Shown here: one piece after another, positions 1 through 50,605 of the stretch
Position numbering within the stretch: the first letter of the stretch is position 1
How the letters are laid out: each line of letters starts with the position of its first letter
Assembly (NCBI GenBank): GCA_016792935.1
Contig: JAEUJS010000711.1
Location: forward strand, 1 to 50,605
DNA length: 50,605 bases
Reading direction: 5' to 3'
From: Archangium sp.
Lineage (GTDB): Bacteria; Myxococcota; Myxococcia; Myxococcales; Myxococcaceae
Made by a program: the position numbers and the translations under genes
Notes under the pieces: model-generated
Told to the model about the DNA's origin: nothing
Database searches by the model: none
Seen by the model: the letters and a program-made list of their open reading frames with translations, nothing else

Positions 1-133
1 GCTCTTCGTTCACGGTGAGGGCTTCGGTCAGAAGGCCGGCACGCAACACTTCCGCGTGGTGTTCCTCCCGCAGGAAAACGTGCTGAGCGAAGCGTTCGAT
101 CGCCTCGCCGCGTTCATGAAGAAGGCGCGCTAG
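1..133 (+). CDS. C-terminal end of an alanine-type aminotransferase (partial)
   Basis: The window opens inside a gene read in the frame that ends at the TAG at 131–133; about 43 residues are visible. They contain the pattern VHGEGFG, then HFRVVFLP, then a helix ending in AAFMKKAR. This matches the C-terminus of class I PLP-dependent aminotransferases of the AlaA/alanine transaminase type, where the HFR segment carries the arginine that binds the substrate carboxylate. The PLP lysine lies outside the window, so substrate specificity is inferred from the tail only. The next gene starts on the last base of the stop codon (TAGTG), so the two are probably translationally coupled. Confidence 0.7.
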   Translation, partial: LFVHGEGFGQKAGTQHFRVVFLPQENVLSEAFDRLAAFMKKAR

Positions 134-669
134 TGGGCGCCCCGCAAGATCCGAATGAAGCCCGTCAGAAGCGGGCCGAGGATGCTGGGCGTCGTGACGG
201 GAGCATCGATCCAGCAACCCTCCACGAGTTCGGAAGGCTCGCCCTTGCTCTTGTCATCGGCGCTGCGCTCCTCGTGATGGCTTGGAACATCGTCGCGCCG
301 AAGCTCAACCTGCCGGAGTCACTCGTTGCCCGCGCCCTCATCGTCGTCGCCCTGGGTGTCTCGGCCTTCTTCCTTTTTGAACTCCGCCGAATCCGAGCGC
401 GCGCTTACGCGACAGTCGAGTTCTTTGTCGGCTGCGTCACAGCTTGGTTGGCATTCGACGCCCCCAATCTGACCGATCAAGCCCTGCGACTCGCTGCTGC
501 CGTCTATTTGATGGTTCGGGCGCTCGACAACTGGAGCCGAGGAGCACCGACAGCGCTCAACGTGCTCGAAGATCGCGTCGCGAAAATTGAGGCTCAACTT
601 CGTGACGCGCCGTCGGTTGGCAACGAGAGCGGTGCTCCGACGAACCCGCTCAACGCACCGACAAAGTGA
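133..669 (+). CDS. Small membrane protein of unknown function
   Basis: 178 residues, not recognised. The GTG start overlaps the stop of the aminotransferase gene by one base, which supports this start and co-transcription. The first 30 residues are charged. Three or four hydrophobic segments follow (roughly residues 35–52, 65–82, 92–107 and 117–128), then a hydrophilic tail with a short predicted coiled coil (about 145–157) and a Ser/Asn/Pro-rich end. There is no signal peptide, so the N-terminus probably faces the cytoplasm. I see no catalytic motif. It converges on the M23 peptidase gene with 10 bases between the stops and no visible hairpin. Confidence 0.75.
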   Translation: MGAPQDPNEARQKRAEDAGRRDGSIDPATLHEFGRLALALVIGAALLVMAWNIVAPKLNLPESLVARALIVVALGVSAFFLFELRRIRARAYATVEFFVGCVTAWLAFDAPNLTDQALRLAAAVYLMVRALDNWSRGAPTALNVLEDRVAKIEAQLRDAPSVGNESGAPTNPLNAPTK

Positions 670-679
670 GTGCGAGCTT

Positions 680-1201
680 TCACCGCTTCAGCAGCGGAGC
701 TGGATCCACCGCGGTCGAGCTGATCAGTCCAACTCGATACACGCCAAAGTGCAGATGCGGCGGAGTCGTGCGCGCGTTGCCCGTGTTGCCGACGATGCCG
801 AGCAGCGTCCCGCGCTCGACTCGCTGCCCGACCTTCAGACCCTCGGCCCAATCGTCGAGATGCGCGTAGTAGTAGAGCGCGGGGCCATCGCCGAGGACGG
901 TGACGACGCGGCCTCCGAGAGGATCGAGCCCGACGCGCCAGACCTCACCGCGCGTCGCAGAGAGCACTGGAGTTCCGCGTTTCGCGAAGAGATCGATGCC
1001 CTGGTGTTTGCGCCCATTCGGTCTCGGAGCACGCCAAGACGAGCGGACGTGCGACGCGGGCAGACCCTGCACCGGAATCGTAAGCCGCTTCATGCGTCCA
1101 TACCGGACCGCGTGCCGCAGCAGCCGCGCGCGAGGCATCGCGACCGCGAAGACGAGAAGAACCACGACTGCACCGAGTCCGAAGCGCCACGTAGCTTTCA
1201 C
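680..1201 (-). CDS. M23 family metallopeptidase (LytM-type)
   Basis: 173 residues with an N-terminal membrane anchor or uncleaved signal (about residues 5–22) and one catalytic domain. The zinc-ligand motifs of the M23 family are both present: HxxxD as His66 and Asp70 in HQGID, and HxH as His149 and His151 in HLHFG. Members cleave peptide cross-links in peptidoglycan or act on other Gly-containing peptides, so the likely site of action is the periplasm. The protein is short, with no coiled coil or LysM module. It is the last gene of a leftward group, 50 bases after the alpha/beta hydrolase. An intact active site suggests an active enzyme rather than an EnvC-like activator. Confidence 0.9.
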   Translation of the reverse strand: MKATWRFGLGAVVVLLVFAVAMPRARLLRHAVRYGRMKRLTIPVQGLPASHVRSSWRAPRPNGRKHQGIDLFAKRGTPVLSATRGEVWRVGLDPLGGRVVTVLGDGPALYYYAHLDDWAEGLKVGQRVERGTLLGIVGNTGNARTTPPHLHFGVYRVGLISSTAVDPAPLLKR

Positions 1202-1251
1202 TTCGGCTCATCGATGCAAGATGCGTAACCAGCGCGAGCTCGCTGACGGCG

Positions 1252-2142
1252 CTAGGCGGCGCGCGTCTCGACCGCGCGCAACTGCGACACGACGCGCCCA
1301 GTCGCGAAGGCCACGGCCTGCTCGACGACGTCACGCGATTTCCGCACGCCGTCGTGCCCGAGCCCTCGCGTCTCGACGAACTGCGCACCTGGCCACTTCG
1401 TCACCAGCTCGCGGCCGACCTCGTGCGGCGTCACCACATCGTCCGCGTCATGAACGACGAGCGCCTTCACCGCCCCAAACCCCGGAGCGTGCCGCCGCAA
1501 ATCCAGGGTCTCGATGGGCGCACCGATGATGGCCTCGACCCTGGAAATCATCTTGTCCTGCGCCCTCACCGACAGCCCGACCTGGTTCGCGAAATGACGC
1601 AGGTACGGTGGCATCTCCACCGCCGGGGCGAGCAGCACGAGCCGCTCGACCTGCATCCCCCTGGAAAGCGCGTACGCCGTCGCGGTCGCTCCCAGCGAGT
1701 GCGCGACGATGAGCTTCGGAGTCAGCCTCCGCGCCAGCGACACCACCGTGTCCGCCATCAACGGCAGCGTCGCGAACTTGCCCGCAGTGCGCCCGTGCGC
1801 GGGCAAGTCGACCGCCACCACGTGGAACCCCTTCGTGACGAGCGGGTCGACGAACGAACGAAGCTGTGACGCGTTCCCGCTCCAGCCGTGAATCAGCAGC
1901 GCCGTGCCCGCCGGCCCACCCGAGTTCCATTCCCACGCCGCCAACTCGAGCGTGCCGGTGTCGAACACGAACGACCGCGCGCGCTCCCCGACCTCGCCCC
2001 AACGCCCTTCGAGCCGCATCGGCCGGCCCCACATCTCGAACGCCTTGTCGGCCACCCAATCAGGAGCGACCGTCTCAGCCACTTGAACCACCCACTTCAC
2101 AAATCGAACGTTCGTGCTATTTCTCGGCGTTTCAGCAGACAT
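1252..2142 (-). CDS. Alpha/beta hydrolase
   Basis: 296 residues with the canonical fold signatures. The nucleophile elbow is AHSLGAT with Ser149 (Ala replaces the first Gly of GxSxG), the acid is Asp234 or Asp235 in the segment HDADDVV, and the base is His263 in GLGHDGV. An oxyanion-type HGW segment (LLIHGWSGN) lies before strand 4. There is no signal peptide, so it is cytoplasmic. Substrate is unknown; serine hydrolases of this layout cleave small esters or lipids. The gene follows the TetR regulator after 24 bases on the same strand, so it is the most likely target of that repressor. Confidence 0.88.
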   Translation of the reverse strand: MSAETPRNSTNVRFVKWVVQVAETVAPDWVADKAFEMWGRPMRLEGRWGEVGERARSFVFDTGTLELAAWEWNSGGPAGTALLIHGWSGNASQLRSFVDPLVTKGFHVVAVDLPAHGRTAGKFATLPLMADTVVSLARRLTPKLIVAHSLGATATAYALSRGMQVERLVLLAPAVEMPPYLRHFANQVGLSVRAQDKMISRVEAIIGAPIETLDLRRHAPGFGAVKALVVHDADDVVTPHEVGRELVTKWPGAQFVETRGLGHDGVRKSRDVVEQAVAFATGRVVSQLRAVETRAA

Positions 2143-2166
2143 GGTGTGGCTCCTGTGGGTTGAGAC

Positions 2167-2757
2167 TCAGCTGCGGTGTGAAGTCACGAGCCGCTCGAAA
2201 GCGGTACGCGCGCGGTCAGCAGCGCGACGGTCGCGCAACAAGCGCGAGAACATGTGCATGGCCTTCATGATGCCCTCGAGCTCGAAGGCGAACTGCTCAC
2301 AATCGGTGCCCTTCTTGAAATGCCCCTCGTCGACCGCGAGCTTCACGGTCTTGGCGAGCGCTTCCTGAAAGACGCGTTCTGACTCGGCGAGCACTTCGCG
2401 CGGCCGGCCATCGACGTCGTCGAGCTCGGCGTGGGCCTGCGTGAAGATGCATCCTCCGGGCATGCGGGCGTCGAGACCCCACTCCACCCAGTTCTCGAAC
2501 ACACGCTTCAGACGCGGCAAACCGCGCGGCGCCTTGAACGCGTCGATCATCACGCGCTCGGTGAAGCGGCTGCTCGCGAGGTCCAACACCGCGACCTGCA
2601 GCTCTTCTTTGCTACCGAAATGGGCGAACAAACCGCTCTTGGACATCTTCAGCTCGTCAGCCAGAGCGCCGATGGTAAGACCGTCGAAGCCATCACGCCC
2701 CGCGAGCAGGAACGCGCGGTCGAGGATTCGCTCTCGGGTCTCTTCGCCCTTCGACAT
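2167..2757 (-). CDS. TetR/AcrR family transcriptional regulator
   Basis: 196 residues. The N-terminus (about 1–50) is a TetR helix-turn-helix: TRERILDRAFLLAGRDGF, then LTIGALADELKMSKSGLFAHF, which contains the conserved recognition helix ending in F-x-H-F. The C-terminal 140 residues are the variable ligand-binding region, with a GGCIFTQAHAEL segment typical of members that control small hydrolase or oxidoreductase genes. It heads a leftward unit with the hydrolase and is divergent from mnmE across 58 bases that contain a perfect inverted repeat, so autoregulation is likely. The inducer is unknown. Confidence 0.92.
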   Translation of the reverse strand: MSKGEETRERILDRAFLLAGRDGFDGLTIGALADELKMSKSGLFAHFGSKEELQVAVLDLASSRFTERVMIDAFKAPRGLPRLKRVFENWVEWGLDARMPGGCIFTQAHAELDDVDGRPREVLAESERVFQEALAKTVKLAVDEGHFKKGTDCEQFAFELEGIMKAMHMFSRLLRDRRAADRARTAFERLVTSHRS

Positions 2758-2769
2758 GAAACAAGGATA

Positions 2770-2783
2770 AGAACGACCGTTCT
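2770..2783. promoter_or_regulatory. Probable TetR operator (inverted repeat)
   Basis: AGAACGACCGTTCT has perfect 6-base arms, AGAACG and CGTTCT, around two central bases. It sits 12 bases upstream of the tetR start and 32 bases upstream of the mnmE start. Its length and symmetry fit a TetR dimer site. Binding by the adjacent regulator is inference from position. Confidence 0.6.
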
Positions 2784-2815
2784 AAAAAAGCAAGCCGTTC
2801 GAGCACACGCCAGTC

Positions 2816-4126
2816 ATGACAGGGGTTTCCACCATCGCCGCCATCGCCACCGGGCCCGCAGCCGGAGGCATCGGCATCATCCGCATCTCCGGACCTGAGG
2901 CGCTGCAGACTGCGCGACGCGTGGTCATCGGGCTGCCAGAGAGGCCGTCTCCGCGTCACGCGTACCTCGCGCGCTTCACCGACGGAAACGAGACGGTGCT
3001 CGACGAAGGCCTGGCGCTGTTCTTCCCGGGCCCCAGGAGCTTCACCGGAGATGACGTGGTCGAGCTCCACGCGCACGGTGCTCCGCGGCTGCTCTCGATG
3101 CTGCTGGACGTGATTCTCCGAGCGGAAACCGTGCGTCTGGCGACGCCTGGAGAGTTCACGCGCCGCGCGTATCTCGCCGGCCGCATCGACCTGACGCATG
3201 CGGAAGCGTTGGCAGATCTCATCTCCGCCGAATCGGAAGCGCAGGTCCGCGCAGCTGCGGCACAGCTCACGGGAGAGTTCGGAGAGCGGTTGTCGAAGGT
3301 GAAGGCGCCGCTCCTCGCGCTGCAGGCCGACATCGAAGGCGCGATGGATTTTCCGGAAGAAGCTGAAGGCGCGGAGAAAGACGCCGCCGGACGCTTGAGC
3401 GAAATCGTGAAGAACGCGCGTTCGCTTTTGGACGACTCGAAGCGCGGCGCGTTGATTCGCCGGGGCGCGCGCGTGGTCCTGTTCGGTCCGGTGAACGCCG
3501 GCAAATCGACGCTCTTCAACGCGCTCCTCGGAGCAAATCGCGCATTGGTCGACGAAGAGCCCGGCACGACGCGCGACACGCTCGAGGGAAAGCTCGAGCT
3601 CAACGGGCTCGCCGTCACGCTCGTGGACACCGCGGGTTTGCGCGACGAGCCAGGTCGCATCGAGAAGCTCGGCATCGAGCGCACGAAGGAAGCGGTGGCG
3701 TCGGCCGACCTCACGCTCGAGCTCGTGCCTCCCGGAGCGAAGCCGACGCGCGACGACACGCTCGTCGTGCACACGAAGATCGACACCGTGACTCCCTCTC
3801 CCTCAGGGAGAGGGCCTGGGGTGAGGGAGCTCTCACTTTCCGCGAAGACGGGCGAAGGCCTCGAAGCGCTGCGTGACGAACTCTTCAAGCGCCTCGGTGG
3901 AACGCTGGCGGGTGCGGTGGTGAGCAGCAGCGAACGTCACGTGCGCGCGTTGAGCGACATCGTCGAAGCGCTCGAGCGCGCGAGCAGCGCAGCCAGCGTC
4001 TCGACGCTCGAAGTCGTCGCAGGAGAAATCGGCGTCGCGCTCGACGCCATCGCCGAACTCGACGGCAGCGACGCACGCACCGAGTTGCTCGACGCGATCT
4101 TTCAGCGCTTCTGCATCGGCAAGTAG
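2816..4126 (+). CDS. mnmE: tRNA modification GTPase MnmE (TrmE)
   Basis: 436 residues, slightly shorter than the usual 450 or so. MnmE acts with MnmG to add the carboxymethylaminomethyl group to wobble uridine 34 of certain tRNAs, using a methylene-tetrahydrofolate carbon. Residues 1–120 form the folate-binding domain, including the TPGEFTRRAYLAGRIDL segment. The G domain has the P-loop GPVNAGKS with Lys230, the switch TTRDT, DTAGLRD, G4 TKID (320–323) and G5 SAK (342–344). The protein ends in CIGK, the conserved C-terminal motif that holds the modification cysteine. A REP-like element is read through in frame between G4 and G5. The gene stands alone, not beside the usual yidC or mnmG. Confidence 0.97.
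   Translation: MTGVSTIAAIATGPAAGGIGIIRISGPEALQTARRVVIGLPERPSPRHAYLARFTDGNETVLDEGLALFFPGPRSFTGDDVVELHAHGAPRLLSMLLDVILRAETVRLATPGEFTRRAYLAGRIDLTHAEALADLISAESEAQVRAAAAQLTGEFGERLSKVKAPLLALQADIEGAMDFPEEAEGAEKDAAGRLSEIVKNARSLLDDSKRGALIRRGARVVLFGPVNAGKSTLFNALLGANRALVDEEPGTTRDTLEGKLELNGLAVTLVDTAGLRDEPGRIEKLGIERTKEAVASADLTLELVPPGAKPTRDDTLVVHTKIDTVTPSPSGRGPGVRELSLSAKTGEGLEALRDELFKRLGGTLAGAVVSSSERHVRALSDIVEALERASSAASVSTLEVVAGEIGVALDAIAELDGSDARTELLDAIFQRFCIGK
3793..3829 (+). repeat. REP-like palindromic element inside mnmE
   Basis: The stem is CCCTCTCCCT and AGGGAGAGGG around one base (3794–3814), followed by the tail CTGGGGTGAGGGAG. The same stem plus GGGGTGAGGGAG tail recurs at other loci here. In mnmE it is read in frame as PSPSGRGPGVRE, at residues about 326–338. 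Confidence 0.85.
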
Positions 4127-4348
4127 CTCACCGTCGCGTCACGCCGCGCCGGTCCCGCAGTATCCGAAGCGGAGCTTGATGCCGGACTCTTCGAGGCGCA
4201 CGAGGACCTCACGGGCTGGCGCTCGAGAAACAGATCTGTTGCGACCGGTCCGGCTTCGTTCCGAGCGCGTCCAGGCCACGAGGTGAGGCTACCGTCAGCG
4301 TGGTGCTGAACGGAACGCACCAACCGAGTTTGGTGTCAGGGTGAGCTC

Positions 4349-4873
4349 ATGAGAGCGCACCCGATCGTCGTTGCAGTCGCAGCGGTGGTGTTCTTCTCGT
4401 GCGCTCCGTCGAGCCCGCCGCACAGCCCACCGCCAAGCCCACCGCCCGTGGCAGCCGCGGCACCAGTCGCACCGAAAGCAGCTGCTCACCCAACATCAGA
4501 GACTGAGCCAGAGCCGCCGCAGGAGCGGCTCAGCGGTTTGATTGGAACCTCGCCGGTCGGAGCGTTGGATCCGAGGGCCGTTGATCCGCCGCTCGCGAAA
4601 ACAGCGAGCGAAGTGCTCGCAGCGAGGAGAAGCGAGCTCGTGCGCTGCTACGCGCCCATCATCAAGGAAGGCGGAACGCTGCAGGGCAAGGTCGTGCTGC
4701 AGCTCGATGTCAATCGAACGGGCGGCGTGCGCTCAGTGAAGAAGCTGCCAGCGACGACCATCGAGGACGCGGGCCTCGTCAGCTGCGTGATGGCCACCAT
4801 CAAGGGTTGGTCGTTTCCGAAGAACACCGCGGTGCTCGAAGTGCCGCTTCAGATTCGGCAAGTCATCAAGTGA
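4349..4873 (+). CDS. Lipoprotein with AgmX/PglI-type C-terminal domain
   Basis: 174 residues. The signal peptide ends in a lipobox-like FFSC with Cys18. A Pro/Ala-rich linker follows (about 20–60), and a C-terminal domain from about 85 to the end. That domain has RCYAPIIK, GTLQGKVVLQLDV, GGVRSV, SCVMATIKGWSFP and then VPLQI. This is the two-cysteine pattern (RCY and SC) of the TonB-like C-terminal domain seen in AgmX/PglI gliding proteins and many other Myxococcota lipoproteins. The domain probably binds a partner in the periplasm; the exact role is unknown. The upstream 222 bases hold no gene I can support. Confidence 0.8.
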   Translation: MRAHPIVVAVAAVVFFSCAPSSPPHSPPPSPPPVAAAAPVAPKAAAHPTSETEPEPPQERLSGLIGTSPVGALDPRAVDPPLAKTASEVLAARRSELVRCYAPIIKEGGTLQGKVVLQLDVNRTGGVRSVKKLPATTIEDAGLVSCVMATIKGWSFPKNTAVLEVPLQIRQVIK

Positions 4874-4879
4874 GCTGAC

Positions 4880-5713
4880 TCAGAGCCCGGGCAGGTCGTT
4901 CGCGAAGTCGAGGCGACGCCGGTCGTCAGCCGTACAGCCGGCGCGGCACAACTTTCCGAGCGAGTCCTTCGTCTTGGGCTTCAGCTTCTTGTCGAACGCG
5001 TAGCTGCTGTCGGTGCCGAACTCTTCGAGCAGCCGCGAGCGTTCGCGCTTCACGGCCTCGGAGTCTCCGTTCTTCTCGAGCTCGGCGATGAGGTCCATGC
5101 GCTTCTCGACGGCGTTCGAGTCGATGCGGGCCACCGGCATGTTCCCGGTTCCGCCGGAGCCCGTACCGCCGCCACCGCTGACACGCCGAATCGACGGAGC
5201 GCCTTGCACCGAGAAGGTGCCCAGCTCGAGCACACCGCGCACGAAGTCTTCATCGCGCACCAGGAACCACTGCGTCAGTCCATTGAAGTAGCGCACGCAC
5301 AGCGGAGTCGTCGCGGGCAACTTCTCGCGCAGTGACTCTGAGAAGACGAAGCGCACGAAGCCGCCGACGGTCGACTGGCGCTTCGGCTTGAGCGAGGTCG
5401 AGACGCCCGTGGTGGTGCGCTCGGCGCCCGTACCTTGATCGCAGCGGTCGCTCTCTCCGCGTTCGTGGAGGCTGACGATGCCCTCGGCTCCACCACCAGC
5501 GACGCGGAAGTTCGCCTGCACCCACAGGAAGCCCGTCTCGGGCCCTTCTGGAATTTCCGGAACGACGCCCGCATCTTCGACTTCGGGAGGCGGCGCCTCG
5601 CTCGTTCCCGAATCGACTGGCGTCGGCGGCTGAGGAGGCAGCGGCGCCGGCTTCTCCGAACACGCGCACAGCACCAGCGACAGAGACACGACGGCGGCTC
5701 CGAGTGCCCTCAC
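4880..5713 (-). CDS. Lipoprotein of unknown function
   Basis: 277 residues. The signal peptide ends in LCAC, so Cys18 is the likely lipidated residue. A Pro/Glu-rich linker follows (about 20–60), then a domain rich in beta-strand-like segments containing CVRYFNGLTQWFLVRDEDF. Next come a Gly/Ser-rich stretch (about 180–192) and a charged helical C-terminus with two cysteines near the end (CRAGC). I do not recognise the family. It is transcribed leftward and lies just beyond the hairpin terminator at 5726–5760, so it probably has its own promoter. Its stop and the stop of the AgmX-type lipoprotein converge with 6 bases between. Confidence 0.75.
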   Translation of the reverse strand: MRALGAAVVSLSLVLCACSEKPAPLPPQPPTPVDSGTSEAPPPEVEDAGVVPEIPEGPETGFLWVQANFRVAGGGAEGIVSLHERGESDRCDQGTGAERTTTGVSTSLKPKRQSTVGGFVRFVFSESLREKLPATTPLCVRYFNGLTQWFLVRDEDFVRGVLELGTFSVQGAPSIRRVSGGGGTGSGGTGNMPVARIDSNAVEKRMDLIAELEKNGDSEAVKRERSRLLEEFGTDSSYAFDKKLKPKTKDSLGKLCRAGCTADDRRRLDFANDLPGL

Positions 5714-5725
5714 GGTCGGGATGGT

Positions 5726-5760
5726 CGTACAAAAACCGGTTCACAGCCGGTTTTTGTACG
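5726..5760 (-). terminator. Rho-independent terminator of the long leftward operon
   Basis: A perfect 14-base inverted repeat with arms CGTACAAAAACCGG and CCGGTTTTTGTACG around a 7-base loop. The GC core is flanked by an A-tract on one side and a T-tract on the other, so it would work in both directions. It begins 3 bases after the stop of the leftward gene at 5764–6471. Confidence 0.9.
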
Positions 5761-5763
5761 GCG

Positions 5764-6471
5764 TCAGAACGCGCGCTTCGCGAACCAGTCGAGCGATTCC
5801 CAGGTCCGCACCTTGAGCTCGGTGGTGCCGATGCGCGGATTGGAGAGCTCAGCGTCGCTCGCTTGCGCGCTCGCACAGGTGTCGAGCTCGACGTGCGGGG
5901 TGGCGTTGGTGAAGGTGATGTCCACGCACGAGGTGTCATCGCTGGCGACCTGCACCGCGACGCGAACTCCGTTGGCATTCACCGTCACCTCGTCGAGCGA
6001 ACCGACGCGGCACACGCGCGCCGAGAGTTTCGCGCCTTGCACGACCTCTTGCGGAAGGTGCAGCGCGACACGGCTCGGTGACTTCCCCTCGGGGCACGTG
6101 CCGTCTTTCGTCACGCGAAACGCGAGCACGTCATTGAGCACGCTCGCGCCTTCGCGTTGTGCACCGGCCCAGGCGGAGACGCTGCACAGCAACGCCCCGG
6201 CGATGGCGAGTCCGCGCGCGACGCGACCGAGTTTCCCTTTCTTGCCGCCGAAGGGATTGAGGCGGCCGCGAATCGCCATCAACACCAGCGTGAGCGCGGC
6301 GACGAGCGGAATCAGCGCGCCCTGCAGCGGGCCCTGACCGACGAGTCCTCCGAGCAGCGTGTTGAGGAGTCGCGAAGCGCCTTCACTCGAGGCGACGAGC
6401 AGTGACGCGACGAGCGCGAAGCGCTTCCAATCGCCCTCCGGCTCGAGCTCCTTCGGAGTCCCCTCACTCAC
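5764..6471 (-). CDS. Membrane protein of unknown function
   Basis: 235 residues, family not recognised. A short hydrophilic N-terminus is followed by three hydrophobic segments (about 17–35, 45–66 and 85–103, the last ending in an ALLCSVSAWAGA signal-like stretch). A positively charged loop (RGRLNPFGGKKGKLGR) lies between the second and third. The C-terminal 130 residues are extracytoplasmic-looking, with four cysteines that could form disulphides. It is the last gene of the leftward MoxR/DUF58/transglutaminase run, 21 bases after the repeat protein, and the terminator follows at once. Confidence 0.75.
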   Translation of the reverse strand: MSEGTPKELEPEGDWKRFALVASLLVASSEGASRLLNTLLGGLVGQGPLQGALIPLVAALTLVLMAIRGRLNPFGGKKGKLGRVARGLAIAGALLCSVSAWAGAQREGASVLNDVLAFRVTKDGTCPEGKSPSRVALHLPQEVVQGAKLSARVCRVGSLDEVTVNANGVRVAVQVASDDTSCVDITFTNATPHVELDTCASAQASDAELSNPRIGTTELKVRTWESLDWFAKRAF

Positions 6472-6492
6472 GCGCGCGATTGTCGCTCGACT

Positions 6493-8178
6493 TCACTCGC
6501 CGTCCACATCTCCCTCTCCCGCGGGGGGAGCGGAGTGAGGACGAGAATCATCCCCCTCTCCCTCGGGGGGAGCGGAGTGAGGACGAGAATCATCCCCCTC
6601 TCCCTCGGGGGGAGGGTCGGGGTGAGGGAGCGCATCCTCAGCTGCCTCAGCTTCTTCGCGAGCGAGTCGCTTCTGTTCCTCAAGCTCGACCGCAGCCGCC
6701 TGCGTCTCCGGAGTCAGCGACTCGAATTCGCTCATCAACGACTCGGTCGACATGCCGCCGCTCGGTGGAGCGACGCGACGCGGAGCCGCGGTCGTCGCAG
6801 GCATCAGCCATGCGGGCGCGATCGATCTCGCGTCGACAGGCGCAGTGGTAGGAGCCAGAGGCGCAGCGGACCCGAGCGGAGATCCAGTCGACGATGATGA
6901 AGCGAAAACAGAAGCATCGGACGAAGGCGCAGACGACGCGGATGTCTGCGCGTCTTTCGCGCGTTCGGCTTCTTCGCGCGCGGCCTGCTTCTTCGCCTCG
7001 AGTTCGACCGCTTCCGCCTGCGTCTCCGGCGTCAGCGACTCGAACTCGCTCATCAACGACTCGGTCGAGATGTCACCACTCGACGGTGCAACCACGCGCG
7101 GTGGTGCCGCCGTCGTCGGCGGAAGCAGCCACGGCGGCGCGATCGACTTCACGTCGACAGAGGGTCTCACCGGTGCCGGTGCCGCTTCGAAGGAAGACTC
7201 CTCCGCGTTCTCTTTGCGTGCTGCTCGTGAGCGTTCGGCTTCTTCGCGCTCGAGCTGCTTCTGCGCCTCGAGCTCGACTGCGAGCGACTGCGTCTCTGGA
7301 GTCAGCGCGTCGAACTCGCTCATCAGCGATTCGGTCGACGACACTTCTCGCGCGACGGGCTCGGGTGACGTGTCAGGCATCACGGGCTCGAACTGGCTCA
7401 TTAGCGACTCGGTCGACATCGCTGGATTCGGCGGTGGCGCAACAACACGAGGAGCCGCGACCGTTGGCGGCATGAGCCACGGTGGAGCGATCGACTTCGC
7501 ATCCACTGCAGCAATGACTGGCTCTCCCTCACCCTGACCCTCTCCCGCAGGGGCGGGAGAGGGAATCGTCTCGCTCGCAACAACGGGCTCGAGCGTCACT
7601 GGCTCGAACTCGCTCATCAGTGACTCGGTCGACATCGTGGGAGTCGGCGCTGGCACTGGCGGTCGCGGCGCTGCGGTCGTCGCAGGCATCAGCCACGGCG
7701 GGGCGATCGACTTCGCGTCCACCGCAGCAGCGATTGTCTCTCCCTCACCCTGACCCTCTCCCGCAGGGGCGGGAGAGGGAATCACCTCGCGCGCCGCGGC
7801 GAGCTCGACCGCCTTCGCCTGCGTCTCCGCGTCGAGCGACTCGAACTCCTGCATCAACGACTGGGTCGACATGCCGCCTTCCGGAATGAACTCCGGCTGC
7901 GGTTCCATCGGCTCATCGACCACGTGCTTCAAGTCATCGAGCGACGCATCGAAGTTCGTCGTGGTGATGACTTGCTCCCGTTTCTCCGGAGCAGGTGGCG
8001 GATCGAGCGGCACCCGCGCACGCGGAGGCGCCTCGAAGCCATCGCCACGCGCAGGCGGCTTCCGCTGCGGAGGCTTCGTGACGCGCGGCTCGTCGTCGGA
8101 CTTCTTCGGCTTCGGCGACGAGAGGTCGTCACCGAGCACCCAGAGCACGAGGTCACGCAGCTTGTGGAACGGATTCAC
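6493..8178 (-). CDS. Novel repeat protein with STESLMSEFE and SIAPPWL modules
   Basis: About 561 residues from the GTG at 8178, which overlaps the stop of the upstream gene as GTGA. A longer upstream extension in this frame is only a shadow of that gene. The N-terminus (NPFHKLRDLVLWVLGDD) looks like an amphipathic membrane-associating helix; there is no signal peptide. The rest is low-complexity and repetitive: six copies of an S-T-[EQ]-S-L-M-x-[EQ]-F-[ED] motif, alternating with four V-D-[AV]-[KR]-S-I-A-P-x-W-L-[ML]-P modules and Glu/Ala-rich helices (TPETQAxAVELE). Two in-frame REP-derived peptides (PSPAPAGEGQGEGE) and a REP-derived C-terminal tail are built in. The short repeated motifs suggest multivalent docking to a partner. 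Function unknown. Confidence 0.7.
   Translation of the reverse strand: MNPFHKLRDLVLWVLGDDLSSPKPKKSDDEPRVTKPPQRKPPARGDGFEAPPRARVPLDPPPAPEKREQVITTTNFDASLDDLKHVVDEPMEPQPEFIPEGGMSTQSLMQEFESLDAETQAKAVELAAAREVIPSPAPAGEGQGEGETIAAAVDAKSIAPPWLMPATTAAPRPPVPAPTPTMSTESLMSEFEPVTLEPVVASETIPSPAPAGEGQGEGEPVIAAVDAKSIAPPWLMPPTVAAPRVVAPPPNPAMSTESLMSQFEPVMPDTSPEPVAREVSSTESLMSEFDALTPETQSLAVELEAQKQLEREEAERSRAARKENAEESSFEAAPAPVRPSVDVKSIAPPWLLPPTTAAPPRVVAPSSGDISTESLMSEFESLTPETQAEAVELEAKKQAAREEAERAKDAQTSASSAPSSDASVFASSSSTGSPLGSAAPLAPTTAPVDARSIAPAWLMPATTAAPRRVAPPSGGMSTESLMSEFESLTPETQAAAVELEEQKRLAREEAEAAEDALPHPDPPPEGEGDDSRPHSAPPEGEGDDSRPHSAPPAGEGDVDGE
6511..6630 (+). repeat. 42-bp tandem array of REP-like units encoding a protein C-terminus
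   Basis: Three units begin with CCCTCTCCC at 6512, 6554 and 6596, a period of exactly 42 bases, or 14 codons. The third unit carries the full GGGGTGAGGGAG tail. On the minus strand they are read as repeats of DDSRPHSAPPEGEG at the C-terminus of the repeat protein. Confidence 0.88.
7524..7564 (-). repeat. REP-like element inside the repeat-protein gene (copy 1)
   Basis: A 41-base element starting CTCCCTCACCCTGACCC and ending GGGCGGGAGAGGGA. It matches the copy at 7740–7780 exactly as far as I can read and is translated in the sense frame as PSPAPAGEGQGEGE. Confidence 0.88.
7740..7780 (-). repeat. REP-like element inside the repeat-protein gene (copy 2)
   Basis: Same 41 bases as the element at 7524, offset by exactly 216 bases (72 codons). 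This implies a segmental in-frame duplication that carried the REP together with its flanking SIAPPWL module. Confidence 0.88.
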
Positions 8179-10028
8179 AAACCACCATCGAGCACTCCGG
8201 CATCGGGCACGCCTGCATCGACCACGACCTTCTTCTTCTTGTCGCGTTCCGCTTGCGTCTCGACGACGAGCTTGCCGGCCTTCTCGTACTTCCACTCGCC
8301 GACCTTCTCGCCCTTCACGTAGCGGCCTTCCGACATCACGCCGCCGTCGGGCAGCCAGCTCGTCCACGGTCCAGTCGGCACTCCGTTTTCATACGCGCCT
8401 TCGAAGCGCGGCTGTCCCGTGCGCCACGAGCCCTTCCACGGGCCCGACTCGATGCCGCCGTCGAACGTGCCTTCCATCATCACCGCGCCGTTGTCGTGGA
8501 AGTACTTCCAGCCGCCGTTCGGTTTTCCGTCGGAGATCGTGCCCTGCTTCTCGATGCCGCCAGTCGGATGCCAGAACGTCCACAACCCAATCGCGACCAT
8601 GTCGATGGAGTCGTCTTCGCGCGCACGACAGACCAGACAGCCGAGCGTGCGCTTCTCACCGTCGGCGCTCCACACACCGTGCATGCGCGTGCATTCCTGC
8701 GCCGCGTCGGCCTGGTCCTGACCATCGACGTACTCGACGTCTCGCCACGCTTCGCCGGTGGACCAGAACGTCTTCCACGGACCTTGATTCGTCTGCCCGA
8801 CGCGCAGGCCGCTTTCGCTCGCCTTGCCGGTCGCGTGGTACTCGGTCCACACGCCGTTGGGGATGTCGCCTTCCATCGGGCCTTCGCTCTTCAGCTGCTT
8901 TCCCCAGCGCCAGAATTTCCACTGACCCGAGCGGTCGCCGTCTTCGTAGTGACCGACCCAGTCCGGGTCTCCGTTGCTGTAGTACGCCTTCCACTCTCCG
9001 ACGGCGCGGCCCTCGCGGTACTGCCCGACGAGCCGTCGCTGACCGTTGGTGTGGAACCACACGTACGGACCTTCGCGCCGGCAATTCGCGTAATTCTCTT
9101 CGACGGTGATGCGCCCTTCTTCCGTCGACGTGCGCCACGCCCCGACAGGACAGCCATTCTCGAACGCGCCCTGCTCGGCCATGCGCCCGTTGGGGTGAAA
9201 CGTCTGCCACGAGCCCGTGCCTTCACGAATCGTCGACACGCCGAACACCGTTCCATCGACGCCGCGGAATTCGTGTCGGCCCGTCGGCACTCCGTCTTCG
9301 TAGAGCCCTTTGCGCAGTCGCTCGCCGGTCGGGTGGAACTCTTCGTACATGCCGTTGAGGCGGCCCTTCACGTACATGCCGCGCCAGCGAAGCTTCCCGT
9401 TGCCGTCGTAGCCAAACCACTGGCCCTCATCGCGGTTCTTCACCACGCAGCCTTCCTTGCGCTGCTTGAACTCGACGACCCACTCGCCGCCCCTGGTGTC
9501 GCACGCATCGGGGCCTTCACCGACGCGACGCCCGCCCTTGAACAACACCTCGCGCCACTTCTCTCCGCGCGGCAGGTACTCGGTGAACGTGCCCTCGGCG
9601 AAGCCCTTCACGAACGGACCCTCGAGGTGCTTCAGCCCCGTGTCGCGGTGGTAGTGAATCCACACGCCGCTCTCGCGACCGTCGACGTACGAGCCTTCGC
9701 GTTCCTTCTTTCCTTCTTCGTTCCAGAACACCCACGGACCTTCGCGGCGGCCGTCCTTCCACTCACCGCGCTCCATGATTTGGCAGTGCTCGAAGTAGCG
9801 CACCGACGGGCCGTGGCGTTTTCCGTTCTTCCACAGGGTGCGCTCGAGCACCTGCCCGCCGGGCAACGTGCGCACCCACTCGCCCTCGTTGTTGGTCCTC
9901 ACGCGGCAGCCCGCTTGTCCGTTCGGGAGCTCGGTCCACTTTCCGCCGGGCATGGCCGCGCACACGCTCTTCGCGTCTTCGGCGAACGCCGCGCTGCTGA
10001 TCAATGAGAGGAGAACGAGCGCGCGCAT
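8175..10028 (-). CDS. Secreted YwqK/MORN-repeat protein
   Basis: 617 residues from the ATG at 10028, which overlaps the previous stop as ATGA; the signal peptide MRALVLLSLISSAAFA confirms this start. The mature protein is a long series of about 24-residue repeats of the form G-x-W-x-x-[WY]-x-x-[ND]-G-x-x-x-x-x-G-x-[YF], as in the YwqK/MORN beta-hairpin family (COG2849). Three Cys-bearing modules of similar layout head three blocks of repeats: near the N-terminus (VCAAMPGGKW then GCRV), in the middle (ACDTRGGEW then GCVV, coded near 9450–9510) and later (ECTRMHGVW then GCLVC, near 8640–8700). The name antitoxin often given to YwqK-like proteins is not supported here. Likely a periplasmic or surface scaffold. 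Confidence 0.85.
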   Translation of the reverse strand: MRALVLLSLISSAAFAEDAKSVCAAMPGGKWTELPNGQAGCRVRTNNEGEWVRTLPGGQVLERTLWKNGKRHGPSVRYFEHCQIMERGEWKDGRREGPWVFWNEEGKKEREGSYVDGRESGVWIHYHRDTGLKHLEGPFVKGFAEGTFTEYLPRGEKWREVLFKGGRRVGEGPDACDTRGGEWVVEFKQRKEGCVVKNRDEGQWFGYDGNGKLRWRGMYVKGRLNGMYEEFHPTGERLRKGLYEDGVPTGRHEFRGVDGTVFGVSTIREGTGSWQTFHPNGRMAEQGAFENGCPVGAWRTSTEEGRITVEENYANCRREGPYVWFHTNGQRRLVGQYREGRAVGEWKAYYSNGDPDWVGHYEDGDRSGQWKFWRWGKQLKSEGPMEGDIPNGVWTEYHATGKASESGLRVGQTNQGPWKTFWSTGEAWRDVEYVDGQDQADAAQECTRMHGVWSADGEKRTLGCLVCRAREDDSIDMVAIGLWTFWHPTGGIEKQGTISDGKPNGGWKYFHDNGAVMMEGTFDGGIESGPWKGSWRTGQPRFEGAYENGVPTGPWTSWLPDGGVMSEGRYVKGEKVGEWKYEKAGKLVVETQAERDKKKKVVVDAGVPDAGVLDGGL

Positions 10029-11881
10029 CACGGACCGAGCAACCCTTTCAGCGCCTTGTCGGCACCCACGCGCACCGGGCTTCCATCGAGCGAGCGCAGG
10101 TCGCTCTGCGTGAGCGACACCTTCGGAGAGAACGCCGCGCCGATGAACGCCTCGACGGCCTTGTCGGGGTCGTCTCCCTGGGCGCACGCCAGCTGGGAGC
10201 CGTTGTCGTCGAGCAGGCACGCATCGACGGCCTTGCTGTTCGCACGCCCGGTCACCGTCACGCGGAACGGAGCCTTGTCCTGCAGCTCGAACCGCGGAGA
10301 GCGCGAGAGCCGCGAGGCGACCTCCTTCCCCGACGCGGTTTGATCCGAGCTGACGACGACCGGCACCGAGAGCCGCATGATGCGGAACGCGGTGGGCCAA
10401 CGCTGCAGCAGCTCCTGTTGATCAGCCCGCGCGTCGTTCACGCGACCCAGCTTGCGCAGCGACTCGGAGCGATACGCCATCACGCGCCATCTCCACAGCG
10501 CGTCGCGCTTTTGCATCTTGAGCAGCGAAGCGTCGGCGAGCCGCAGCGCTTCTTTCCAATCACCTTCCTTGAACGCCACCTCACCCTCGAGCGCGTCGAG
10601 CATCGGAGTCGCCTCGGGAAACTTCGCGTCGATTTCACGCGCGCGCTTGAGCGACGCACGCATCACGCCGGTGCCGACCACGTCGATCAAATCTGCGGTG
10701 CGCCAGTGCGACCAGTCGCTGACTTCGCCCATCGCCGGACGCGTGAGGAGAAGCAGTCGATCGTCTCCGCTGAGAAGTTGAACGAGTCCGCGCCGCACTT
10801 CCCAACGCGCCGCGATGAGCCGCGCGAGCTCTGAGGCACCACCGGCGAGTCCACCCGCGGGGCCCGTCGCCATCTGCTCTTCGAGCTGCGTGATGCGGCC
10901 GTCGAGCGCCCAGGCGTAACGCAGCGTGCGCGTCAGCCGCTCAATCTCCGCCGAGCTCGAGCTCGCGCCCATGCGTTGCTGCTGGCCGTACAGCTCCTGC
11001 GCGAGCTTCGCGGCTTCGGTGTTCTGTCCAACCGCTTCGAGCAAGTCGACGAGCACGCCGCGGCGCACGAGCGCGAAGTGCGGGCGGTATCGCTTCTCGA
11101 TGTACGACGTCTTCGACGACTCGAGCGCGGCGACGGCCTGCTGAAACTGGCCCATCACGATGGCGAGCGACGCAATCTGGTTGTCGACCGGGTCGATGCA
11201 GTCTTTGAGTTTGCGCGCCTTCGCCGAGAGCTGTTCCGCCTCATCGAGCTTCAAGCGCGTGAACGCCGCGCTCGCCGCGTTGCGCACGATGGTGCAGTTC
11301 TTCCCGCTCGTCGCATCGACGCCCGCCATCGACCATTTGTACGTGCCTTCGCGGTCGTGTTCCTCGAACGCGATGCTGAGCAGACCGTTGTAGCCATCAG
11401 CGCGGTCGCCTTCGTCGTCGCTCGCGGCGAGCTTGGTGGCGATGTCGCGCGCTTCCTTCATGTGACCCGACTTGAAGAGCGGCCAGATGCGCAGATACGG
11501 CGGAGGCGGGCCCCACTTCTTCTCGAACCCGTCGAGCACCGCGATGGCCTCTTCGTTGCGATTCATCTCCGCGAGGATGAAGTGTTCCTCGAGGAGCGTC
11601 TTGATGGCCCATTCCTTGTCGGCGTCGGCGAGAATTTTCTGTGCCTTGCGCACCCACGCGAGCGCGCGCGGATGGTTGCCTTCTTCATCGTGGTGAATGC
11701 GCGCCATCGACCACGCGCCGACGAACGACTTCGGATTCGCGGCGAGCACCTTCTCGGCCTTGTCGCGCGCCTTGATGAAGTGCTGTTGGTCGACGTCGTT
11801 GAGACAGTCGCGCTCTTCCGCGGTGAACGAGTCTTCGAACGCGGCGCTCGAGAGCACGAGCATGAACACGAACGGAGTCAT
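10028..11881 (-). CDS. Secreted TPR-like protein
   Basis: 617 residues. A short signal-like N-terminus (MTPFVFMLVLSSAAF) is followed by helical repeats consistent with TPR: KARDKAEKVLAANPKSFVGA, PRALAWVRKAQKILADADKE, EEAIAVLDGFEKKWG, and later QAVAALESSKTSYIEKRYRP. A C-terminal domain (about 500–617) contains paired cysteines in VDACLLDDNGSQLACAQGDD. TPR proteins act as protein-binding scaffolds. Both ends overlap neighbours by four bases (ATGA at 11878–11881 and 10028–10031), so it is translated in step with the lipoprotein upstream and the YwqK-type protein downstream. The three secreted products probably work together. Confidence 0.8.
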   Translation of the reverse strand: MTPFVFMLVLSSAAFEDSFTAEERDCLNDVDQQHFIKARDKAEKVLAANPKSFVGAWSMARIHHDEEGNHPRALAWVRKAQKILADADKEWAIKTLLEEHFILAEMNRNEEAIAVLDGFEKKWGPPPPYLRIWPLFKSGHMKEARDIATKLAASDDEGDRADGYNGLLSIAFEEHDREGTYKWSMAGVDATSGKNCTIVRNAASAAFTRLKLDEAEQLSAKARKLKDCIDPVDNQIASLAIVMGQFQQAVAALESSKTSYIEKRYRPHFALVRRGVLVDLLEAVGQNTEAAKLAQELYGQQQRMGASSSSAEIERLTRTLRYAWALDGRITQLEEQMATGPAGGLAGGASELARLIAARWEVRRGLVQLLSGDDRLLLLTRPAMGEVSDWSHWRTADLIDVVGTGVMRASLKRAREIDAKFPEATPMLDALEGEVAFKEGDWKEALRLADASLLKMQKRDALWRWRVMAYRSESLRKLGRVNDARADQQELLQRWPTAFRIMRLSVPVVVSSDQTASGKEVASRLSRSPRFELQDKAPFRVTVTGRANSKAVDACLLDDNGSQLACAQGDDPDKAVEAFIGAAFSPKVSLTQSDLRSLDGSPVRVGADKALKGLLGP

Positions 11882-12387
11882 TGGTCACCTCCGGCCCAGT
11901 TCTCACAGCCGCTCGCCTCACCAACCGTGAAGGCGTCCGCCAGCGCAGGCTCGAGCACGTTCAACTCGGAAGCGGTGTGACCCGAGCGGCGCCAACCACC
12001 TTCTCCGAGCGAGAACATCACGTCGGCGTGCAGGTCCACCCACTCGGTACCGAGAGCGCGGCCGATGATGAACGTGCCGACGCTCGTGAAGTTCCCCGAA
12101 TAGACGGTGCTGAAGCGGGCCTCGACCGACGTGCGGTTTCCGCGTGCAGCGACGAGACGTTCACCGCTCCAGTCCACGCGCGTGCCCCAGAAGAACTCCG
12201 CCGGCTCCGAGGGCTGCGTGTTCCGCAGCACCTTCTGTGGAGCGTGCACCTCTTCCACTGTCGCGAGCGTGAACGAATCGACGGTCGCCGCCAGCTCACA
12301 CAAGTTGGTGCGCACGCGCGTTCCACTCGGCCACTGTGGGCCGCAACCGGCGAGCACCAACGCGAAGAGGGCGAGCGACCGATTCAT
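11878..12387 (-). CDS. Lipoprotein of unknown function
   Basis: 169 residues from the ATG at 12387, chosen because it gives an exact lipobox, LAGC with Cys15; the longer frame adds an unlikely charged leader. The mature part contains CELAATVDSFTLATVEEV, FFWGTRVDWSGERLV, VGTFIIGRALG, WVDLHADVMFSLGEGGW and a second cysteine near the C-terminus. The hydrophobic-strand pattern suggests a small beta-rich domain. I do not recognise the family. Its stop overlaps the start of the TPR gene as ATGA. It lies 34 bases after moxR in the same unit. Confidence 0.78.
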   Translation of the reverse strand: MNRSLALFALVLAGCGPQWPSGTRVRTNLCELAATVDSFTLATVEEVHAPQKVLRNTQPSEPAEFFWGTRVDWSGERLVAARGNRTSVEARFSTVYSGNFTSVGTFIIGRALGTEWVDLHADVMFSLGEGGWRRSGHTASELNVLEPALADAFTVGEASGCENWAGGDQ

Positions 12388-12421
12388 CCTTTTCGGGCTC
12401 CCGCCCCTCGTCGGAACCACA

Positions 12422-13456
12422 TCAGGCAGCTCCGAGCGTCGAGCGCGACAACTTCTCGATGGGCCCGCGCATGGCGTCCTTCACCAACACGTCTCCGAGC
12501 ACGCCCGGCATCAGCTCGAGGCGGTGCTGGAAGAGCGGAGCCGACAGCGCCTCGATGTCTTCCGACGACACGAAGTCGCGGCCCTTGAGCACGGCGCGCA
12601 TCTGCAGCGCGGGCACGGCCTGCACCAGACACCGCGTCGAGACGCCCTGGCGCGTGCGCTTGGGGTCTCGCAAGCCCTGCGCGATGTCGACCAGGCACTG
12701 CTGAATCGCAGGAGACACCGCGACCTTCGCGCGCATCGTCGCGCGCGCGGCGAGCACGTCGGCGCGTTGCACCTGCGGGAGCGCGGCGTTTCCTCCGACG
12801 GGACGCGGCTGGCCCCACGTCTTGATGACCTGCAACTCACTCGCAGCGTCGATGTGCTTCATCGAGAGCTTGAAGAGGAAGCGGTCGAGCTGCGCGAGCG
12901 GCAATGGATACGTGCCGACCGAGTCGAGCGGGTTCTGCGTCGCGATGACGAAGAACAAGTCGTCGAGCTTGTGGCTCACGTTGTCGACCGTGACCTGCTT
13001 CTCGGCCATCGCCTCGAGCAGCGCGCTCTGCACCTTGGGAGACGTGCGGTTGATTTCGTCGACCAGCAACACGCTCGCGAACACCGGCCCGCGACGGAAC
13101 GAAAACGTCGAGGTCGAGGGCTCGAAGAGCGTCACGCCCGTCACGTCGCTCGGCAGCAGGTCGGGCGTGAACTGCACGCGACGGAACGAAGGAATCGCGA
13201 GCGCGTCGTTCGGAGCCCCCTCGACGAAGCCATTGCCCAACGCCTTGGCGAGCGTCGTCTTGCCGGAGCCCGGGTAGTCCTCGAGCAACACGTGGCCATC
13301 GGAGAAGAGCGCGATGAGCACCAGCTCGATGATGTCGTCGCGGCCGATGACGTCGTAGCGCATGCGGTCTCGCAGCCGCGCGGCGGTGTTGCGAACGTCG
13401 TCGAGAGTCAAAGCCCCCTGGGGCGACGACGTTGGGTGGGAGATGGTGGGGAGCAT
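12422..13456 (-). CDS. MoxR family AAA+ ATPase
   Basis: 344 residues. Walker A is DYPGSGKTT with Lys66, Walker B is VLLVDEINR, sensor 1 is VIATQNP, and the C-terminal lid helices are present. MoxR proteins are chaperone-like ATPases that act on von Willebrand factor A or DUF58 partners. Here the partner DUF58 gene lies in the same unit but upstream of it, after the transglutaminase and the TIGR02996 gene; in many genomes moxR comes first. It starts 9 bases after the preceding stop. The protein is cytoplasmic and complete. Confidence 0.95.
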   Translation of the reverse strand: MLPTISHPTSSPQGALTLDDVRNTAARLRDRMRYDVIGRDDIIELVLIALFSDGHVLLEDYPGSGKTTLAKALGNGFVEGAPNDALAIPSFRRVQFTPDLLPSDVTGVTLFEPSTSTFSFRRGPVFASVLLVDEINRTSPKVQSALLEAMAEKQVTVDNVSHKLDDLFFVIATQNPLDSVGTYPLPLAQLDRFLFKLSMKHIDAASELQVIKTWGQPRPVGGNAALPQVQRADVLAARATMRAKVAVSPAIQQCLVDIAQGLRDPKRTRQGVSTRCLVQAVPALQMRAVLKGRDFVSSEDIEALSAPLFQHRLELMPGVLGDVLVKDAMRGPIEKLSRSTLGAA

Positions 13457-13465
13457 TTCGTTCCT

Positions 13466-15682
13466 TCAGTTGGGAGGCGGCCAGAGACCGCGGTCGGAGT
13501 TCTTCTTCAAGCGCGCATCGAGGTCAGCGATTCCCTCGAGCTCAGGACACTTCGTTCGACAGTCAGGATGCAGCCACGCGGTGATGCGGCCCACGTCTGG
13601 CAGCTGCCGCTCGACACCGATGCGCAACGTCGCGGCCTCGATGTTCTTGCGGCACACCACACATTTCGACGCGCCCGTCTTCGCGCGCGCGACGAAGGGA
13701 AAGTCGCCCGCCTGCTCGAGCTTCTCGAGCTTGGGCAGCTCCGCCTTCGGAGCCGGACCCAGGTCGACGCCGCGCCGCTTCGCGAGTGCCGCCGCGACGA
13801 CGTGCGTGCCCGCGGGCGTGACGCGATTCCGGTAGAACGTGACGGCCTTGGTGATGAACGTGGTGTCGAGCTCATTGGTGAGGTCGACCTGCTCGAGCTT
13901 CGGCGCGAACTTCGAATCACTCTCGAGCTTCTTCGCCAGCGCGCGCGCGTCGGCGTCGCTGAAGCCGTTGTACGGGACGCGCAGCACCTTCAAAGCGGGG
14001 AACGCGTGGAGCAACAGCTCGAGCCCCTCGATGCCCACCGGTTTGTTGGTCATCGCGGTGCGGCCGAGGTTCTGACCAGCGAGCTCGAGGAACTCGAGCG
14101 AATCGCTCCACGACTTCACGCCAGCCAACATGCGCGCGAGTTCGAGGCCTTCACCTTCCCCGGGGCGGTGGAAGCCGATGCGCAGCCGCTTCAACTTCGG
14201 CAGGTGCTTGCTGTCGAGCAGCTGCCGCAGATGCTCGATGGAACGGAAGTAGTGGTCGGCCGTGGTGTCGAGTTCAGTGAAGCGCGCGAAGGCAGGCGAG
14301 AGCGAGAGTTCACGAGCTGACGCGGGCGTCACCGGACCATCCGCTCCCGCATCGAAGATGAAGCCGCGCAACATCGGCAACTGCGCGAACACCGTGTCGG
14401 CGCCCTTCACGAAGGTCTGCGCGTGCGCGGAGACGTGCGTGACGAAGCCGCGTTCCCATTTCTGGCCGGTGATGAAGTGGTCCACGTCGGCGAGCCAGCG
14501 CTTCTCGTGCTTCTTGAGCAGCGCGGCTTCCTCCGCCACCAGCGCCTCGGTCTTCGCGCGCGCGAGCTGACACTGCACGCGAATCAGCTCACCGCGCGCG
14601 TCGCCCTGCTCGATGAGCCAATCGGCGTACACGAGGCGCGGCGCATCGTCGTCGGGGCGAGCGCGAATGTCGGCAATCCAGTCGTGCTTCGTCGCCACCG
14701 CGCGCGGCGCGTTCGGAGCGTCCGCGGCGAAGCGCTTCCACGCCTCGGCGAACGTGTCTCCGAGCGGCTTGAGGTGCAGCAAGCGACCCAGCGGAGCAGC
14801 GAGCTTCTTCTTGCGTGACTCCGCGCCGTAGAGCGCGAGCTTCCACCGCTCGATGGCCGGGTGCGGCGACGAGAAGGCGTCCCACGCTCCGGGCAACACG
14901 AACTTTCGCCCCGCGCGTGGCTGCTTCTTCTCGACGAGGTGTCCCGACTTCACGAGCACCGCGACCGCTTGCTTCAACTCGGCCGGCTGCCAGCCATAGC
15001 GGCGGAGGTCTGCTTCGGAGCTGTCGACCAACGCGAGCACTTGCAGCAACAACACCGCGGGCGCTTCATCGAGCCGCAGCGTGTTCTGCACTTCCTTCAC
15101 CACCGCCGGCGCGCTCCGGCGGGGATCGACATCCCATTTCCCCGAGCGCGCGAGCAGCGCCTGAAATCCACTCGAGGAATAGGTGTCCCACACCGGAAAC
15201 AACGACGACCAGGGATAGATGTCGCTCGAGTACGAGTACTCGACGGCCTCGCGCAGGAACGCGCGCTGCTTGTCGTTCGTCACCCTCGCTGGGCGAAAGA
15301 AGACCTGCCCCAGCCTGACGAACCACGCTCCAGCGTCGTCGCCACCCTTCTGATTCGAGAACCCTCCGAACAGAATCAGCGCGGGGTTGCGCAAGCGCTC
15401 GTCCATCTTTCGCTGCAGTCGCGTGATGAGCGCACGCGACGTCGCGTCTTCCGGCAGATGCGCCGAGAGAAACGCCAACGCCTGCACCCCTGCTCGGAAG
15501 CAACCGTCGTCGAACGCCTTCGTCGCGCTGCGAGGCCAGGTGTTGCGCGAGGGGGAAAAGTCACCGTCGACGTCGAAGAGGCTCTCTTTGCCGGCGAGAC
15601 AGTCGAAGAGCGGCCTGGCGTTCCACTTGCCGAAGATGCTCCGCAGGTCTCCCTGCAGCTCGGTGGAAAAGCCGGCGCTCAT
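13466..15682 (-). CDS. TIGR02996/leucine-rich-repeat protein with C-terminal PARP-type zinc finger pattern
   Basis: 738 residues from the ATG at 15682, which overlaps the transglutaminase stop as ATGA. Residues 1–320 match nothing I know; about 220–290 could be a winged-helix-like segment. At about 330–365 is the TIGR02996 repeat-companion motif (DDAPRLVYADWLIEQGD...RGELIRVQ). About 430–640 is a series of LRR-like strands (LPKLKRLRIGF, LEFLELAGQNLG, LKVLRVPYNGF, KLEQVDL). At 672–705 is CVVC, 27 residues, then HPDC, i.e. CX2CX27HX2C with W before the His, close to the CX2CX28–30HX2C PARP finger. It has no signal peptide, so a cytoplasmic DNA- or protein-sensing role is possible. Confidence 0.78.
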   Translation of the reverse strand: MSAGFSTELQGDLRSIFGKWNARPLFDCLAGKESLFDVDGDFSPSRNTWPRSATKAFDDGCFRAGVQALAFLSAHLPEDATSRALITRLQRKMDERLRNPALILFGGFSNQKGGDDAGAWFVRLGQVFFRPARVTNDKQRAFLREAVEYSYSSDIYPWSSLFPVWDTYSSSGFQALLARSGKWDVDPRRSAPAVVKEVQNTLRLDEAPAVLLLQVLALVDSSEADLRRYGWQPAELKQAVAVLVKSGHLVEKKQPRAGRKFVLPGAWDAFSSPHPAIERWKLALYGAESRKKKLAAPLGRLLHLKPLGDTFAEAWKRFAADAPNAPRAVATKHDWIADIRARPDDDAPRLVYADWLIEQGDARGELIRVQCQLARAKTEALVAEEAALLKKHEKRWLADVDHFITGQKWERGFVTHVSAHAQTFVKGADTVFAQLPMLRGFIFDAGADGPVTPASARELSLSPAFARFTELDTTADHYFRSIEHLRQLLDSKHLPKLKRLRIGFHRPGEGEGLELARMLAGVKSWSDSLEFLELAGQNLGRTAMTNKPVGIEGLELLLHAFPALKVLRVPYNGFSDADARALAKKLESDSKFAPKLEQVDLTNELDTTFITKAVTFYRNRVTPAGTHVVAAALAKRRGVDLGPAPKAELPKLEKLEQAGDFPFVARAKTGASKCVVCRKNIEAATLRIGVERQLPDVGRITAWLHPDCRTKCPELEGIADLDARLKKNSDRGLWPPPN

Positions 15683-17754
15683 CGCGTGAACCACCAACCG
15701 ATGGGGTTGAAGAAGCCGCCGAGCCGAATCCACAGCGGAGTCGACTTGCTCATCTCACTGCGGGCCTGACGCGCGAGCGGCACCATCGAGTCCTTGACGC
15801 TCGTGTCGTCGTGACCGAGCGCGAGCCGCAGGTGTGCATTGGTGAGCGCGACGAAACTCGGAGCACGCTGCGCGAGACGTTCTGCGTGACGCTCGCGACT
15901 CTCCCCCGGCAACCGCGGCACGCCGAGGTCGGAGAAGTAGTCGAGCACCGCGCGGTACACGTAGCGATGGTTCGCTCCCGCCAGACGGCGGAAGGCCTTC
16001 ACGCCGAACGCGACGACGATGGCGCTCACCAACGCGCCGAGCACCGAGAAGCCGATGAGCTCCCACGGAATGACGAGCGGCGTCTTGTCGTCGAGCCCGC
16101 CCGGAGGTTCTCCGCGCGCCAATTCTCCGAGCGCTGCTTCGAGGTCCTGGTCGACATGCGCCGCCGGCGGCTCATCGCTCTGCTCCGGCACGATGTCGAA
16201 GGTCACCCAGCCGACGCCCTCGAGGTACATCTCGGGCCACGCGTGCGCTTCGTTCGCGAAGATGAGCACCGCGGAACCAGCGCCGCGCGAGGCCGTGCTC
16301 ACGCCGTAGCCAATGGCGACGCGCGCCGGAATTCCCTGCGAACGCAGCAGGAAGACAGCCGCGTGCGCGAAGTGAACGCAGTAGCCGCGCATCTCTCCGA
16401 AGAGGAACGTGGCGACCGGGTCGTCGCCGTTCAGGTTCTTCTCGGCGAGTGAATAGAAGCCCTTCTTCTCGAGGTACTGCTTGATGGCGAGCGCCTTCAC
16501 CACGTCGTCGCCGACGAAGCGCGGGTCCACGTCGCGGACAATCTCATCGCTCAAGTCGCGGTAGCGCGGGTCTGACGGGAATTCTGTGTAGTGATTGAGC
16601 CGCTCGGGGCTCCAGTCTTCGGGCACCGCGGAGCGACCCAACATGCGCTCCACCGGCCGCAGCAAGAAGAGCGAGTTCACGTCGTACGCCGCGACGAAGC
16701 GACGCGGATTGGGATTCGGAAGCGGAGCGAACTGCTGCGGGAATCCGACTCCGAACAACTGCGCGTGGTCGGCGAGCAGATACATCGACGTGCGCAGCTG
16801 GCGATGGAACGCGGGCGCTTGCGGCGTGGTGACGTCGACCGGACTCCCCGCGGGGAATTTGGTCGGCACGTCGGTGTCGAACGTGCCCGCTGCATCCTCG
16901 ATGAGGCGGTCGCCCACCAACTTCGAGCGGACGGCCTGGCGGAAATAGAGCGCGTCGGCTTCCGGCAAATCGTCGTGCAGCACGGCGACCGCGATGGGCT
17001 CGGGCGGCTTTCCTCCACCTCCACCGTTGTTGTTCTTGTTGTTCTTGTCCTTGTCGTCCTTGTTCTTGTCGTTCTCGTCGCCGCGAACGCCGAGTTCGTC
17101 TTCCTTGCTGACCTCGACGCGCGGAGGCTGCGAGAAGAGGAGCACCAGAATTCCGCCGATGAAGAGCAGCATCATCGCGGCGAGCCGACGCGCGCGTGAC
17201 GCACGGAGCAGCAGCAGCGCAGAAATCGCCGTCGCCGTGACGCCGAGCACCGCGAGCACGGGCTCGGGTTCGATGCCGTGGCTCCACGCCCAGTCGCTCA
17301 AGAAGCGCGGCTGGTGAATGCGCATGTGGCGGTGGTCGCGGAACGCGTGCGCGACCGCGCCGATGACCACGGCGAGCTCGAGAACCGAGACCGCGTGCCA
17401 GCGCGACGAAGCGAGCCGCAGCGCGACGAAGAAGCCGAACGTGGTGAGCCCGAGCACCAGCGCGTCGGCCGCGACGAGCGTGAACCACGGAGGGAGGAAG
17501 CTGCCCCACGCCGACAACAGCGCCGCGAGGATTTGTCCGACGATGGCGAGCGTGACGCCGGTGAGAATCCAGCTCCCCATGCGCAGCTTCGCGTCTTCGA
17601 GCTTGAACGCGAGCCACGACGCGCTGAGCACGCCGATGACCGCGGCCATCAACCCCGGAGGCGTGGCGAGCGACCAGAAGTAGACCGTCACCGCTCCCGA
17701 GAGCAGCAGCGCCTTCAGAATCGACATCGTGCGCGAGTCTCTCTGGCCGTTCAC
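15679..17754 (-). CDS. TgpA-like transglutaminase-core membrane protein
   Basis: 691 residues from the GTG at 17754, which overlaps the DUF58 stop as GTGA; an ATG nine codons in is a possible alternative. Five to seven membrane segments fill about residues 10–215 (DUF3488/TgpA-type N-terminus). A Lys/Asn/Asp-rich spacer ending in a Gly run (about 225–250) leads to the periplasmic transglutaminase core. The catalytic triad is visible: Cys459 in RGYCVHFA, His504 in EAHAWPEM, Asp520 in FDIVPE. A final membrane segment lies at about 560–585, followed by a DUF4129-like cytoplasmic tail. Such proteins are regularly paired with MoxR and DUF58. The substrate is unknown; envelope peptides or proteins are likely. 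Confidence 0.92.
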   Translation of the reverse strand: MNGQRDSRTMSILKALLLSGAVTVYFWSLATPPGLMAAVIGVLSASWLAFKLEDAKLRMGSWILTGVTLAIVGQILAALLSAWGSFLPPWFTLVAADALVLGLTTFGFFVALRLASSRWHAVSVLELAVVIGAVAHAFRDHRHMRIHQPRFLSDWAWSHGIEPEPVLAVLGVTATAISALLLLRASRARRLAAMMLLFIGGILVLLFSQPPRVEVSKEDELGVRGDENDKNKDDKDKNNKNNNGGGGGKPPEPIAVAVLHDDLPEADALYFRQAVRSKLVGDRLIEDAAGTFDTDVPTKFPAGSPVDVTTPQAPAFHRQLRTSMYLLADHAQLFGVGFPQQFAPLPNPNPRRFVAAYDVNSLFLLRPVERMLGRSAVPEDWSPERLNHYTEFPSDPRYRDLSDEIVRDVDPRFVGDDVVKALAIKQYLEKKGFYSLAEKNLNGDDPVATFLFGEMRGYCVHFAHAAVFLLRSQGIPARVAIGYGVSTASRGAGSAVLIFANEAHAWPEMYLEGVGWVTFDIVPEQSDEPPAAHVDQDLEAALGELARGEPPGGLDDKTPLVIPWELIGFSVLGALVSAIVVAFGVKAFRRLAGANHRYVYRAVLDYFSDLGVPRLPGESRERHAERLAQRAPSFVALTNAHLRLALGHDDTSVKDSMVPLARQARSEMSKSTPLWIRLGGFFNPIGWWFTR

Positions 17755-18989
17755 AGCAGTTGCCCCGTCGCGCGATGGAGAACCCGCACTGGAAGTCCCT
17801 CGGCCTCGAGCGAGGCGCGCAGCTTCGCGAGCCCCGGACGCTGCGAGTCGAGCTCAGCGGGCGGTTGAAAGAGGAAGGACTGCAGGCGGCCCTTCGGAGC
17901 GGGGCGCTCTCCTGCTTCGTCCACTCCGATGATGACGGTGGCGTCGAGCCCGCGCGCCTTCACGAAGCTCATCATCTTCTCGCGCCACGGCCCGTCGACC
18001 GGAGGCGTGAAGAAGAGACACGAGTGCATGCGCGAGGGGTCGATTTGCGCGGCCATCGTCTCGAGCGACTCGGCGCCGTTTGCCTTCACTTTTCCCGAAT
18101 CGACGAGCTGCTCGATGGCTTCTCCCGCACTCCGCGCCGGAGACGTCGAGCCGTCAGCAGAGAAGATGAGGTCGGTGCCGAGCAGACCCGCTTCGAGATA
18201 CAGCCGCGCAGCGCCGGCGCTCGCCTCGTCTTCGGGGCCGGCGACGAAGAAGGCCACGTTCACGGGACCTGGAGCGAGCGCGCGTTCGGGCATGCGCACC
18301 AGCAATTTTCTCGAGCGCGCGTAGACCTTCCACAACACGTGGCGAACTGGATCTCCGTGCGCGTACTGGCGCATCTCGACCATGTCGCCTTCGGTGCGGC
18401 CGGTGGGGTTCGCCATCGCGTCGCCTTGCGAGCGTCCCGCGGCGAGCGTCGCACCCTGCTTCGCGGCGGCGGGCGTGACGCGCAGCGCGCATTCCCAGCT
18501 CAGGTCGAAGCTCAGCTGCGCGAGCCCGAAGACGTCCTTCACCGTGAAGCGGCGCGTGAGATTCGAGAAGCGGCCGCGCTCCTTGATGGTCACGACTTCT
18601 GACAACACGCCGTCGAGGTATTCGAGGCGCACTTCGGCGTGAGCGGGGTCGATCCATTCCAGCGTGACGTCGAGCACCAGCCATCGACGGAGCGACGGAA
18701 AACGGAACGTGGTGCCGTTCGGAGCGAGCGTTTCGATCGACTCGGGCAGACCGACTCCGAGTTTCCGAACCTGACGGCGCAGCGAGAGCGTGCCGAGCAC
18801 CACGATGAGCGTGCACACGCCGATGAGACCAGCGGCGACGACTCCCGAGGGATAGAGGAGGAAGTCGCCTTCCTTTGGGCTGAACACGAAGACGATGAGC
18901 AGCGCGAGCGCGAGGAGGATCAACGCGCCGACTCGCAGCGGGAAAATGCGCCGCGCGAAGCCCCACCAGCGGCTGAGTCGCTGCTTCAT
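17751..18989 (-). CDS. DUF58 domain protein
   Basis: 412 residues from the ATG at 18989. The much longer frame upstream is a shadow of the kinase gene. Two membrane segments (about 18–38 and 47–68) are followed by a beta-rich region and then the DUF58 signature EGDMVEMRQYAHGD, then HVLWKVYARSRKLLVR. The C-terminal part resembles a degenerate von Willebrand factor A fold. DUF58 proteins are the usual partners of MoxR ATPases and of TgpA-type transglutaminases. It is the first gene of the tightly coupled leftward unit, 127 bases after the kinase stop, so a promoter may lie there. Confidence 0.9.
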   Translation of the reverse strand: MKQRLSRWWGFARRIFPLRVGALILLALALLIVFVFSPKEGDFLLYPSGVVAAGLIGVCTLIVVLGTLSLRRQVRKLGVGLPESIETLAPNGTTFRFPSLRRWLVLDVTLEWIDPAHAEVRLEYLDGVLSEVVTIKERGRFSNLTRRFTVKDVFGLAQLSFDLSWECALRVTPAAAKQGATLAAGRSQGDAMANPTGRTEGDMVEMRQYAHGDPVRHVLWKVYARSRKLLVRMPERALAPGPVNVAFFVAGPEDEASAGAARLYLEAGLLGTDLIFSADGSTSPARSAGEAIEQLVDSGKVKANGAESLETMAAQIDPSRMHSCLFFTPPVDGPWREKMMSFVKARGLDATVIIGVDEAGERPAPKGRLQSFLFQPPAELDSQRPGLAKLRASLEAEGLPVRVLHRATGQLL

Positions 18990-19116
18990 CAGGAGTGACT
19001 TCGTAGCACCGAAAACGCTCGGTCCCGCCCGTCCAAAAAGCTGATCATCCCGCGCATCGCGAAGTGAAATGCGTGGCGCGCGCCGAGTGTTCCGTGCGTG
19101 CTCAGTCTGCTTGAAA

Positions 19117-20754
19117 TCAACGTCGGCACAACGACACGCCCAGGTCGCGAGGGTCGCGCTCGCGCACCTTGCACTGGTAGCCCGGCCCATCCATCGAGCC
19201 GCCTCCGGCGAGTCGCGCGATGTCCCACTGTTCCAGCAGCGCGCACAACCGCTGCGCATGAGCGCGAGCTTCCGCGACGGTGACGAACCCACGCGAGCAC
19301 GTCTTGCCCGCAACGCGGTCAGCGTCGACGAGGCGCGGCGGCGGACGGACGTGCTTCTCGACGGTCTTGTTCGAGCCCGCGTCGACGACCTCGGCTTGCG
19401 CCAGCGCACTCGGGCCAGCGTCGACGACGTCCGTGCTCGGCGCTCCCGCATCGATGCGTTCGATTCGCGCCAGCGCACTCGCGCCGGCGTCAAGGACATC
19501 GGCGCTCGGCGCACCGGCGTCGACTGCGAGCGCGACCGTGCCCGCGTCGATGGCTGGCGGCGTGAACACCACCGGCGGGGGAGTCGGCGCTGCAGGCTGA
19601 GCGCGGAGCGTGCGCTGAACGACCAGCGCGCCGGCGAGCGCGACGAGCAGACCCAACACCAGCCACGGAGTGCCTGACGAAGCGGGCGCGGCGACCGGGG
19701 TTGGCGCAACGGCCGGTGTCGGCGCCAGTGGAGCCGCTTCGCGCGCCGCGTCAGTCGCGCGCGGCGCTGCGGGAGGCAGAGGCGTCCGCTGCAACGTCGC
19801 CTCGAGCCCGAACGACGCAGCGGTCGCTTGCACCGTGCGGCTCGCCACCACGTCGACGCGTTCTGCGATTCGAGCCAACAGCGCATCCAGCTCGCTCAGG
19901 CACGCGCGCGCCTCGGGAAAGCGCTCGCCGGGCTCGCGCGCGAGGCAGCGAGCGAACCACGCATCGAAGCCGTCCGGCACGCCGCGCAGCCCGAGCGACG
20001 CCGCGCGCTGGCTCGCCGGCTCGAGCGGAGACACGAGAATCTCCGTGAGCACCGCGCCGATGGACGCGTCGTGTTCCTTCGCGGTGCGCCAGTACGAGCC
20101 TCCGGTGAGGAACTGAAACGCCATCAACCCCAGCGCCCACACGTCAGTCGCGGGAGTCAGCAGGGCGCCGGGCTTCGCTTGCTCCGGCGCCATCCAGAAC
20201 GGAGAGCCGACCGCGCTCGTCACCACGCCCGCTCCACCCGACGGCAACGCCAGCGCGAGCCCGAAGTCGAGCACCTTCACCACCGACGCCGCGCCCTCGC
20301 GTCTCGCACGCGCGAGGAAGAGGTTCTCGGGTTTGAGATCGCGATGAACGATGCCCTGGTCGTGCGCCAGCCCGAGCGCGTGTCCGGCCTGCAGGAACAC
20401 GTCTCGTACCTCTCCGGGTGGAATCGCGCCGCGCCGCGCGCTCAAGCTGCCGAGATCCTCGCCCTCGAGCAACTCCATCGCGAGCCACGGCGCGCCGGAC
20501 GCCTCGTCGATGCCGGCGGCGACGACTTCCACCACGTGCTCGCTGTCGATGCGCCCGCCGATGCGCGCCTCGTCGACGAAACGCTGCCGACTCCGCGGAT
20601 CCGGAACGAGCTGCGGATGCATCAACTTGAGCGCGCGCAGCTTGTCGGTCGAGAGCTGTCGCGCGACGTACACCGCGCCCATGCCGCCCTGAGAGAGCCG
20701 ACGCTCGATCTGAAAGTCCTTCGCAAACAACTGCCCCGGCTCGAGCGCGCTCAT
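19117..20754 (-). CDS. Membrane Ser/Thr protein kinase (Pkn type)
   Basis: 545 residues. The kinase domain (about 14–285) is complete: glycine loop LSQGGMGAVYVA, Lys43 in RALKLMHP, catalytic HRDLKPEN with Asp139, DFG with Asp163, and APEQ in the P+1 region. A Pro/Ala-rich juxtamembrane stretch is followed by one membrane segment (about 361–382). The extracytoplasmic part holds a repeated Asp-Ala-Gly pattern (DAGAPSADVLDAGASALARI and its copies) and a Cys-containing tail with CSRGFVTVAEARAHAQRLC. The outside part may sense or bind an envelope component. It lies 21 bases after the TonB-like gene and just ahead of the DUF58 unit, whose products it may control. Confidence 0.93.
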   Translation of the reverse strand: MSALEPGQLFAKDFQIERRLSQGGMGAVYVARQLSTDKLRALKLMHPQLVPDPRSRQRFVDEARIGGRIDSEHVVEVVAAGIDEASGAPWLAMELLEGEDLGSLSARRGAIPPGEVRDVFLQAGHALGLAHDQGIVHRDLKPENLFLARARREGAASVVKVLDFGLALALPSGGAGVVTSAVGSPFWMAPEQAKPGALLTPATDVWALGLMAFQFLTGGSYWRTAKEHDASIGAVLTEILVSPLEPASQRAASLGLRGVPDGFDAWFARCLAREPGERFPEARACLSELDALLARIAERVDVVASRTVQATAASFGLEATLQRTPLPPAAPRATDAAREAAPLAPTPAVAPTPVAAPASSGTPWLVLGLLVALAGALVVQRTLRAQPAAPTPPPVVFTPPAIDAGTVALAVDAGAPSADVLDAGASALARIERIDAGAPSTDVVDAGPSALAQAEVVDAGSNKTVEKHVRPPPRLVDADRVAGKTCSRGFVTVAEARAHAQRLCALLEQWDIARLAGGGSMDGPGYQCKVRERDPRDLGVSLCRR

Positions 20755-20775
20755 CGAGTGTCCAAGGTAGCTCGT

Positions 20776-22218
20776 TCAGTCTGCTTCGAGCAGCGTCACC
20801 TTGCAGTCGTAGGTCGGGTTGGTGAAGTCGACCACGTCGATGTCGCCAGTCATTTCGTCGAAGCGTCCGACGAGCGACGGCACACGCGGCCCGAGCGGTC
20901 GCGGAGGCTCACCGGGCATCGGTGGCGTCTCATTTCCAATCATGGAGAGCGCGCTGATGACCGACATGGCGACCATGCCGATGGCGGCTCGGCCGTTGAG
21001 TTCCTTCACGTTGAGCTTGCGGCGGAACTTCATGATGCCGTCGAAGCGCCACACGCTGCGGAGCGGCTTCTTGCTGAGTCCTCCGTCGAACGTGAAGTTC
21101 ACGGCGACCTCGTTGGCTTTGTCGACCACCCACACGTCGAAGGGCTTCAGCCCGCTGGGGCGAATCATGCGCACCGATTCCACTGCGCCGGAGTGCAGCT
21201 GTTTCACCTCGACGAGCGCGTAGAGCTCGAGGCCCGCGCGGCCGTCGGCGAATTCCTGCATGCGCGCTCCGGCGGCGAGGAAGTTGACCATGTTGATGGC
21301 GTCGGGACTTCCGCGCGCGGCGGCGTCGGCGAGCGCGCTCGGTTTCTCGATGCTCTCGAGTCGCCCCTCGGGCTCGGCGTAGGGAGCGCCGGTTTTTCCG
21401 TAGCGCTCGGCTCCGGCGAGCCAGCTTTCGGCGAAGGCCTTGCCGACTTCTTTGGGGGAATTGGTGTCGATGAACTGCGGGACCTCATCGGTCGCATCAC
21501 GAAGTGCTGCGCCGAGCGCTCCGTACGCCGGGTCGGGCAGTCCGTTCGTCGCGCGCGCTCGAGCGAGCATGCTGCGAGCGAAGCCACCGACTCGTTCTTC
21601 GACGCGCGCCTGTTCGTCGGCGCGGACCTCTTCTTTGCTCGGCATGTCGCTCGGGGTGAGCGTGCGGCCGCGCGGCGCTTCACGAACGATGGGCATCGCG
21701 AGCACTGTCTGCGCGTCAGACGTGCTGAGGAATGACTCCCTCTCCCGCCCCTGCGGGAGAGGGTTGGGGTGAGGGAGTGACGAAGCAGTGCTCACGCCCG
21801 AAGTCGGAGCATCGCTCTTCGTTTTCGGAGGGCTGGCTGACTCGCTCGGCGGAGCGACGGTCGACACGCCCGCACCCCGACCGCGCTCGGTGGGCAGTGC
21901 GGCAGACGATGGCTGTGCGCTCGACGTTGGCTGCGCGTTCGGTGTCGACTCTTTCGGTTTTGGCTGCTCGAACGGCGTTGGCCGTGCGATCGGCGGCTGC
22001 ACGAGCGTCGGCGCCGGCGGGCTCGGTTTTGGCAGCGTCGGCGAAGTCGCGGGCACGACGTTGACCCAACGCACTTCGACGAGCTGCAGCGGAGCAGTGC
22101 GTGGAACCGGCGGTGGACGCTCAGACCCGCGCGCAAACAACCAGAAGACACACACGTGCACGCCCAGCGAGACGCCGAACGCGAGCATCGTCCTGCGCCG
22201 TCCCCACGGCCTGCGCAC
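20776..22218 (-). CDS. TonB-like periplasmic-spanning protein
   Basis: 480 residues. A GTG start at 22218 gives a basic N-terminus (RRPWGRRR) and then one membrane segment (MLAFGVSLGVHVCVFWLF), the layout of TonB. An ATG at 22188 is an alternative start. A long Pro/Ser/Lys-rich spacer (about 35–170) is followed by a C-terminal region with KQLHSGAVESVRMIRPSGLK, which resembles a TonB C-terminal domain, and FDVWVVDKANEVAVNF. No ExbB/ExbD partner is adjacent. A REP-like element is read in frame inside the spacer as LPHPNPLPQGRERES. It starts 6 bases after the glycosylase stop. Confidence 0.75.
   Translation of the reverse strand: MRRPWGRRRTMLAFGVSLGVHVCVFWLFARGSERPPPVPRTAPLQLVEVRWVNVVPATSPTLPKPSPPAPTLVQPPIARPTPFEQPKPKESTPNAQPTSSAQPSSAALPTERGRGAGVSTVAPPSESASPPKTKSDAPTSGVSTASSLPHPNPLPQGRERESFLSTSDAQTVLAMPIVREAPRGRTLTPSDMPSKEEVRADEQARVEERVGGFARSMLARARATNGLPDPAYGALGAALRDATDEVPQFIDTNSPKEVGKAFAESWLAGAERYGKTGAPYAEPEGRLESIEKPSALADAAARGSPDAINMVNFLAAGARMQEFADGRAGLELYALVEVKQLHSGAVESVRMIRPSGLKPFDVWVVDKANEVAVNFTFDGGLSKKPLRSVWRFDGIMKFRRKLNVKELNGRAAIGMVAMSVISALSMIGNETPPMPGEPPRPLGPRVPSLVGRFDEMTGDIDVVDFTNPTYDCKVTLLEAD
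21736..21777 (+). repeat. REP-like element inside the TonB-like gene
   Basis: The stem is CCCTCTCCCGC and GCGGGAGAGGG around CCCT, with the tail TTGGGGTGAGGGAG. It is read antisense, in frame, as LPHPNPLPQGRERES in the proline-rich spacer, where an insertion would be tolerated. Confidence 0.88.
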
Positions 22219-22224
22219 GCCCTC

Positions 22225-23163
22225 TCAACGCGCGACGGCTGAACTCATTGCCGACCGCCGACCGCGCCGCGCGAAATCTTCCGGCACCGCCGCCCATCCG
22301 CCCTCGCGCGCCAGGTTGCGAACCAGAATGATGGCCGCCCACATCCGAAACGGCCGCCACCCCTCCGACACCTTCGCGTAGTCGGACTCGGGGCGCTGAT
22401 ACGCCGCCGCAAACGCTCGCAACACGCGCGGCTCCGAGGTCGGCAACACGTCGCGCACGCTCGCTCCGCGCATCAACATGTGCGCCGCCGTCCACGGCCC
22501 GACTCCATCCAACGACTCGAGCGATTCGAGCGCCGCTTCGGTCGGCATCGCGAGCAAGCGGTCCGCTTCCAACTTCCCGTCGAGCGCCGCGCGCGCGATT
22601 CCGTGCAGCACGTCCATCTTCCGCTCGGAAATTCCAGGGAAAGCCTTCACCGCCAACAACCGCTTCGGCGCAGGCACCAACCACATCCCTCCGACCTGCG
22701 AGCCGTGCGCCGCCGACAACTTCCTTCGCAACGCCGCCGCCTGCTTCACCGAGCTGCGCTGCGACAAGACGCCACCAAGCCCCGCCTCGTACGGAGACGG
22801 AAAGCCCGCCGTGAAAAATCCGGGAAAGAACTTCTTCAACCGCCCCAGCACGTCATCGCGCTCACCGACCGCCGCCCACGCGCGACCGTCGGCATCGAGC
22901 CCCAACATGCGAGAGAGCTGTTTGATCAGCCGCGGTTGATCAGTGGTGCCTTCGGCTTCGACGAGGATTCGCGAGCCCTTCTGCGACAACGTCGCGCTCA
23001 CCGGCTCGAACGTTCCGTCGAGTCGAACGCCGAGCTGCAGTCCCTTGTCCTGCAACTGCGCCGCGCCGCCCATCGGAGCGAAGCCTGCATAGAACTCCGC
23101 CGCCGCGGAGAGTGAGAAACCAAACGGCGCCTGGAGCTCGGTGCTGAAACGGTTCGTGGTCAT
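22225..23163 (-). CDS. AlkA-like DNA glycosylase with altered catalytic position
   Basis: 312 residues with the HhH-GPD fold of 3-methyladenine DNA glycosylase II. The N-terminal part (about 1–110) corresponds to the AlkA substrate-fold domain. The helix-hairpin-helix is LDGVGPWTAAHMLMRG (about 218–233). Lined up without gaps from that motif, the position of the catalytic Asp238 of E. coli AlkA holds Glu244, in PTSEPRV. AlkA-type enzymes remove alkylated bases in base-excision repair. There is no iron–sulphur cluster loop. It is the first leftward gene, divergent from the outer-membrane protein gene. Whether it is active is uncertain because of the Asp-to-Glu change. Confidence 0.82.
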   Translation of the reverse strand: MTTNRFSTELQAPFGFSLSAAAEFYAGFAPMGGAAQLQDKGLQLGVRLDGTFEPVSATLSQKGSRILVEAEGTTDQPRLIKQLSRMLGLDADGRAWAAVGERDDVLGRLKKFFPGFFTAGFPSPYEAGLGGVLSQRSSVKQAAALRRKLSAAHGSQVGGMWLVPAPKRLLAVKAFPGISERKMDVLHGIARAALDGKLEADRLLAMPTEAALESLESLDGVGPWTAAHMLMRGASVRDVLPTSEPRVLRAFAAAYQRPESDYAKVSEGWRPFRMWAAIILVRNLAREGGWAAVPEDFARRGRRSAMSSAVAR

Positions 23164-23185
23164 GGTCCCATGAAAACCGGCAACA

Positions 23186-23203
23186 CTGACAAAAGCCTGT
23201 CAG
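23186..23203. promoter_or_regulatory. Short inverted repeat in a divergent promoter region
   Basis: CTGACA and TGTCAG are separated by 6 bases, between the divergent glycosylase and outer-membrane-protein genes. It could be an operator. I have no regulator to assign to it. Confidence 0.25.
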
Positions 23204-23250
23204 CGTTCTTTCAAGCGTGCATTTGAGCGAGGCAGTGCTTCAACGCGCCC

Positions 23251-23862
23251 ATGACCCTCCGCACCGTGACGAAGTGGGTGAGTGTTGTGGCCGCGTTGAG
23301 CATTCCGGCGTTTGCGCAGACGCCGCCGCCCGGGAATCCGAACGATTGGTCCGCGCCGCCGCTGACGCCCAGTCCTGCGCCCGCACCCGTTCAGAACAAC
23401 CGCCCGCCCGCCGACCCCAACGCAGTCGCTGCGGGAATTCAGTTCCACGGAGAAATTTCGGGCGGCACCGCGGGCTTCGGCGGCGCGGTCTCGTTTGGCC
23501 TGGGCTTCAACCGCGTCGCGATTCTCTTCACGCCGTCCATCGGGCTCGCGAGCGTGAACTCCTTCTCGTCGGTGTTCACCACCACGCTCGACCTCTCGGT
23601 GCGCATCTACCTGCGTCAGCGCACGGCCGGAGCGCTCGTCGCGTACCTGCGCCCCGGCGCAGGAGTGCTCATCAACTTCGCCAGCAACCTCGTCGGCCTT
23701 GGCGGAAACATCGGCTTCGGTGCGGGCGGCGAGTATCTGCTGACGAAGAACCTCGGCTTCACCGCTGAGCTCGCGCTGCGACTCTCAGGCGTCTCGGGCA
23801 GCACCATCACGCCCGTCAGCGTCGCCACCATCGGCAGCGTCGGCATCATGCTGCACCAGTAA
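23251..23862 (+). CDS. Probable outer-membrane beta-barrel or secreted protein
   Basis: 203 residues. A signal peptide ends in SIPAFA before QTPPPG, then a Pro/Asn-rich stretch (about 25–58). The rest is a run of amphipathic strands rich in Gly, such as GGTAGFGGAVSFGLGFNRVAIL, LDLSVRIYLR, GGNIGFGAGGEYLL and TIGSVGIMLH. This looks like a small beta-barrel of the outer-membrane-protein kind. Partner and function are unknown. It converges on the M28 peptidase gene with 4 bases between the stops. Confidence 0.72.
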   Translation: MTLRTVTKWVSVVAALSIPAFAQTPPPGNPNDWSAPPLTPSPAPAPVQNNRPPADPNAVAAGIQFHGEISGGTAGFGGAVSFGLGFNRVAILFTPSIGLASVNSFSSVFTTTLDLSVRIYLRQRTAGALVAYLRPGAGVLINFASNLVGLGGNIGFGAGGEYLLTKNLGFTAELALRLSGVSGSTITPVSVATIGSVGIMLHQ

Positions 23863-23866
23863 GCGC

Positions 23867-25258
23867 TCACTTTTTCCGGGCGCGCGCATCCTCCGCGACG
23901 CGCCCGAAATCGACACCCTGCTCGGCCGCGAGCCACGCCACGCTCGCAAACGTGCGCGTGGCCTGCGCCAACTGATCAGCGTCGATCTTCTCCACCGTGT
24001 CATTCGCGGTGTGGTGGAAATCGAAGTACCGCGAAGCGTCCTGGCGCACGTCGATGACGGGAACTCCGGCGGCGCGCATCACGCTCAAGTCCGCGCCGCC
24101 TTCCGCGCCGTCCGATTCCACGCGCACGTCGAGCGGCGTCAGCCACGGCGCCCACGTCAGAAACTGCGCGCGCGCCGCATCGCTCCCGAGCACCCGTGTC
24201 GCGCGCGCCTTGTCGGAGCCCATGTCTGCTTCCATCGCGACGACCACCTTCGCGAGCTCGGCCTCGTGCGCCTTCGCGTATTCCTTCCCGCCCCCGAGTC
24301 CGTTCTCTTCATTGGCGAACAGCACCACGCGCACGGTGCGCTTCGGCACGCGCGGCAACGTCTTCAGCAGCCGCGCGACGTCGAGCACGATGCCCACGCC
24401 CGCAGCGTCGTCGAGCGCGCCGGTGCCGAGGTCCCACGAGTCGAGGTGCGCTCCGAGGAGCACCACCTCTTCGGGCTTCTCGCGACCGACGACCTCGCCG
24501 ACCACGTTCATGCTCTGCGTCGGCGCCTCTTCACGCGAGACGAGCGTGAGCCTCAGCTTCACCGGGCCCTTCTTCAGCAGGCGATGCACGAGGTCGGCGT
24601 CGCTCGTCGCGAGCGCACCCGCGGGGAGCTTCGCTGGATCCGCCCCCTGCGAGCCGGTGTGGCCGAGGCGATTTTGATCAGTCCCGACTGATCTGATCAC
24701 CGACGCAATCGCGCCACCGACGACGGCCTGCATGCCAGCGAGGCGACGAATGCGCGCGACCGCTCCGTAGCCCGAGCCGTCCACCGTGCGGCGCATCGGG
24801 ATGTTCACGAACAGAATCTTTCCGGCGAGCGTGCCCGGCTTCACGGCGTCGAGCGCATCGAGCGACTCGACCTCGACGAGCTCACCTTCCACACCAGTGT
24901 CCGAAGTCGGAGTGCTGTGGCCGAGCGCGGTCACCGCGACGAGTTGATCGATCGGCGACGTGATGCGCGCCTCTTCACGGCCGCGCACCCAGCGCGGAAC
25001 CGTCACCGGCTCGGTGTGCACGTTCTGCAAGCCGAGCTGTTTCATCGTCTCGACGGCCCACGTGACGCCGAGCGCATCACCCGCCGAGCCCGAGAAACGG
25101 GGGCCCGCGGAGTCACACAACGACGTCGCGAGCGCTGCCGACTGCGTCTGCGAGCCCTGGAGCTGCGTCAACTCAGCGGGCTGCGGCGGAGTCTGCTCGC
25201 GAAAACCCGGAGTGCGGCACGCGACGAACAGCAACACGACCACGGCGACGTTCTTCAC
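23867..25258 (-). CDS. M28 family zinc aminopeptidase, lipoprotein
   Basis: 463 residues from a GTG start. The signal peptide ends in FVAC with Cys14, so the protein is probably lipid-anchored. A PA-like insert region (about 110–235) precedes the peptidase domain. The two-zinc M28 ligands are visible: GAHLDSWD, GALDDAAG, NEENG (catalytic Glu and zinc ligand), MEADMGS and the final His in FDFHHTAND. M28 enzymes of this layout release N-terminal amino acids from peptides or are glutamate carboxypeptidase-like. It probably feeds on peptides outside the inner membrane, which suits a predatory or degradative lifestyle. It stands alone between convergent and divergent neighbours. Confidence 0.93.
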   Translation of the reverse strand: MKNVAVVVLLFVACRTPGFREQTPPQPAELTQLQGSQTQSAALATSLCDSAGPRFSGSAGDALGVTWAVETMKQLGLQNVHTEPVTVPRWVRGREEARITSPIDQLVAVTALGHSTPTSDTGVEGELVEVESLDALDAVKPGTLAGKILFVNIPMRRTVDGSGYGAVARIRRLAGMQAVVGGAIASVIRSVGTDQNRLGHTGSQGADPAKLPAGALATSDADLVHRLLKKGPVKLRLTLVSREEAPTQSMNVVGEVVGREKPEEVVLLGAHLDSWDLGTGALDDAAGVGIVLDVARLLKTLPRVPKRTVRVVLFANEENGLGGGKEYAKAHEAELAKVVVAMEADMGSDKARATRVLGSDAARAQFLTWAPWLTPLDVRVESDGAEGGADLSVMRAAGVPVIDVRQDASRYFDFHHTANDTVEKIDADQLAQATRTFASVAWLAAEQGVDFGRVAEDARARKK

Positions 25259-25394
25259 GCCGCACGTCTAACGCTTCAGCGCGTGTTGACCAACCGTGCT
25301 CGATGCGAGGGACAACGGCGAAGGCTCTTGGTTGCCACGCTCCACACGAAACGATCCAAATGAATTCCCCTCGGAAAACGGCTCACCGACGAAC

Positions 25395-26999
25395 ATGGGC
25401 CGCTCGATTTCCTTCGCATTTCTGACCGCTGTGACGGTGTCGGCGTGTGTCGGACAAGCGCCGCCTGTGCGGCTCGCGGGCAATCCGCCGGCGCCTTCCC
25501 AGTCGAGTGGCGTCAAGGTCGAAGCGCCGCTCCGCAAGCTCACGCGCTCGCAGTACCACCGCGCCGTTCTCGACCTCTTCGCTCCGCTCAATTGGACCGA
25601 GTCGCCCGCTGCGCGTTTTCCCGCCGATGAGCGGAGCGGCCCCTTCGCCACCAACGTCGTCGGTCTCCCCACGCCGCTCGACGTGGACCTCACCTTCGCC
25701 GCCGCGGAGTCGCTGGCGAACAGAGCCGCTCCGCAGTTCGAGACGCTCACCGGTTGCAAGACGCTCACCGCCGAGTGCGCGAAGCCAGCGCTGCAACGCT
25801 TCGCGCGTCGAGCCTGGCGGCGACCGTTGAGCGAGACCGAGCATGCGCAATTCGACGCACTCTTCGAAGGTCGCGACGCGCGCGAGGCCTTCACGCTCGC
25901 GCTCACCGTGGTGCTGGCCGCTCCGTCGTTCATCGACGTGGTGGAAGTCGGCACCGCTCCGAAAGACGGACGCATTCAGCTCACCGGCTTCGAGGTCGCG
26001 ACGCGCCTCGCGCTCTTGCTCCGCGGCAGCATTCCCGACGACGCGCTCCTCGACGCCGCCGAACGCGGAGAGCTCGACACGCCCGAAGGTGTCGCCGCAC
26101 AGACCTGGAGACTCCTTCGTGACGATCGTTCCGCCGCTGCGCTCACTTCCTTTCATCTGCAGTGGCTCTCACTCGAAGACGCGCCAGAGAAGAGCCTCAC
26201 GCGCTACCCGTTCTGGACGAGCGACGTGCACGACGCCACCGCTGCCGAAACTTCGCTCTTCATCGACACCGTGATTCGTCGCAGTGACGGCCGGTACGAG
26301 ACGCTCGTCACCGCGCCCTTCACCTTCGTGCCGTCTCCCGTCGAGCGCATCTACGGCCTCAAGCCCACGCTGCCCGGCGTGATGGTTGGACTCGACCCGT
26401 CGAAGCGTGGCGGTCTCTTCACGCAGCCGCTCTTCCTCGCGAAGCACGCGCACCCGAAGTGGACGTCACCCGTGCAGCGCGGAGTCGTCATGACGCGCGA
26501 TGTGTTGTGTCTGCCGCTCGGCTCGCCTCCGCCGAACGTGAACCTCGAACCGATTGGTATCGACACCACCGGACAGCTCACGCGCCGCCAGCTCGTCGAA
26601 CAACACAGCAACGACGCACGATGCAGTGGCTGTCACCGCATGATGGACCCGCTCGGTCTCGCCTTCGAGCACTACGACGCGGTCGGTGCGTGGCGCGACG
26701 TGGACCTCGACGACAAGTCCGCCATCGACGCCACCGTCACGCTCGCACTCGGAGACGCAGAGCTCGATGGCCGCATCTCTTCCGTCACCGAGCTCACGAA
26801 GAAGTTCGCGAAGTCGAAGACAGCGCGCGGTTGTTACGCGACGCAGTGGTACCGCTTCGCGCTCGGGCGGCTCGAAACATCCGCTGATCAACCCGAACTC
26901 ACCACGCTGCGCACACGCTTCATCGACTCCGACGGAGCGATTCCCGACCTCCTCGTCGCCATCACCACCAGCGATGCCTTCCGGAGCCGTGCGCCATGA
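25395..26999 (+). CDS. DUF1592/DUF1588 cytochrome-like lipoprotein (pair 1)
   Basis: 534 residues from the ATG at 25395, chosen because it gives a signal peptide with lipobox VSAC (Cys18); the longer frame adds a hydrophilic leader. The order is a short DUF1587-like region (LRKLTRSQYHRAVLDLF), then DUF1592 and DUF1588 segments, a c-type haem motif CSGCH (410–414) in CSGCHRMMDPLGLAFEHYDA, and a DUF1585-like end. This is the planctomycete/myxobacterial secreted cytochrome-like family whose function is not established. Its stop overlaps the start of the DUF1552 gene as ATGA, so the two are made together. Confidence 0.9.
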   Translation: MGRSISFAFLTAVTVSACVGQAPPVRLAGNPPAPSQSSGVKVEAPLRKLTRSQYHRAVLDLFAPLNWTESPAARFPADERSGPFATNVVGLPTPLDVDLTFAAAESLANRAAPQFETLTGCKTLTAECAKPALQRFARRAWRRPLSETEHAQFDALFEGRDAREAFTLALTVVLAAPSFIDVVEVGTAPKDGRIQLTGFEVATRLALLLRGSIPDDALLDAAERGELDTPEGVAAQTWRLLRDDRSAAALTSFHLQWLSLEDAPEKSLTRYPFWTSDVHDATAAETSLFIDTVIRRSDGRYETLVTAPFTFVPSPVERIYGLKPTLPGVMVGLDPSKRGGLFTQPLFLAKHAHPKWTSPVQRGVVMTRDVLCLPLGSPPPNVNLEPIGIDTTGQLTRRQLVEQHSNDARCSGCHRMMDPLGLAFEHYDAVGAWRDVDLDDKSAIDATVTLALGDAELDGRISSVTELTKKFAKSKTARGCYATQWYRFALGRLETSADQPELTTLRTRFIDSDGAIPDLLVAITTSDAFRSRAP

Positions 27000-28321
27000 A
27001 GACCTTCAACCGCCGCCAGCTGCTCAAAGCGTCGCTGCTGCTTCCCTTCGCCTCCACGCTCGCGCGCGCACAACAGTCGACCGTCGTCGCGCCGAAGAAC
27101 CTGGTGGTGCTCTTTCATCCCAACGGCTTCGAGCCGGGGTGGAAGCCGTCGATTGCGCCAACAGGCTCGCCTGCTGGCGTGACGCAGAACGGACAGCTCG
27201 TATTTCCGAGCGTGCTCTCGGCGCTCAACCCGTTCGCGTCGCGCATCCTCGCGGTGCACGGCCTGAAGAACGGAGTGCGCAACGAGGTCGCTGCGCACGC
27301 AGAAGGCATGGCCGGCATGTTCACCGGCGCACAGATTCCGAAAGGCGATGCGTACAGCGCGCACCCTTCGTTTGATCAATTGATCGCCGAGCGGATCAGC
27401 ACCGGCGGCGTGCCCTTCACCTCGCTCGAGCTCGGCGTGCAGTCGCAAGGCGGCTTCGGAGCCGGCGGCAACTCACAGGTGATGATCTACGACCGCAACG
27501 GTCGGCGTCAGCCCGAGGACGATCCATCCGGAGTCTTCAGGAGACTCTTTGGCGGCGGCCTCACTCCGGAACTGCAGGCGCGCGTGCGGGCGAATCGCCA
27601 GAGCGTGCTCGACCTCGTGAAGGCCGACGTGAATCGCATTCGCCCCGCGTACTCGATGACCGAGCAGCGAAAGCTCGACGCGCACCTCGACGGCATCCGC
27701 GCGCTCGAACAGCGCCTCGACAGCGTGGCCGCGGCGCAGTGCACGCCGGCGAGCGCTCCGCCGTCACTCACCGACAAGGAACTCGCGGCGTCGGAACAAT
27801 TCCCGGCGTTGATGGACCTTCAGTTCGACCTGCTCTGCTCGGCGCTGCAGTGCGGGCTCACGCGCGTCGGCTCGGTGCAGCTCACGCACAGCACCAGCAG
27901 CCTGAAAATTCCTGGAGCGAACACCGGCCTCGGCCTCCACGTCACGATGCACACCGGCACGCGCGCCGACAAAATACGCATCAACCAGTTCTTCGCCGGA
28001 GCCGCCGCGCGCCTGCTCGGAAAGCTCGACGCGGTGAAGCGGGAAGATGGGAACTCGCTCCTCGACGAGACGCTCGTGGTGTGGGGCACCGAGATGGCGG
28101 TCGGCAATCACCTGCGCGATCCGGTGCCGTTCTTCGTCGCTGGTGGTCACGCCACGCGCGGCCCGATTCAAACCGGGCGCGTGCTCGAGTTCACGAATGG
28201 TGAGCGACACACGCGGTTGCTGATGAGCGTGATGAACGCGTTCGGGGTGACCGAGCGCGAAACGTTGGGCGACCTCGTCGATGATTCGAGCCGCGGTGTC
28301 CTGAACGGGGTGCTGCGATGA
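26996..28321 (+). CDS. DUF1552 Tat-exported protein (pair 1)
   Basis: 441 residues. A twin-arginine signal, NRRQLLKA, then a hydrophobic stretch and ARAQ, fits Tat export, which suggests the protein folds or takes up a cofactor before export. The DUF1552 domain fills the rest: VVLFHPNGFEPGW near the start, EGMAGMFTGAQ, SLELGVQSQG, and VVWGTEMAVGNHL near the end. This layout resembles the alkaline-phosphatase/sulfatase-like fold of DUF1501/DUF1552 proteins. No enzymatic activity is established. It overlaps the DUF1592 gene by four bases and the lipoprotein gene at 28318 by four bases. Confidence 0.9.
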   Translation: MKTFNRRQLLKASLLLPFASTLARAQQSTVVAPKNLVVLFHPNGFEPGWKPSIAPTGSPAGVTQNGQLVFPSVLSALNPFASRILAVHGLKNGVRNEVAAHAEGMAGMFTGAQIPKGDAYSAHPSFDQLIAERISTGGVPFTSLELGVQSQGGFGAGGNSQVMIYDRNGRRQPEDDPSGVFRRLFGGGLTPELQARVRANRQSVLDLVKADVNRIRPAYSMTEQRKLDAHLDGIRALEQRLDSVAAAQCTPASAPPSLTDKELAASEQFPALMDLQFDLLCSALQCGLTRVGSVQLTHSTSSLKIPGANTGLGLHVTMHTGTRADKIRINQFFAGAAARLLGKLDAVKREDGNSLLDETLVVWGTEMAVGNHLRDPVPFFVAGGHATRGPIQTGRVLEFTNGERHTRLLMSVMNAFGVTERETLGDLVDDSSRGVLNGVLR

Positions 28322-28926
28322 AGGTCCCTCTCCTCCTGGTCACGCTCCTCACGATCAGTGCGTGCTCCAACACCGGCGCGTTGCCGTGCACCGTCGGTGA
28401 GACGCGCGGCTGCCGCTGCAACACCGGCACCGCGACGATGACGTGCGTCGCTCCCGAGGGCGCCTGGACCGCGTGCGGCTGCACCTCGCGAGAAGGAGTC
28501 GACGTCGCCGTTCCGCCCGCTCCGCCGCCGCCGAGCAGCTGTGGCGGTTCCACTTGCGCTCCGATGACTGAAGAGGACACCGAGGTCGGCGCGAAGGGCT
28601 GCTGCACCGACGACAACCGCTGCGGAGCGAGCTCGAGCTTCATCTTCGGCACGCAATGCGTCCCGCGCGGTGGAGACGCCGGCCGCGAAAACGACGCGTG
28701 CCCGAGCGAGAGCGCGAACTTCATCGACCTCGAGGGCTGTTGTCAGCCCGACGGCTCGTGCGGCCTGAGCATCGACACGGTGCCGAACTTCGACCTGGGC
28801 TGCCTCGAGCGCACCGAGATGGAACGGCTCATCAACGCCGGCTCGGCAGATCGCGACAGGCTCTCGCGCACCTTCTTCCTGCCGGTGGTGCCCGCGTCGT
28901 TCGCCGCGAAGCAGTGCAGCTACTAG
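28318..28926 (+). CDS. Cys-rich lipoprotein of unknown function
   Basis: 202 residues. The lipobox is ISAC with Cys16. The mature part is very cysteine-rich: PCTVGETRGCRCNTG, TCVAPEGAWTACGC, then SCGGSTCAP, GCCTDDNRC, CVPRGG, GCCQPDGSCGL, GCLER. The spacing suggests several small disulphide-bonded modules. I do not recognise a named family. It overlaps the DUF1552 gene as ATGA and completes a three-gene unit, so it may work with the DUF1592/DUF1552 pair. The other two pairs in this window lack it. It converges on the response regulator gene. Confidence 0.78.
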   Translation: MKVPLLLVTLLTISACSNTGALPCTVGETRGCRCNTGTATMTCVAPEGAWTACGCTSREGVDVAVPPAPPPPSSCGGSTCAPMTEEDTEVGAKGCCTDDNRCGASSSFIFGTQCVPRGGDAGRENDACPSESANFIDLEGCCQPDGSCGLSIDTVPNFDLGCLERTEMERLINAGSADRDRLSRTFFLPVVPASFAAKQCSY

Positions 28927-28930
28927 CGAA

Positions 28931-29623
28931 TCAGCCGAGAATCTCAGCCTCGGCCTGCAGCCGCTTCTTCGTCGCTTCATCGGCGGTCTTCTCCGCGAGC
29001 TCGAGCAGCGACTTCTTCAACGCCGCGCGCTTCTCTTTTTCCTGCTCGAGGTCACCCTGCAGCGTGGCGACCTTCATCTCGAGCTCGCGCGTCGCGTCGG
29101 CAATCTTCAGCTCGAGCACGTTCTGCAACAGGTCGAGCTCGGTGACCTTCTGGAAGGCCGTCGTCTCGCTCTTGCGCAGCGTCTTTTCCATCTCGCGCAA
29201 CGAGTTCGAGAGCTGCTCGCGTTCGATCTGCGTGCGCCGATGCGTGATGGCGTGCTTCACGCGCTCGACGACCAGCATGATGCTCTCGAATGGCTTGAGC
29301 AGGTAATCGTCGGCGCCGAGCTTCATGGCCTCGAGCACGGACTCGGTGCTCACGAAGCCGGTGATGATGAGACACGCCACGCCGCTGTACTTCTCACGCA
29401 CGTGCTTCAAGAGCTCGAGCCCACTCTTGCCGGGCAGATTCTTGTCGGTGACGACGGCGGCGAACACCTCGTTCTCGAGGAGAATGAACGCGTCTTCAGC
29501 GGTGAGCGCCTTGCGCGTCTCGACGCCCGCCTTCTTGAAGCCCATGCCGAGCACATCGAGGATGGCCTTCTCGTCATCGACGAGGAGCACCGTCTCCGAG
29601 GGCTTGTTTCCTGACCCGCTCAC
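28931..29623 (-). CDS. Response regulator with coiled-coil output
   Basis: 230 residues from the GTG at 29623; the longer frame upstream is a shadow. The receiver domain (about 10–125) has the acidic pair Asp16/Asp17, phospho-acceptor Asp60 in VVTDKNLPG, Thr in LIITGF and Lys in LLKPF. The C-terminal 100 residues are a continuous charged helix (REQLSNSLREMEKTLRKSE to the end), probably a dimeric coiled coil. There is no DNA-binding or enzymatic output. No histidine kinase is adjacent, so it is an orphan here. It is divergent from the membrane protein/sigma module with 54 bases between. Confidence 0.9.
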   Translation of the reverse strand: MSGSGNKPSETVLLVDDEKAILDVLGMGFKKAGVETRKALTAEDAFILLENEVFAAVVTDKNLPGKSGLELLKHVREKYSGVACLIITGFVSTESVLEAMKLGADDYLLKPFESIMLVVERVKHAITHRRTQIEREQLSNSLREMEKTLRKSETTAFQKVTELDLLQNVLELKIADATRELEMKVATLQGDLEQEKEKRAALKKSLLELAEKTADEATKKRLQAEAEILG

Positions 29624-29677
29624 GAGGACCGCAGTTTCGACGCGTGAACTTCTTTCCGCGAGCGGTTTCTTCACTTC

Positions 29678-30022
29678 ATGACGACCTTCTTCAACGACGG
29701 TGGCTTCGTGATGATCCCCATTCTTCTCGCGGGGTTCCTGCTCACGGCCGCATCCACGCTCCAGGCGTTGCGCCCCATCCCCGTGCGCTGGCGCACCCTC
29801 AAGTTGATGGCCGCAGGCGTCGCGACGCTCGGTGTGCTCGGCTTCGTGATGGCCGTGGTCGCCACCATTCGCAACTCCAGCGAGGCGTCCGACTGGGACA
29901 CCCGCTCGAAGATGTTGCTCGGAGGCGTCGCTGAATCGGCGAACAACCTCACGCTGATGCTGGTCTTCCTGCTGATCAGCGCCATCGCGTGTACCGTCGG
30001 CTCGATGCGAGAGCGCGCGTGA
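29678..30022 (+). CDS. Small three-helix membrane protein, ExbB/MotA-like N-terminus
   Basis: 114 residues with three hydrophobic segments (about 9–30, 42–63 and 90–108). The start NDGGFVMIPILLAGFLL recalls the first helix of the MotA/TolQ/ExbB family, but the protein is far too short to be a complete one and lacks its second half. Its stop overlaps the sigma factor start as GTGA, so it is coupled to that gene. It could be a membrane sensor for the sigma/anti-sigma pair; this is inference from position. Confidence 0.72.
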   Translation: MTTFFNDGGFVMIPILLAGFLLTAASTLQALRPIPVRWRTLKLMAAGVATLGVLGFVMAVVATIRNSSEASDWDTRSKMLLGGVAESANNLTLMLVFLLISAIACTVGSMRERA

Positions 30023-30564
30023 CCTCGCCCCTCGACACGAAGTCGGACGAAGCGCTCGTCGAGGCGTGGAAGCGCGGCCAGCTCGCCGCCTTCGACGTGC
30101 TCTACGCGCGCTACGAACGTCCGCTCTTCGGTTTCCTCGTGCGCCAACTCTCGGGCGACCGCGCTGAAGCCGAAGACGTGTTGCACCAGACGTTTCTCTC
30201 GGTACTTCGAGAAGCGAAGTCGCGCGACATCGTGCGCGTGAAGTCGTTGTTCTTCGAAGTCGCACGCAACGCGTGCGCAAATCGCCGCCGCACCTTGCAA
30301 CGCGGAGAGGCCGTGCCGAAGGACGAGAGCGGAACCGCCGCGCCTCCCGACGAGCTGCTGATGAAACACCAGGCGAGCGCGCAGCTGCGACGTGCGCTCG
30401 AGAAATTGCCCACGACGCTCAACGAGGTGTGGTCGTTGCGCGCCGCGGGCCTGTCGTACGACGAAGTGGCGAAGACGCTCGGGCTGCCGCTCGGCACCGT
30501 GAAGTCCCGCCTCCACGAAGTGGTGACGCGTTTGCGCGAGGAGCTGCGAAATGGCCTGCACTGA
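30019..30564 (+). CDS. ECF-type RNA polymerase sigma factor
   Basis: 181 residues from the GTG at 30019, which overlaps the previous stop as GTGA. Region 2 is visible as AFDVLYARYERPLFGFLVRQLSGDRAEAEDVLHQTFL. Region 4 is LPTTLNEVWSLRAAGLSYDEVAKTL followed by GLPLGTVKSRLHEVVTRLRE, with the helix-turn-helix that reads the −35 element. Region 3 is absent, as in group IV sigma factors. The anti-sigma gene overlaps its end by 14 bases. The target regulon cannot be told from this window. Confidence 0.94.
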   Translation: MTSPLDTKSDEALVEAWKRGQLAAFDVLYARYERPLFGFLVRQLSGDRAEAEDVLHQTFLSVLREAKSRDIVRVKSLFFEVARNACANRRRTLQRGEAVPKDESGTAAPPDELLMKHQASAQLRRALEKLPTTLNEVWSLRAAGLSYDEVAKTLGLPLGTVKSRLHEVVTRLREELRNGLH

Positions 30565-30862
30565 ACGAACTGGCGACCTGGTGGCGTGGCAGCTGGGCGA
30601 ACTCCACGGCTCCGAACGCGAGGCGCTCGAAGAACACGTGCGCGGCTGCACGACGTGCCTGCACGAGTTCATCTCGTTGAAGCGCGACCTCGAGCTCGCT
30701 GAAGACGGCCCCGCGCCGTCGCCGAAGTCGCGCCTCGATTTGCGAGACAGCGTGATGAAGGAATTCGGTTTCCTCCCCGCGCCGTGGTGGGAGCGGCCGG
30801 TCGCCTTCTTCGTCGGCACCGCCTCGGTGGTGTGCGCGATTCTGGTGACGACCGCGGTGTGA
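30551..30862 (+). CDS. Membrane anti-sigma factor with zinc-binding (ZAS) motif
   Basis: 103 residues. The N-terminal cytoplasmic domain carries His29-X3-Cys33-X2-Cys36 (HVRGCTTC), the ZAS signature, with an upstream Cys3. One membrane segment near the C-terminus (PVAFFVGTASVVCAILVTTAV) ends the protein, leaving almost no periplasmic part. It is therefore unlikely to sense an outside signal by itself. It overlaps the sigma gene by 14 bases, the usual sign of a cognate pair. A 12-base-arm hairpin follows 3 bases after the stop. Confidence 0.88.
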   Translation: MACTERTGDLVAWQLGELHGSEREALEEHVRGCTTCLHEFISLKRDLELAEDGPAPSPKSRLDLRDSVMKEFGFLPAPWWERPVAFFVGTASVVCAILVTTAV

Positions 30863-30865
30863 AAC

Positions 30866-30892
30866 GGGCTCCCGGGAAACTCCCGGGAGCCC
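30866..30892. terminator. Hairpin between convergent anti-sigma and EF-Tu genes
   Basis: A perfect 12-base stem, GGGCTCCCGGGA and TCCCGGGAGCCC, around AAC. It lies 3 bases after the anti-sigma stop and 4 bases beyond the EF-Tu stop on the other strand. There is no T-tract, so it is either a shared bidirectional terminator or an RNA-stabilising 3' end. Confidence 0.7.
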
Positions 30893-30896
30893 TGAG

Positions 30897-32063
30897 TCAA
30901 CCGACGGCAGTGATGATGCCCGCGCCGATGGTGCGGCCACCCTCACGGAGCGCGAAGCGCATGCCCGCCTCGATGCCCACCGCGCGCTGGAGCGTGAAGC
31001 CCACCATCGCGCGGTCACCCGGCGTCACCACGTTTCCCCGAACGTCGAGCGTTCCGGTCACGTCCGTGGCGCCGAAGAAGAACTGCGGCATGTAGCCCGA
31101 GCCGAAGGCAGTGCGGCGACCGCCCTCGGCAGCGGTGAGGGTGAAGAGCTCGGCCTGACCCGCAGCGTGCGGGTGAATGCTGCCCGGCTTCGCGACGAGC
31201 ACGCCGCGACCGAGCCACGCGCGATCGACTCCGCGGAGGAGAAGACCGACGTTGTCGCCGGCACGCGCCTCGGTGCGCTCCTCGTGGAACGCCTCGATGC
31301 CCGTGACCACGGTGTGGTTCTGAACTCCGCTCGCGACACCGACGAGCTCGATGTCCGCGCCCAGGGCGAGCACTCCGCGCTGAACGCGGCCCGTGACGAC
31401 CGTGCCACGGCCCGCAATGGTGAACACGTCTTCCACCGGCATGAGGAAGGGCGCGTGGAAGTCACGCTCGGGCACCGGGATGCGCGCGTCGAGCGTCTCG
31501 AGCAACTGCTCGATGCACTTCGTGTCTTCACCGAGCGCGTCGGCCTTCATCGCCTTCAACGCCGAGCCGCGAACGAACGCCACGTCGCGGAACCCGTTCG
31601 CCTCGAGCAGGTCCTTCGTCTCGAGCTGAACGAGCTCGAGCAACTCGGCGTCAGCGACGTCGCACTTGTTGATGAAGACCACGAGGTGCTTCACGCCGAC
31701 CTGGCGCGCGAGCAACACGTGCTCGCGGGTCTGGGGCTGCGGACCCACCGAGCCGTCGACGAGCAACACCGCGCCGTCCATCTGGCTGGCGCCGACGATC
31801 ATGTTCTTCACGTAGTCAGCGTGACCCGGGCAGTCGATGTGCGCGTACACGCGGTTCGCCGTGCGGTACTGCACGTGCTTGATGGTGATGGTGATGCCGC
31901 GCGCCTGCTCTTCCGCGCCGCGGTCGATCTGCTCGAACGCGAGCGCCTTGCCGCCGAACTTGAGCGCGGCGACGCGGGTGAGCGCGGCGGTGAGCGTGGT
32001 CTTGCCGTGGTCGACGTGACCGATGGTGCCGACGTTGAGCTGCTGCAACTTCGTGATGCCCAT
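30897..32063 (-). CDS. Divergent elongation factor Tu paralogue
   Basis: 388 residues from the ATG at 32063, set by a consensus ribosome-binding site; canonical EF-Tu has about 395. The GTPase motifs are intact: GHVDHGKT with Lys21, switch RGITI with Thr58, DCPGHADY with His81, NKCD and SALKA. Domain 2 (EDVFTIAGRGTVVTGRV) and domain 3 (FALREGGRTIGAGI) are present. It departs from ordinary EF-Tu in lacking the EKFxRTKPH N-terminus, in AEEQARG for PEEKARG, in DGSVGPQPQTREH for SAADGPMPQTREH, and in a GVQNHTVVTGIEAFHEE stretch. No fusA, rpsJ, tRNA or nusG is near. It should bind GTP and perhaps aminoacyl-tRNA; a specialised or resistance role is possible. Confidence 0.93.
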   Translation of the reverse strand: MGITKLQQLNVGTIGHVDHGKTTLTAALTRVAALKFGGKALAFEQIDRGAEEQARGITITIKHVQYRTANRVYAHIDCPGHADYVKNMIVGASQMDGAVLLVDGSVGPQPQTREHVLLARQVGVKHLVVFINKCDVADAELLELVQLETKDLLEANGFRDVAFVRGSALKAMKADALGEDTKCIEQLLETLDARIPVPERDFHAPFLMPVEDVFTIAGRGTVVTGRVQRGVLALGADIELVGVASGVQNHTVVTGIEAFHEERTEARAGDNVGLLLRGVDRAWLGRGVLVAKPGSIHPHAAGQAELFTLTAAEGGRRTAFGSGYMPQFFFGATDVTGTLDVRGNVVTPGDRAMVGFTLQRAVGIEAGMRFALREGGRTIGAGIITAVG

Positions 32064-32068
32064 GACTG

Positions 32069-32075
32069 CCTCCTT
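32069..32075 (-). promoter_or_regulatory. Consensus Shine–Dalgarno site of the EF-Tu paralogue
   Basis: AAGGAGG on the minus strand, 5 bases before the ATG at 32063. It fixes the start and suggests strong translation; most neighbouring genes lack such a site. Confidence 0.85.
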
Positions 32076-32111
32076 GGAAATGGGGCGGGCTGGCCCCGGG
32101 ACTCGCGATGC

Positions 32112-32157
32112 TGAAAAGAAAACGCCCCTCGAAGCCGGTGCATGGCTTCGAGGGGCG
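32112..32157 (-). terminator. Rho-independent terminator or attenuator ahead of EF-Tu
   Basis: On the minus strand a perfect 14-base stem (CGCCCCTCGAAGCC and GGCTTCGAGGGGCG, loop of 7) is followed by TTTTCTTTTC. It lies about 50 bases upstream of the EF-Tu start and 25 bases after a short hydrophobic ORF. I see no clear promoter between it and EF-Tu, so read-through or attenuation is possible. Confidence 0.82.
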
Positions 32158-32181
32158 GATGGCTCTTTCGAGCTCAATTCC

Positions 32182-32313
32182 TCAAATCATGCGCATGCGT
32201 CCGGTGCTGAGGACGATGACGACGATGATGAGGAAGAGGATGAGCGCATCGCCCCCAGAGACGAGTTGGCAGTGCTCGACCTGACGTGCTGACGAAGTGT
32301 CGCGCTCCCTCAC
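32182..32313 (-). CDS. Possible 43-residue hydrophobic peptide upstream of EF-Tu
   Basis: A short frame on the minus strand from a GTG at 32313 to a TGA at 32182. Its C-terminal half is a single hydrophobic helix (DALILFLIIVVIVLS) followed by a basic tail (TGRMRMI), a plausible one-pass membrane peptide. No good ribosome-binding site is visible, and the GTG falls inside a REP-like element, so the start is weak. A strong terminator follows 25 bases after the stop, which fits either a short independent transcript or a leader peptide for the EF-Tu gene. The rest of 32064–32404 contains only the REP element and the GspG upstream region. Confidence 0.35.
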   Translation of the reverse strand: MRERDTSSARQVEHCQLVSGGDALILFLIIVVIVLSTGRMRMI

Positions 32314-32347
32314 CCCAAACCCTGTCCCCGAGAGCGAGGGAGACAGG
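32305..32347 (-). repeat. Degenerate REP-like element between EF-Tu and gspG-like genes
   Basis: It begins CTCCCTCACCCCAAACCCTG and ends GAGCGAGGGAGACAGG. The stem is imperfect but the tail matches the other copies. It is the clearest intergenic copy in the window. Confidence 0.7.
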
Positions 32348-32404
32348 CACACGATTCGCACTCAGCGCGGCGCTCCTGGGAGCTGACTCGTCTGGAGCTC
32401 CACC

Positions 32405-32815
32405 ATGCACGCTCGTCGTCTTCGCCGCGCACCACGCGGCGTCTCGCTGATTGAAATCGTCGTCTACATCACCATCGCTTCGATGATTCTCGCTGCCGTC
32501 GGCATCTACGCGGTCGGCGTGAAGAAGGACTCAGAGCGAAATGTCGCCTTCACCGACGTGAAGACCGCGCACAACGCGCTCGAGATGTACCGAGGCACGA
32601 CCGGCCGCTATCCAGATCCTGATCAGGGCTTCGCTCCATTGATCAAACGGCGCACGCTCAAGAAGCCGCCGAAAGACCCGTGGGGCAACGAGCTGAAGTG
32701 GGAACTCGACGCGACCACTGGAGAGCCGGTCGTCATCTCGCTCGGCTCCGACGGAAAACCCGGAGGCGAAGAAGACGCCGCTGACATCCGTTCCACCGAC
32801 GAAGAGCCGCAGTAG
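32405..32815 (+). CDS. GspG-like major pseudopilin (orphan)
   Basis: 136 residues. The type IV prepilin-like leader ends in RG before VSLIEIVVYITIASMILAA, with Glu at +5 of the mature protein, so PilD-type cleavage and N-methylation are expected. The GspG C-terminal features are present: TGRYPDPDQGFAPLI, PKDPWGNELKW and SLGSDGKPGGEEDAADI, which bind calcium in type II secretion pseudopilins. No other gsp gene is in the window, so it is either an orphan that joins a complex encoded elsewhere or a specialised paralogue. A GGAG lies 8 bases before the ATG. Confidence 0.9.
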   Translation: MHARRLRRAPRGVSLIEIVVYITIASMILAAVGIYAVGVKKDSERNVAFTDVKTAHNALEMYRGTTGRYPDPDQGFAPLIKRRTLKKPPKDPWGNELKWELDATTGEPVVISLGSDGKPGGEEDAADIRSTDEEPQ

Positions 32816-32827
32816 TAGAAACGCGGC

Positions 32828-33301
32828 ATGTGGGCTGCCGCAGTTCTCGCGCTGGTCGTCTCGCAGGCCGACGTCTTGAAGGTGGCGGCTCCGTCGTTCA
32901 CGTTGGTCGGTCTCAACCCTGAGCTCGGCAACGTCTTTCAAGACCGCTTCGTCAGCGGGCTCGGCGGACCGCCACTGCGCATCACCACGCAACGTGACAT
33001 CGAGCAGCTGCTCGGACTCGAGCGTCAGAAGCAGCTGCTCGGCTGCGGAGAGAACAGCAGCGCGTGTCTCGCCGAGCTCGCCGGTGCGCTCGGTGTGGAC
33101 GTCGTCATCTCGGGCAACGTCGCGAAGTCGGACTCGGGCTTCATCGCGTCCATCCGCGCGCTGCGCACGTCGAACGGAGAAATCATCGACTCGCCCACCA
33201 CGCGCGTCGCGACGGAAGCCGAGCTGCTCGATTGGCTCGACGTCACCGTGTCCTCGTGCTGTGGAAACGCGGTGATGGAGAGCTCGTCCTCACCCAGCTG
33301 A
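32828..33301 (+). CDS. Secreted protein related to CsgG/FlgO-type N-terminal domains
   Basis: 157 residues. A signal-like N-terminus (MWAAAVLALVVSQADV) is followed by a domain with ITTQRDIEQLLGLERQKQLL, GCGENSSACLAELAGALGVD and VVISGNVAKSDSGF. That pattern (a degraded-operand strand, then Ala-Leu-Gly-Val-Asp, then a strand ending in G-N/T-V) is shared with CsgG/FlgO-like proteins of Myxococcota, which usually continue into PEGA or membrane modules. This one stops early with a Ser-rich tail and may be a short form. It lies 12 bases after the GspG-like gene and may be co-transcribed with it. Confidence 0.65.
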   Translation: MWAAAVLALVVSQADVLKVAAPSFTLVGLNPELGNVFQDRFVSGLGGPPLRITTQRDIEQLLGLERQKQLLGCGENSSACLAELAGALGVDVVISGNVAKSDSGFIASIRALRTSNGEIIDSPTTRVATEAELLDWLDVTVSSCCGNAVMESSSSPS

Positions 33302-33385
33302 CCCGTTGACGCACCCTGACGCACATCGGCACCACGCGTGAGCCGTTCTCCTCTGGTGGGGGCTCAAGGAAGATGGAGGCTCGGG

Positions 33386-35179
33386 ATGCGGCGATTTCTT
33401 CTGTGCGCGCTGATCATCGTGACGGGTTGCGAGGGCTCGCTCATCGGTCCGCGCGACGAGTCGATTCCGTGGCGTGACCCGACGAATCCCAACCCGAACC
33501 CCGGCCCGACGCCTGATCAACCGCGCGGCGCGACGCCTTCTCCGTATGCGTGCGACCCGACGCTGACGCCGGTCGAGCTCCCGCTGCGTCGTCTCACGCG
33601 CGCTGAGTACGTGAACACCGTGCGTGCGTTCGCGGTCTCCGCGCTCCCGCAGTCGAATGGACCCGCGCTCAACTCGGTGAACACGCTCCTCGGCCAGGTC
33701 CCGGAAGATTCCATCGTGAAGGCCAACGGCGAGAGCCACGGTGGCTTCACGCGACTCGACCAAACCGCGCAGCAGGCGACCGTCGACAGCACGTACAACG
33801 TCGCCGCCGCCATCGCGCAGCAGGCGACGCGTCCGAGCGCGCGACTCACCGAGCTGATGGGAGCCTGCGCCACCGACACCAACACCGCGAACGATGCGTC
33901 GTGCCTGTCGGCGTTGGTCGACAAGCTCGGCCCGCTCGCCGTGCGCCACTCGCTCAGCGCCGAAGACCGCACGTTCTTCATCGCGACCGCGGGCACGACT
34001 CCGGTCGACCCTGACGCCGTCGCCGACGTGCTGACGGTGATGATGAGCGCTCCGGGTTTTCTGTACCACCTCGAGTCCGGAGCCGCGTCCATCGGCCCCG
34101 ACGTCTACGCGCTCGACGCGTATGAGCTCGCGAATCGGCTCTCGTACCACTTCTGGCAATCGCCTCCGGACGCGGCGCTGCGCGCGTCGGCCGCGAGCGG
34201 AGCGCTGTTGCAGGACACCGAGTACCGCGCGCAGGTCGCGCGCCTCATCGCGGACCCGCGCGCTGATCAGATGGTGAACGAGTTCTTCGACCAGTGGTTC
34301 CGCCTCGGAGAGCTCGGCTCGCTCACCTCGCGCGTCGGCACTCCGCAATACGACGCGTTCGCCGGAGCGAATCGCCCGAGCGATCAGCTGCGCGGCGCGA
34401 TGTTCGACGACGTGCTCTCGGCGGTGCGTTGGACTCTGCGTCACGACGCGACGCTCGACGAGCTGCTCACCGACTCGCGGCAGTTCACGACGAGCGCGGA
34501 GTTGGCGACCATCTACGAAGCGCCCGCCTGGGACGGCACGAGCACGCCGCAGTCACTTCCGGCTGCGCGTTCGGGTCTGCTCACGCGCGCGGCGTTCCTC
34601 GCCAATGATTCGGCGACCACGCGCCCCATCATGAAGGGCCTGCGCATTCGCAACGCGCTGCTGTGTGACTCGATGCCTCCGCCGCCGGGGAACTTGATGG
34701 TCACGACTCCCGAGCTCGCGCCCGATGCGACCACACGCCAGGTCGTCGCCAATTTGACCGAGCAGCCCGGAAGCTCGTGTCTGGGCTGTCACGGAATGAT
34801 CAACCCGCTCGGCTATGCGAGCGAAGGCTTCGACGCGCTCGGCCGCGTGCGCACGCACCAGCAGCTCTTCGACGTGAACGGGAATCCGACGGCCGCGCCT
34901 GTGGTGGACACGGTGGCGACGCCGCGCATCGACTTCGACGACTCGCGCGTCCTCACCGACATCGCGCAAGTCACCACGCGACTGGCCGAGAGCAAGCGCG
35001 TCGACTCGTGCTTCGCGCGTCAGTACTTCCGCTACTCGTTCCAGCGTGGAGAGAGCCTCACGCTCGACGCCTGTTCGCTGCGCACGCTCGATGACGCGGC
35101 GCGCGCCGGTTCACTCGAAGACGCGCTCGCCGCCGTCGCTCAACTTCCCGGCTTCAAGAGCCGCCGCATCGTTCCCTGA
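33386..35179 (+). CDS. DUF1592/DUF1588 cytochrome-like lipoprotein (pair 2)
   Basis: 597 residues from the ATG at 33386, which has a GGAGG about 6 bases upstream and gives a lipobox VTGC (Cys15); the longer frame is a shadow. After a Pro/Asn-rich linker come the DUF1587-like LRRLTRAEYVNTVRAF, DUF1592 with YELANRLSYHFW, and DUF1588. The single c-type haem motif is CLGCH (465–469), in CLGCHGMINPLGYASEGFD, and a DUF1585-like C-terminus follows. The residues after the lipid cysteine, EGSLIGPR, are nearly the same in pair 3, so these two genes are close paralogues. The DUF1552 partner follows after 12 bases. Confidence 0.9.
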   Translation: MRRFLLCALIIVTGCEGSLIGPRDESIPWRDPTNPNPNPGPTPDQPRGATPSPYACDPTLTPVELPLRRLTRAEYVNTVRAFAVSALPQSNGPALNSVNTLLGQVPEDSIVKANGESHGGFTRLDQTAQQATVDSTYNVAAAIAQQATRPSARLTELMGACATDTNTANDASCLSALVDKLGPLAVRHSLSAEDRTFFIATAGTTPVDPDAVADVLTVMMSAPGFLYHLESGAASIGPDVYALDAYELANRLSYHFWQSPPDAALRASAASGALLQDTEYRAQVARLIADPRADQMVNEFFDQWFRLGELGSLTSRVGTPQYDAFAGANRPSDQLRGAMFDDVLSAVRWTLRHDATLDELLTDSRQFTTSAELATIYEAPAWDGTSTPQSLPAARSGLLTRAAFLANDSATTRPIMKGLRIRNALLCDSMPPPPGNLMVTTPELAPDATTRQVVANLTEQPGSSCLGCHGMINPLGYASEGFDALGRVRTHQQLFDVNGNPTAAPVVDTVATPRIDFDDSRVLTDIAQVTTRLAESKRVDSCFARQYFRYSFQRGESLTLDACSLRTLDDAARAGSLEDALAAVAQLPGFKSRRIVP

Positions 35180-35191
35180 GGACTGACCACC

Positions 35192-36757
35192 ATGGGCCTC
35201 TCACGACGCCAGCTCCTCGCCGCGCTCAGCACGTTGCCGGTGATTCCTTCGCTGCTGCCATCTGGCGCGCGCGCGCAAGGCATGGCGCAGCCGAAGTTCT
35301 ACGTTCACTTCTGCACGAGCCACGGCGCGGTGTGGAACGCGAACATGTATCCGGCCGCCGCGAGCCCTACGACGCAGATGTACGCGGGCCGCACCGTTCG
35401 TCGTCAGCCGCTCGCGCTCAACGTCGCCAACGGGCGCGCCGGCGTTTCTCCGGTGCTCACCGCGAGCTCGGGGGTGCTCACGCAATCGCTCGCCAACAAG
35501 ATGAACGTGCTGCAGGGCCTCGATTGGCCGCTGTACGTCGGGCATCACAGCGGCGGTCACCTCGGCAACATGGCGCGCAACGACGGCAGCGGCGAGGCGA
35601 TGGGCGACGGGCGCATCATCGGAGCGAATCCACGCGTCACGATTGATCAGCTGATGGCGTGGAGCCCGGAGTTCTACACCTCGCTCGCTGGAGTTCGTGA
35701 GCGCGTCATCACCATGGGCTCTCGCATCAGCTACGCGTGGGCGAATCCACAGACGCGCAGCGGAGCGATTCAGGAGGTCGCCGGCACGCGCGACAGCCAC
35801 GTCTGGTACGACCGGCTCTTCCCGCCGGGGACGATGGTCGGTGGTCCGGCTCCGCGGCCGCCTGCCGTGAATCGCGTGGCTGATCAGTACGCGGCGCTGC
35901 AGAACTCGACGCGGCGCATGTCGGCGGAAGACAAGCAGCGGCTCGAGCAGCACATTCAGCGGCTCGACGAGTTGAAGCGGCGGCTCAACGTGACGGTCGG
36001 CGCGCAGTGCACGCAGCCCGTGCGTCCGTCGCGCAGCAACCATGATCAATATGGGCGGCCGTATGTGGGCGACTACGACGTGAATCCGACCAAGCAGGTC
36101 GCCAGCTCGCAGATGCTGAACGATCTGATCGTGAATGCGTTCACGTGCGGGTTGTCGCGCATCGCCGTGCTGCACGCGGATTCGACGTTCACCGATTTCT
36201 CGGGCGACTATCACCAGAGCGTCGCGCATCGGGCCGAGCAGGCCGCTCCCGCGATGGACAACCAGATGCCGAGCGCGCCGCAGGGGATTTTGAGCGGCGG
36301 CAATCAGGTGTTCTTCGAGAGCGTGGTGCTGGATCTCGCCGCGAAGTTGGATGCGACGCCCGATGGCCAGGGCGGCACGTTGCTCGACCACGCGCTCGTG
36401 GTGTGGACGCAGGAGTCGGGCAACGTCACCCACAACACGTTCTCAGTGCCCGTCATCACGTTCGGTGGAGCGAGCGGGTTCTTCAACACCGGCAACTACG
36501 TCGACTATCGGAACACCGCGCTCGTCTACGACCGCAACCGCGCTGAGGTCGAAAATCCCGGGCTGTTCATGCATCAGTGGTTCGGCATGGCGCTGCGCGC
36601 GATGGGTGTTCCGTCAGCGCAGTGGGCTGAGGGTGATCATGGCGGGTACGGCTACCGGTACGCGAACGTGAACTGGGGCAACTTCACGACGGCGCAGGCG
36701 TATCCGGACACGTTGTGGAATGTGGCCGGTGAGAATCTGCCGTTCCTCGCGCGCTGA
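35192..36757 (+). CDS. DUF1552 Tat-exported protein (pair 2)
   Basis: 521 residues, the longest of the three DUF1552 proteins here. The Tat signal is SRRQLLAALSTLPVI and ends at GARAQ. Typical segments follow: KFYVHFCTSHGAVWN, MNVLQGLDWPLYVGHHSGGH, ALVVWTQESGNVTHNTF and VPVITFGGASGFFNTG. It also has an extended C-terminal region (about 430–521) with FMHQWFGMALRAMGV. Function of the family is unknown. It is downstream of its DUF1592 partner and ends near the convergent surface-protein gene. Several TGATCA palindromes occur within it. Confidence 0.9.
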   Translation: MGLSRRQLLAALSTLPVIPSLLPSGARAQGMAQPKFYVHFCTSHGAVWNANMYPAAASPTTQMYAGRTVRRQPLALNVANGRAGVSPVLTASSGVLTQSLANKMNVLQGLDWPLYVGHHSGGHLGNMARNDGSGEAMGDGRIIGANPRVTIDQLMAWSPEFYTSLAGVRERVITMGSRISYAWANPQTRSGAIQEVAGTRDSHVWYDRLFPPGTMVGGPAPRPPAVNRVADQYAALQNSTRRMSAEDKQRLEQHIQRLDELKRRLNVTVGAQCTQPVRPSRSNHDQYGRPYVGDYDVNPTKQVASSQMLNDLIVNAFTCGLSRIAVLHADSTFTDFSGDYHQSVAHRAEQAAPAMDNQMPSAPQGILSGGNQVFFESVVLDLAAKLDATPDGQGGTLLDHALVVWTQESGNVTHNTFSVPVITFGGASGFFNTGNYVDYRNTALVYDRNRAEVENPGLFMHQWFGMALRAMGVPSAQWAEGDHGGYGYRYANVNWGNFTTAQAYPDTLWNVAGENLPFLAR

Positions 36758-36791
36758 CTCTGATTTCGAACTGTGTGAGGCAGCGACGCGC

Positions 36792-39389
36792 TCATCGGCG
36801 GCGCTTGCGACGCATCAGGCCGAGCACGGTGGCGGCGAGCATCAACGCGTCTGCCGCGCTCGTGCACGAGCAGCCTGCAGGCTGCATGTCTCCGCCGCCT
36901 CCTGCTCCGCCGCCTGTCGCTGAACCGCCACCAGCCGCGCCTCCGCCACCAGTTCCGCCACCAGTTCCGCCGCCACTTGCACCTCCGCCGCCGGTCGCAC
37001 TTCCGCCACCAGTCGCTGAGCCGCCACCAGTCGCTGAGCCACCACCGGTCGCTGAGCCACCACCAGTCGCTGAGCCACCACCGGTCGCCGAGCCACCACC
37101 AGTTGCTGCGCCGCCGCCAGTCGCTGCGCCGCCGCCAGTCGCTGCGCCGCCGCCAGTCGCTGAGCCGCCGCCAGTTCCGGATCCACCGCCAGTCGCAGAA
37201 CCACCGCCGGTCGCTGCACCGCCGCCAGTTGCCGATCCACCGCCCGTCGCCACTCCGCCGCCAGCACCAGAGCCACCGCCCGTCGCGCCACCACCGCCGC
37301 CAGTTCCCGTGCCCGCGTCAGGACACACGCAGCCGCCGCTCAGGCACATGCCCGCGCAGCCACCAACCGAACACGAAGTTCCACTCAGCGGAGCGTTCGC
37401 ACACCCGGTCATCGCGTCGCACGAATCAGCCGTGCACGGGTTCGCGTCATCACAGTTCAGCGGAGTGCCCTGCATGCACGTGCCGACCATGCTGCACGCC
37501 TCTGCTCCGTTGCAGACGTTCATGTCCGCGCACGACGACCCGGGCATCGGCGTGTTCGAGCAACCCGTCATCGCGTCGCACGCATCGGCCGTGCACACGT
37601 TCATGTCGTCGCAGCTCAGCGTCATGCCCGTGCACGCCTGCGTCGCGTCACACGTCTCCGCGCCGTTGCACGGATTGCTGTCAGCGCACGACGTCCCCGG
37701 AGGAAGTGGCGCGTTCACGCAGCCCGTCGCCGGAGCACAGCTGTCCATCGTGCACCGCACGCTGTCGTCGCAGTTCAACGGAGTGCCCGCCGCGCACGCT
37801 CCGTTTCCGTCGCACGTCTCGGCGCCATTGCAGAGATTGCTGTCCGCACACGAAATGCCCGCTCCCACGTTGGCGGTCGCGCAGCCCGTCGTCGTCGAGC
37901 AGAAGTCCGTCGTGCACGCGTTGCCGTCGTTGCACACCAGCGGCGTTCCCGCCTGACACACACCCAACCCGTCGCAGCTCTCCGAGCCGTTGCACACGTT
38001 CGTGTCGGCGCACGAAGTTCCTGCCGCGCGTGGAACGCAGATGCGGCTCGCGCACTGCCTGCATCCGCCAGTGCAGTTCGCGTCAGTCACGCACTGCGGA
38101 GTCGCCGTGAAGTCGATGGTGCAGTTGTCGGTGTCACCGCTGCTCGGGCTGCGCGTCAACGCCACGTTCGAGCCTGGCGCTCCACCCAGTGACGTCACGT
38201 TCGGGTACGCACCGGTGCTGTAGGCGACCGCGTCGACCACGACTCCAGACGCATCGACGATGAGCACTTCATCTCCCGCATTCGAGAGCGCGAGCGCGTT
38301 CGTGCCCCACGGAGCCCACGTCGTCATCTTCGGAACTGCAACGACCGTCGCGCCGATTTCCGCGTCGGGGAGCGCACCGAAGAACGTCTGGTACGACGCC
38401 GCGCTCGTGGCGACCGTATACGACGCGCCTGGAGCGAGTGTGCTGCCCGCAGGAAAGAGCAGCATTCCTTCCGTCTGATCAGGCGTCTCCTCATCACCGA
38501 GCCGAAAGCCATCGAGCGCGAGCGTCACCGCCGAGACGTTGCGCACGGTGAGCCACTCGTTGGGTGGCGTGGTCGGAGCCGCCACGAAGACCTGCACCAC
38601 CAGCGGCGCGATGACCTCGCCGCTCGGCGCCAGGTAGACGTCGAACGACGCGTCGATAATCTGGTCCTGCACTTCGATGAAGGTGTTCGGGAACGCGGTG
38701 GTGCGCGGATCTCCGTAGTTCGTGAGCACATCGAGCGCGTTCGAGACGCTCGGCCCACCGATGTCCGTCGTGTTGTCGTCGAGCTCCGAACGGAACGTGG
38801 CAGCGCTGAGGCGCAACACGGCTGGCGGCGCCGTCAGCCCCAGCGCGCTCCACGGCACGTGCACCTCGATGGCGTCTCCGGAGAGGCCGACGACACAGGG
38901 CACCACCGCGACCTGATTGAACGAGGTGTCGATGATTCGCGCGGTGCCGCCAGAACCAAACAGCGTCTGCAGCAAGAATTCCCAACGCGCGCCATTGGAC
39001 ACGCGCGTGTCGGCGAAGCCCGCGAGGAAATCCTGTCCACTCCCCGCGACGCGATCGAGATCGAACGCCACCTGCAGCTGAATCGGCTTGCCGGTGAACG
39101 TCGTTCCGCTCGGGCGACGGAGCAGAATCGAGAGGCCGGTCTGGTCTCCGGTCACCAGAAACGCCGTGATGTCACCGACCACTTCGGGCGAAGCAAGGTC
39201 CGTTCGCGTGTCGCCCGCCACGTCACGCCACGCCCAGGTGCCCGTGCCCGCGGTCCGTCGAATCACCTGACCGACGTTGTCGGTACCCGCAGCGAGCGTC
39301 GTCCATTCCGTCGGATCACCGTCGACGACGACGGGGTGAGCCAACGCGGACATCGCAACCACCATCAAGCCAAGGGAAAGAGCGCGCAC
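36792..39389 (-). CDS. Large Cys-rich, Gly-rich surface protein with MYXO-CTERM-like tail
   Basis: 865 residues. The signal peptide is MRALSLGLMVVAMSALA. About residues 20–265 form a beta-rich domain (FTGKPIQLQVAFDLDRV) that resembles a carbohydrate-binding-like or secreted-enzyme N-domain. About 270–410 matches a lamin-tail domain pattern (EWLTVRNVSAVTLALDGFRL). About 430–690 is a series of Cys-rich repeats of the type CNGAETCD...C..GTPLNCDD...CTxDSCDxxTGC. About 693–833 is a Gly/Ala/Ser/Thr linker of GGGxATGGG units. The C-terminus has CSCTSAADA, a membrane segment and RRKRRR, the layout of the MYXO-CTERM sorting signal. It is probably displayed on the cell surface and binds something extracellular. 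Confidence 0.85.
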   Translation of the reverse strand: MRALSLGLMVVAMSALAHPVVVDGDPTEWTTLAAGTDNVGQVIRRTAGTGTWAWRDVAGDTRTDLASPEVVGDITAFLVTGDQTGLSILLRRPSGTTFTGKPIQLQVAFDLDRVAGSGQDFLAGFADTRVSNGARWEFLLQTLFGSGGTARIIDTSFNQVAVVPCVVGLSGDAIEVHVPWSALGLTAPPAVLRLSAATFRSELDDNTTDIGGPSVSNALDVLTNYGDPRTTAFPNTFIEVQDQIIDASFDVYLAPSGEVIAPLVVQVFVAAPTTPPNEWLTVRNVSAVTLALDGFRLGDEETPDQTEGMLLFPAGSTLAPGASYTVATSAASYQTFFGALPDAEIGATVVAVPKMTTWAPWGTNALALSNAGDEVLIVDASGVVVDAVAYSTGAYPNVTSLGGAPGSNVALTRSPSSGDTDNCTIDFTATPQCVTDANCTGGCRQCASRICVPRAAGTSCADTNVCNGSESCDGLGVCQAGTPLVCNDGNACTTDFCSTTTGCATANVGAGISCADSNLCNGAETCDGNGACAAGTPLNCDDSVRCTMDSCAPATGCVNAPLPPGTSCADSNPCNGAETCDATQACTGMTLSCDDMNVCTADACDAMTGCSNTPMPGSSCADMNVCNGAEACSMVGTCMQGTPLNCDDANPCTADSCDAMTGCANAPLSGTSCSVGGCAGMCLSGGCVCPDAGTGTGGGGGATGGGSGAGGGVATGGGSATGGGAATGGGSATGGGSGTGGGSATGGGAATGGGAATGGGAATGGGSATGGGSATGGGSATGGGSATGGGSATGGGSATGGGGASGGGTGGGTGGGGAAGGGSATGGGAGGGGDMQPAGCSCTSAADALMLAATVLGLMRRKRRR
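36905..37310 (-). repeat. 18-bp tandem repeats encoding a Gly-rich linker
   Basis: About 400 bases of imperfect 18-base units read as TGGGSA or TGGGAA. On the plus strand the same stretch gives an artefactual PPPVAE frame. Unit number may vary between strains. Confidence 0.9.
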
Positions 39390-39498
39390 GGCGCGGACGG
39401 TACTTGAGGGGTGTGAACTGGAGTGAACACCTTTCGACTCCGCTCTGAACGGACTGGGTTGCGCCTACATGTGTCACCTCGGGACAATGTCGGCCTTC

Positions 39499-41151
39499 AT
39501 GCGCACCGGCCCTCTGTTGCTGATCGCGGTGCTCGCCGCGGGTTGTGAAGGTTCGCTCGTCGGTCCGCGCGTCGAGCGGCCGGTCGACCCGAATCTTCCT
39601 GAAGGAGCACCGCGCGAGCTTCCTTCTGCCTCGTCACGGGCCGCTCGTCTGTCGCACGTCGAGTACGAGAACACCGCGCGCGACTTCCTCGGCGCTCAGG
39701 CGTCACTCGGCATCACGTCGAGCTTCGTCACCGACGCGACCTCGACGACCTTCAGCAACAACGGCGGAGACCTCAACGTCACCGCCACGCAGTGGACCGA
39801 CTACCAGACCGCGGCTGAAAACCTCGCGCGCCTCGCCACGCTCGACACCGCCGCGCTGACCGCTGCCGCTGGTGGAACGCTCCCTGGCACCGATCGCGAA
39901 ATCATCGCCGCGCTCGGCCGCCGCGCCTTCCGCCGTGCGCTCACCGGTGACGAGCTCGACGACTACATGACGCTCTTCGCGGACGGCCCGACGTACTACG
40001 CGACGCTGACTCCGCGGCTCGCCGGAGCCCGCCTGGTGCTCGAGGCGATGTTCCAGTCTCCGTATTTCTTGTATCGAATTGAGCTCTCGACGCAGGTCAC
40101 GGCCGAAGTGATTCCGCTCTCGGCTGCCGAGCTCGCGACTCGCCTCTCGTACGGCTTGTGGGCCTCGATGCCCGACGACGCGCTCTTGCGCTCCGCTGAA
40201 GACGGCACGCTGCTCACAGCCGATGGCTACACCGCCCAGGTCGTTCGCTTGCTCGCCGACCCGCGCGCGAAGGCAGCGACGCAGAGCTTCCACGCGCAGC
40301 TGCTCGAGCAATCGAAGTACGCCGACATCACGCGCAGCACGACGCTCTTCCCCGAGTTCAACGCCACGCTGCGCGAGTCGATGCGTCAAGAGCAGGTGCG
40401 CTTCCTCGACGACGTGTTGTTCGCGCAGCAGGGTGGACTCGCGGCGCTGTTCACCACGCAGAGCACCTACGTCGACGACAACCTCGCGCGCGTCTACGGG
40501 CTGACGGGCACGTTCAACTCGACGTTCCAGAAGGTGCAGCTCTCCGATGGAAAACGCGGAGGCCTCTTCACGCAGATTGGTTTCCTCGCCGCGCATTCCA
40601 CGTCCACCGCGAGCGACCCGATTCACCGCGGCGTGTTCTTGAACCACCGCATCTTGTGCGCGCCGCTTCCCGCGCCGCCGAACAACGTGCCGCCGCTGCC
40701 GTCGCCCGACCCGAACGTTCCCAAGACGCTGCGGCAGCGCATCACCGAGTTCACCGGTGCGGGCACCTGCGGCGCGGGCTGCCACAGCACGATGATCAAC
40801 CCCGCGGGCTTCGCCTTCGAGCACTACGACGCGCTCGGCCGCTGGAGAGACACCGACAACAACCTCCCGGTCAACGCGAGCGACACGTACTTCTTCGACG
40901 GCACCGCGCGTTCGTTCAACGGCGCGCTCGAGCTGAGCACCGCGATGGCCGAGGAGCAGATGGCGCACCGCTGCTACACGCAGCACTGGGTGCAGTTCCT
41001 CCACGGACGCGGGCTCGGCGCGCAAGACACCGCGATGGTCAACCGCGTCGGCAAGACCTCGAAGGACGACAACGTGCCGGTGACGACGATTCTGCGGCTC
41101 CTCGTCGAGAGCGAGTCGTTCAAGACGCGTCCGGCTGAGGTGACTCCATGA
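39499..41151 (+). CDS. DUF1592/DUF1588 cytochrome-like lipoprotein (pair 3)
   Basis: 550 residues from the ATG at 39499, giving a signal peptide with lipobox AAGC (Cys16); an ATG at 39487 is also possible. It follows the family order, with RLSHVEYENTARDFLG, AAELATRLSYGLWASMPDDA and RGGLFTQIGFLAAHS. The region that should carry the c-type haem motif reads C-GAG-CH (Cys424, Cys428, His429), i.e. CX3CH rather than the CX2CH of the other two copies. The post-lipobox EGSLVGPR matches pair 2. Its stop overlaps the DUF1552 start as ATGA. Confidence 0.9.
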   Translation: MRTGPLLLIAVLAAGCEGSLVGPRVERPVDPNLPEGAPRELPSASSRAARLSHVEYENTARDFLGAQASLGITSSFVTDATSTTFSNNGGDLNVTATQWTDYQTAAENLARLATLDTAALTAAAGGTLPGTDREIIAALGRRAFRRALTGDELDDYMTLFADGPTYYATLTPRLAGARLVLEAMFQSPYFLYRIELSTQVTAEVIPLSAAELATRLSYGLWASMPDDALLRSAEDGTLLTADGYTAQVVRLLADPRAKAATQSFHAQLLEQSKYADITRSTTLFPEFNATLRESMRQEQVRFLDDVLFAQQGGLAALFTTQSTYVDDNLARVYGLTGTFNSTFQKVQLSDGKRGGLFTQIGFLAAHSTSTASDPIHRGVFLNHRILCAPLPAPPNNVPPLPSPDPNVPKTLRQRITEFTGAGTCGAGCHSTMINPAGFAFEHYDALGRWRDTDNNLPVNASDTYFFDGTARSFNGALELSTAMAEEQMAHRCYTQHWVQFLHGRGLGAQDTAMVNRVGKTSKDDNVPVTTILRLLVESESFKTRPAEVTP

Positions 41152-42542
41152 GTATTTCCCGCTGGTCGCGACGGAGATTTCTGCAGGGCCTCGGCGGTGT
41201 CTCGCTGGCGTTGCCGATGTTCGAGTCGCTGTGGCCGAAGAGCGCGTTCGCGCAGGCGATGCGTCACCGCTTCCTCGTGGTGGTGAAGGCCGGCAACGGC
41301 ATCGTGCAGGAAGGCAGCGAAGCCGGAGAGCGCTTCTGGCCGCGCAGCGTCGGCGCCATCACCATCAACGACTTGAAGGTGACCAACGCCGACCGCACCA
41401 CCGGCATCCTCGGTGACTACGCGCCGCGCTTGTTGATGGTGAAGAAGGTGCGCCTCCCCTTCCCGCGCAACTCGTGTGGTCACGCCGAGGCGTTGCCGCA
41501 AGTGCTGACCGCGATGAATCACACCGGAGGCACCAGCAACTCTCCGCTGGCGCTCGGTCGCTCGGTCGACTGGCTGGTGAGCGACAAGTTGAACGGCATG
41601 GGCTCCGCGCCGCTGACGTTCATGGCGGGTCCGACGAACACGTACATCGGCAACGGGCTCTCGTGGTCTGCACCGCAGCAGCGCGCTTCCGCCGAACGCT
41701 CTCCGATGAGCGCGTACATGCGGCTCACGGGACTCTCGAGCGCTCCGCCCGAGGTGCAGCAGCTCGTCGCCAATCGCCGCAAGAGCGTGAACGACCTCGT
41801 GCGCGCACAGCTGCGTGACTTGTCGTCGCAGCCGCAGCTCTCGACGAAGGACAAGCAGCGGTTGGACCAACACCTCACCGCCGTGCGCGACATGGAATTG
41901 CAGATGTCGTGCGACCTCGAGGCCGACCGCATCGCCGCGGTGCAGGCCATCAGCGGTCCCGAGGGAAATGACATTCGGCCCGAAGTCGTGCGCCGCTTCA
42001 TGGACCTCACGGCGTGGGCGTTCAACTGCCGCCTGAATCACGTCGCGACGCTGCAGGTCGGCCCCGGCAACGACGGCACGCAGTACACGATCAACGGCAC
42101 GAAGCTGCCGAGCTTCCATTGGATCAGCCATCGCATCTACGCCGACGGCTCCGACGGAGAGGCGATTCCCGACGCGGTCGAACTGCACCACCAGGTCGAT
42201 CGCCTGCAGATCGGCATGTACAAATATCTGCTCGATCGCCTCGAGAGCTACGCGTCTCCGTACGGCGGAACGCTGCTCGACGATTCGGCTGCGTGCTGGA
42301 CGAACGACCTCGGTGACGGGCCTCCGCACGACGCGTCGAACACGCCGTGGATCATCGCGGGCTCGGCCGGCGGAACGTTGCGCACCGGTCAGGTCGTCGA
42401 CCACCAGAAGAAGAACATCAACCTGGTGCTCAACACGCTCATCAACGCCATGGGCATCCGGAAGACCGACGGCTCGCAGACCGATGACTTCGGTGATGCG
42501 ACGCTCGCAAAGGGCGTCGTCGCCAACTCACTGACGAGCTGA
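41148..42542 (+). CDS. DUF1552 Tat-exported protein (pair 3)
   Basis: 464 residues. The Tat signal is WSRRRFLQGLGGVSLALP and ends at SAFAQ. The domain shows RHRFLVVVKAGNGIVQEG, LRLPFPRNSCGHAEALPQ (read as RLPFPRNSCGHAE), ATLQVGPGNDGTQYTING and SAACWTNDLGDGPPHD. It differs more from the other two DUF1552 proteins than they do from each other, as does its partner in the haem region. It overlaps the DUF1592 gene by four bases. It converges on the CsgG-like gene, and the two stop codons abut with no spacer. Confidence 0.9.
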   Translation: MSISRWSRRRFLQGLGGVSLALPMFESLWPKSAFAQAMRHRFLVVVKAGNGIVQEGSEAGERFWPRSVGAITINDLKVTNADRTTGILGDYAPRLLMVKKVRLPFPRNSCGHAEALPQVLTAMNHTGGTSNSPLALGRSVDWLVSDKLNGMGSAPLTFMAGPTNTYIGNGLSWSAPQQRASAERSPMSAYMRLTGLSSAPPEVQQLVANRRKSVNDLVRAQLRDLSSQPQLSTKDKQRLDQHLTAVRDMELQMSCDLEADRIAAVQAISGPEGNDIRPEVVRRFMDLTAWAFNCRLNHVATLQVGPGNDGTQYTINGTKLPSFHWISHRIYADGSDGEAIPDAVELHHQVDRLQIGMYKYLLDRLESYASPYGGTLLDDSAACWTNDLGDGPPHDASNTPWIIAGSAGGTLRTGQVVDHQKKNINLVLNTLINAMGIRKTDGSQTDDFGDATLAKGVVANSLTS

Positions 42543-44219
42543 TCATTTCTTCGGCTCGCACTCGTCGAGGTCTTCTTTGCGGCTGGCCCTGGCGTTCCAC
42601 TTCAGCGCCGATTCACAATCACCGAGCACTTCGGCGTAGCCAGCCCACGTGTCCCACGGGAGTGGATGGTCCACCGGAGGATTGCTCTCGAGGTACCGCG
42701 AGAATTTGCAGTTCTTCGCCGCTTCATCGACCAGCTCACGCAACGCAATCGAGCCGCGGCGCTGACCGGTCTGCCCGACGATGTTGCGCGGCGCCTTCAT
42801 CACGCTCCAGTACTCACACGTCTTCATCACCTTCGGCCAATCGAGCCGCTCGTACTCGTTGGGCTCGAGCGACTTGCGAATCCTGGTGTCGATGGCCTTG
42901 AAGCGCTCGTGCTGCGGAAACGCGTCGAGCACTTCCTGCAATTTGCCGATGCCGTCTTCCAACTTGCCCTGGTGCATCAGCGCGTCCGCCCACAATTCCT
43001 GCGCCTTGATGGCTTCGCTCTGCACGCGCTCGTTCGTGTCAGTGCGAGCGGCTCCCATCTTTCGTGCGGCGAGGGCGGCGAGCTCCTTCATCGCGGCGTC
43101 TCCCAGCCTGGCGTCGACGTCTCCCGGAGCGGGCGCCATCGTCAGCGACCCGATGTCTCCGAGGAGCACTGCCCGGGCGAAGGTCGCTTCGTCGGGTGTT
43201 TCTGCGAACAGCCGCGCGCGTTGTGCGCTGTCGAGCAGCTCCTGCGGAATCTTCGCCTGGCCGCCCTTGACGCGCGCGTTGTCGGTCAGCCACGTGCGCA
43301 GGTTGTCGAGCCACGCCTTCGCGCCCGCCATCGCCTGCGCCTCGTGGCCCGGGCGCACGGCGTTGAACTTGAAGTCGTGGTTGCCCTTGCCCAGATGCAC
43401 CGCGAGCGCGCGCTCGAGGAAGACGCCGCGGAAGAGCCGGCACTTGAGCGCGGTCTGCTGCGCGTCGGGCTCGGTGGGAAACGGCTTCGCGAGCGTCTCG
43501 TCGACGTAGCGCGCGAGGTCGGCGGCTCCAGCGACGATGCCCTGTTCGCGCTTCACGTTGGCGTCTTTCAAACGCGCCACGATGGCGTCTCGTTGGTCGC
43601 GCGCGAGGAGGAACGTCGGTCGCTGCTTGAGCAACGCCGCGAAGCCGGCCTGCGCTTCATCGAGCTTGCCGCGGTCGAGCAGGTCGAGGCTCTTCGAATA
43701 CGCGAGCAGCGCGCTCAGGTCGGGAGCGGTGACTTTGTTGAACGACGTGCCGCGCGCGAGCCTGGCGTCGATGCCCTCGATGAGCCGCTTCACCACTTCC
43801 TGCTGCAGCTCGAAGAGGTTCTCGTGCGTGCCTTCAGCGCGCGCGGTGAGCACCGTCTCACCTTTGTTGGTGTCGAACAGACGCGCTTCGATGCGCACCT
43901 TCGGGAGCACGGCGAGGATGGTGCCGGTGAGCTGGTAGCGCGCTCCGAGGAGCTGGCCGATCTTCTTCCGCCCCGCGGGGTCGAAGTACCTGGTCTGCTG
44001 TTGTTTGAGCTCGGTGAGGATGGACTCGAGCTTCTCGCGCTCGACGACGGTGACTCCGCCCCAGGCGACGAGGTCGGTGATCATCATGTCGGCCAGCCCC
44101 TTGCCGAGCACGTCGTACTCCGTGAGGCCGGTCTGGTTGTCGAACGGGAGCACCGCCATCACGGGCTTCCCTTCCGTCGAGCCAGCCAGGAGGACCATCG
44201 TCGCGAGGAGCGAGAGCAC
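42543..44219 (-). CDS. CsgG/FlgO-like protein with TPR region
   Basis: 558 residues from a GTG at 44219. A signal-like N-terminus (MLSLLATMVLLAGSTEG) is followed by a CsgG/FlgO-like domain (about 18–140): VMAVLPFDNQTGLTEYDVLG, LADMMITDLVAWGGVTVVER, IGQLLGARYQLTGTILAV. Such domains assemble at the outer membrane or bind other secreted proteins. The C-terminal 400 residues are helical, with TPR-like segments (ALLAYSKSLDLLDRGKLDEA, ADALMHQGKLEDGIGKLQEV). Catalytic residues are not expected. It lies 17 bases after the OmpA remnant on the same strand. Myxococcota often carry such proteins as accessory envelope sensors or scaffolds. Confidence 0.82.
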   Translation of the reverse strand: MLSLLATMVLLAGSTEGKPVMAVLPFDNQTGLTEYDVLGKGLADMMITDLVAWGGVTVVEREKLESILTELKQQQTRYFDPAGRKKIGQLLGARYQLTGTILAVLPKVRIEARLFDTNKGETVLTARAEGTHENLFELQQEVVKRLIEGIDARLARGTSFNKVTAPDLSALLAYSKSLDLLDRGKLDEAQAGFAALLKQRPTFLLARDQRDAIVARLKDANVKREQGIVAGAADLARYVDETLAKPFPTEPDAQQTALKCRLFRGVFLERALAVHLGKGNHDFKFNAVRPGHEAQAMAGAKAWLDNLRTWLTDNARVKGGQAKIPQELLDSAQRARLFAETPDEATFARAVLLGDIGSLTMAPAPGDVDARLGDAAMKELAALAARKMGAARTDTNERVQSEAIKAQELWADALMHQGKLEDGIGKLQEVLDAFPQHERFKAIDTRIRKSLEPNEYERLDWPKVMKTCEYWSVMKAPRNIVGQTGQRRGSIALRELVDEAAKNCKFSRYLESNPPVDHPLPWDTWAGYAEVLGDCESALKWNARASRKEDLDECEPKK

Positions 44220-44236
44220 GAGCGCGACTTAGCCGG

Positions 44237-44458
44237 TCACTTGCAGTGACGCACGGTGTAGGGCGCAGGCACTTCTCCACCGGGGCAGCCCGGGCGCTCG
44301 GGCCGATAATTCGGCGGCGGAGGCTCGGGCGGTGGCGGCGTGGTGCGCACGATTCGGAATTCCACGCGACGGTTCTTCGCGCGATTGAGCTCGGAGGCGT
44401 CCGGTTGTGGCTTTCGGGTAGTTCCAACTACCCAAAGTCCGCCCGCGCCCTGCCGGTT
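44237..44458 (-). pseudogene. Remnant of an OmpA/Pal-family C-terminal domain
   Basis: The frame ending at the TGA at 44237 contains ASELNRAKNRRVEFRIVR, the unmistakable end of an OmpA-like peptidoglycan-binding domain, then a Pro-rich tail ending TVRHCK. Going upstream the frame is closed by a TGA at 44459–44461, and I cannot find the TDxxG and LSxxRA parts of the domain in any frame before the MNIO gene begins. So it is either a 5'-truncated fragment or a gene broken by frameshifts. It sits between the MNIO gene and the CsgG-like gene, all leftward. Confidence 0.65.
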
Positions 44459-44564
44459 TCATCGACCGCGCTCCCTGCGGACCGGGTCGTGGTCGAGATG
44501 CACGCCAGACTCGTGGCACGTCGAAGGTCGAGAGAACGCGCTTCGACCCTCAGGCTGTCGTTCG

Positions 44565-45962
44565 TCACGCTTCCGAGATGCGCACGCCGCGAGCAGTGAC
44601 CATCAGTTTCACTTTCCATGCGCGAGGTGGTGCTCGACGCGCACAGTGGAGCAGGCCTTCCCACGCTTCGGTGCTGATCAACTCTCTCGCGCGCAGATGA
44701 CGCTTCAGCGCCGTCGCTGCGTGGAGTGCCTCCGTGAGATCCACCGCGAAGGTCGCTTCGGATTTCGTGCGTGCGGTCGAGCGCGCCCAGATCTCGAGCG
44801 ACACGAGCGCGTCGGCTCCGGGGAGCGTGCGCGCTTTCATCGCAGCCCAGGTGAGGAAGGCGTCGGCCAACGGACGCGGTGTCTTGAAGTGATTCTCGAA
44901 CGCCTCGCTGGTGATGAACGCTTTGAGCGACTCGAGGGTCGGCGTGACCGCGAGGCGAGCGAGCGGAACTTCGGCGTCGAGTTGATCAGCCAGCACCGCG
45001 AGCCGGTAGCGCAGCTCTTCGTTGTCTTCTTCGTGCAGTGCCCGGAAGTGTTCCCAGAGAGAAGGTTGGTTCTCCCTCACCCCAACCCCTCTCTCCGAGG
45101 GAGAGGGAAATTCGCGTTCAACTTCGGAGCGCGCGATGACCGGTCGGAGGCGCTTCAACGTTCGCAGCGCGACTGACTCAGGGTGACCGTCTCCCTCGTA
45201 CGTCACCGCGCACAACTGCGTGCAGCGTTTGCGCACTTCGTCGAACGTCGTCCACACCTCGTCGCGAATCGGCTGCGTGTGGTCGTCCGCGTAGAACTTT
45301 CCGTTGATGACGCCGCCCGCGAGATGAAGCTGCGCGACCGAAGTCCACGGCAGCGCGTCGAGCCCCTCGAGCAACGACAACCCACGCGCGAGTTGATGCG
45401 ACACGAGATGCCCGACATCGAGCAGCAACGGACAACCCGTCGCCTCGTGCAGCTTCGTCATGAACTCCGCGATGTGCATCGAGCCGCGCGCAGTCATCAC
45501 CACCGGGTTCTCGATGAGGAGCGGAACGGTGAGCGCGTTGCGAACATGCAGCACGTGCTCGACCGCGCGCTCGAGCCCCTCACCGTCGAGCGTGGGCGAT
45601 ACATATAAATAGCCGGGGAACGGAACGCCGCCGTGGTGCCACCAACCCACGTCGTTCGACACCCATGGACTTCCGACGGCGCGCGCGTGGGCATCGAGCA
45701 GTTTCAGTCGCTCGTCCGACTCCAGCTCCGGGCCCCAGAGGTTGAGATGCACCGGGTGGTACAGCAGCGGAGTCGCCGAGCGACGTGACTCCATCGTCGA
45801 GAAGAGCGTCGCTTCCTTGCGCGCGTCGTCGACGTTCAACGGCGCGGAGTACTCGAGGTAATCGAACAGCGTCGGGTCGGCGTCCAACAGCGCCCAGGGC
45901 CGCGGCGAGTCGCTCGACTGCGCGTTCGACGACAGACCAAGACCGAGCGTTGGGAGTCGCAT
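44565..45962 (-). CDS. DUF692-type MNIO (multinuclear iron oxygenase) with C-terminal extension
   Basis: 465 residues. Residues 1–285 form the DUF692 TIM barrel, with candidate iron ligands His69 and His72 (YHPVHLN), Glu151 and Asn152 (IENP), Asp182 and His185 (LLLDVGHLVSH) and His213 (QLHLAG). Enzymes of this class modify Cys or Asp residues of ribosomal peptides, as in methanobactin and bufferin pathways. The usual DVNN segment is DVGH here. Residues 286–297 are a REP-derived insert (PSPSERGVGVRE), and about 298–465 is an all-helical extension I do not recognise; it may serve as a built-in partner domain. It is divergent from a DoxX gene with 30 bases between starts. No precursor peptide is visible nearby. 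Confidence 0.88.
   Translation of the reverse strand: MRLPTLGLGLSSNAQSSDSPRPWALLDADPTLFDYLEYSAPLNVDDARKEATLFSTMESRRSATPLLYHPVHLNLWGPELESDERLKLLDAHARAVGSPWVSNDVGWWHHGGVPFPGYLYVSPTLDGEGLERAVEHVLHVRNALTVPLLIENPVVMTARGSMHIAEFMTKLHEATGCPLLLDVGHLVSHQLARGLSLLEGLDALPWTSVAQLHLAGGVINGKFYADDHTQPIRDEVWTTFDEVRKRCTQLCAVTYEGDGHPESVALRTLKRLRPVIARSEVEREFPSPSERGVGVRENQPSLWEHFRALHEEDNEELRYRLAVLADQLDAEVPLARLAVTPTLESLKAFITSEAFENHFKTPRPLADAFLTWAAMKARTLPGADALVSLEIWARSTARTKSEATFAVDLTEALHAATALKRHLRARELISTEAWEGLLHCARRAPPRAWKVKLMVTARGVRISEA
45072..45108 (-). repeat. REP-like element inside the MNIO gene
   Basis: It reads CTCCCTCACCCCAACCCC, then the stem CTCTCTCCGAGGGAGAGGGA. It is in the sense orientation relative to the gene and is read in the same frame as the mnmE copy, giving PSPSERGVGVRE against PSPSGRGPGVRE. 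Confidence 0.87.
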
Positions 45963-45992
45963 GCTTCAGAAACGTGTTACGCCGCGTCGCCA

Positions 45993-46397
45993 ATGCACTC
46001 AACGACGCTGTGGATCGCGCAGACGTTCGCCGCTGCCTTCCTCGCCGTGCTCTTCCTGCAATCGGGCCTCGACAAGGTCCTCGATTGGAAGGGAAACAAG
46101 GAATACATCTCGGGCTTCTTCGGGAAGACGCCGCTGCGTCGCTTCAGCACCTTCCTGCTCTTCAACATCACGGTGCTCGAGGTGTTCGCCGGCATCACGT
46201 CGGCCGCGGGTTGCTTGAGCGTGCTCCTCACCAGAGATGCACACGTCGCGTTCGCTGGCGCGTTCCTCTCGACGCTCAACTTCCTCGCGCTCTTCTTCGG
46301 CCAGCGCATCGCGAAGGACTATGCGTCGGCGGGTGCGATGATTCCGTACGCGATGTTCGGCATCGCTTCGATCCTGCTGCAGGGCGCGAAGCTCTGA
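45993..46397 (+). CDS. DoxX family membrane protein
   Basis: 134 residues with four membrane segments (about 5–24, 52–72, 78–100 and 110–130). The N-terminal FLAVLFLQSGLDKVLDW is the DoxX/DoxD signature (QSGLDK is close to the usual G-x-x-K). Homologues supply electrons or scaffold oxidases in the membrane, and DoxX genes occur in bufferin-type MNIO operons. Here it is divergent from the MNIO gene rather than in the same unit, with only 30 bases between the starts, so their promoters must overlap or lie inside the coding regions. Partnership with the MNIO enzyme is inference. Confidence 0.85.
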   Translation: MHSTTLWIAQTFAAAFLAVLFLQSGLDKVLDWKGNKEYISGFFGKTPLRRFSTFLLFNITVLEVFAGITSAAGCLSVLLTRDAHVAFAGAFLSTLNFLALFFGQRIAKDYASAGAMIPYAMFGIASILLQGAKL

Positions 46398-46409
46398 CTC
46401 ACTGACGCG

Positions 46410-47375
46410 TCACCGCAGGTCGTAACGCGTGATGACCGGGAAGTGGTCACTGGTGTTGCTCGAGAAGTTCGGCACCACCGAGTCAGCTCGCACGACCTTC
46501 GCTGAGCCCGGGACGAAGCGGCGCGCGAGCTCATCCGTCGCGAGGTGGTGGTCAATGGTCGAGCTGAACGACGCGGTGGTCGACACCCCCGCCTGGCTGA
46601 GCGCCGCCGTGGTGAACTGGTAGTGCGCGCTGTCGTCCACGAAGTTCGAGAACGGGCTCACGCGCCGCTGGTACGTCGAGACGTCGATGTCGTCGTTCAA
46701 GTCGCCGACCACCAGCACCCAGCGCGTGGGGTACGTCGTGTCGAGCCAGGTCTTGAACGCCGCCGACGCGCGCGTGCGGCGATTCCAGCCGTCGTAGTTC
46801 GCCATCGCCTTGAAGTGCGCGACGACGACGACGAGTGAGCGGGCGGCTCCGTCTTCGGTCCACGAGAGCTTCACTTCCATCGGCGGCCGGCCGGCGAAGT
46901 CGTACGCCGCGTTGGTCACCACCACGCGCGCCGAGTCGAGGTGGAACTTCTTCTTGAAGAGCAGCGCCACCTTCTGCTCGCCGCTCGCGTAGTACGCCGA
47001 GCCGTTCTCCACGCGCGGGTCGGTGACGAGAACGCCCTCGTACGCGGGGAGCCCCTGCATCAAGAGCGCAAACGACTGCGCGTCGACGACTTCGACGAGG
47101 CCCACGACGTCGAGTTCCATGCGACGCAGCACGGTGCGCACGTTGGCGAACTGCACGCGCTCGTCAGTCGGGCCTTCTTCCGGGTCGCCGAACCACTCCA
47201 CGTTCCACGAGCCGACGTCGAGCAGCGTGGGGAAATCTTCCGACGGGATGCGCGCGAGCTCACCTTCCGCGGTGTCGAGTGTGTCGTCTCCACCGATGCG
47301 TCCCCGGGAATCTTCGGGGCCGCAAGCAGCCAGCGTGAGGAGGGCGGTCAACAACAGCGAGTGCGTGGTCTTCAT
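46410..47375 (-). CDS. Secreted endonuclease/exonuclease/phosphatase-fold lipoprotein
   Basis: 321 residues from the ATG at 47375; the long upstream frame is a shadow of the MocR gene. The lipobox is LAAC with Cys18. The EEP fold signatures are visible: DVGSWNVEWFG, DVVGLVEVVD, VVVAHFKA, VVGDLNDDID and, near the end, SSTIDHHLAT and TSDHFPVI with the catalytic His. Members hydrolyse phosphodiester bonds in DNA, RNA or lipids. As an exported lipoprotein it probably acts on extracellular nucleic acid. It is divergent from the MocR regulator across 90 bases, so it is a possible target of that regulator. Confidence 0.9.
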   Translation of the reverse strand: MKTTHSLLLTALLTLAACGPEDSRGRIGGDDTLDTAEGELARIPSEDFPTLLDVGSWNVEWFGDPEEGPTDERVQFANVRTVLRRMELDVVGLVEVVDAQSFALLMQGLPAYEGVLVTDPRVENGSAYYASGEQKVALLFKKKFHLDSARVVVTNAAYDFAGRPPMEVKLSWTEDGAARSLVVVVAHFKAMANYDGWNRRTRASAAFKTWLDTTYPTRWVLVVGDLNDDIDVSTYQRRVSPFSNFVDDSAHYQFTTAALSQAGVSTTASFSSTIDHHLATDELARRFVPGSAKVVRADSVVPNFSSNTSDHFPVITRYDLR

Positions 47376-47415
47376 AGGGACGCACCGTGCCTCCCGCTGG
47401 AACATCAAAACATGA

Positions 47416-47444
47416 CCAGTTCTCGTATTTTCGATGTGCCAGTT
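47416..47444. promoter_or_regulatory. Possible MocR operator (CCAGTT direct repeat)
   Basis: CCAGTT occurs at 47416–47421 and again at 47439–47444, 23 bases apart, about two helical turns. MocR/GntR proteins of this type often bind widely spaced direct repeats in the promoter they share with a divergent gene. This is position-based inference only. Confidence 0.3.
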
Positions 47445-47465
47445 TGACGGTACTGTCTTCGCGCG

Positions 47466-48992
47466 ATGCGCGCTGAGCCGGGCCTCCTCGACGTCGAGCT
47501 CAATCAAGTCAGCCGGCGAGCCGGCTGGGGCGATCGCCGCTCGCACGTGCCGATTCCGCTGCAGCTCGCGAGCGCGCTCATCGCCGCCATTCGCTCGGGG
47601 AGGCTGGCCCCCGGAGCGGCCCTGCCCGGCTCGCGACCGCTCGCGCAGCAGCTCGGGCTGCACAGAAACACGGTGGTGGCGGCGTTCGATGAGCTGCGCG
47701 AGCAGGGCTGGCTCGAGACCTCGCGCGCTTCGCACACCCGCGTCACCCGCACCTTGCCCGCGGAGACGCAAGCGACCCGCGTGACGCGACGAGAGGATGC
47801 TCCGGGCTTTCCGCTGAGGCCCTTTCACAACTCGTCGCGGGCCTTCGAGGCGGTCGGCCGCGACGTGCTCGACTTCACCGGCGGGCTGCCCGATGCGCGC
47901 TTGTTTCCTTCGCAGCTGCTCGCGCGGGCGTATCGCCGGGCGCTGAAGTTGTCCTCGGGGCGCGCGCTGGCGTTCGGGAGTCCCGCCGGCTCGCTCAAGC
48001 TTCGTGAGCAGCTCGCGCGCGCTCTCGCGGCACGCCGCGGAGTGAACGCGCACGTCGACGAGCTGCTCATCACGCGCGGCAGTCAGCTCGCGCTGCACCT
48101 GCTCTCCATCGCGCTCTTGCGGCCGGGCGACGTGGTGGCGGTCGAGTCTCCCGGCTATCCGTCAGCGCGCGAGGCGTTCACGTTGCTCGGCGCGAAGCTC
48201 TTGCCCATCGCGGTCGACGGAGAAGGGCTCGACGTCGGTGCGCTCGAACGTGCGCTCGCGAAGACGGCGATTCGCGCGCTGTATGTGACTCCGCATTGTC
48301 ATGACCCGACGACGGTGACGCTCTCGGCGCGGAGGAGACTGCGGCTGCTCGAGCTCGCGCGCCGTCATCGCTTCGCGGTGCTGGAAGCCGACTACGACCA
48401 CGAGTTCCAGTTCGAGGGAGCGGCGGTCGCTCCGATGGCGAGCGCGGACCCTGGCGGCGTAGTGATTCTCGTCGGCACGTTGTCGAAGGCGGTCGCGCCC
48501 GGGTTGCGCATGGGCTTCGTGTCGGCTCCGCGGCAGCTGCTGTCGACGTTGCTCGCGATTCGGGGACAGGTGGACCGGCAGGGCGACCTCGGGCTCGAGA
48601 ACGCGGTGGCCGAGTTGATGGAAGACGGCGAAGTGCAGCGTCACGCGTTGCGCGCGCGCCGGGTGTTTCACGAGCGGCGCGATGTGCTCGCACACGCGTT
48701 GCGCACGCAACTTCCGGACACGCTCGAATTCGAAGTGCCGCGCGGTGGGCTGGCGTTGTGGGCGAGGGTCGACGCGAGCGTCGATGTCGAGCGTTGGGCC
48801 GAGTTCGCGCGCAGTGAACACGGCGTGCGTTTCTTCACGGGGCGCCAGTACATGCCGAACGGGCGGCCGAGTCCGTTCGTGCGCATCGGCTTCGGGCACC
48901 TCGATGCGCGGGAGCTCGTTGAGGCGGTGAAGCGGATGAAGGCTGCGCTTGGGTCGTCGGAGCGTCGCTTGCGTGGCGTCCGGCGCCCATGA
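47466..48992 (+). CDS. MocR-type regulator (GntR winged helix fused to aminotransferase-like domain)
   Basis: 508 residues. Residues 28–95 are a GntR winged helix: PIPLQLASALIAAIRSGRLA, PGSRPLAQQLGLHRNTV and ELREQGWLE. The aminotransferase fold type I domain follows (about 115–490), with YVTPHCHDPTTVTLS, EADYDHEFQFEG and the PLP lysine Lys341 in VGTLSKAVAPGLRMGF, and a terminal PFVRIGFGH. Such proteins bind PLP and often an amino compound, and act as repressor or activator of divergent genes. Known members control PLP, GABA or taurine metabolism. The ligand here is unknown; the only divergent gene is a secreted EEP-fold lipoprotein. Confidence 0.92.
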   Translation: MRAEPGLLDVELNQVSRRAGWGDRRSHVPIPLQLASALIAAIRSGRLAPGAALPGSRPLAQQLGLHRNTVVAAFDELREQGWLETSRASHTRVTRTLPAETQATRVTRREDAPGFPLRPFHNSSRAFEAVGRDVLDFTGGLPDARLFPSQLLARAYRRALKLSSGRALAFGSPAGSLKLREQLARALAARRGVNAHVDELLITRGSQLALHLLSIALLRPGDVVAVESPGYPSAREAFTLLGAKLLPIAVDGEGLDVGALERALAKTAIRALYVTPHCHDPTTVTLSARRRLRLLELARRHRFAVLEADYDHEFQFEGAAVAPMASADPGGVVILVGTLSKAVAPGLRMGFVSAPRQLLSTLLAIRGQVDRQGDLGLENAVAELMEDGEVQRHALRARRVFHERRDVLAHALRTQLPDTLEFEVPRGGLALWARVDASVDVERWAEFARSEHGVRFFTGRQYMPNGRPSPFVRIGFGHLDARELVEAVKRMKAALGSSERRLRGVRRP

Positions 48993-49154
48993 ACTCGAGG
49001 AAACTGTCCGTCGTCGTCGCTTCTCCGTCCGAGTACGAGCGCCTGGCCGTCGAGATCGAGACCGTGAACGTTCGACACCGGCTCGTCGAGAGCTCATCGA
49101 CGCGCTCGAGTGGGCTGGAGCGACTGCCCCTCACCCTGACCCTCTCCCGCACAC
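48989..49154 (+). pseudogene. Possible remnant of a small gene, interrupted by a REP fragment
   Basis: A frame opens with an ATG overlapping the MocR stop (ATGA). It reads MNSRKLSVVVASPSEYERLA then VEIE, which looks like the start of a real small cytoplasmic protein. After about 45 residues it runs into a partial REP-like element (LPLTLTLSRT) and from there is only a shadow of the next gene. I recall similar openings in small immunity-type or hypothetical proteins of Myxococcota but cannot confirm a family. It may be a truncated gene. About 80 further bases before the next gene hold nothing I can name. Confidence 0.3.
49127..49154 (-). repeat. Partial REP-like element downstream of the MocR gene
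   Basis: CCCCTCACCCTGACCCTCTC followed by CCGCAC. Only the tail and the left stem arm of the element are present; the second arm is missing. Confidence 0.65.
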
Positions 49155-49235
49155 GCCCACGATCGCGGCTTCGCTCCCAGAAAACGGATAAGAAGGCAGC
49201 GCGGGTTTCGCCGGGGCTCGCGCAGGTCCTTCGCC

Positions 49236-50510
49236 ATGCGCCAGCTCTTCGCAGTCCTCGCGTTGATTGCTCTCTCCTGCTCCCCACCACCGGAGCGCCC
49301 GTGCGACCGCTTTCAGGTCGGCCCCGACGGCACCGTCGCCGGCTTCGCAGGTGGCTTCGCAGGCGGCGGCTTCGCTGGCGGTTTCGGCGGAGGCGTCGGC
49401 AATGGCGGTGGCTTCAACACACCCATCAACCTCGAAGGGGAGGCCATCAGTCTGCGTATGGTCGCTCCGCTCACCTCGTGCCCGAGCGACACGTTGCGCG
49501 CGAGCGTCGAGGTGCTCGCGCCCGACAGCACCATTCTTCCCTCCGTCTCCACCGAGCCACTGCGCGCCGGAGACACCCACGTCGAGACACGCGTCGACTT
49601 CACGCCGCCCACGCCCGGGCTCTACGTGGTGCGCGCGGTGTTCGAGCCTTCGCTCGGCGTACGCACCCAGACGTTGAACATCCTCTCGACGTTCAAGGAA
49701 TCGCAGGGCACGCCCGTCACGCTTCCTTCAGGCGTGACGTGCTCGAAGAGTCCGTGGGCGCTGAGCAGCGACACCATCGCGTGTGAGCACACCAGCGGCC
49801 AAATCTCGTTGATCAGCGCCGACGCCGGCGTGCTCACCTTCTCAGGCAGCGCGCTGGTCGTCGCCGACAACGTGTTGTGGACCGAGACGAGCACGCACAC
49901 CCTCGAGCGACGCGAATGGGCCGACGGAGGTCTGTCGCTCACCGGCAGCGTTCAGGGTTTCGCGGCCGAGCCCGTGCGCGGCCTGCACACCCGCACCACC
50001 GCCATTCGCCGCCGTGACAACGGTCTGCTCGGCGCGCTGCTGCCCGACGGTGGCCTCTTCGAGACCAGCTTCACCACCACCGACTACGAGTCGGGCCTCT
50101 TCTTCTTCGAGCCCAACGAGCTCACGCTCCGCGTGGCCAACAGCTTCGCGTGCGGCAATTGCCTCAACTCGTTGGTCGGCTTCGACGACGCCACGGCGTG
50201 GCAGCAGTTCGGCAGCGGCAGCATCGTCAACGGCTTCAAGCGCCCCATCACGGTGATGACGCCGTTCATGACGCCGGCGTTCATGCTGCAAATCGAGGCG
50301 CGCGCGACGACACCCCCGCTCGAGCCGCTCGAGCGCTGGCCGTTGTGGATCGACCCGAGCGCGCGCCCCACCACGTCCGTGCTCGTGCGGCCGCATGCCG
50401 GGGCGCTCGAATGGTCCGCGTGGCCGCGCGGTCGCGTGGTGCGTGTGGGTTCGCGCTTCGCGGTGCTGACGACGCAGACCGGCTTCCTCGTAGCGCCGCT
50501 CGACCGCTGA
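49236..50510 (+). CDS. Lipoprotein with Gly-rich linker, unknown function
   Basis: 424 residues. The signal peptide ends in a lipobox-like ALSC with Cys15. A Gly/Phe/Ala linker (GFAGGFAGGGFAGGFGGG, about 35–58) separates the lipid anchor from a beta-rich region with an Ig-like look (LRASVEVLAP, TRVDFTPPTPGLYVVRAVF). The rest may be a beta-propeller, with repeated strand pairs and the Cys pair CGNC (about residue 305). I do not recognise a family. It is followed after 3 bases by another lipoprotein gene, so the two are probably co-transcribed. Confidence 0.75.
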   Translation: MRQLFAVLALIALSCSPPPERPCDRFQVGPDGTVAGFAGGFAGGGFAGGFGGGVGNGGGFNTPINLEGEAISLRMVAPLTSCPSDTLRASVEVLAPDSTILPSVSTEPLRAGDTHVETRVDFTPPTPGLYVVRAVFEPSLGVRTQTLNILSTFKESQGTPVTLPSGVTCSKSPWALSSDTIACEHTSGQISLISADAGVLTFSGSALVVADNVLWTETSTHTLERREWADGGLSLTGSVQGFAAEPVRGLHTRTTAIRRRDNGLLGALLPDGGLFETSFTTTDYESGLFFFEPNELTLRVANSFACGNCLNSLVGFDDATAWQQFGSGSIVNGFKRPITVMTPFMTPAFMLQIEARATTPPLEPLERWPLWIDPSARPTTSVLVRPHAGALEWSAWPRGRVVRVGSRFAVLTTQTGFLVAPLDR

Positions 50511-50513
50511 CCG

Positions 50514-50605
50514 ATGCGGGCTTCGTTCCAGTGGTTCGCAGCGCTGACGCTGACCTGCGCCGTCGGCTGCGACGAGATGACGTCCGACCGGTGCACGGGT
50601 CCAGC
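50514..50605 (+). CDS. Start of a lipoprotein gene (cut by the window end)
   Basis: Only the first 30 residues are visible: MRASFQWFAALTLTCAVGC, then DEMTSDRCTGP. It is a signal peptide with lipobox AVGC (Cys19). It lies 3 bases after the previous stop. Nothing can be said about the mature protein. Confidence 0.7.
   Translation, partial: MRASFQWFAALTLTCAVGCDEMTSDRCTGP

Follow-up and report, generated by a model that had tools for sequence, protein, structure and literature searches.

Genomic context of the repeat-protein gene

The window, a stretch of 50,605 nucleotides taken from a draft Archangium sp. assembly (740 contigs, 81% complete), carries a gene cluster encoding DUF58, transglutaminase, MoxR, TPR and then YwqK proteins, an order that is conserved in relatives. 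Directly after this cluster lies the gene under study.

8175..10028, minus strand: YwqK-type (MORN_2) gene, which closes the DUF58-transglutaminase-MoxR-TPR-YwqK cluster and is conserved in that position (Pfam MORN_2, 1e-21)
6493..8178, minus strand: repeat-protein gene, 561 amino acids, a single open frame without internal stop; almost certainly a long-form member of the family described below
8175..8178, minus strand: GTGA overlap, read directly from the sequence, in which the repeat-protein gene starts (GTG) and the YwqK-type gene stops (TGA)

The start codon of the 561-residue protein is GTG, and its N-terminus reads VNPFHKL. GC3 amounts to 0.72 in this gene, lower than the 0.80-0.90 of the adjoining genes and consistent with a gene that is young or relaxed. 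Translational coupling to the YwqK-type gene had been proposed from the sequence alone; the four-base overlap is present, making co-expression with YwqK likely in this species only, but conserved operon membership was not borne out.

At least two cluster genes were found together in seven genomes (G001-G005, G009, and G018) and two further records (L013 and L014). In the nine stretches 3' of YwqK, tblastn detected no relative of the repeat protein, and neither strand contained an STxSLM or SIAPxW motif. The sequence-only reading had implied a role for the protein in the MoxR/DUF58/kinase operon and had itself named absence from related operons as the refuting result; the gene is absent past YwqK in every relative examined. 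MoxR, DUF58, and the kinase are not favoured as partners. By this gene-order comparison, the repeat-protein gene is a newcomer beside the MoxR/DUF58/YwqK cluster, and as such it is unfit for inferring the function of that cluster.

Other genes at the locus vary as well. A 235-amino-acid protein with hydrophobic stretches is encoded directly downstream of the repeat-protein gene (about 5764-6471); this small membrane protein had no relative in 23 other genomes of the family and is another lineage-specific gene at the same place. The gene between MoxR and transglutaminase (13466-15733), whose product has a TIGR02996 domain and a match to zf-PARP that is weak, has no homologue at that cluster position in relatives. 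In G005, an insertion of ∼5 kb carrying a trypsin-like protease gene (L012, 14912-19880) parts TPR from YwqK.

Composite repeats and REP elements in the tail

Six copies of the motif ST[EQ]SLMx[EQ]F, the number given by the sequence-only reading, were counted in the 561-residue frame, starting at residues 104, 183, 255, 281, 371, and 477. The module VDxxSIAPxWLxP occurs four times (residues 153, 225, 341, and 448).

7834..7869, minus strand: motif 1, STQSLMQEFESL, lying in the PMEPQPEFIPEGGM stretch that is shared with the homologue G160:C224; AF2 helix at residues 105-113
7681..7722, minus strand: module 1, VDAKSIAPPWLMPA, from the motif count
7597..7632, minus strand: motif 2, STESLMSEFEPV, from the motif count
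7465..7506, minus strand: module 2, VDAKSIAPPWLMPP, from the motif count
7381..7416, minus strand: motif 3, STESLMSQFEPV, from the motif count
7303..7338, minus strand: motif 4, STESLMSEFDAL; AF2 helices at residues 282-288 and 294-327
7117..7158, minus strand: module 3, VDVKSIAPPWLLPP, from the motif count
7033..7068, minus strand: motif 5, STESLMSEFESL; AF2 helices at residues 372-380 and 384-414
6796..6837, minus strand: module 4, VDARSIAPAWLMPA, from the motif count
6715..6750, minus strand: motif 6, STESLMSEFESL; AF2 helices at residues 478-486 and 490-515
7380..7794, minus strand: 216-base segmental duplication (Tandem Repeats Finder, 1.9 copies, 81% match)

The peptide form of the putative STxSLM docking motif, with its L-M-x-x-F positions, is STESLMSEFESLTPET. 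With four modules for six motifs, the SIAPxWL module does not alternate with every STxSLM motif, as had been supposed. Instead, each module stands before motif 2, 3, 5, or 6, which makes both elements parts of one composite unit rather than two alternating families. The unit is degenerate and 72-106 residues long.

Short palindromic repeats (REPs) are embedded in this tail. The following copies are read in frame.

7743..7779, no strand assigned: REP copy, duplicated along with the 216-base unit (7743-7762 exact)
7527..7563, no strand assigned: REP copy, read as PSPAPAGEGQGEGE (7527-7546 exact)
6507..6632, no strand assigned: 42-base REP array forming the C-terminus, three copies of 14 amino acids, with the REP in opposite orientation

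Both repeat structures reported from the sequence alone were recovered. The 216-base period was found with an exact REP in each copy (82% identity over 148 nt in a separate comparison), and the 42-base array, called by Tandem Repeats Finder at 6507-6614 (2.6 copies, 96% match), provides the C-terminus in frame. Both periods are multiples of three. The REP core has 279 sites in the genome (≤1 mismatch) versus one for a control pattern read backwards, and the window holds five sites against 0.01 expected. A high-copy palindrome is thus translated in frame within the gene, as in other REP-decorated open reading frames. The sole matches beyond the repeat-protein gene in the own-genome similarity search (L002-L004) were weak stretches (E 2-5e-4) that overlap only REP-encoded residues, and they were rejected.

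An undescribed Myxococcaceae family with a conserved head

Measured against a score above the curated cut-off or an E below 1e-3, the repeat protein had only weak matches, below cut-off, in Pfam, NCBIfam, PHROG, and PDB, and its description as a previously undescribed protein holds for the libraries searched. No match was found in plasmid and phage collections, nor was a described equivalent found in the literature search. A search with the N-terminus as a single sequence against 40 relatives likewise returned nothing outside the gene itself; homologues were found with profiles.

A profile of the six modules (A1), run against 195 genomes of the phylum, gave one strong outside match, G160:C224, from another genus of the same family, with three profile matches in a 363-residue frame (best E 7e-16). 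The remaining matches to this profile, in acyl-CoA dehydrogenase-like, VWA-like, and stop-containing frames, were dismissed as chance. The G160:C224 gene encodes 311 amino acids with three STESL motifs, shares the same GTG-Asn-Pro-Phe start (BLASTP E 1e-25), and sits between ABC1-kinase-like and ferritin-like genes (named by eye), not after YwqK. Residues 1-131 are conserved between the two proteins, most strongly in FxASLDDL...DxPMEPxPEFIPEGGMSTxSLMxEFESLDAETQA.

More genomes came within reach with a profile built on the two heads, and a subsequent 12-member head profile identified members in 18 of the 195 genomes, distributed over eight genera, all of them Myxococcaceae. Pfam, NCBIfam, and PDB profiles gave no match for these other family members. 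In the window, the head comprises three elements.

8122..8178, minus strand: N-terminal helix, NPFHKLRDLVLWVLGDDL; AF2 helix at residues 3-15
8005..8043, minus strand: core motif DGFEAPPRARVPL, in the family DGF[DE]xxxRxxxVDLxGG; D, F, R, V, and L invariant in the 12-member alignment
7930..7953, minus strand: core motif FDASLDDL, in the family FxASLDDL; no variation at F, A, S, L, D, and L across the 12 aligned members

The N-terminal pattern NPFxxLxxLxxxVLGxDL is retained in G160:C224, and other members read (V/M)N(V/I)(F/L)xSLAR.. at this place. The window protein holds all invariant columns of the head, consisting of the N-terminal helix, DGF[DE]x3R..V[DP]L, and FxASLDDL. It lacks the VDL(S/T)GGVK segment, having RVPLDPPP instead, while G160:C224 keeps VDLRGGVK; as G155 has RGDRA here, the segment appears, from the alignment, to be typical of the family and not defining for it.

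When a control profile of 16 members, which left out the window protein and G160:C224, was searched against 1474 ORFs, the short member of the window's own genome scored 1.9e-22, G160:C224 1.4e-14, and the window ORF 0.0066, with the next match at 0.14. Given this modest score against the rest of the family, the link of the window protein to the family runs through G160:C224. These two cluster together (support 93/99) in a 19-head tree, where the window branch is long; the grouping of the pair with the long members from the same genus as the window is weak (71/95). From these comparisons, the window protein is almost certainly a diverged long-form member of an undescribed Myxococcaceae family.

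Short and long family members

Short members consist of ∼145 amino acids, end just past FxASLDDL, and have no tail. They mostly adjoin a gene for a ∼500-residue protein. Upstream come a ∼260-residue gene and a pair encoding a histidine kinase and a response regulator; downstream there is often an FHA gene. The window's own genome carries a short paralogue in such a two-component/FHA locus, on contig C430, where the ∼500-residue and FHA genes are 82% and 70% identical, respectively, to the G002 reference. The window gene is not beside these genes, in contrast to the C430 paralogue and most short members. Long members are mostly found outside this ancestral locus, with that of G004 inside it. 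The two-component/FHA location is therefore typical of short members and not family-defining.

The ∼500-residue protein has a Pro/Thr-rich N-terminus and ends in EPFxSxxxARxIL. Its gene, without Pfam match, stands directly before a family member in L082 (4549-6036), and relatives of it precede family members in L083, L084, L086, L088, L114, L115, L118, and L120. This protein is a candidate partner of the family.

The tails of long members span 100-400 residues, and their middle differs between lineages. That of G156 is built from a 96-nt unit repeated 5.4 times, that of G157 from units of 81-93 nt, and that of G004 contains three copies of a FxASLDDL-like motif; the STESLM tail motif was found in the window and G160:C224. 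A long member of G002 (L081, 5081-6208) has a tail with three copies of GDGRPSTPLGVNGE (or SGE) and many QPVSVEQ units, which, judging from its sequence, is a parallel tail expansion within the window's genus. The extreme C-terminus, on the other hand, is kept within clades while the middle varies: PEDL[IV]ALAEALL in G155, G156, and G159 (V for A), EEDLVALAEALV in G157, and FSTLEL[IL]DTV[ED]QL in G002 and G005. By eye these tips resemble STESLMSEFESL, yet the likeness did not exceed that of shuffled tails (p 0.12-0.92), even though the tips of G005 and G002 are the best-scoring places for this motif (p 0.12 and 0.41, respectively). Common descent of the tips and the STESLMSEFESL tail motif is accordingly a suggestion that does not rise above the shuffled controls.

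Constraint and predicted structure

Comparing the window protein with G160:C224 gives a dN/dS of 0.36 for residues 1-131 and of 0.11 for residues 76-131 (FxASLDDL-AAARE). The six STxSLM motifs compared with each other yield 0.17, and the four SIAPPWL modules 0.11, these pairs not being independent of one another. Recurrence of the motifs in the homologue at a dN/dS of 0.11 argues that they are not due to chance, and the ratios support a coding sequence on the minus strand whose motifs are under purifying selection.

AF2, run on the single sequence, returned a mean pLDDT of 51 and coil nearly throughout. Helices were predicted only at residues 3-15 and 84-87, at motifs 1, 4, 5, and 6, and in the charged segments following these motifs; motifs 2 and 3 received none in this single-sequence prediction. 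An N-terminal amphipathic helix had been expected. The helix is indeed predicted, but its hydrophobic moment in the window protein is ordinary (0.27, p 0.37 versus shuffles); in eight of 13 family members the moment is significant (p < 0.05).

A probable disordered multivalent tether or adaptor

Our favoured reading, which we consider probable as a whole, is that the window protein is a long-form family member and acts as a disordered multivalent tether or adaptor. The family's conserved head is short and comprises the N-terminal helix, DGF..VDL(S/T)GGVK, and FxASLDDL; behind it comes a tail, disordered by prediction, that is rebuilt in each lineage, often from tandem repeats. In the window, this tail carries six copies of one putative helix-forming docking motif, ST[EQ]SLMx[EQ]FE, and the linear motif VDxxSIAPxWLxP stands before four of these. 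Segmental duplication probably produced the motif copies, and REPs either travelled with it or entered in frame to act as spacers. Through its helix and core motifs, the head would anchor the protein to a membrane surface or to a core partner, and the tail would stay unfolded, each STxSLM segment folding into a short helix whose L-M-x-x-F face might bind the same site on a partner. Six such sites could provide high avidity or gather several partner molecules. The multivalent docking scaffold of the sequence-only reading is thus retained in what concerns repeated motifs, constraint, and predicted disorder with helices at four of six motifs, and abandoned in its tie to MoxR, DUF58, or the kinase. 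Better candidates for the partner than MoxR or DUF58 are products of the ancestral locus: the ∼500-residue protein next to short members, the FHA protein, and the two-component pair.

A wider proposal, which we put forward tentatively, is that the family consists of Myxococcaceae adaptors in which the number and kind of tail motifs, that is valency, is the evolving trait, built independently in each lineage. The six STESLM motifs in the window, three FxASLDDL-like motifs in one relative, and PEDLIALAEALL tips on long linkers elsewhere would then be variants of one design, with REPs serving as ready-made in-frame spacers and tails tuning the assembly of a shared complex tied to the two-component/FHA pathway.

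The strongest competitor of the tether or adaptor is a functional head followed by a neutral or relaxed tail, in which an unconstrained C-terminus accepts any in-frame, disorder-compatible sequence and slippage, segmental duplication, and REP spread would have left the repeats behind as a side effect. Tails made from unrelated repeats in different genera, short members without any tail, the reduced GC3, and the presence of in-frame REPs in the window tail and of another repeat (GDGRPSTPLGVNGE, three times) in the G002 tail are all consistent with this. Neutrality, however, does not account for the strong synonymous excess in the motifs (dN/dS 0.11-0.17), nor for their ∼80% identity between genera while REP-derived spacers are not kept, nor for an extreme C-terminus that is conserved past a variable middle in related genomes. 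We therefore regard a neutral tail as unlikely.

Alternatively, the tail could be a phospho-acceptor, its STES and LTPET sequences being targets of a Ser/Thr kinase that are read by the FHA protein to yield a graded signal. Such a role is suggested by FHA-domain genes just past the short member in C430, G002, G022, and G023, by the divergent orientation of a G002 long member and a Ser/Thr kinase gene, and by a PknB-like kinase gene in the window (19117-20754). Myxobacteria have many kinase genes, which makes kinase adjacency a weak point. Moreover, conservation within the motifs is highest at L, M, and F in addition to S and T, AF2 places these positions in helices, and TPET reads DAET in motif 1 and in G160:C224. 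A phospho-acceptor tail is improbable. Finally, a docking scaffold dedicated to the MoxR-DUF58-kinase operon and coupled to YwqK, to which the four-base overlap and the position directly after the cluster would point, is very improbable in view of the gene's absence after YwqK, despite a conserved cluster, in seven genomes and two records and the location of its homologue G160:C224 elsewhere.

Comparison with known systems

The family is unnamed in the libraries searched and restricted to Myxococcaceae, and it joins a conserved head to a repeatedly rebuilt tail. Its natural series of tails (none, a single tip, three or six motifs) would allow one to measure how motif number affects a scaffold in bacteria.

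SSB is a protein composed of a core, a linker, and a conserved tip with a partner-docking peptide. Likewise, FtsZ possesses a conserved core, a disordered C-terminal linker of variable length, and a conserved C-terminal peptide on which partners dock (PMC9939409). The tether or adaptor proposed here would share with both a conserved head and a disordered linker of little sequence similarity, and has a helical motif by prediction. It differs in that no sequence relation was found, its head is not a known folded domain, and the docking peptide is present six times in the window protein. PARCEL repeats, which are tandem and amphipathic, occur in ORFs that lack an assigned function; their unit has 25 residues, and many lie in membrane-targeted proteins (PMC2996958); from their description they are set apart from the unit reported here, which comprises 72-106 residues with a conserved motif of 12. 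As to the YwqK/MORN_2 and MoxR-DUF58-transglutaminase clusters, the repeat-protein gene is a neighbour, likely co-transcribed, and no conserved member.

Rickettsia RPE and other intragenic REPs are palindromic repeats that are inserted in frame and translated (PMC3733652). In the window protein, by contrast, the REPs are spacers within a repeat tail, and STESLM and SIAPPWL are not REP-derived. Elsewhere in the window, two ORFs (20776-22218 and 44565-45962) contain in-frame REP-like peptides (SLPHPNPLPQGRERES and FPSPSERGVGVRENQ, respectively). An mnmE-like GTPase gene (2816-4126) carries the REP-like palindrome CCCTCTCCCTCAGGGAGAGGGCCTGGGGTGAGGGAGC in frame at 3794-3830; the encoded peptide, PSPSGRGPGVRE, falls between the motifs TKID and SAK. 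This suggests that, in this genome, loops of housekeeping proteins have received REP insertions.
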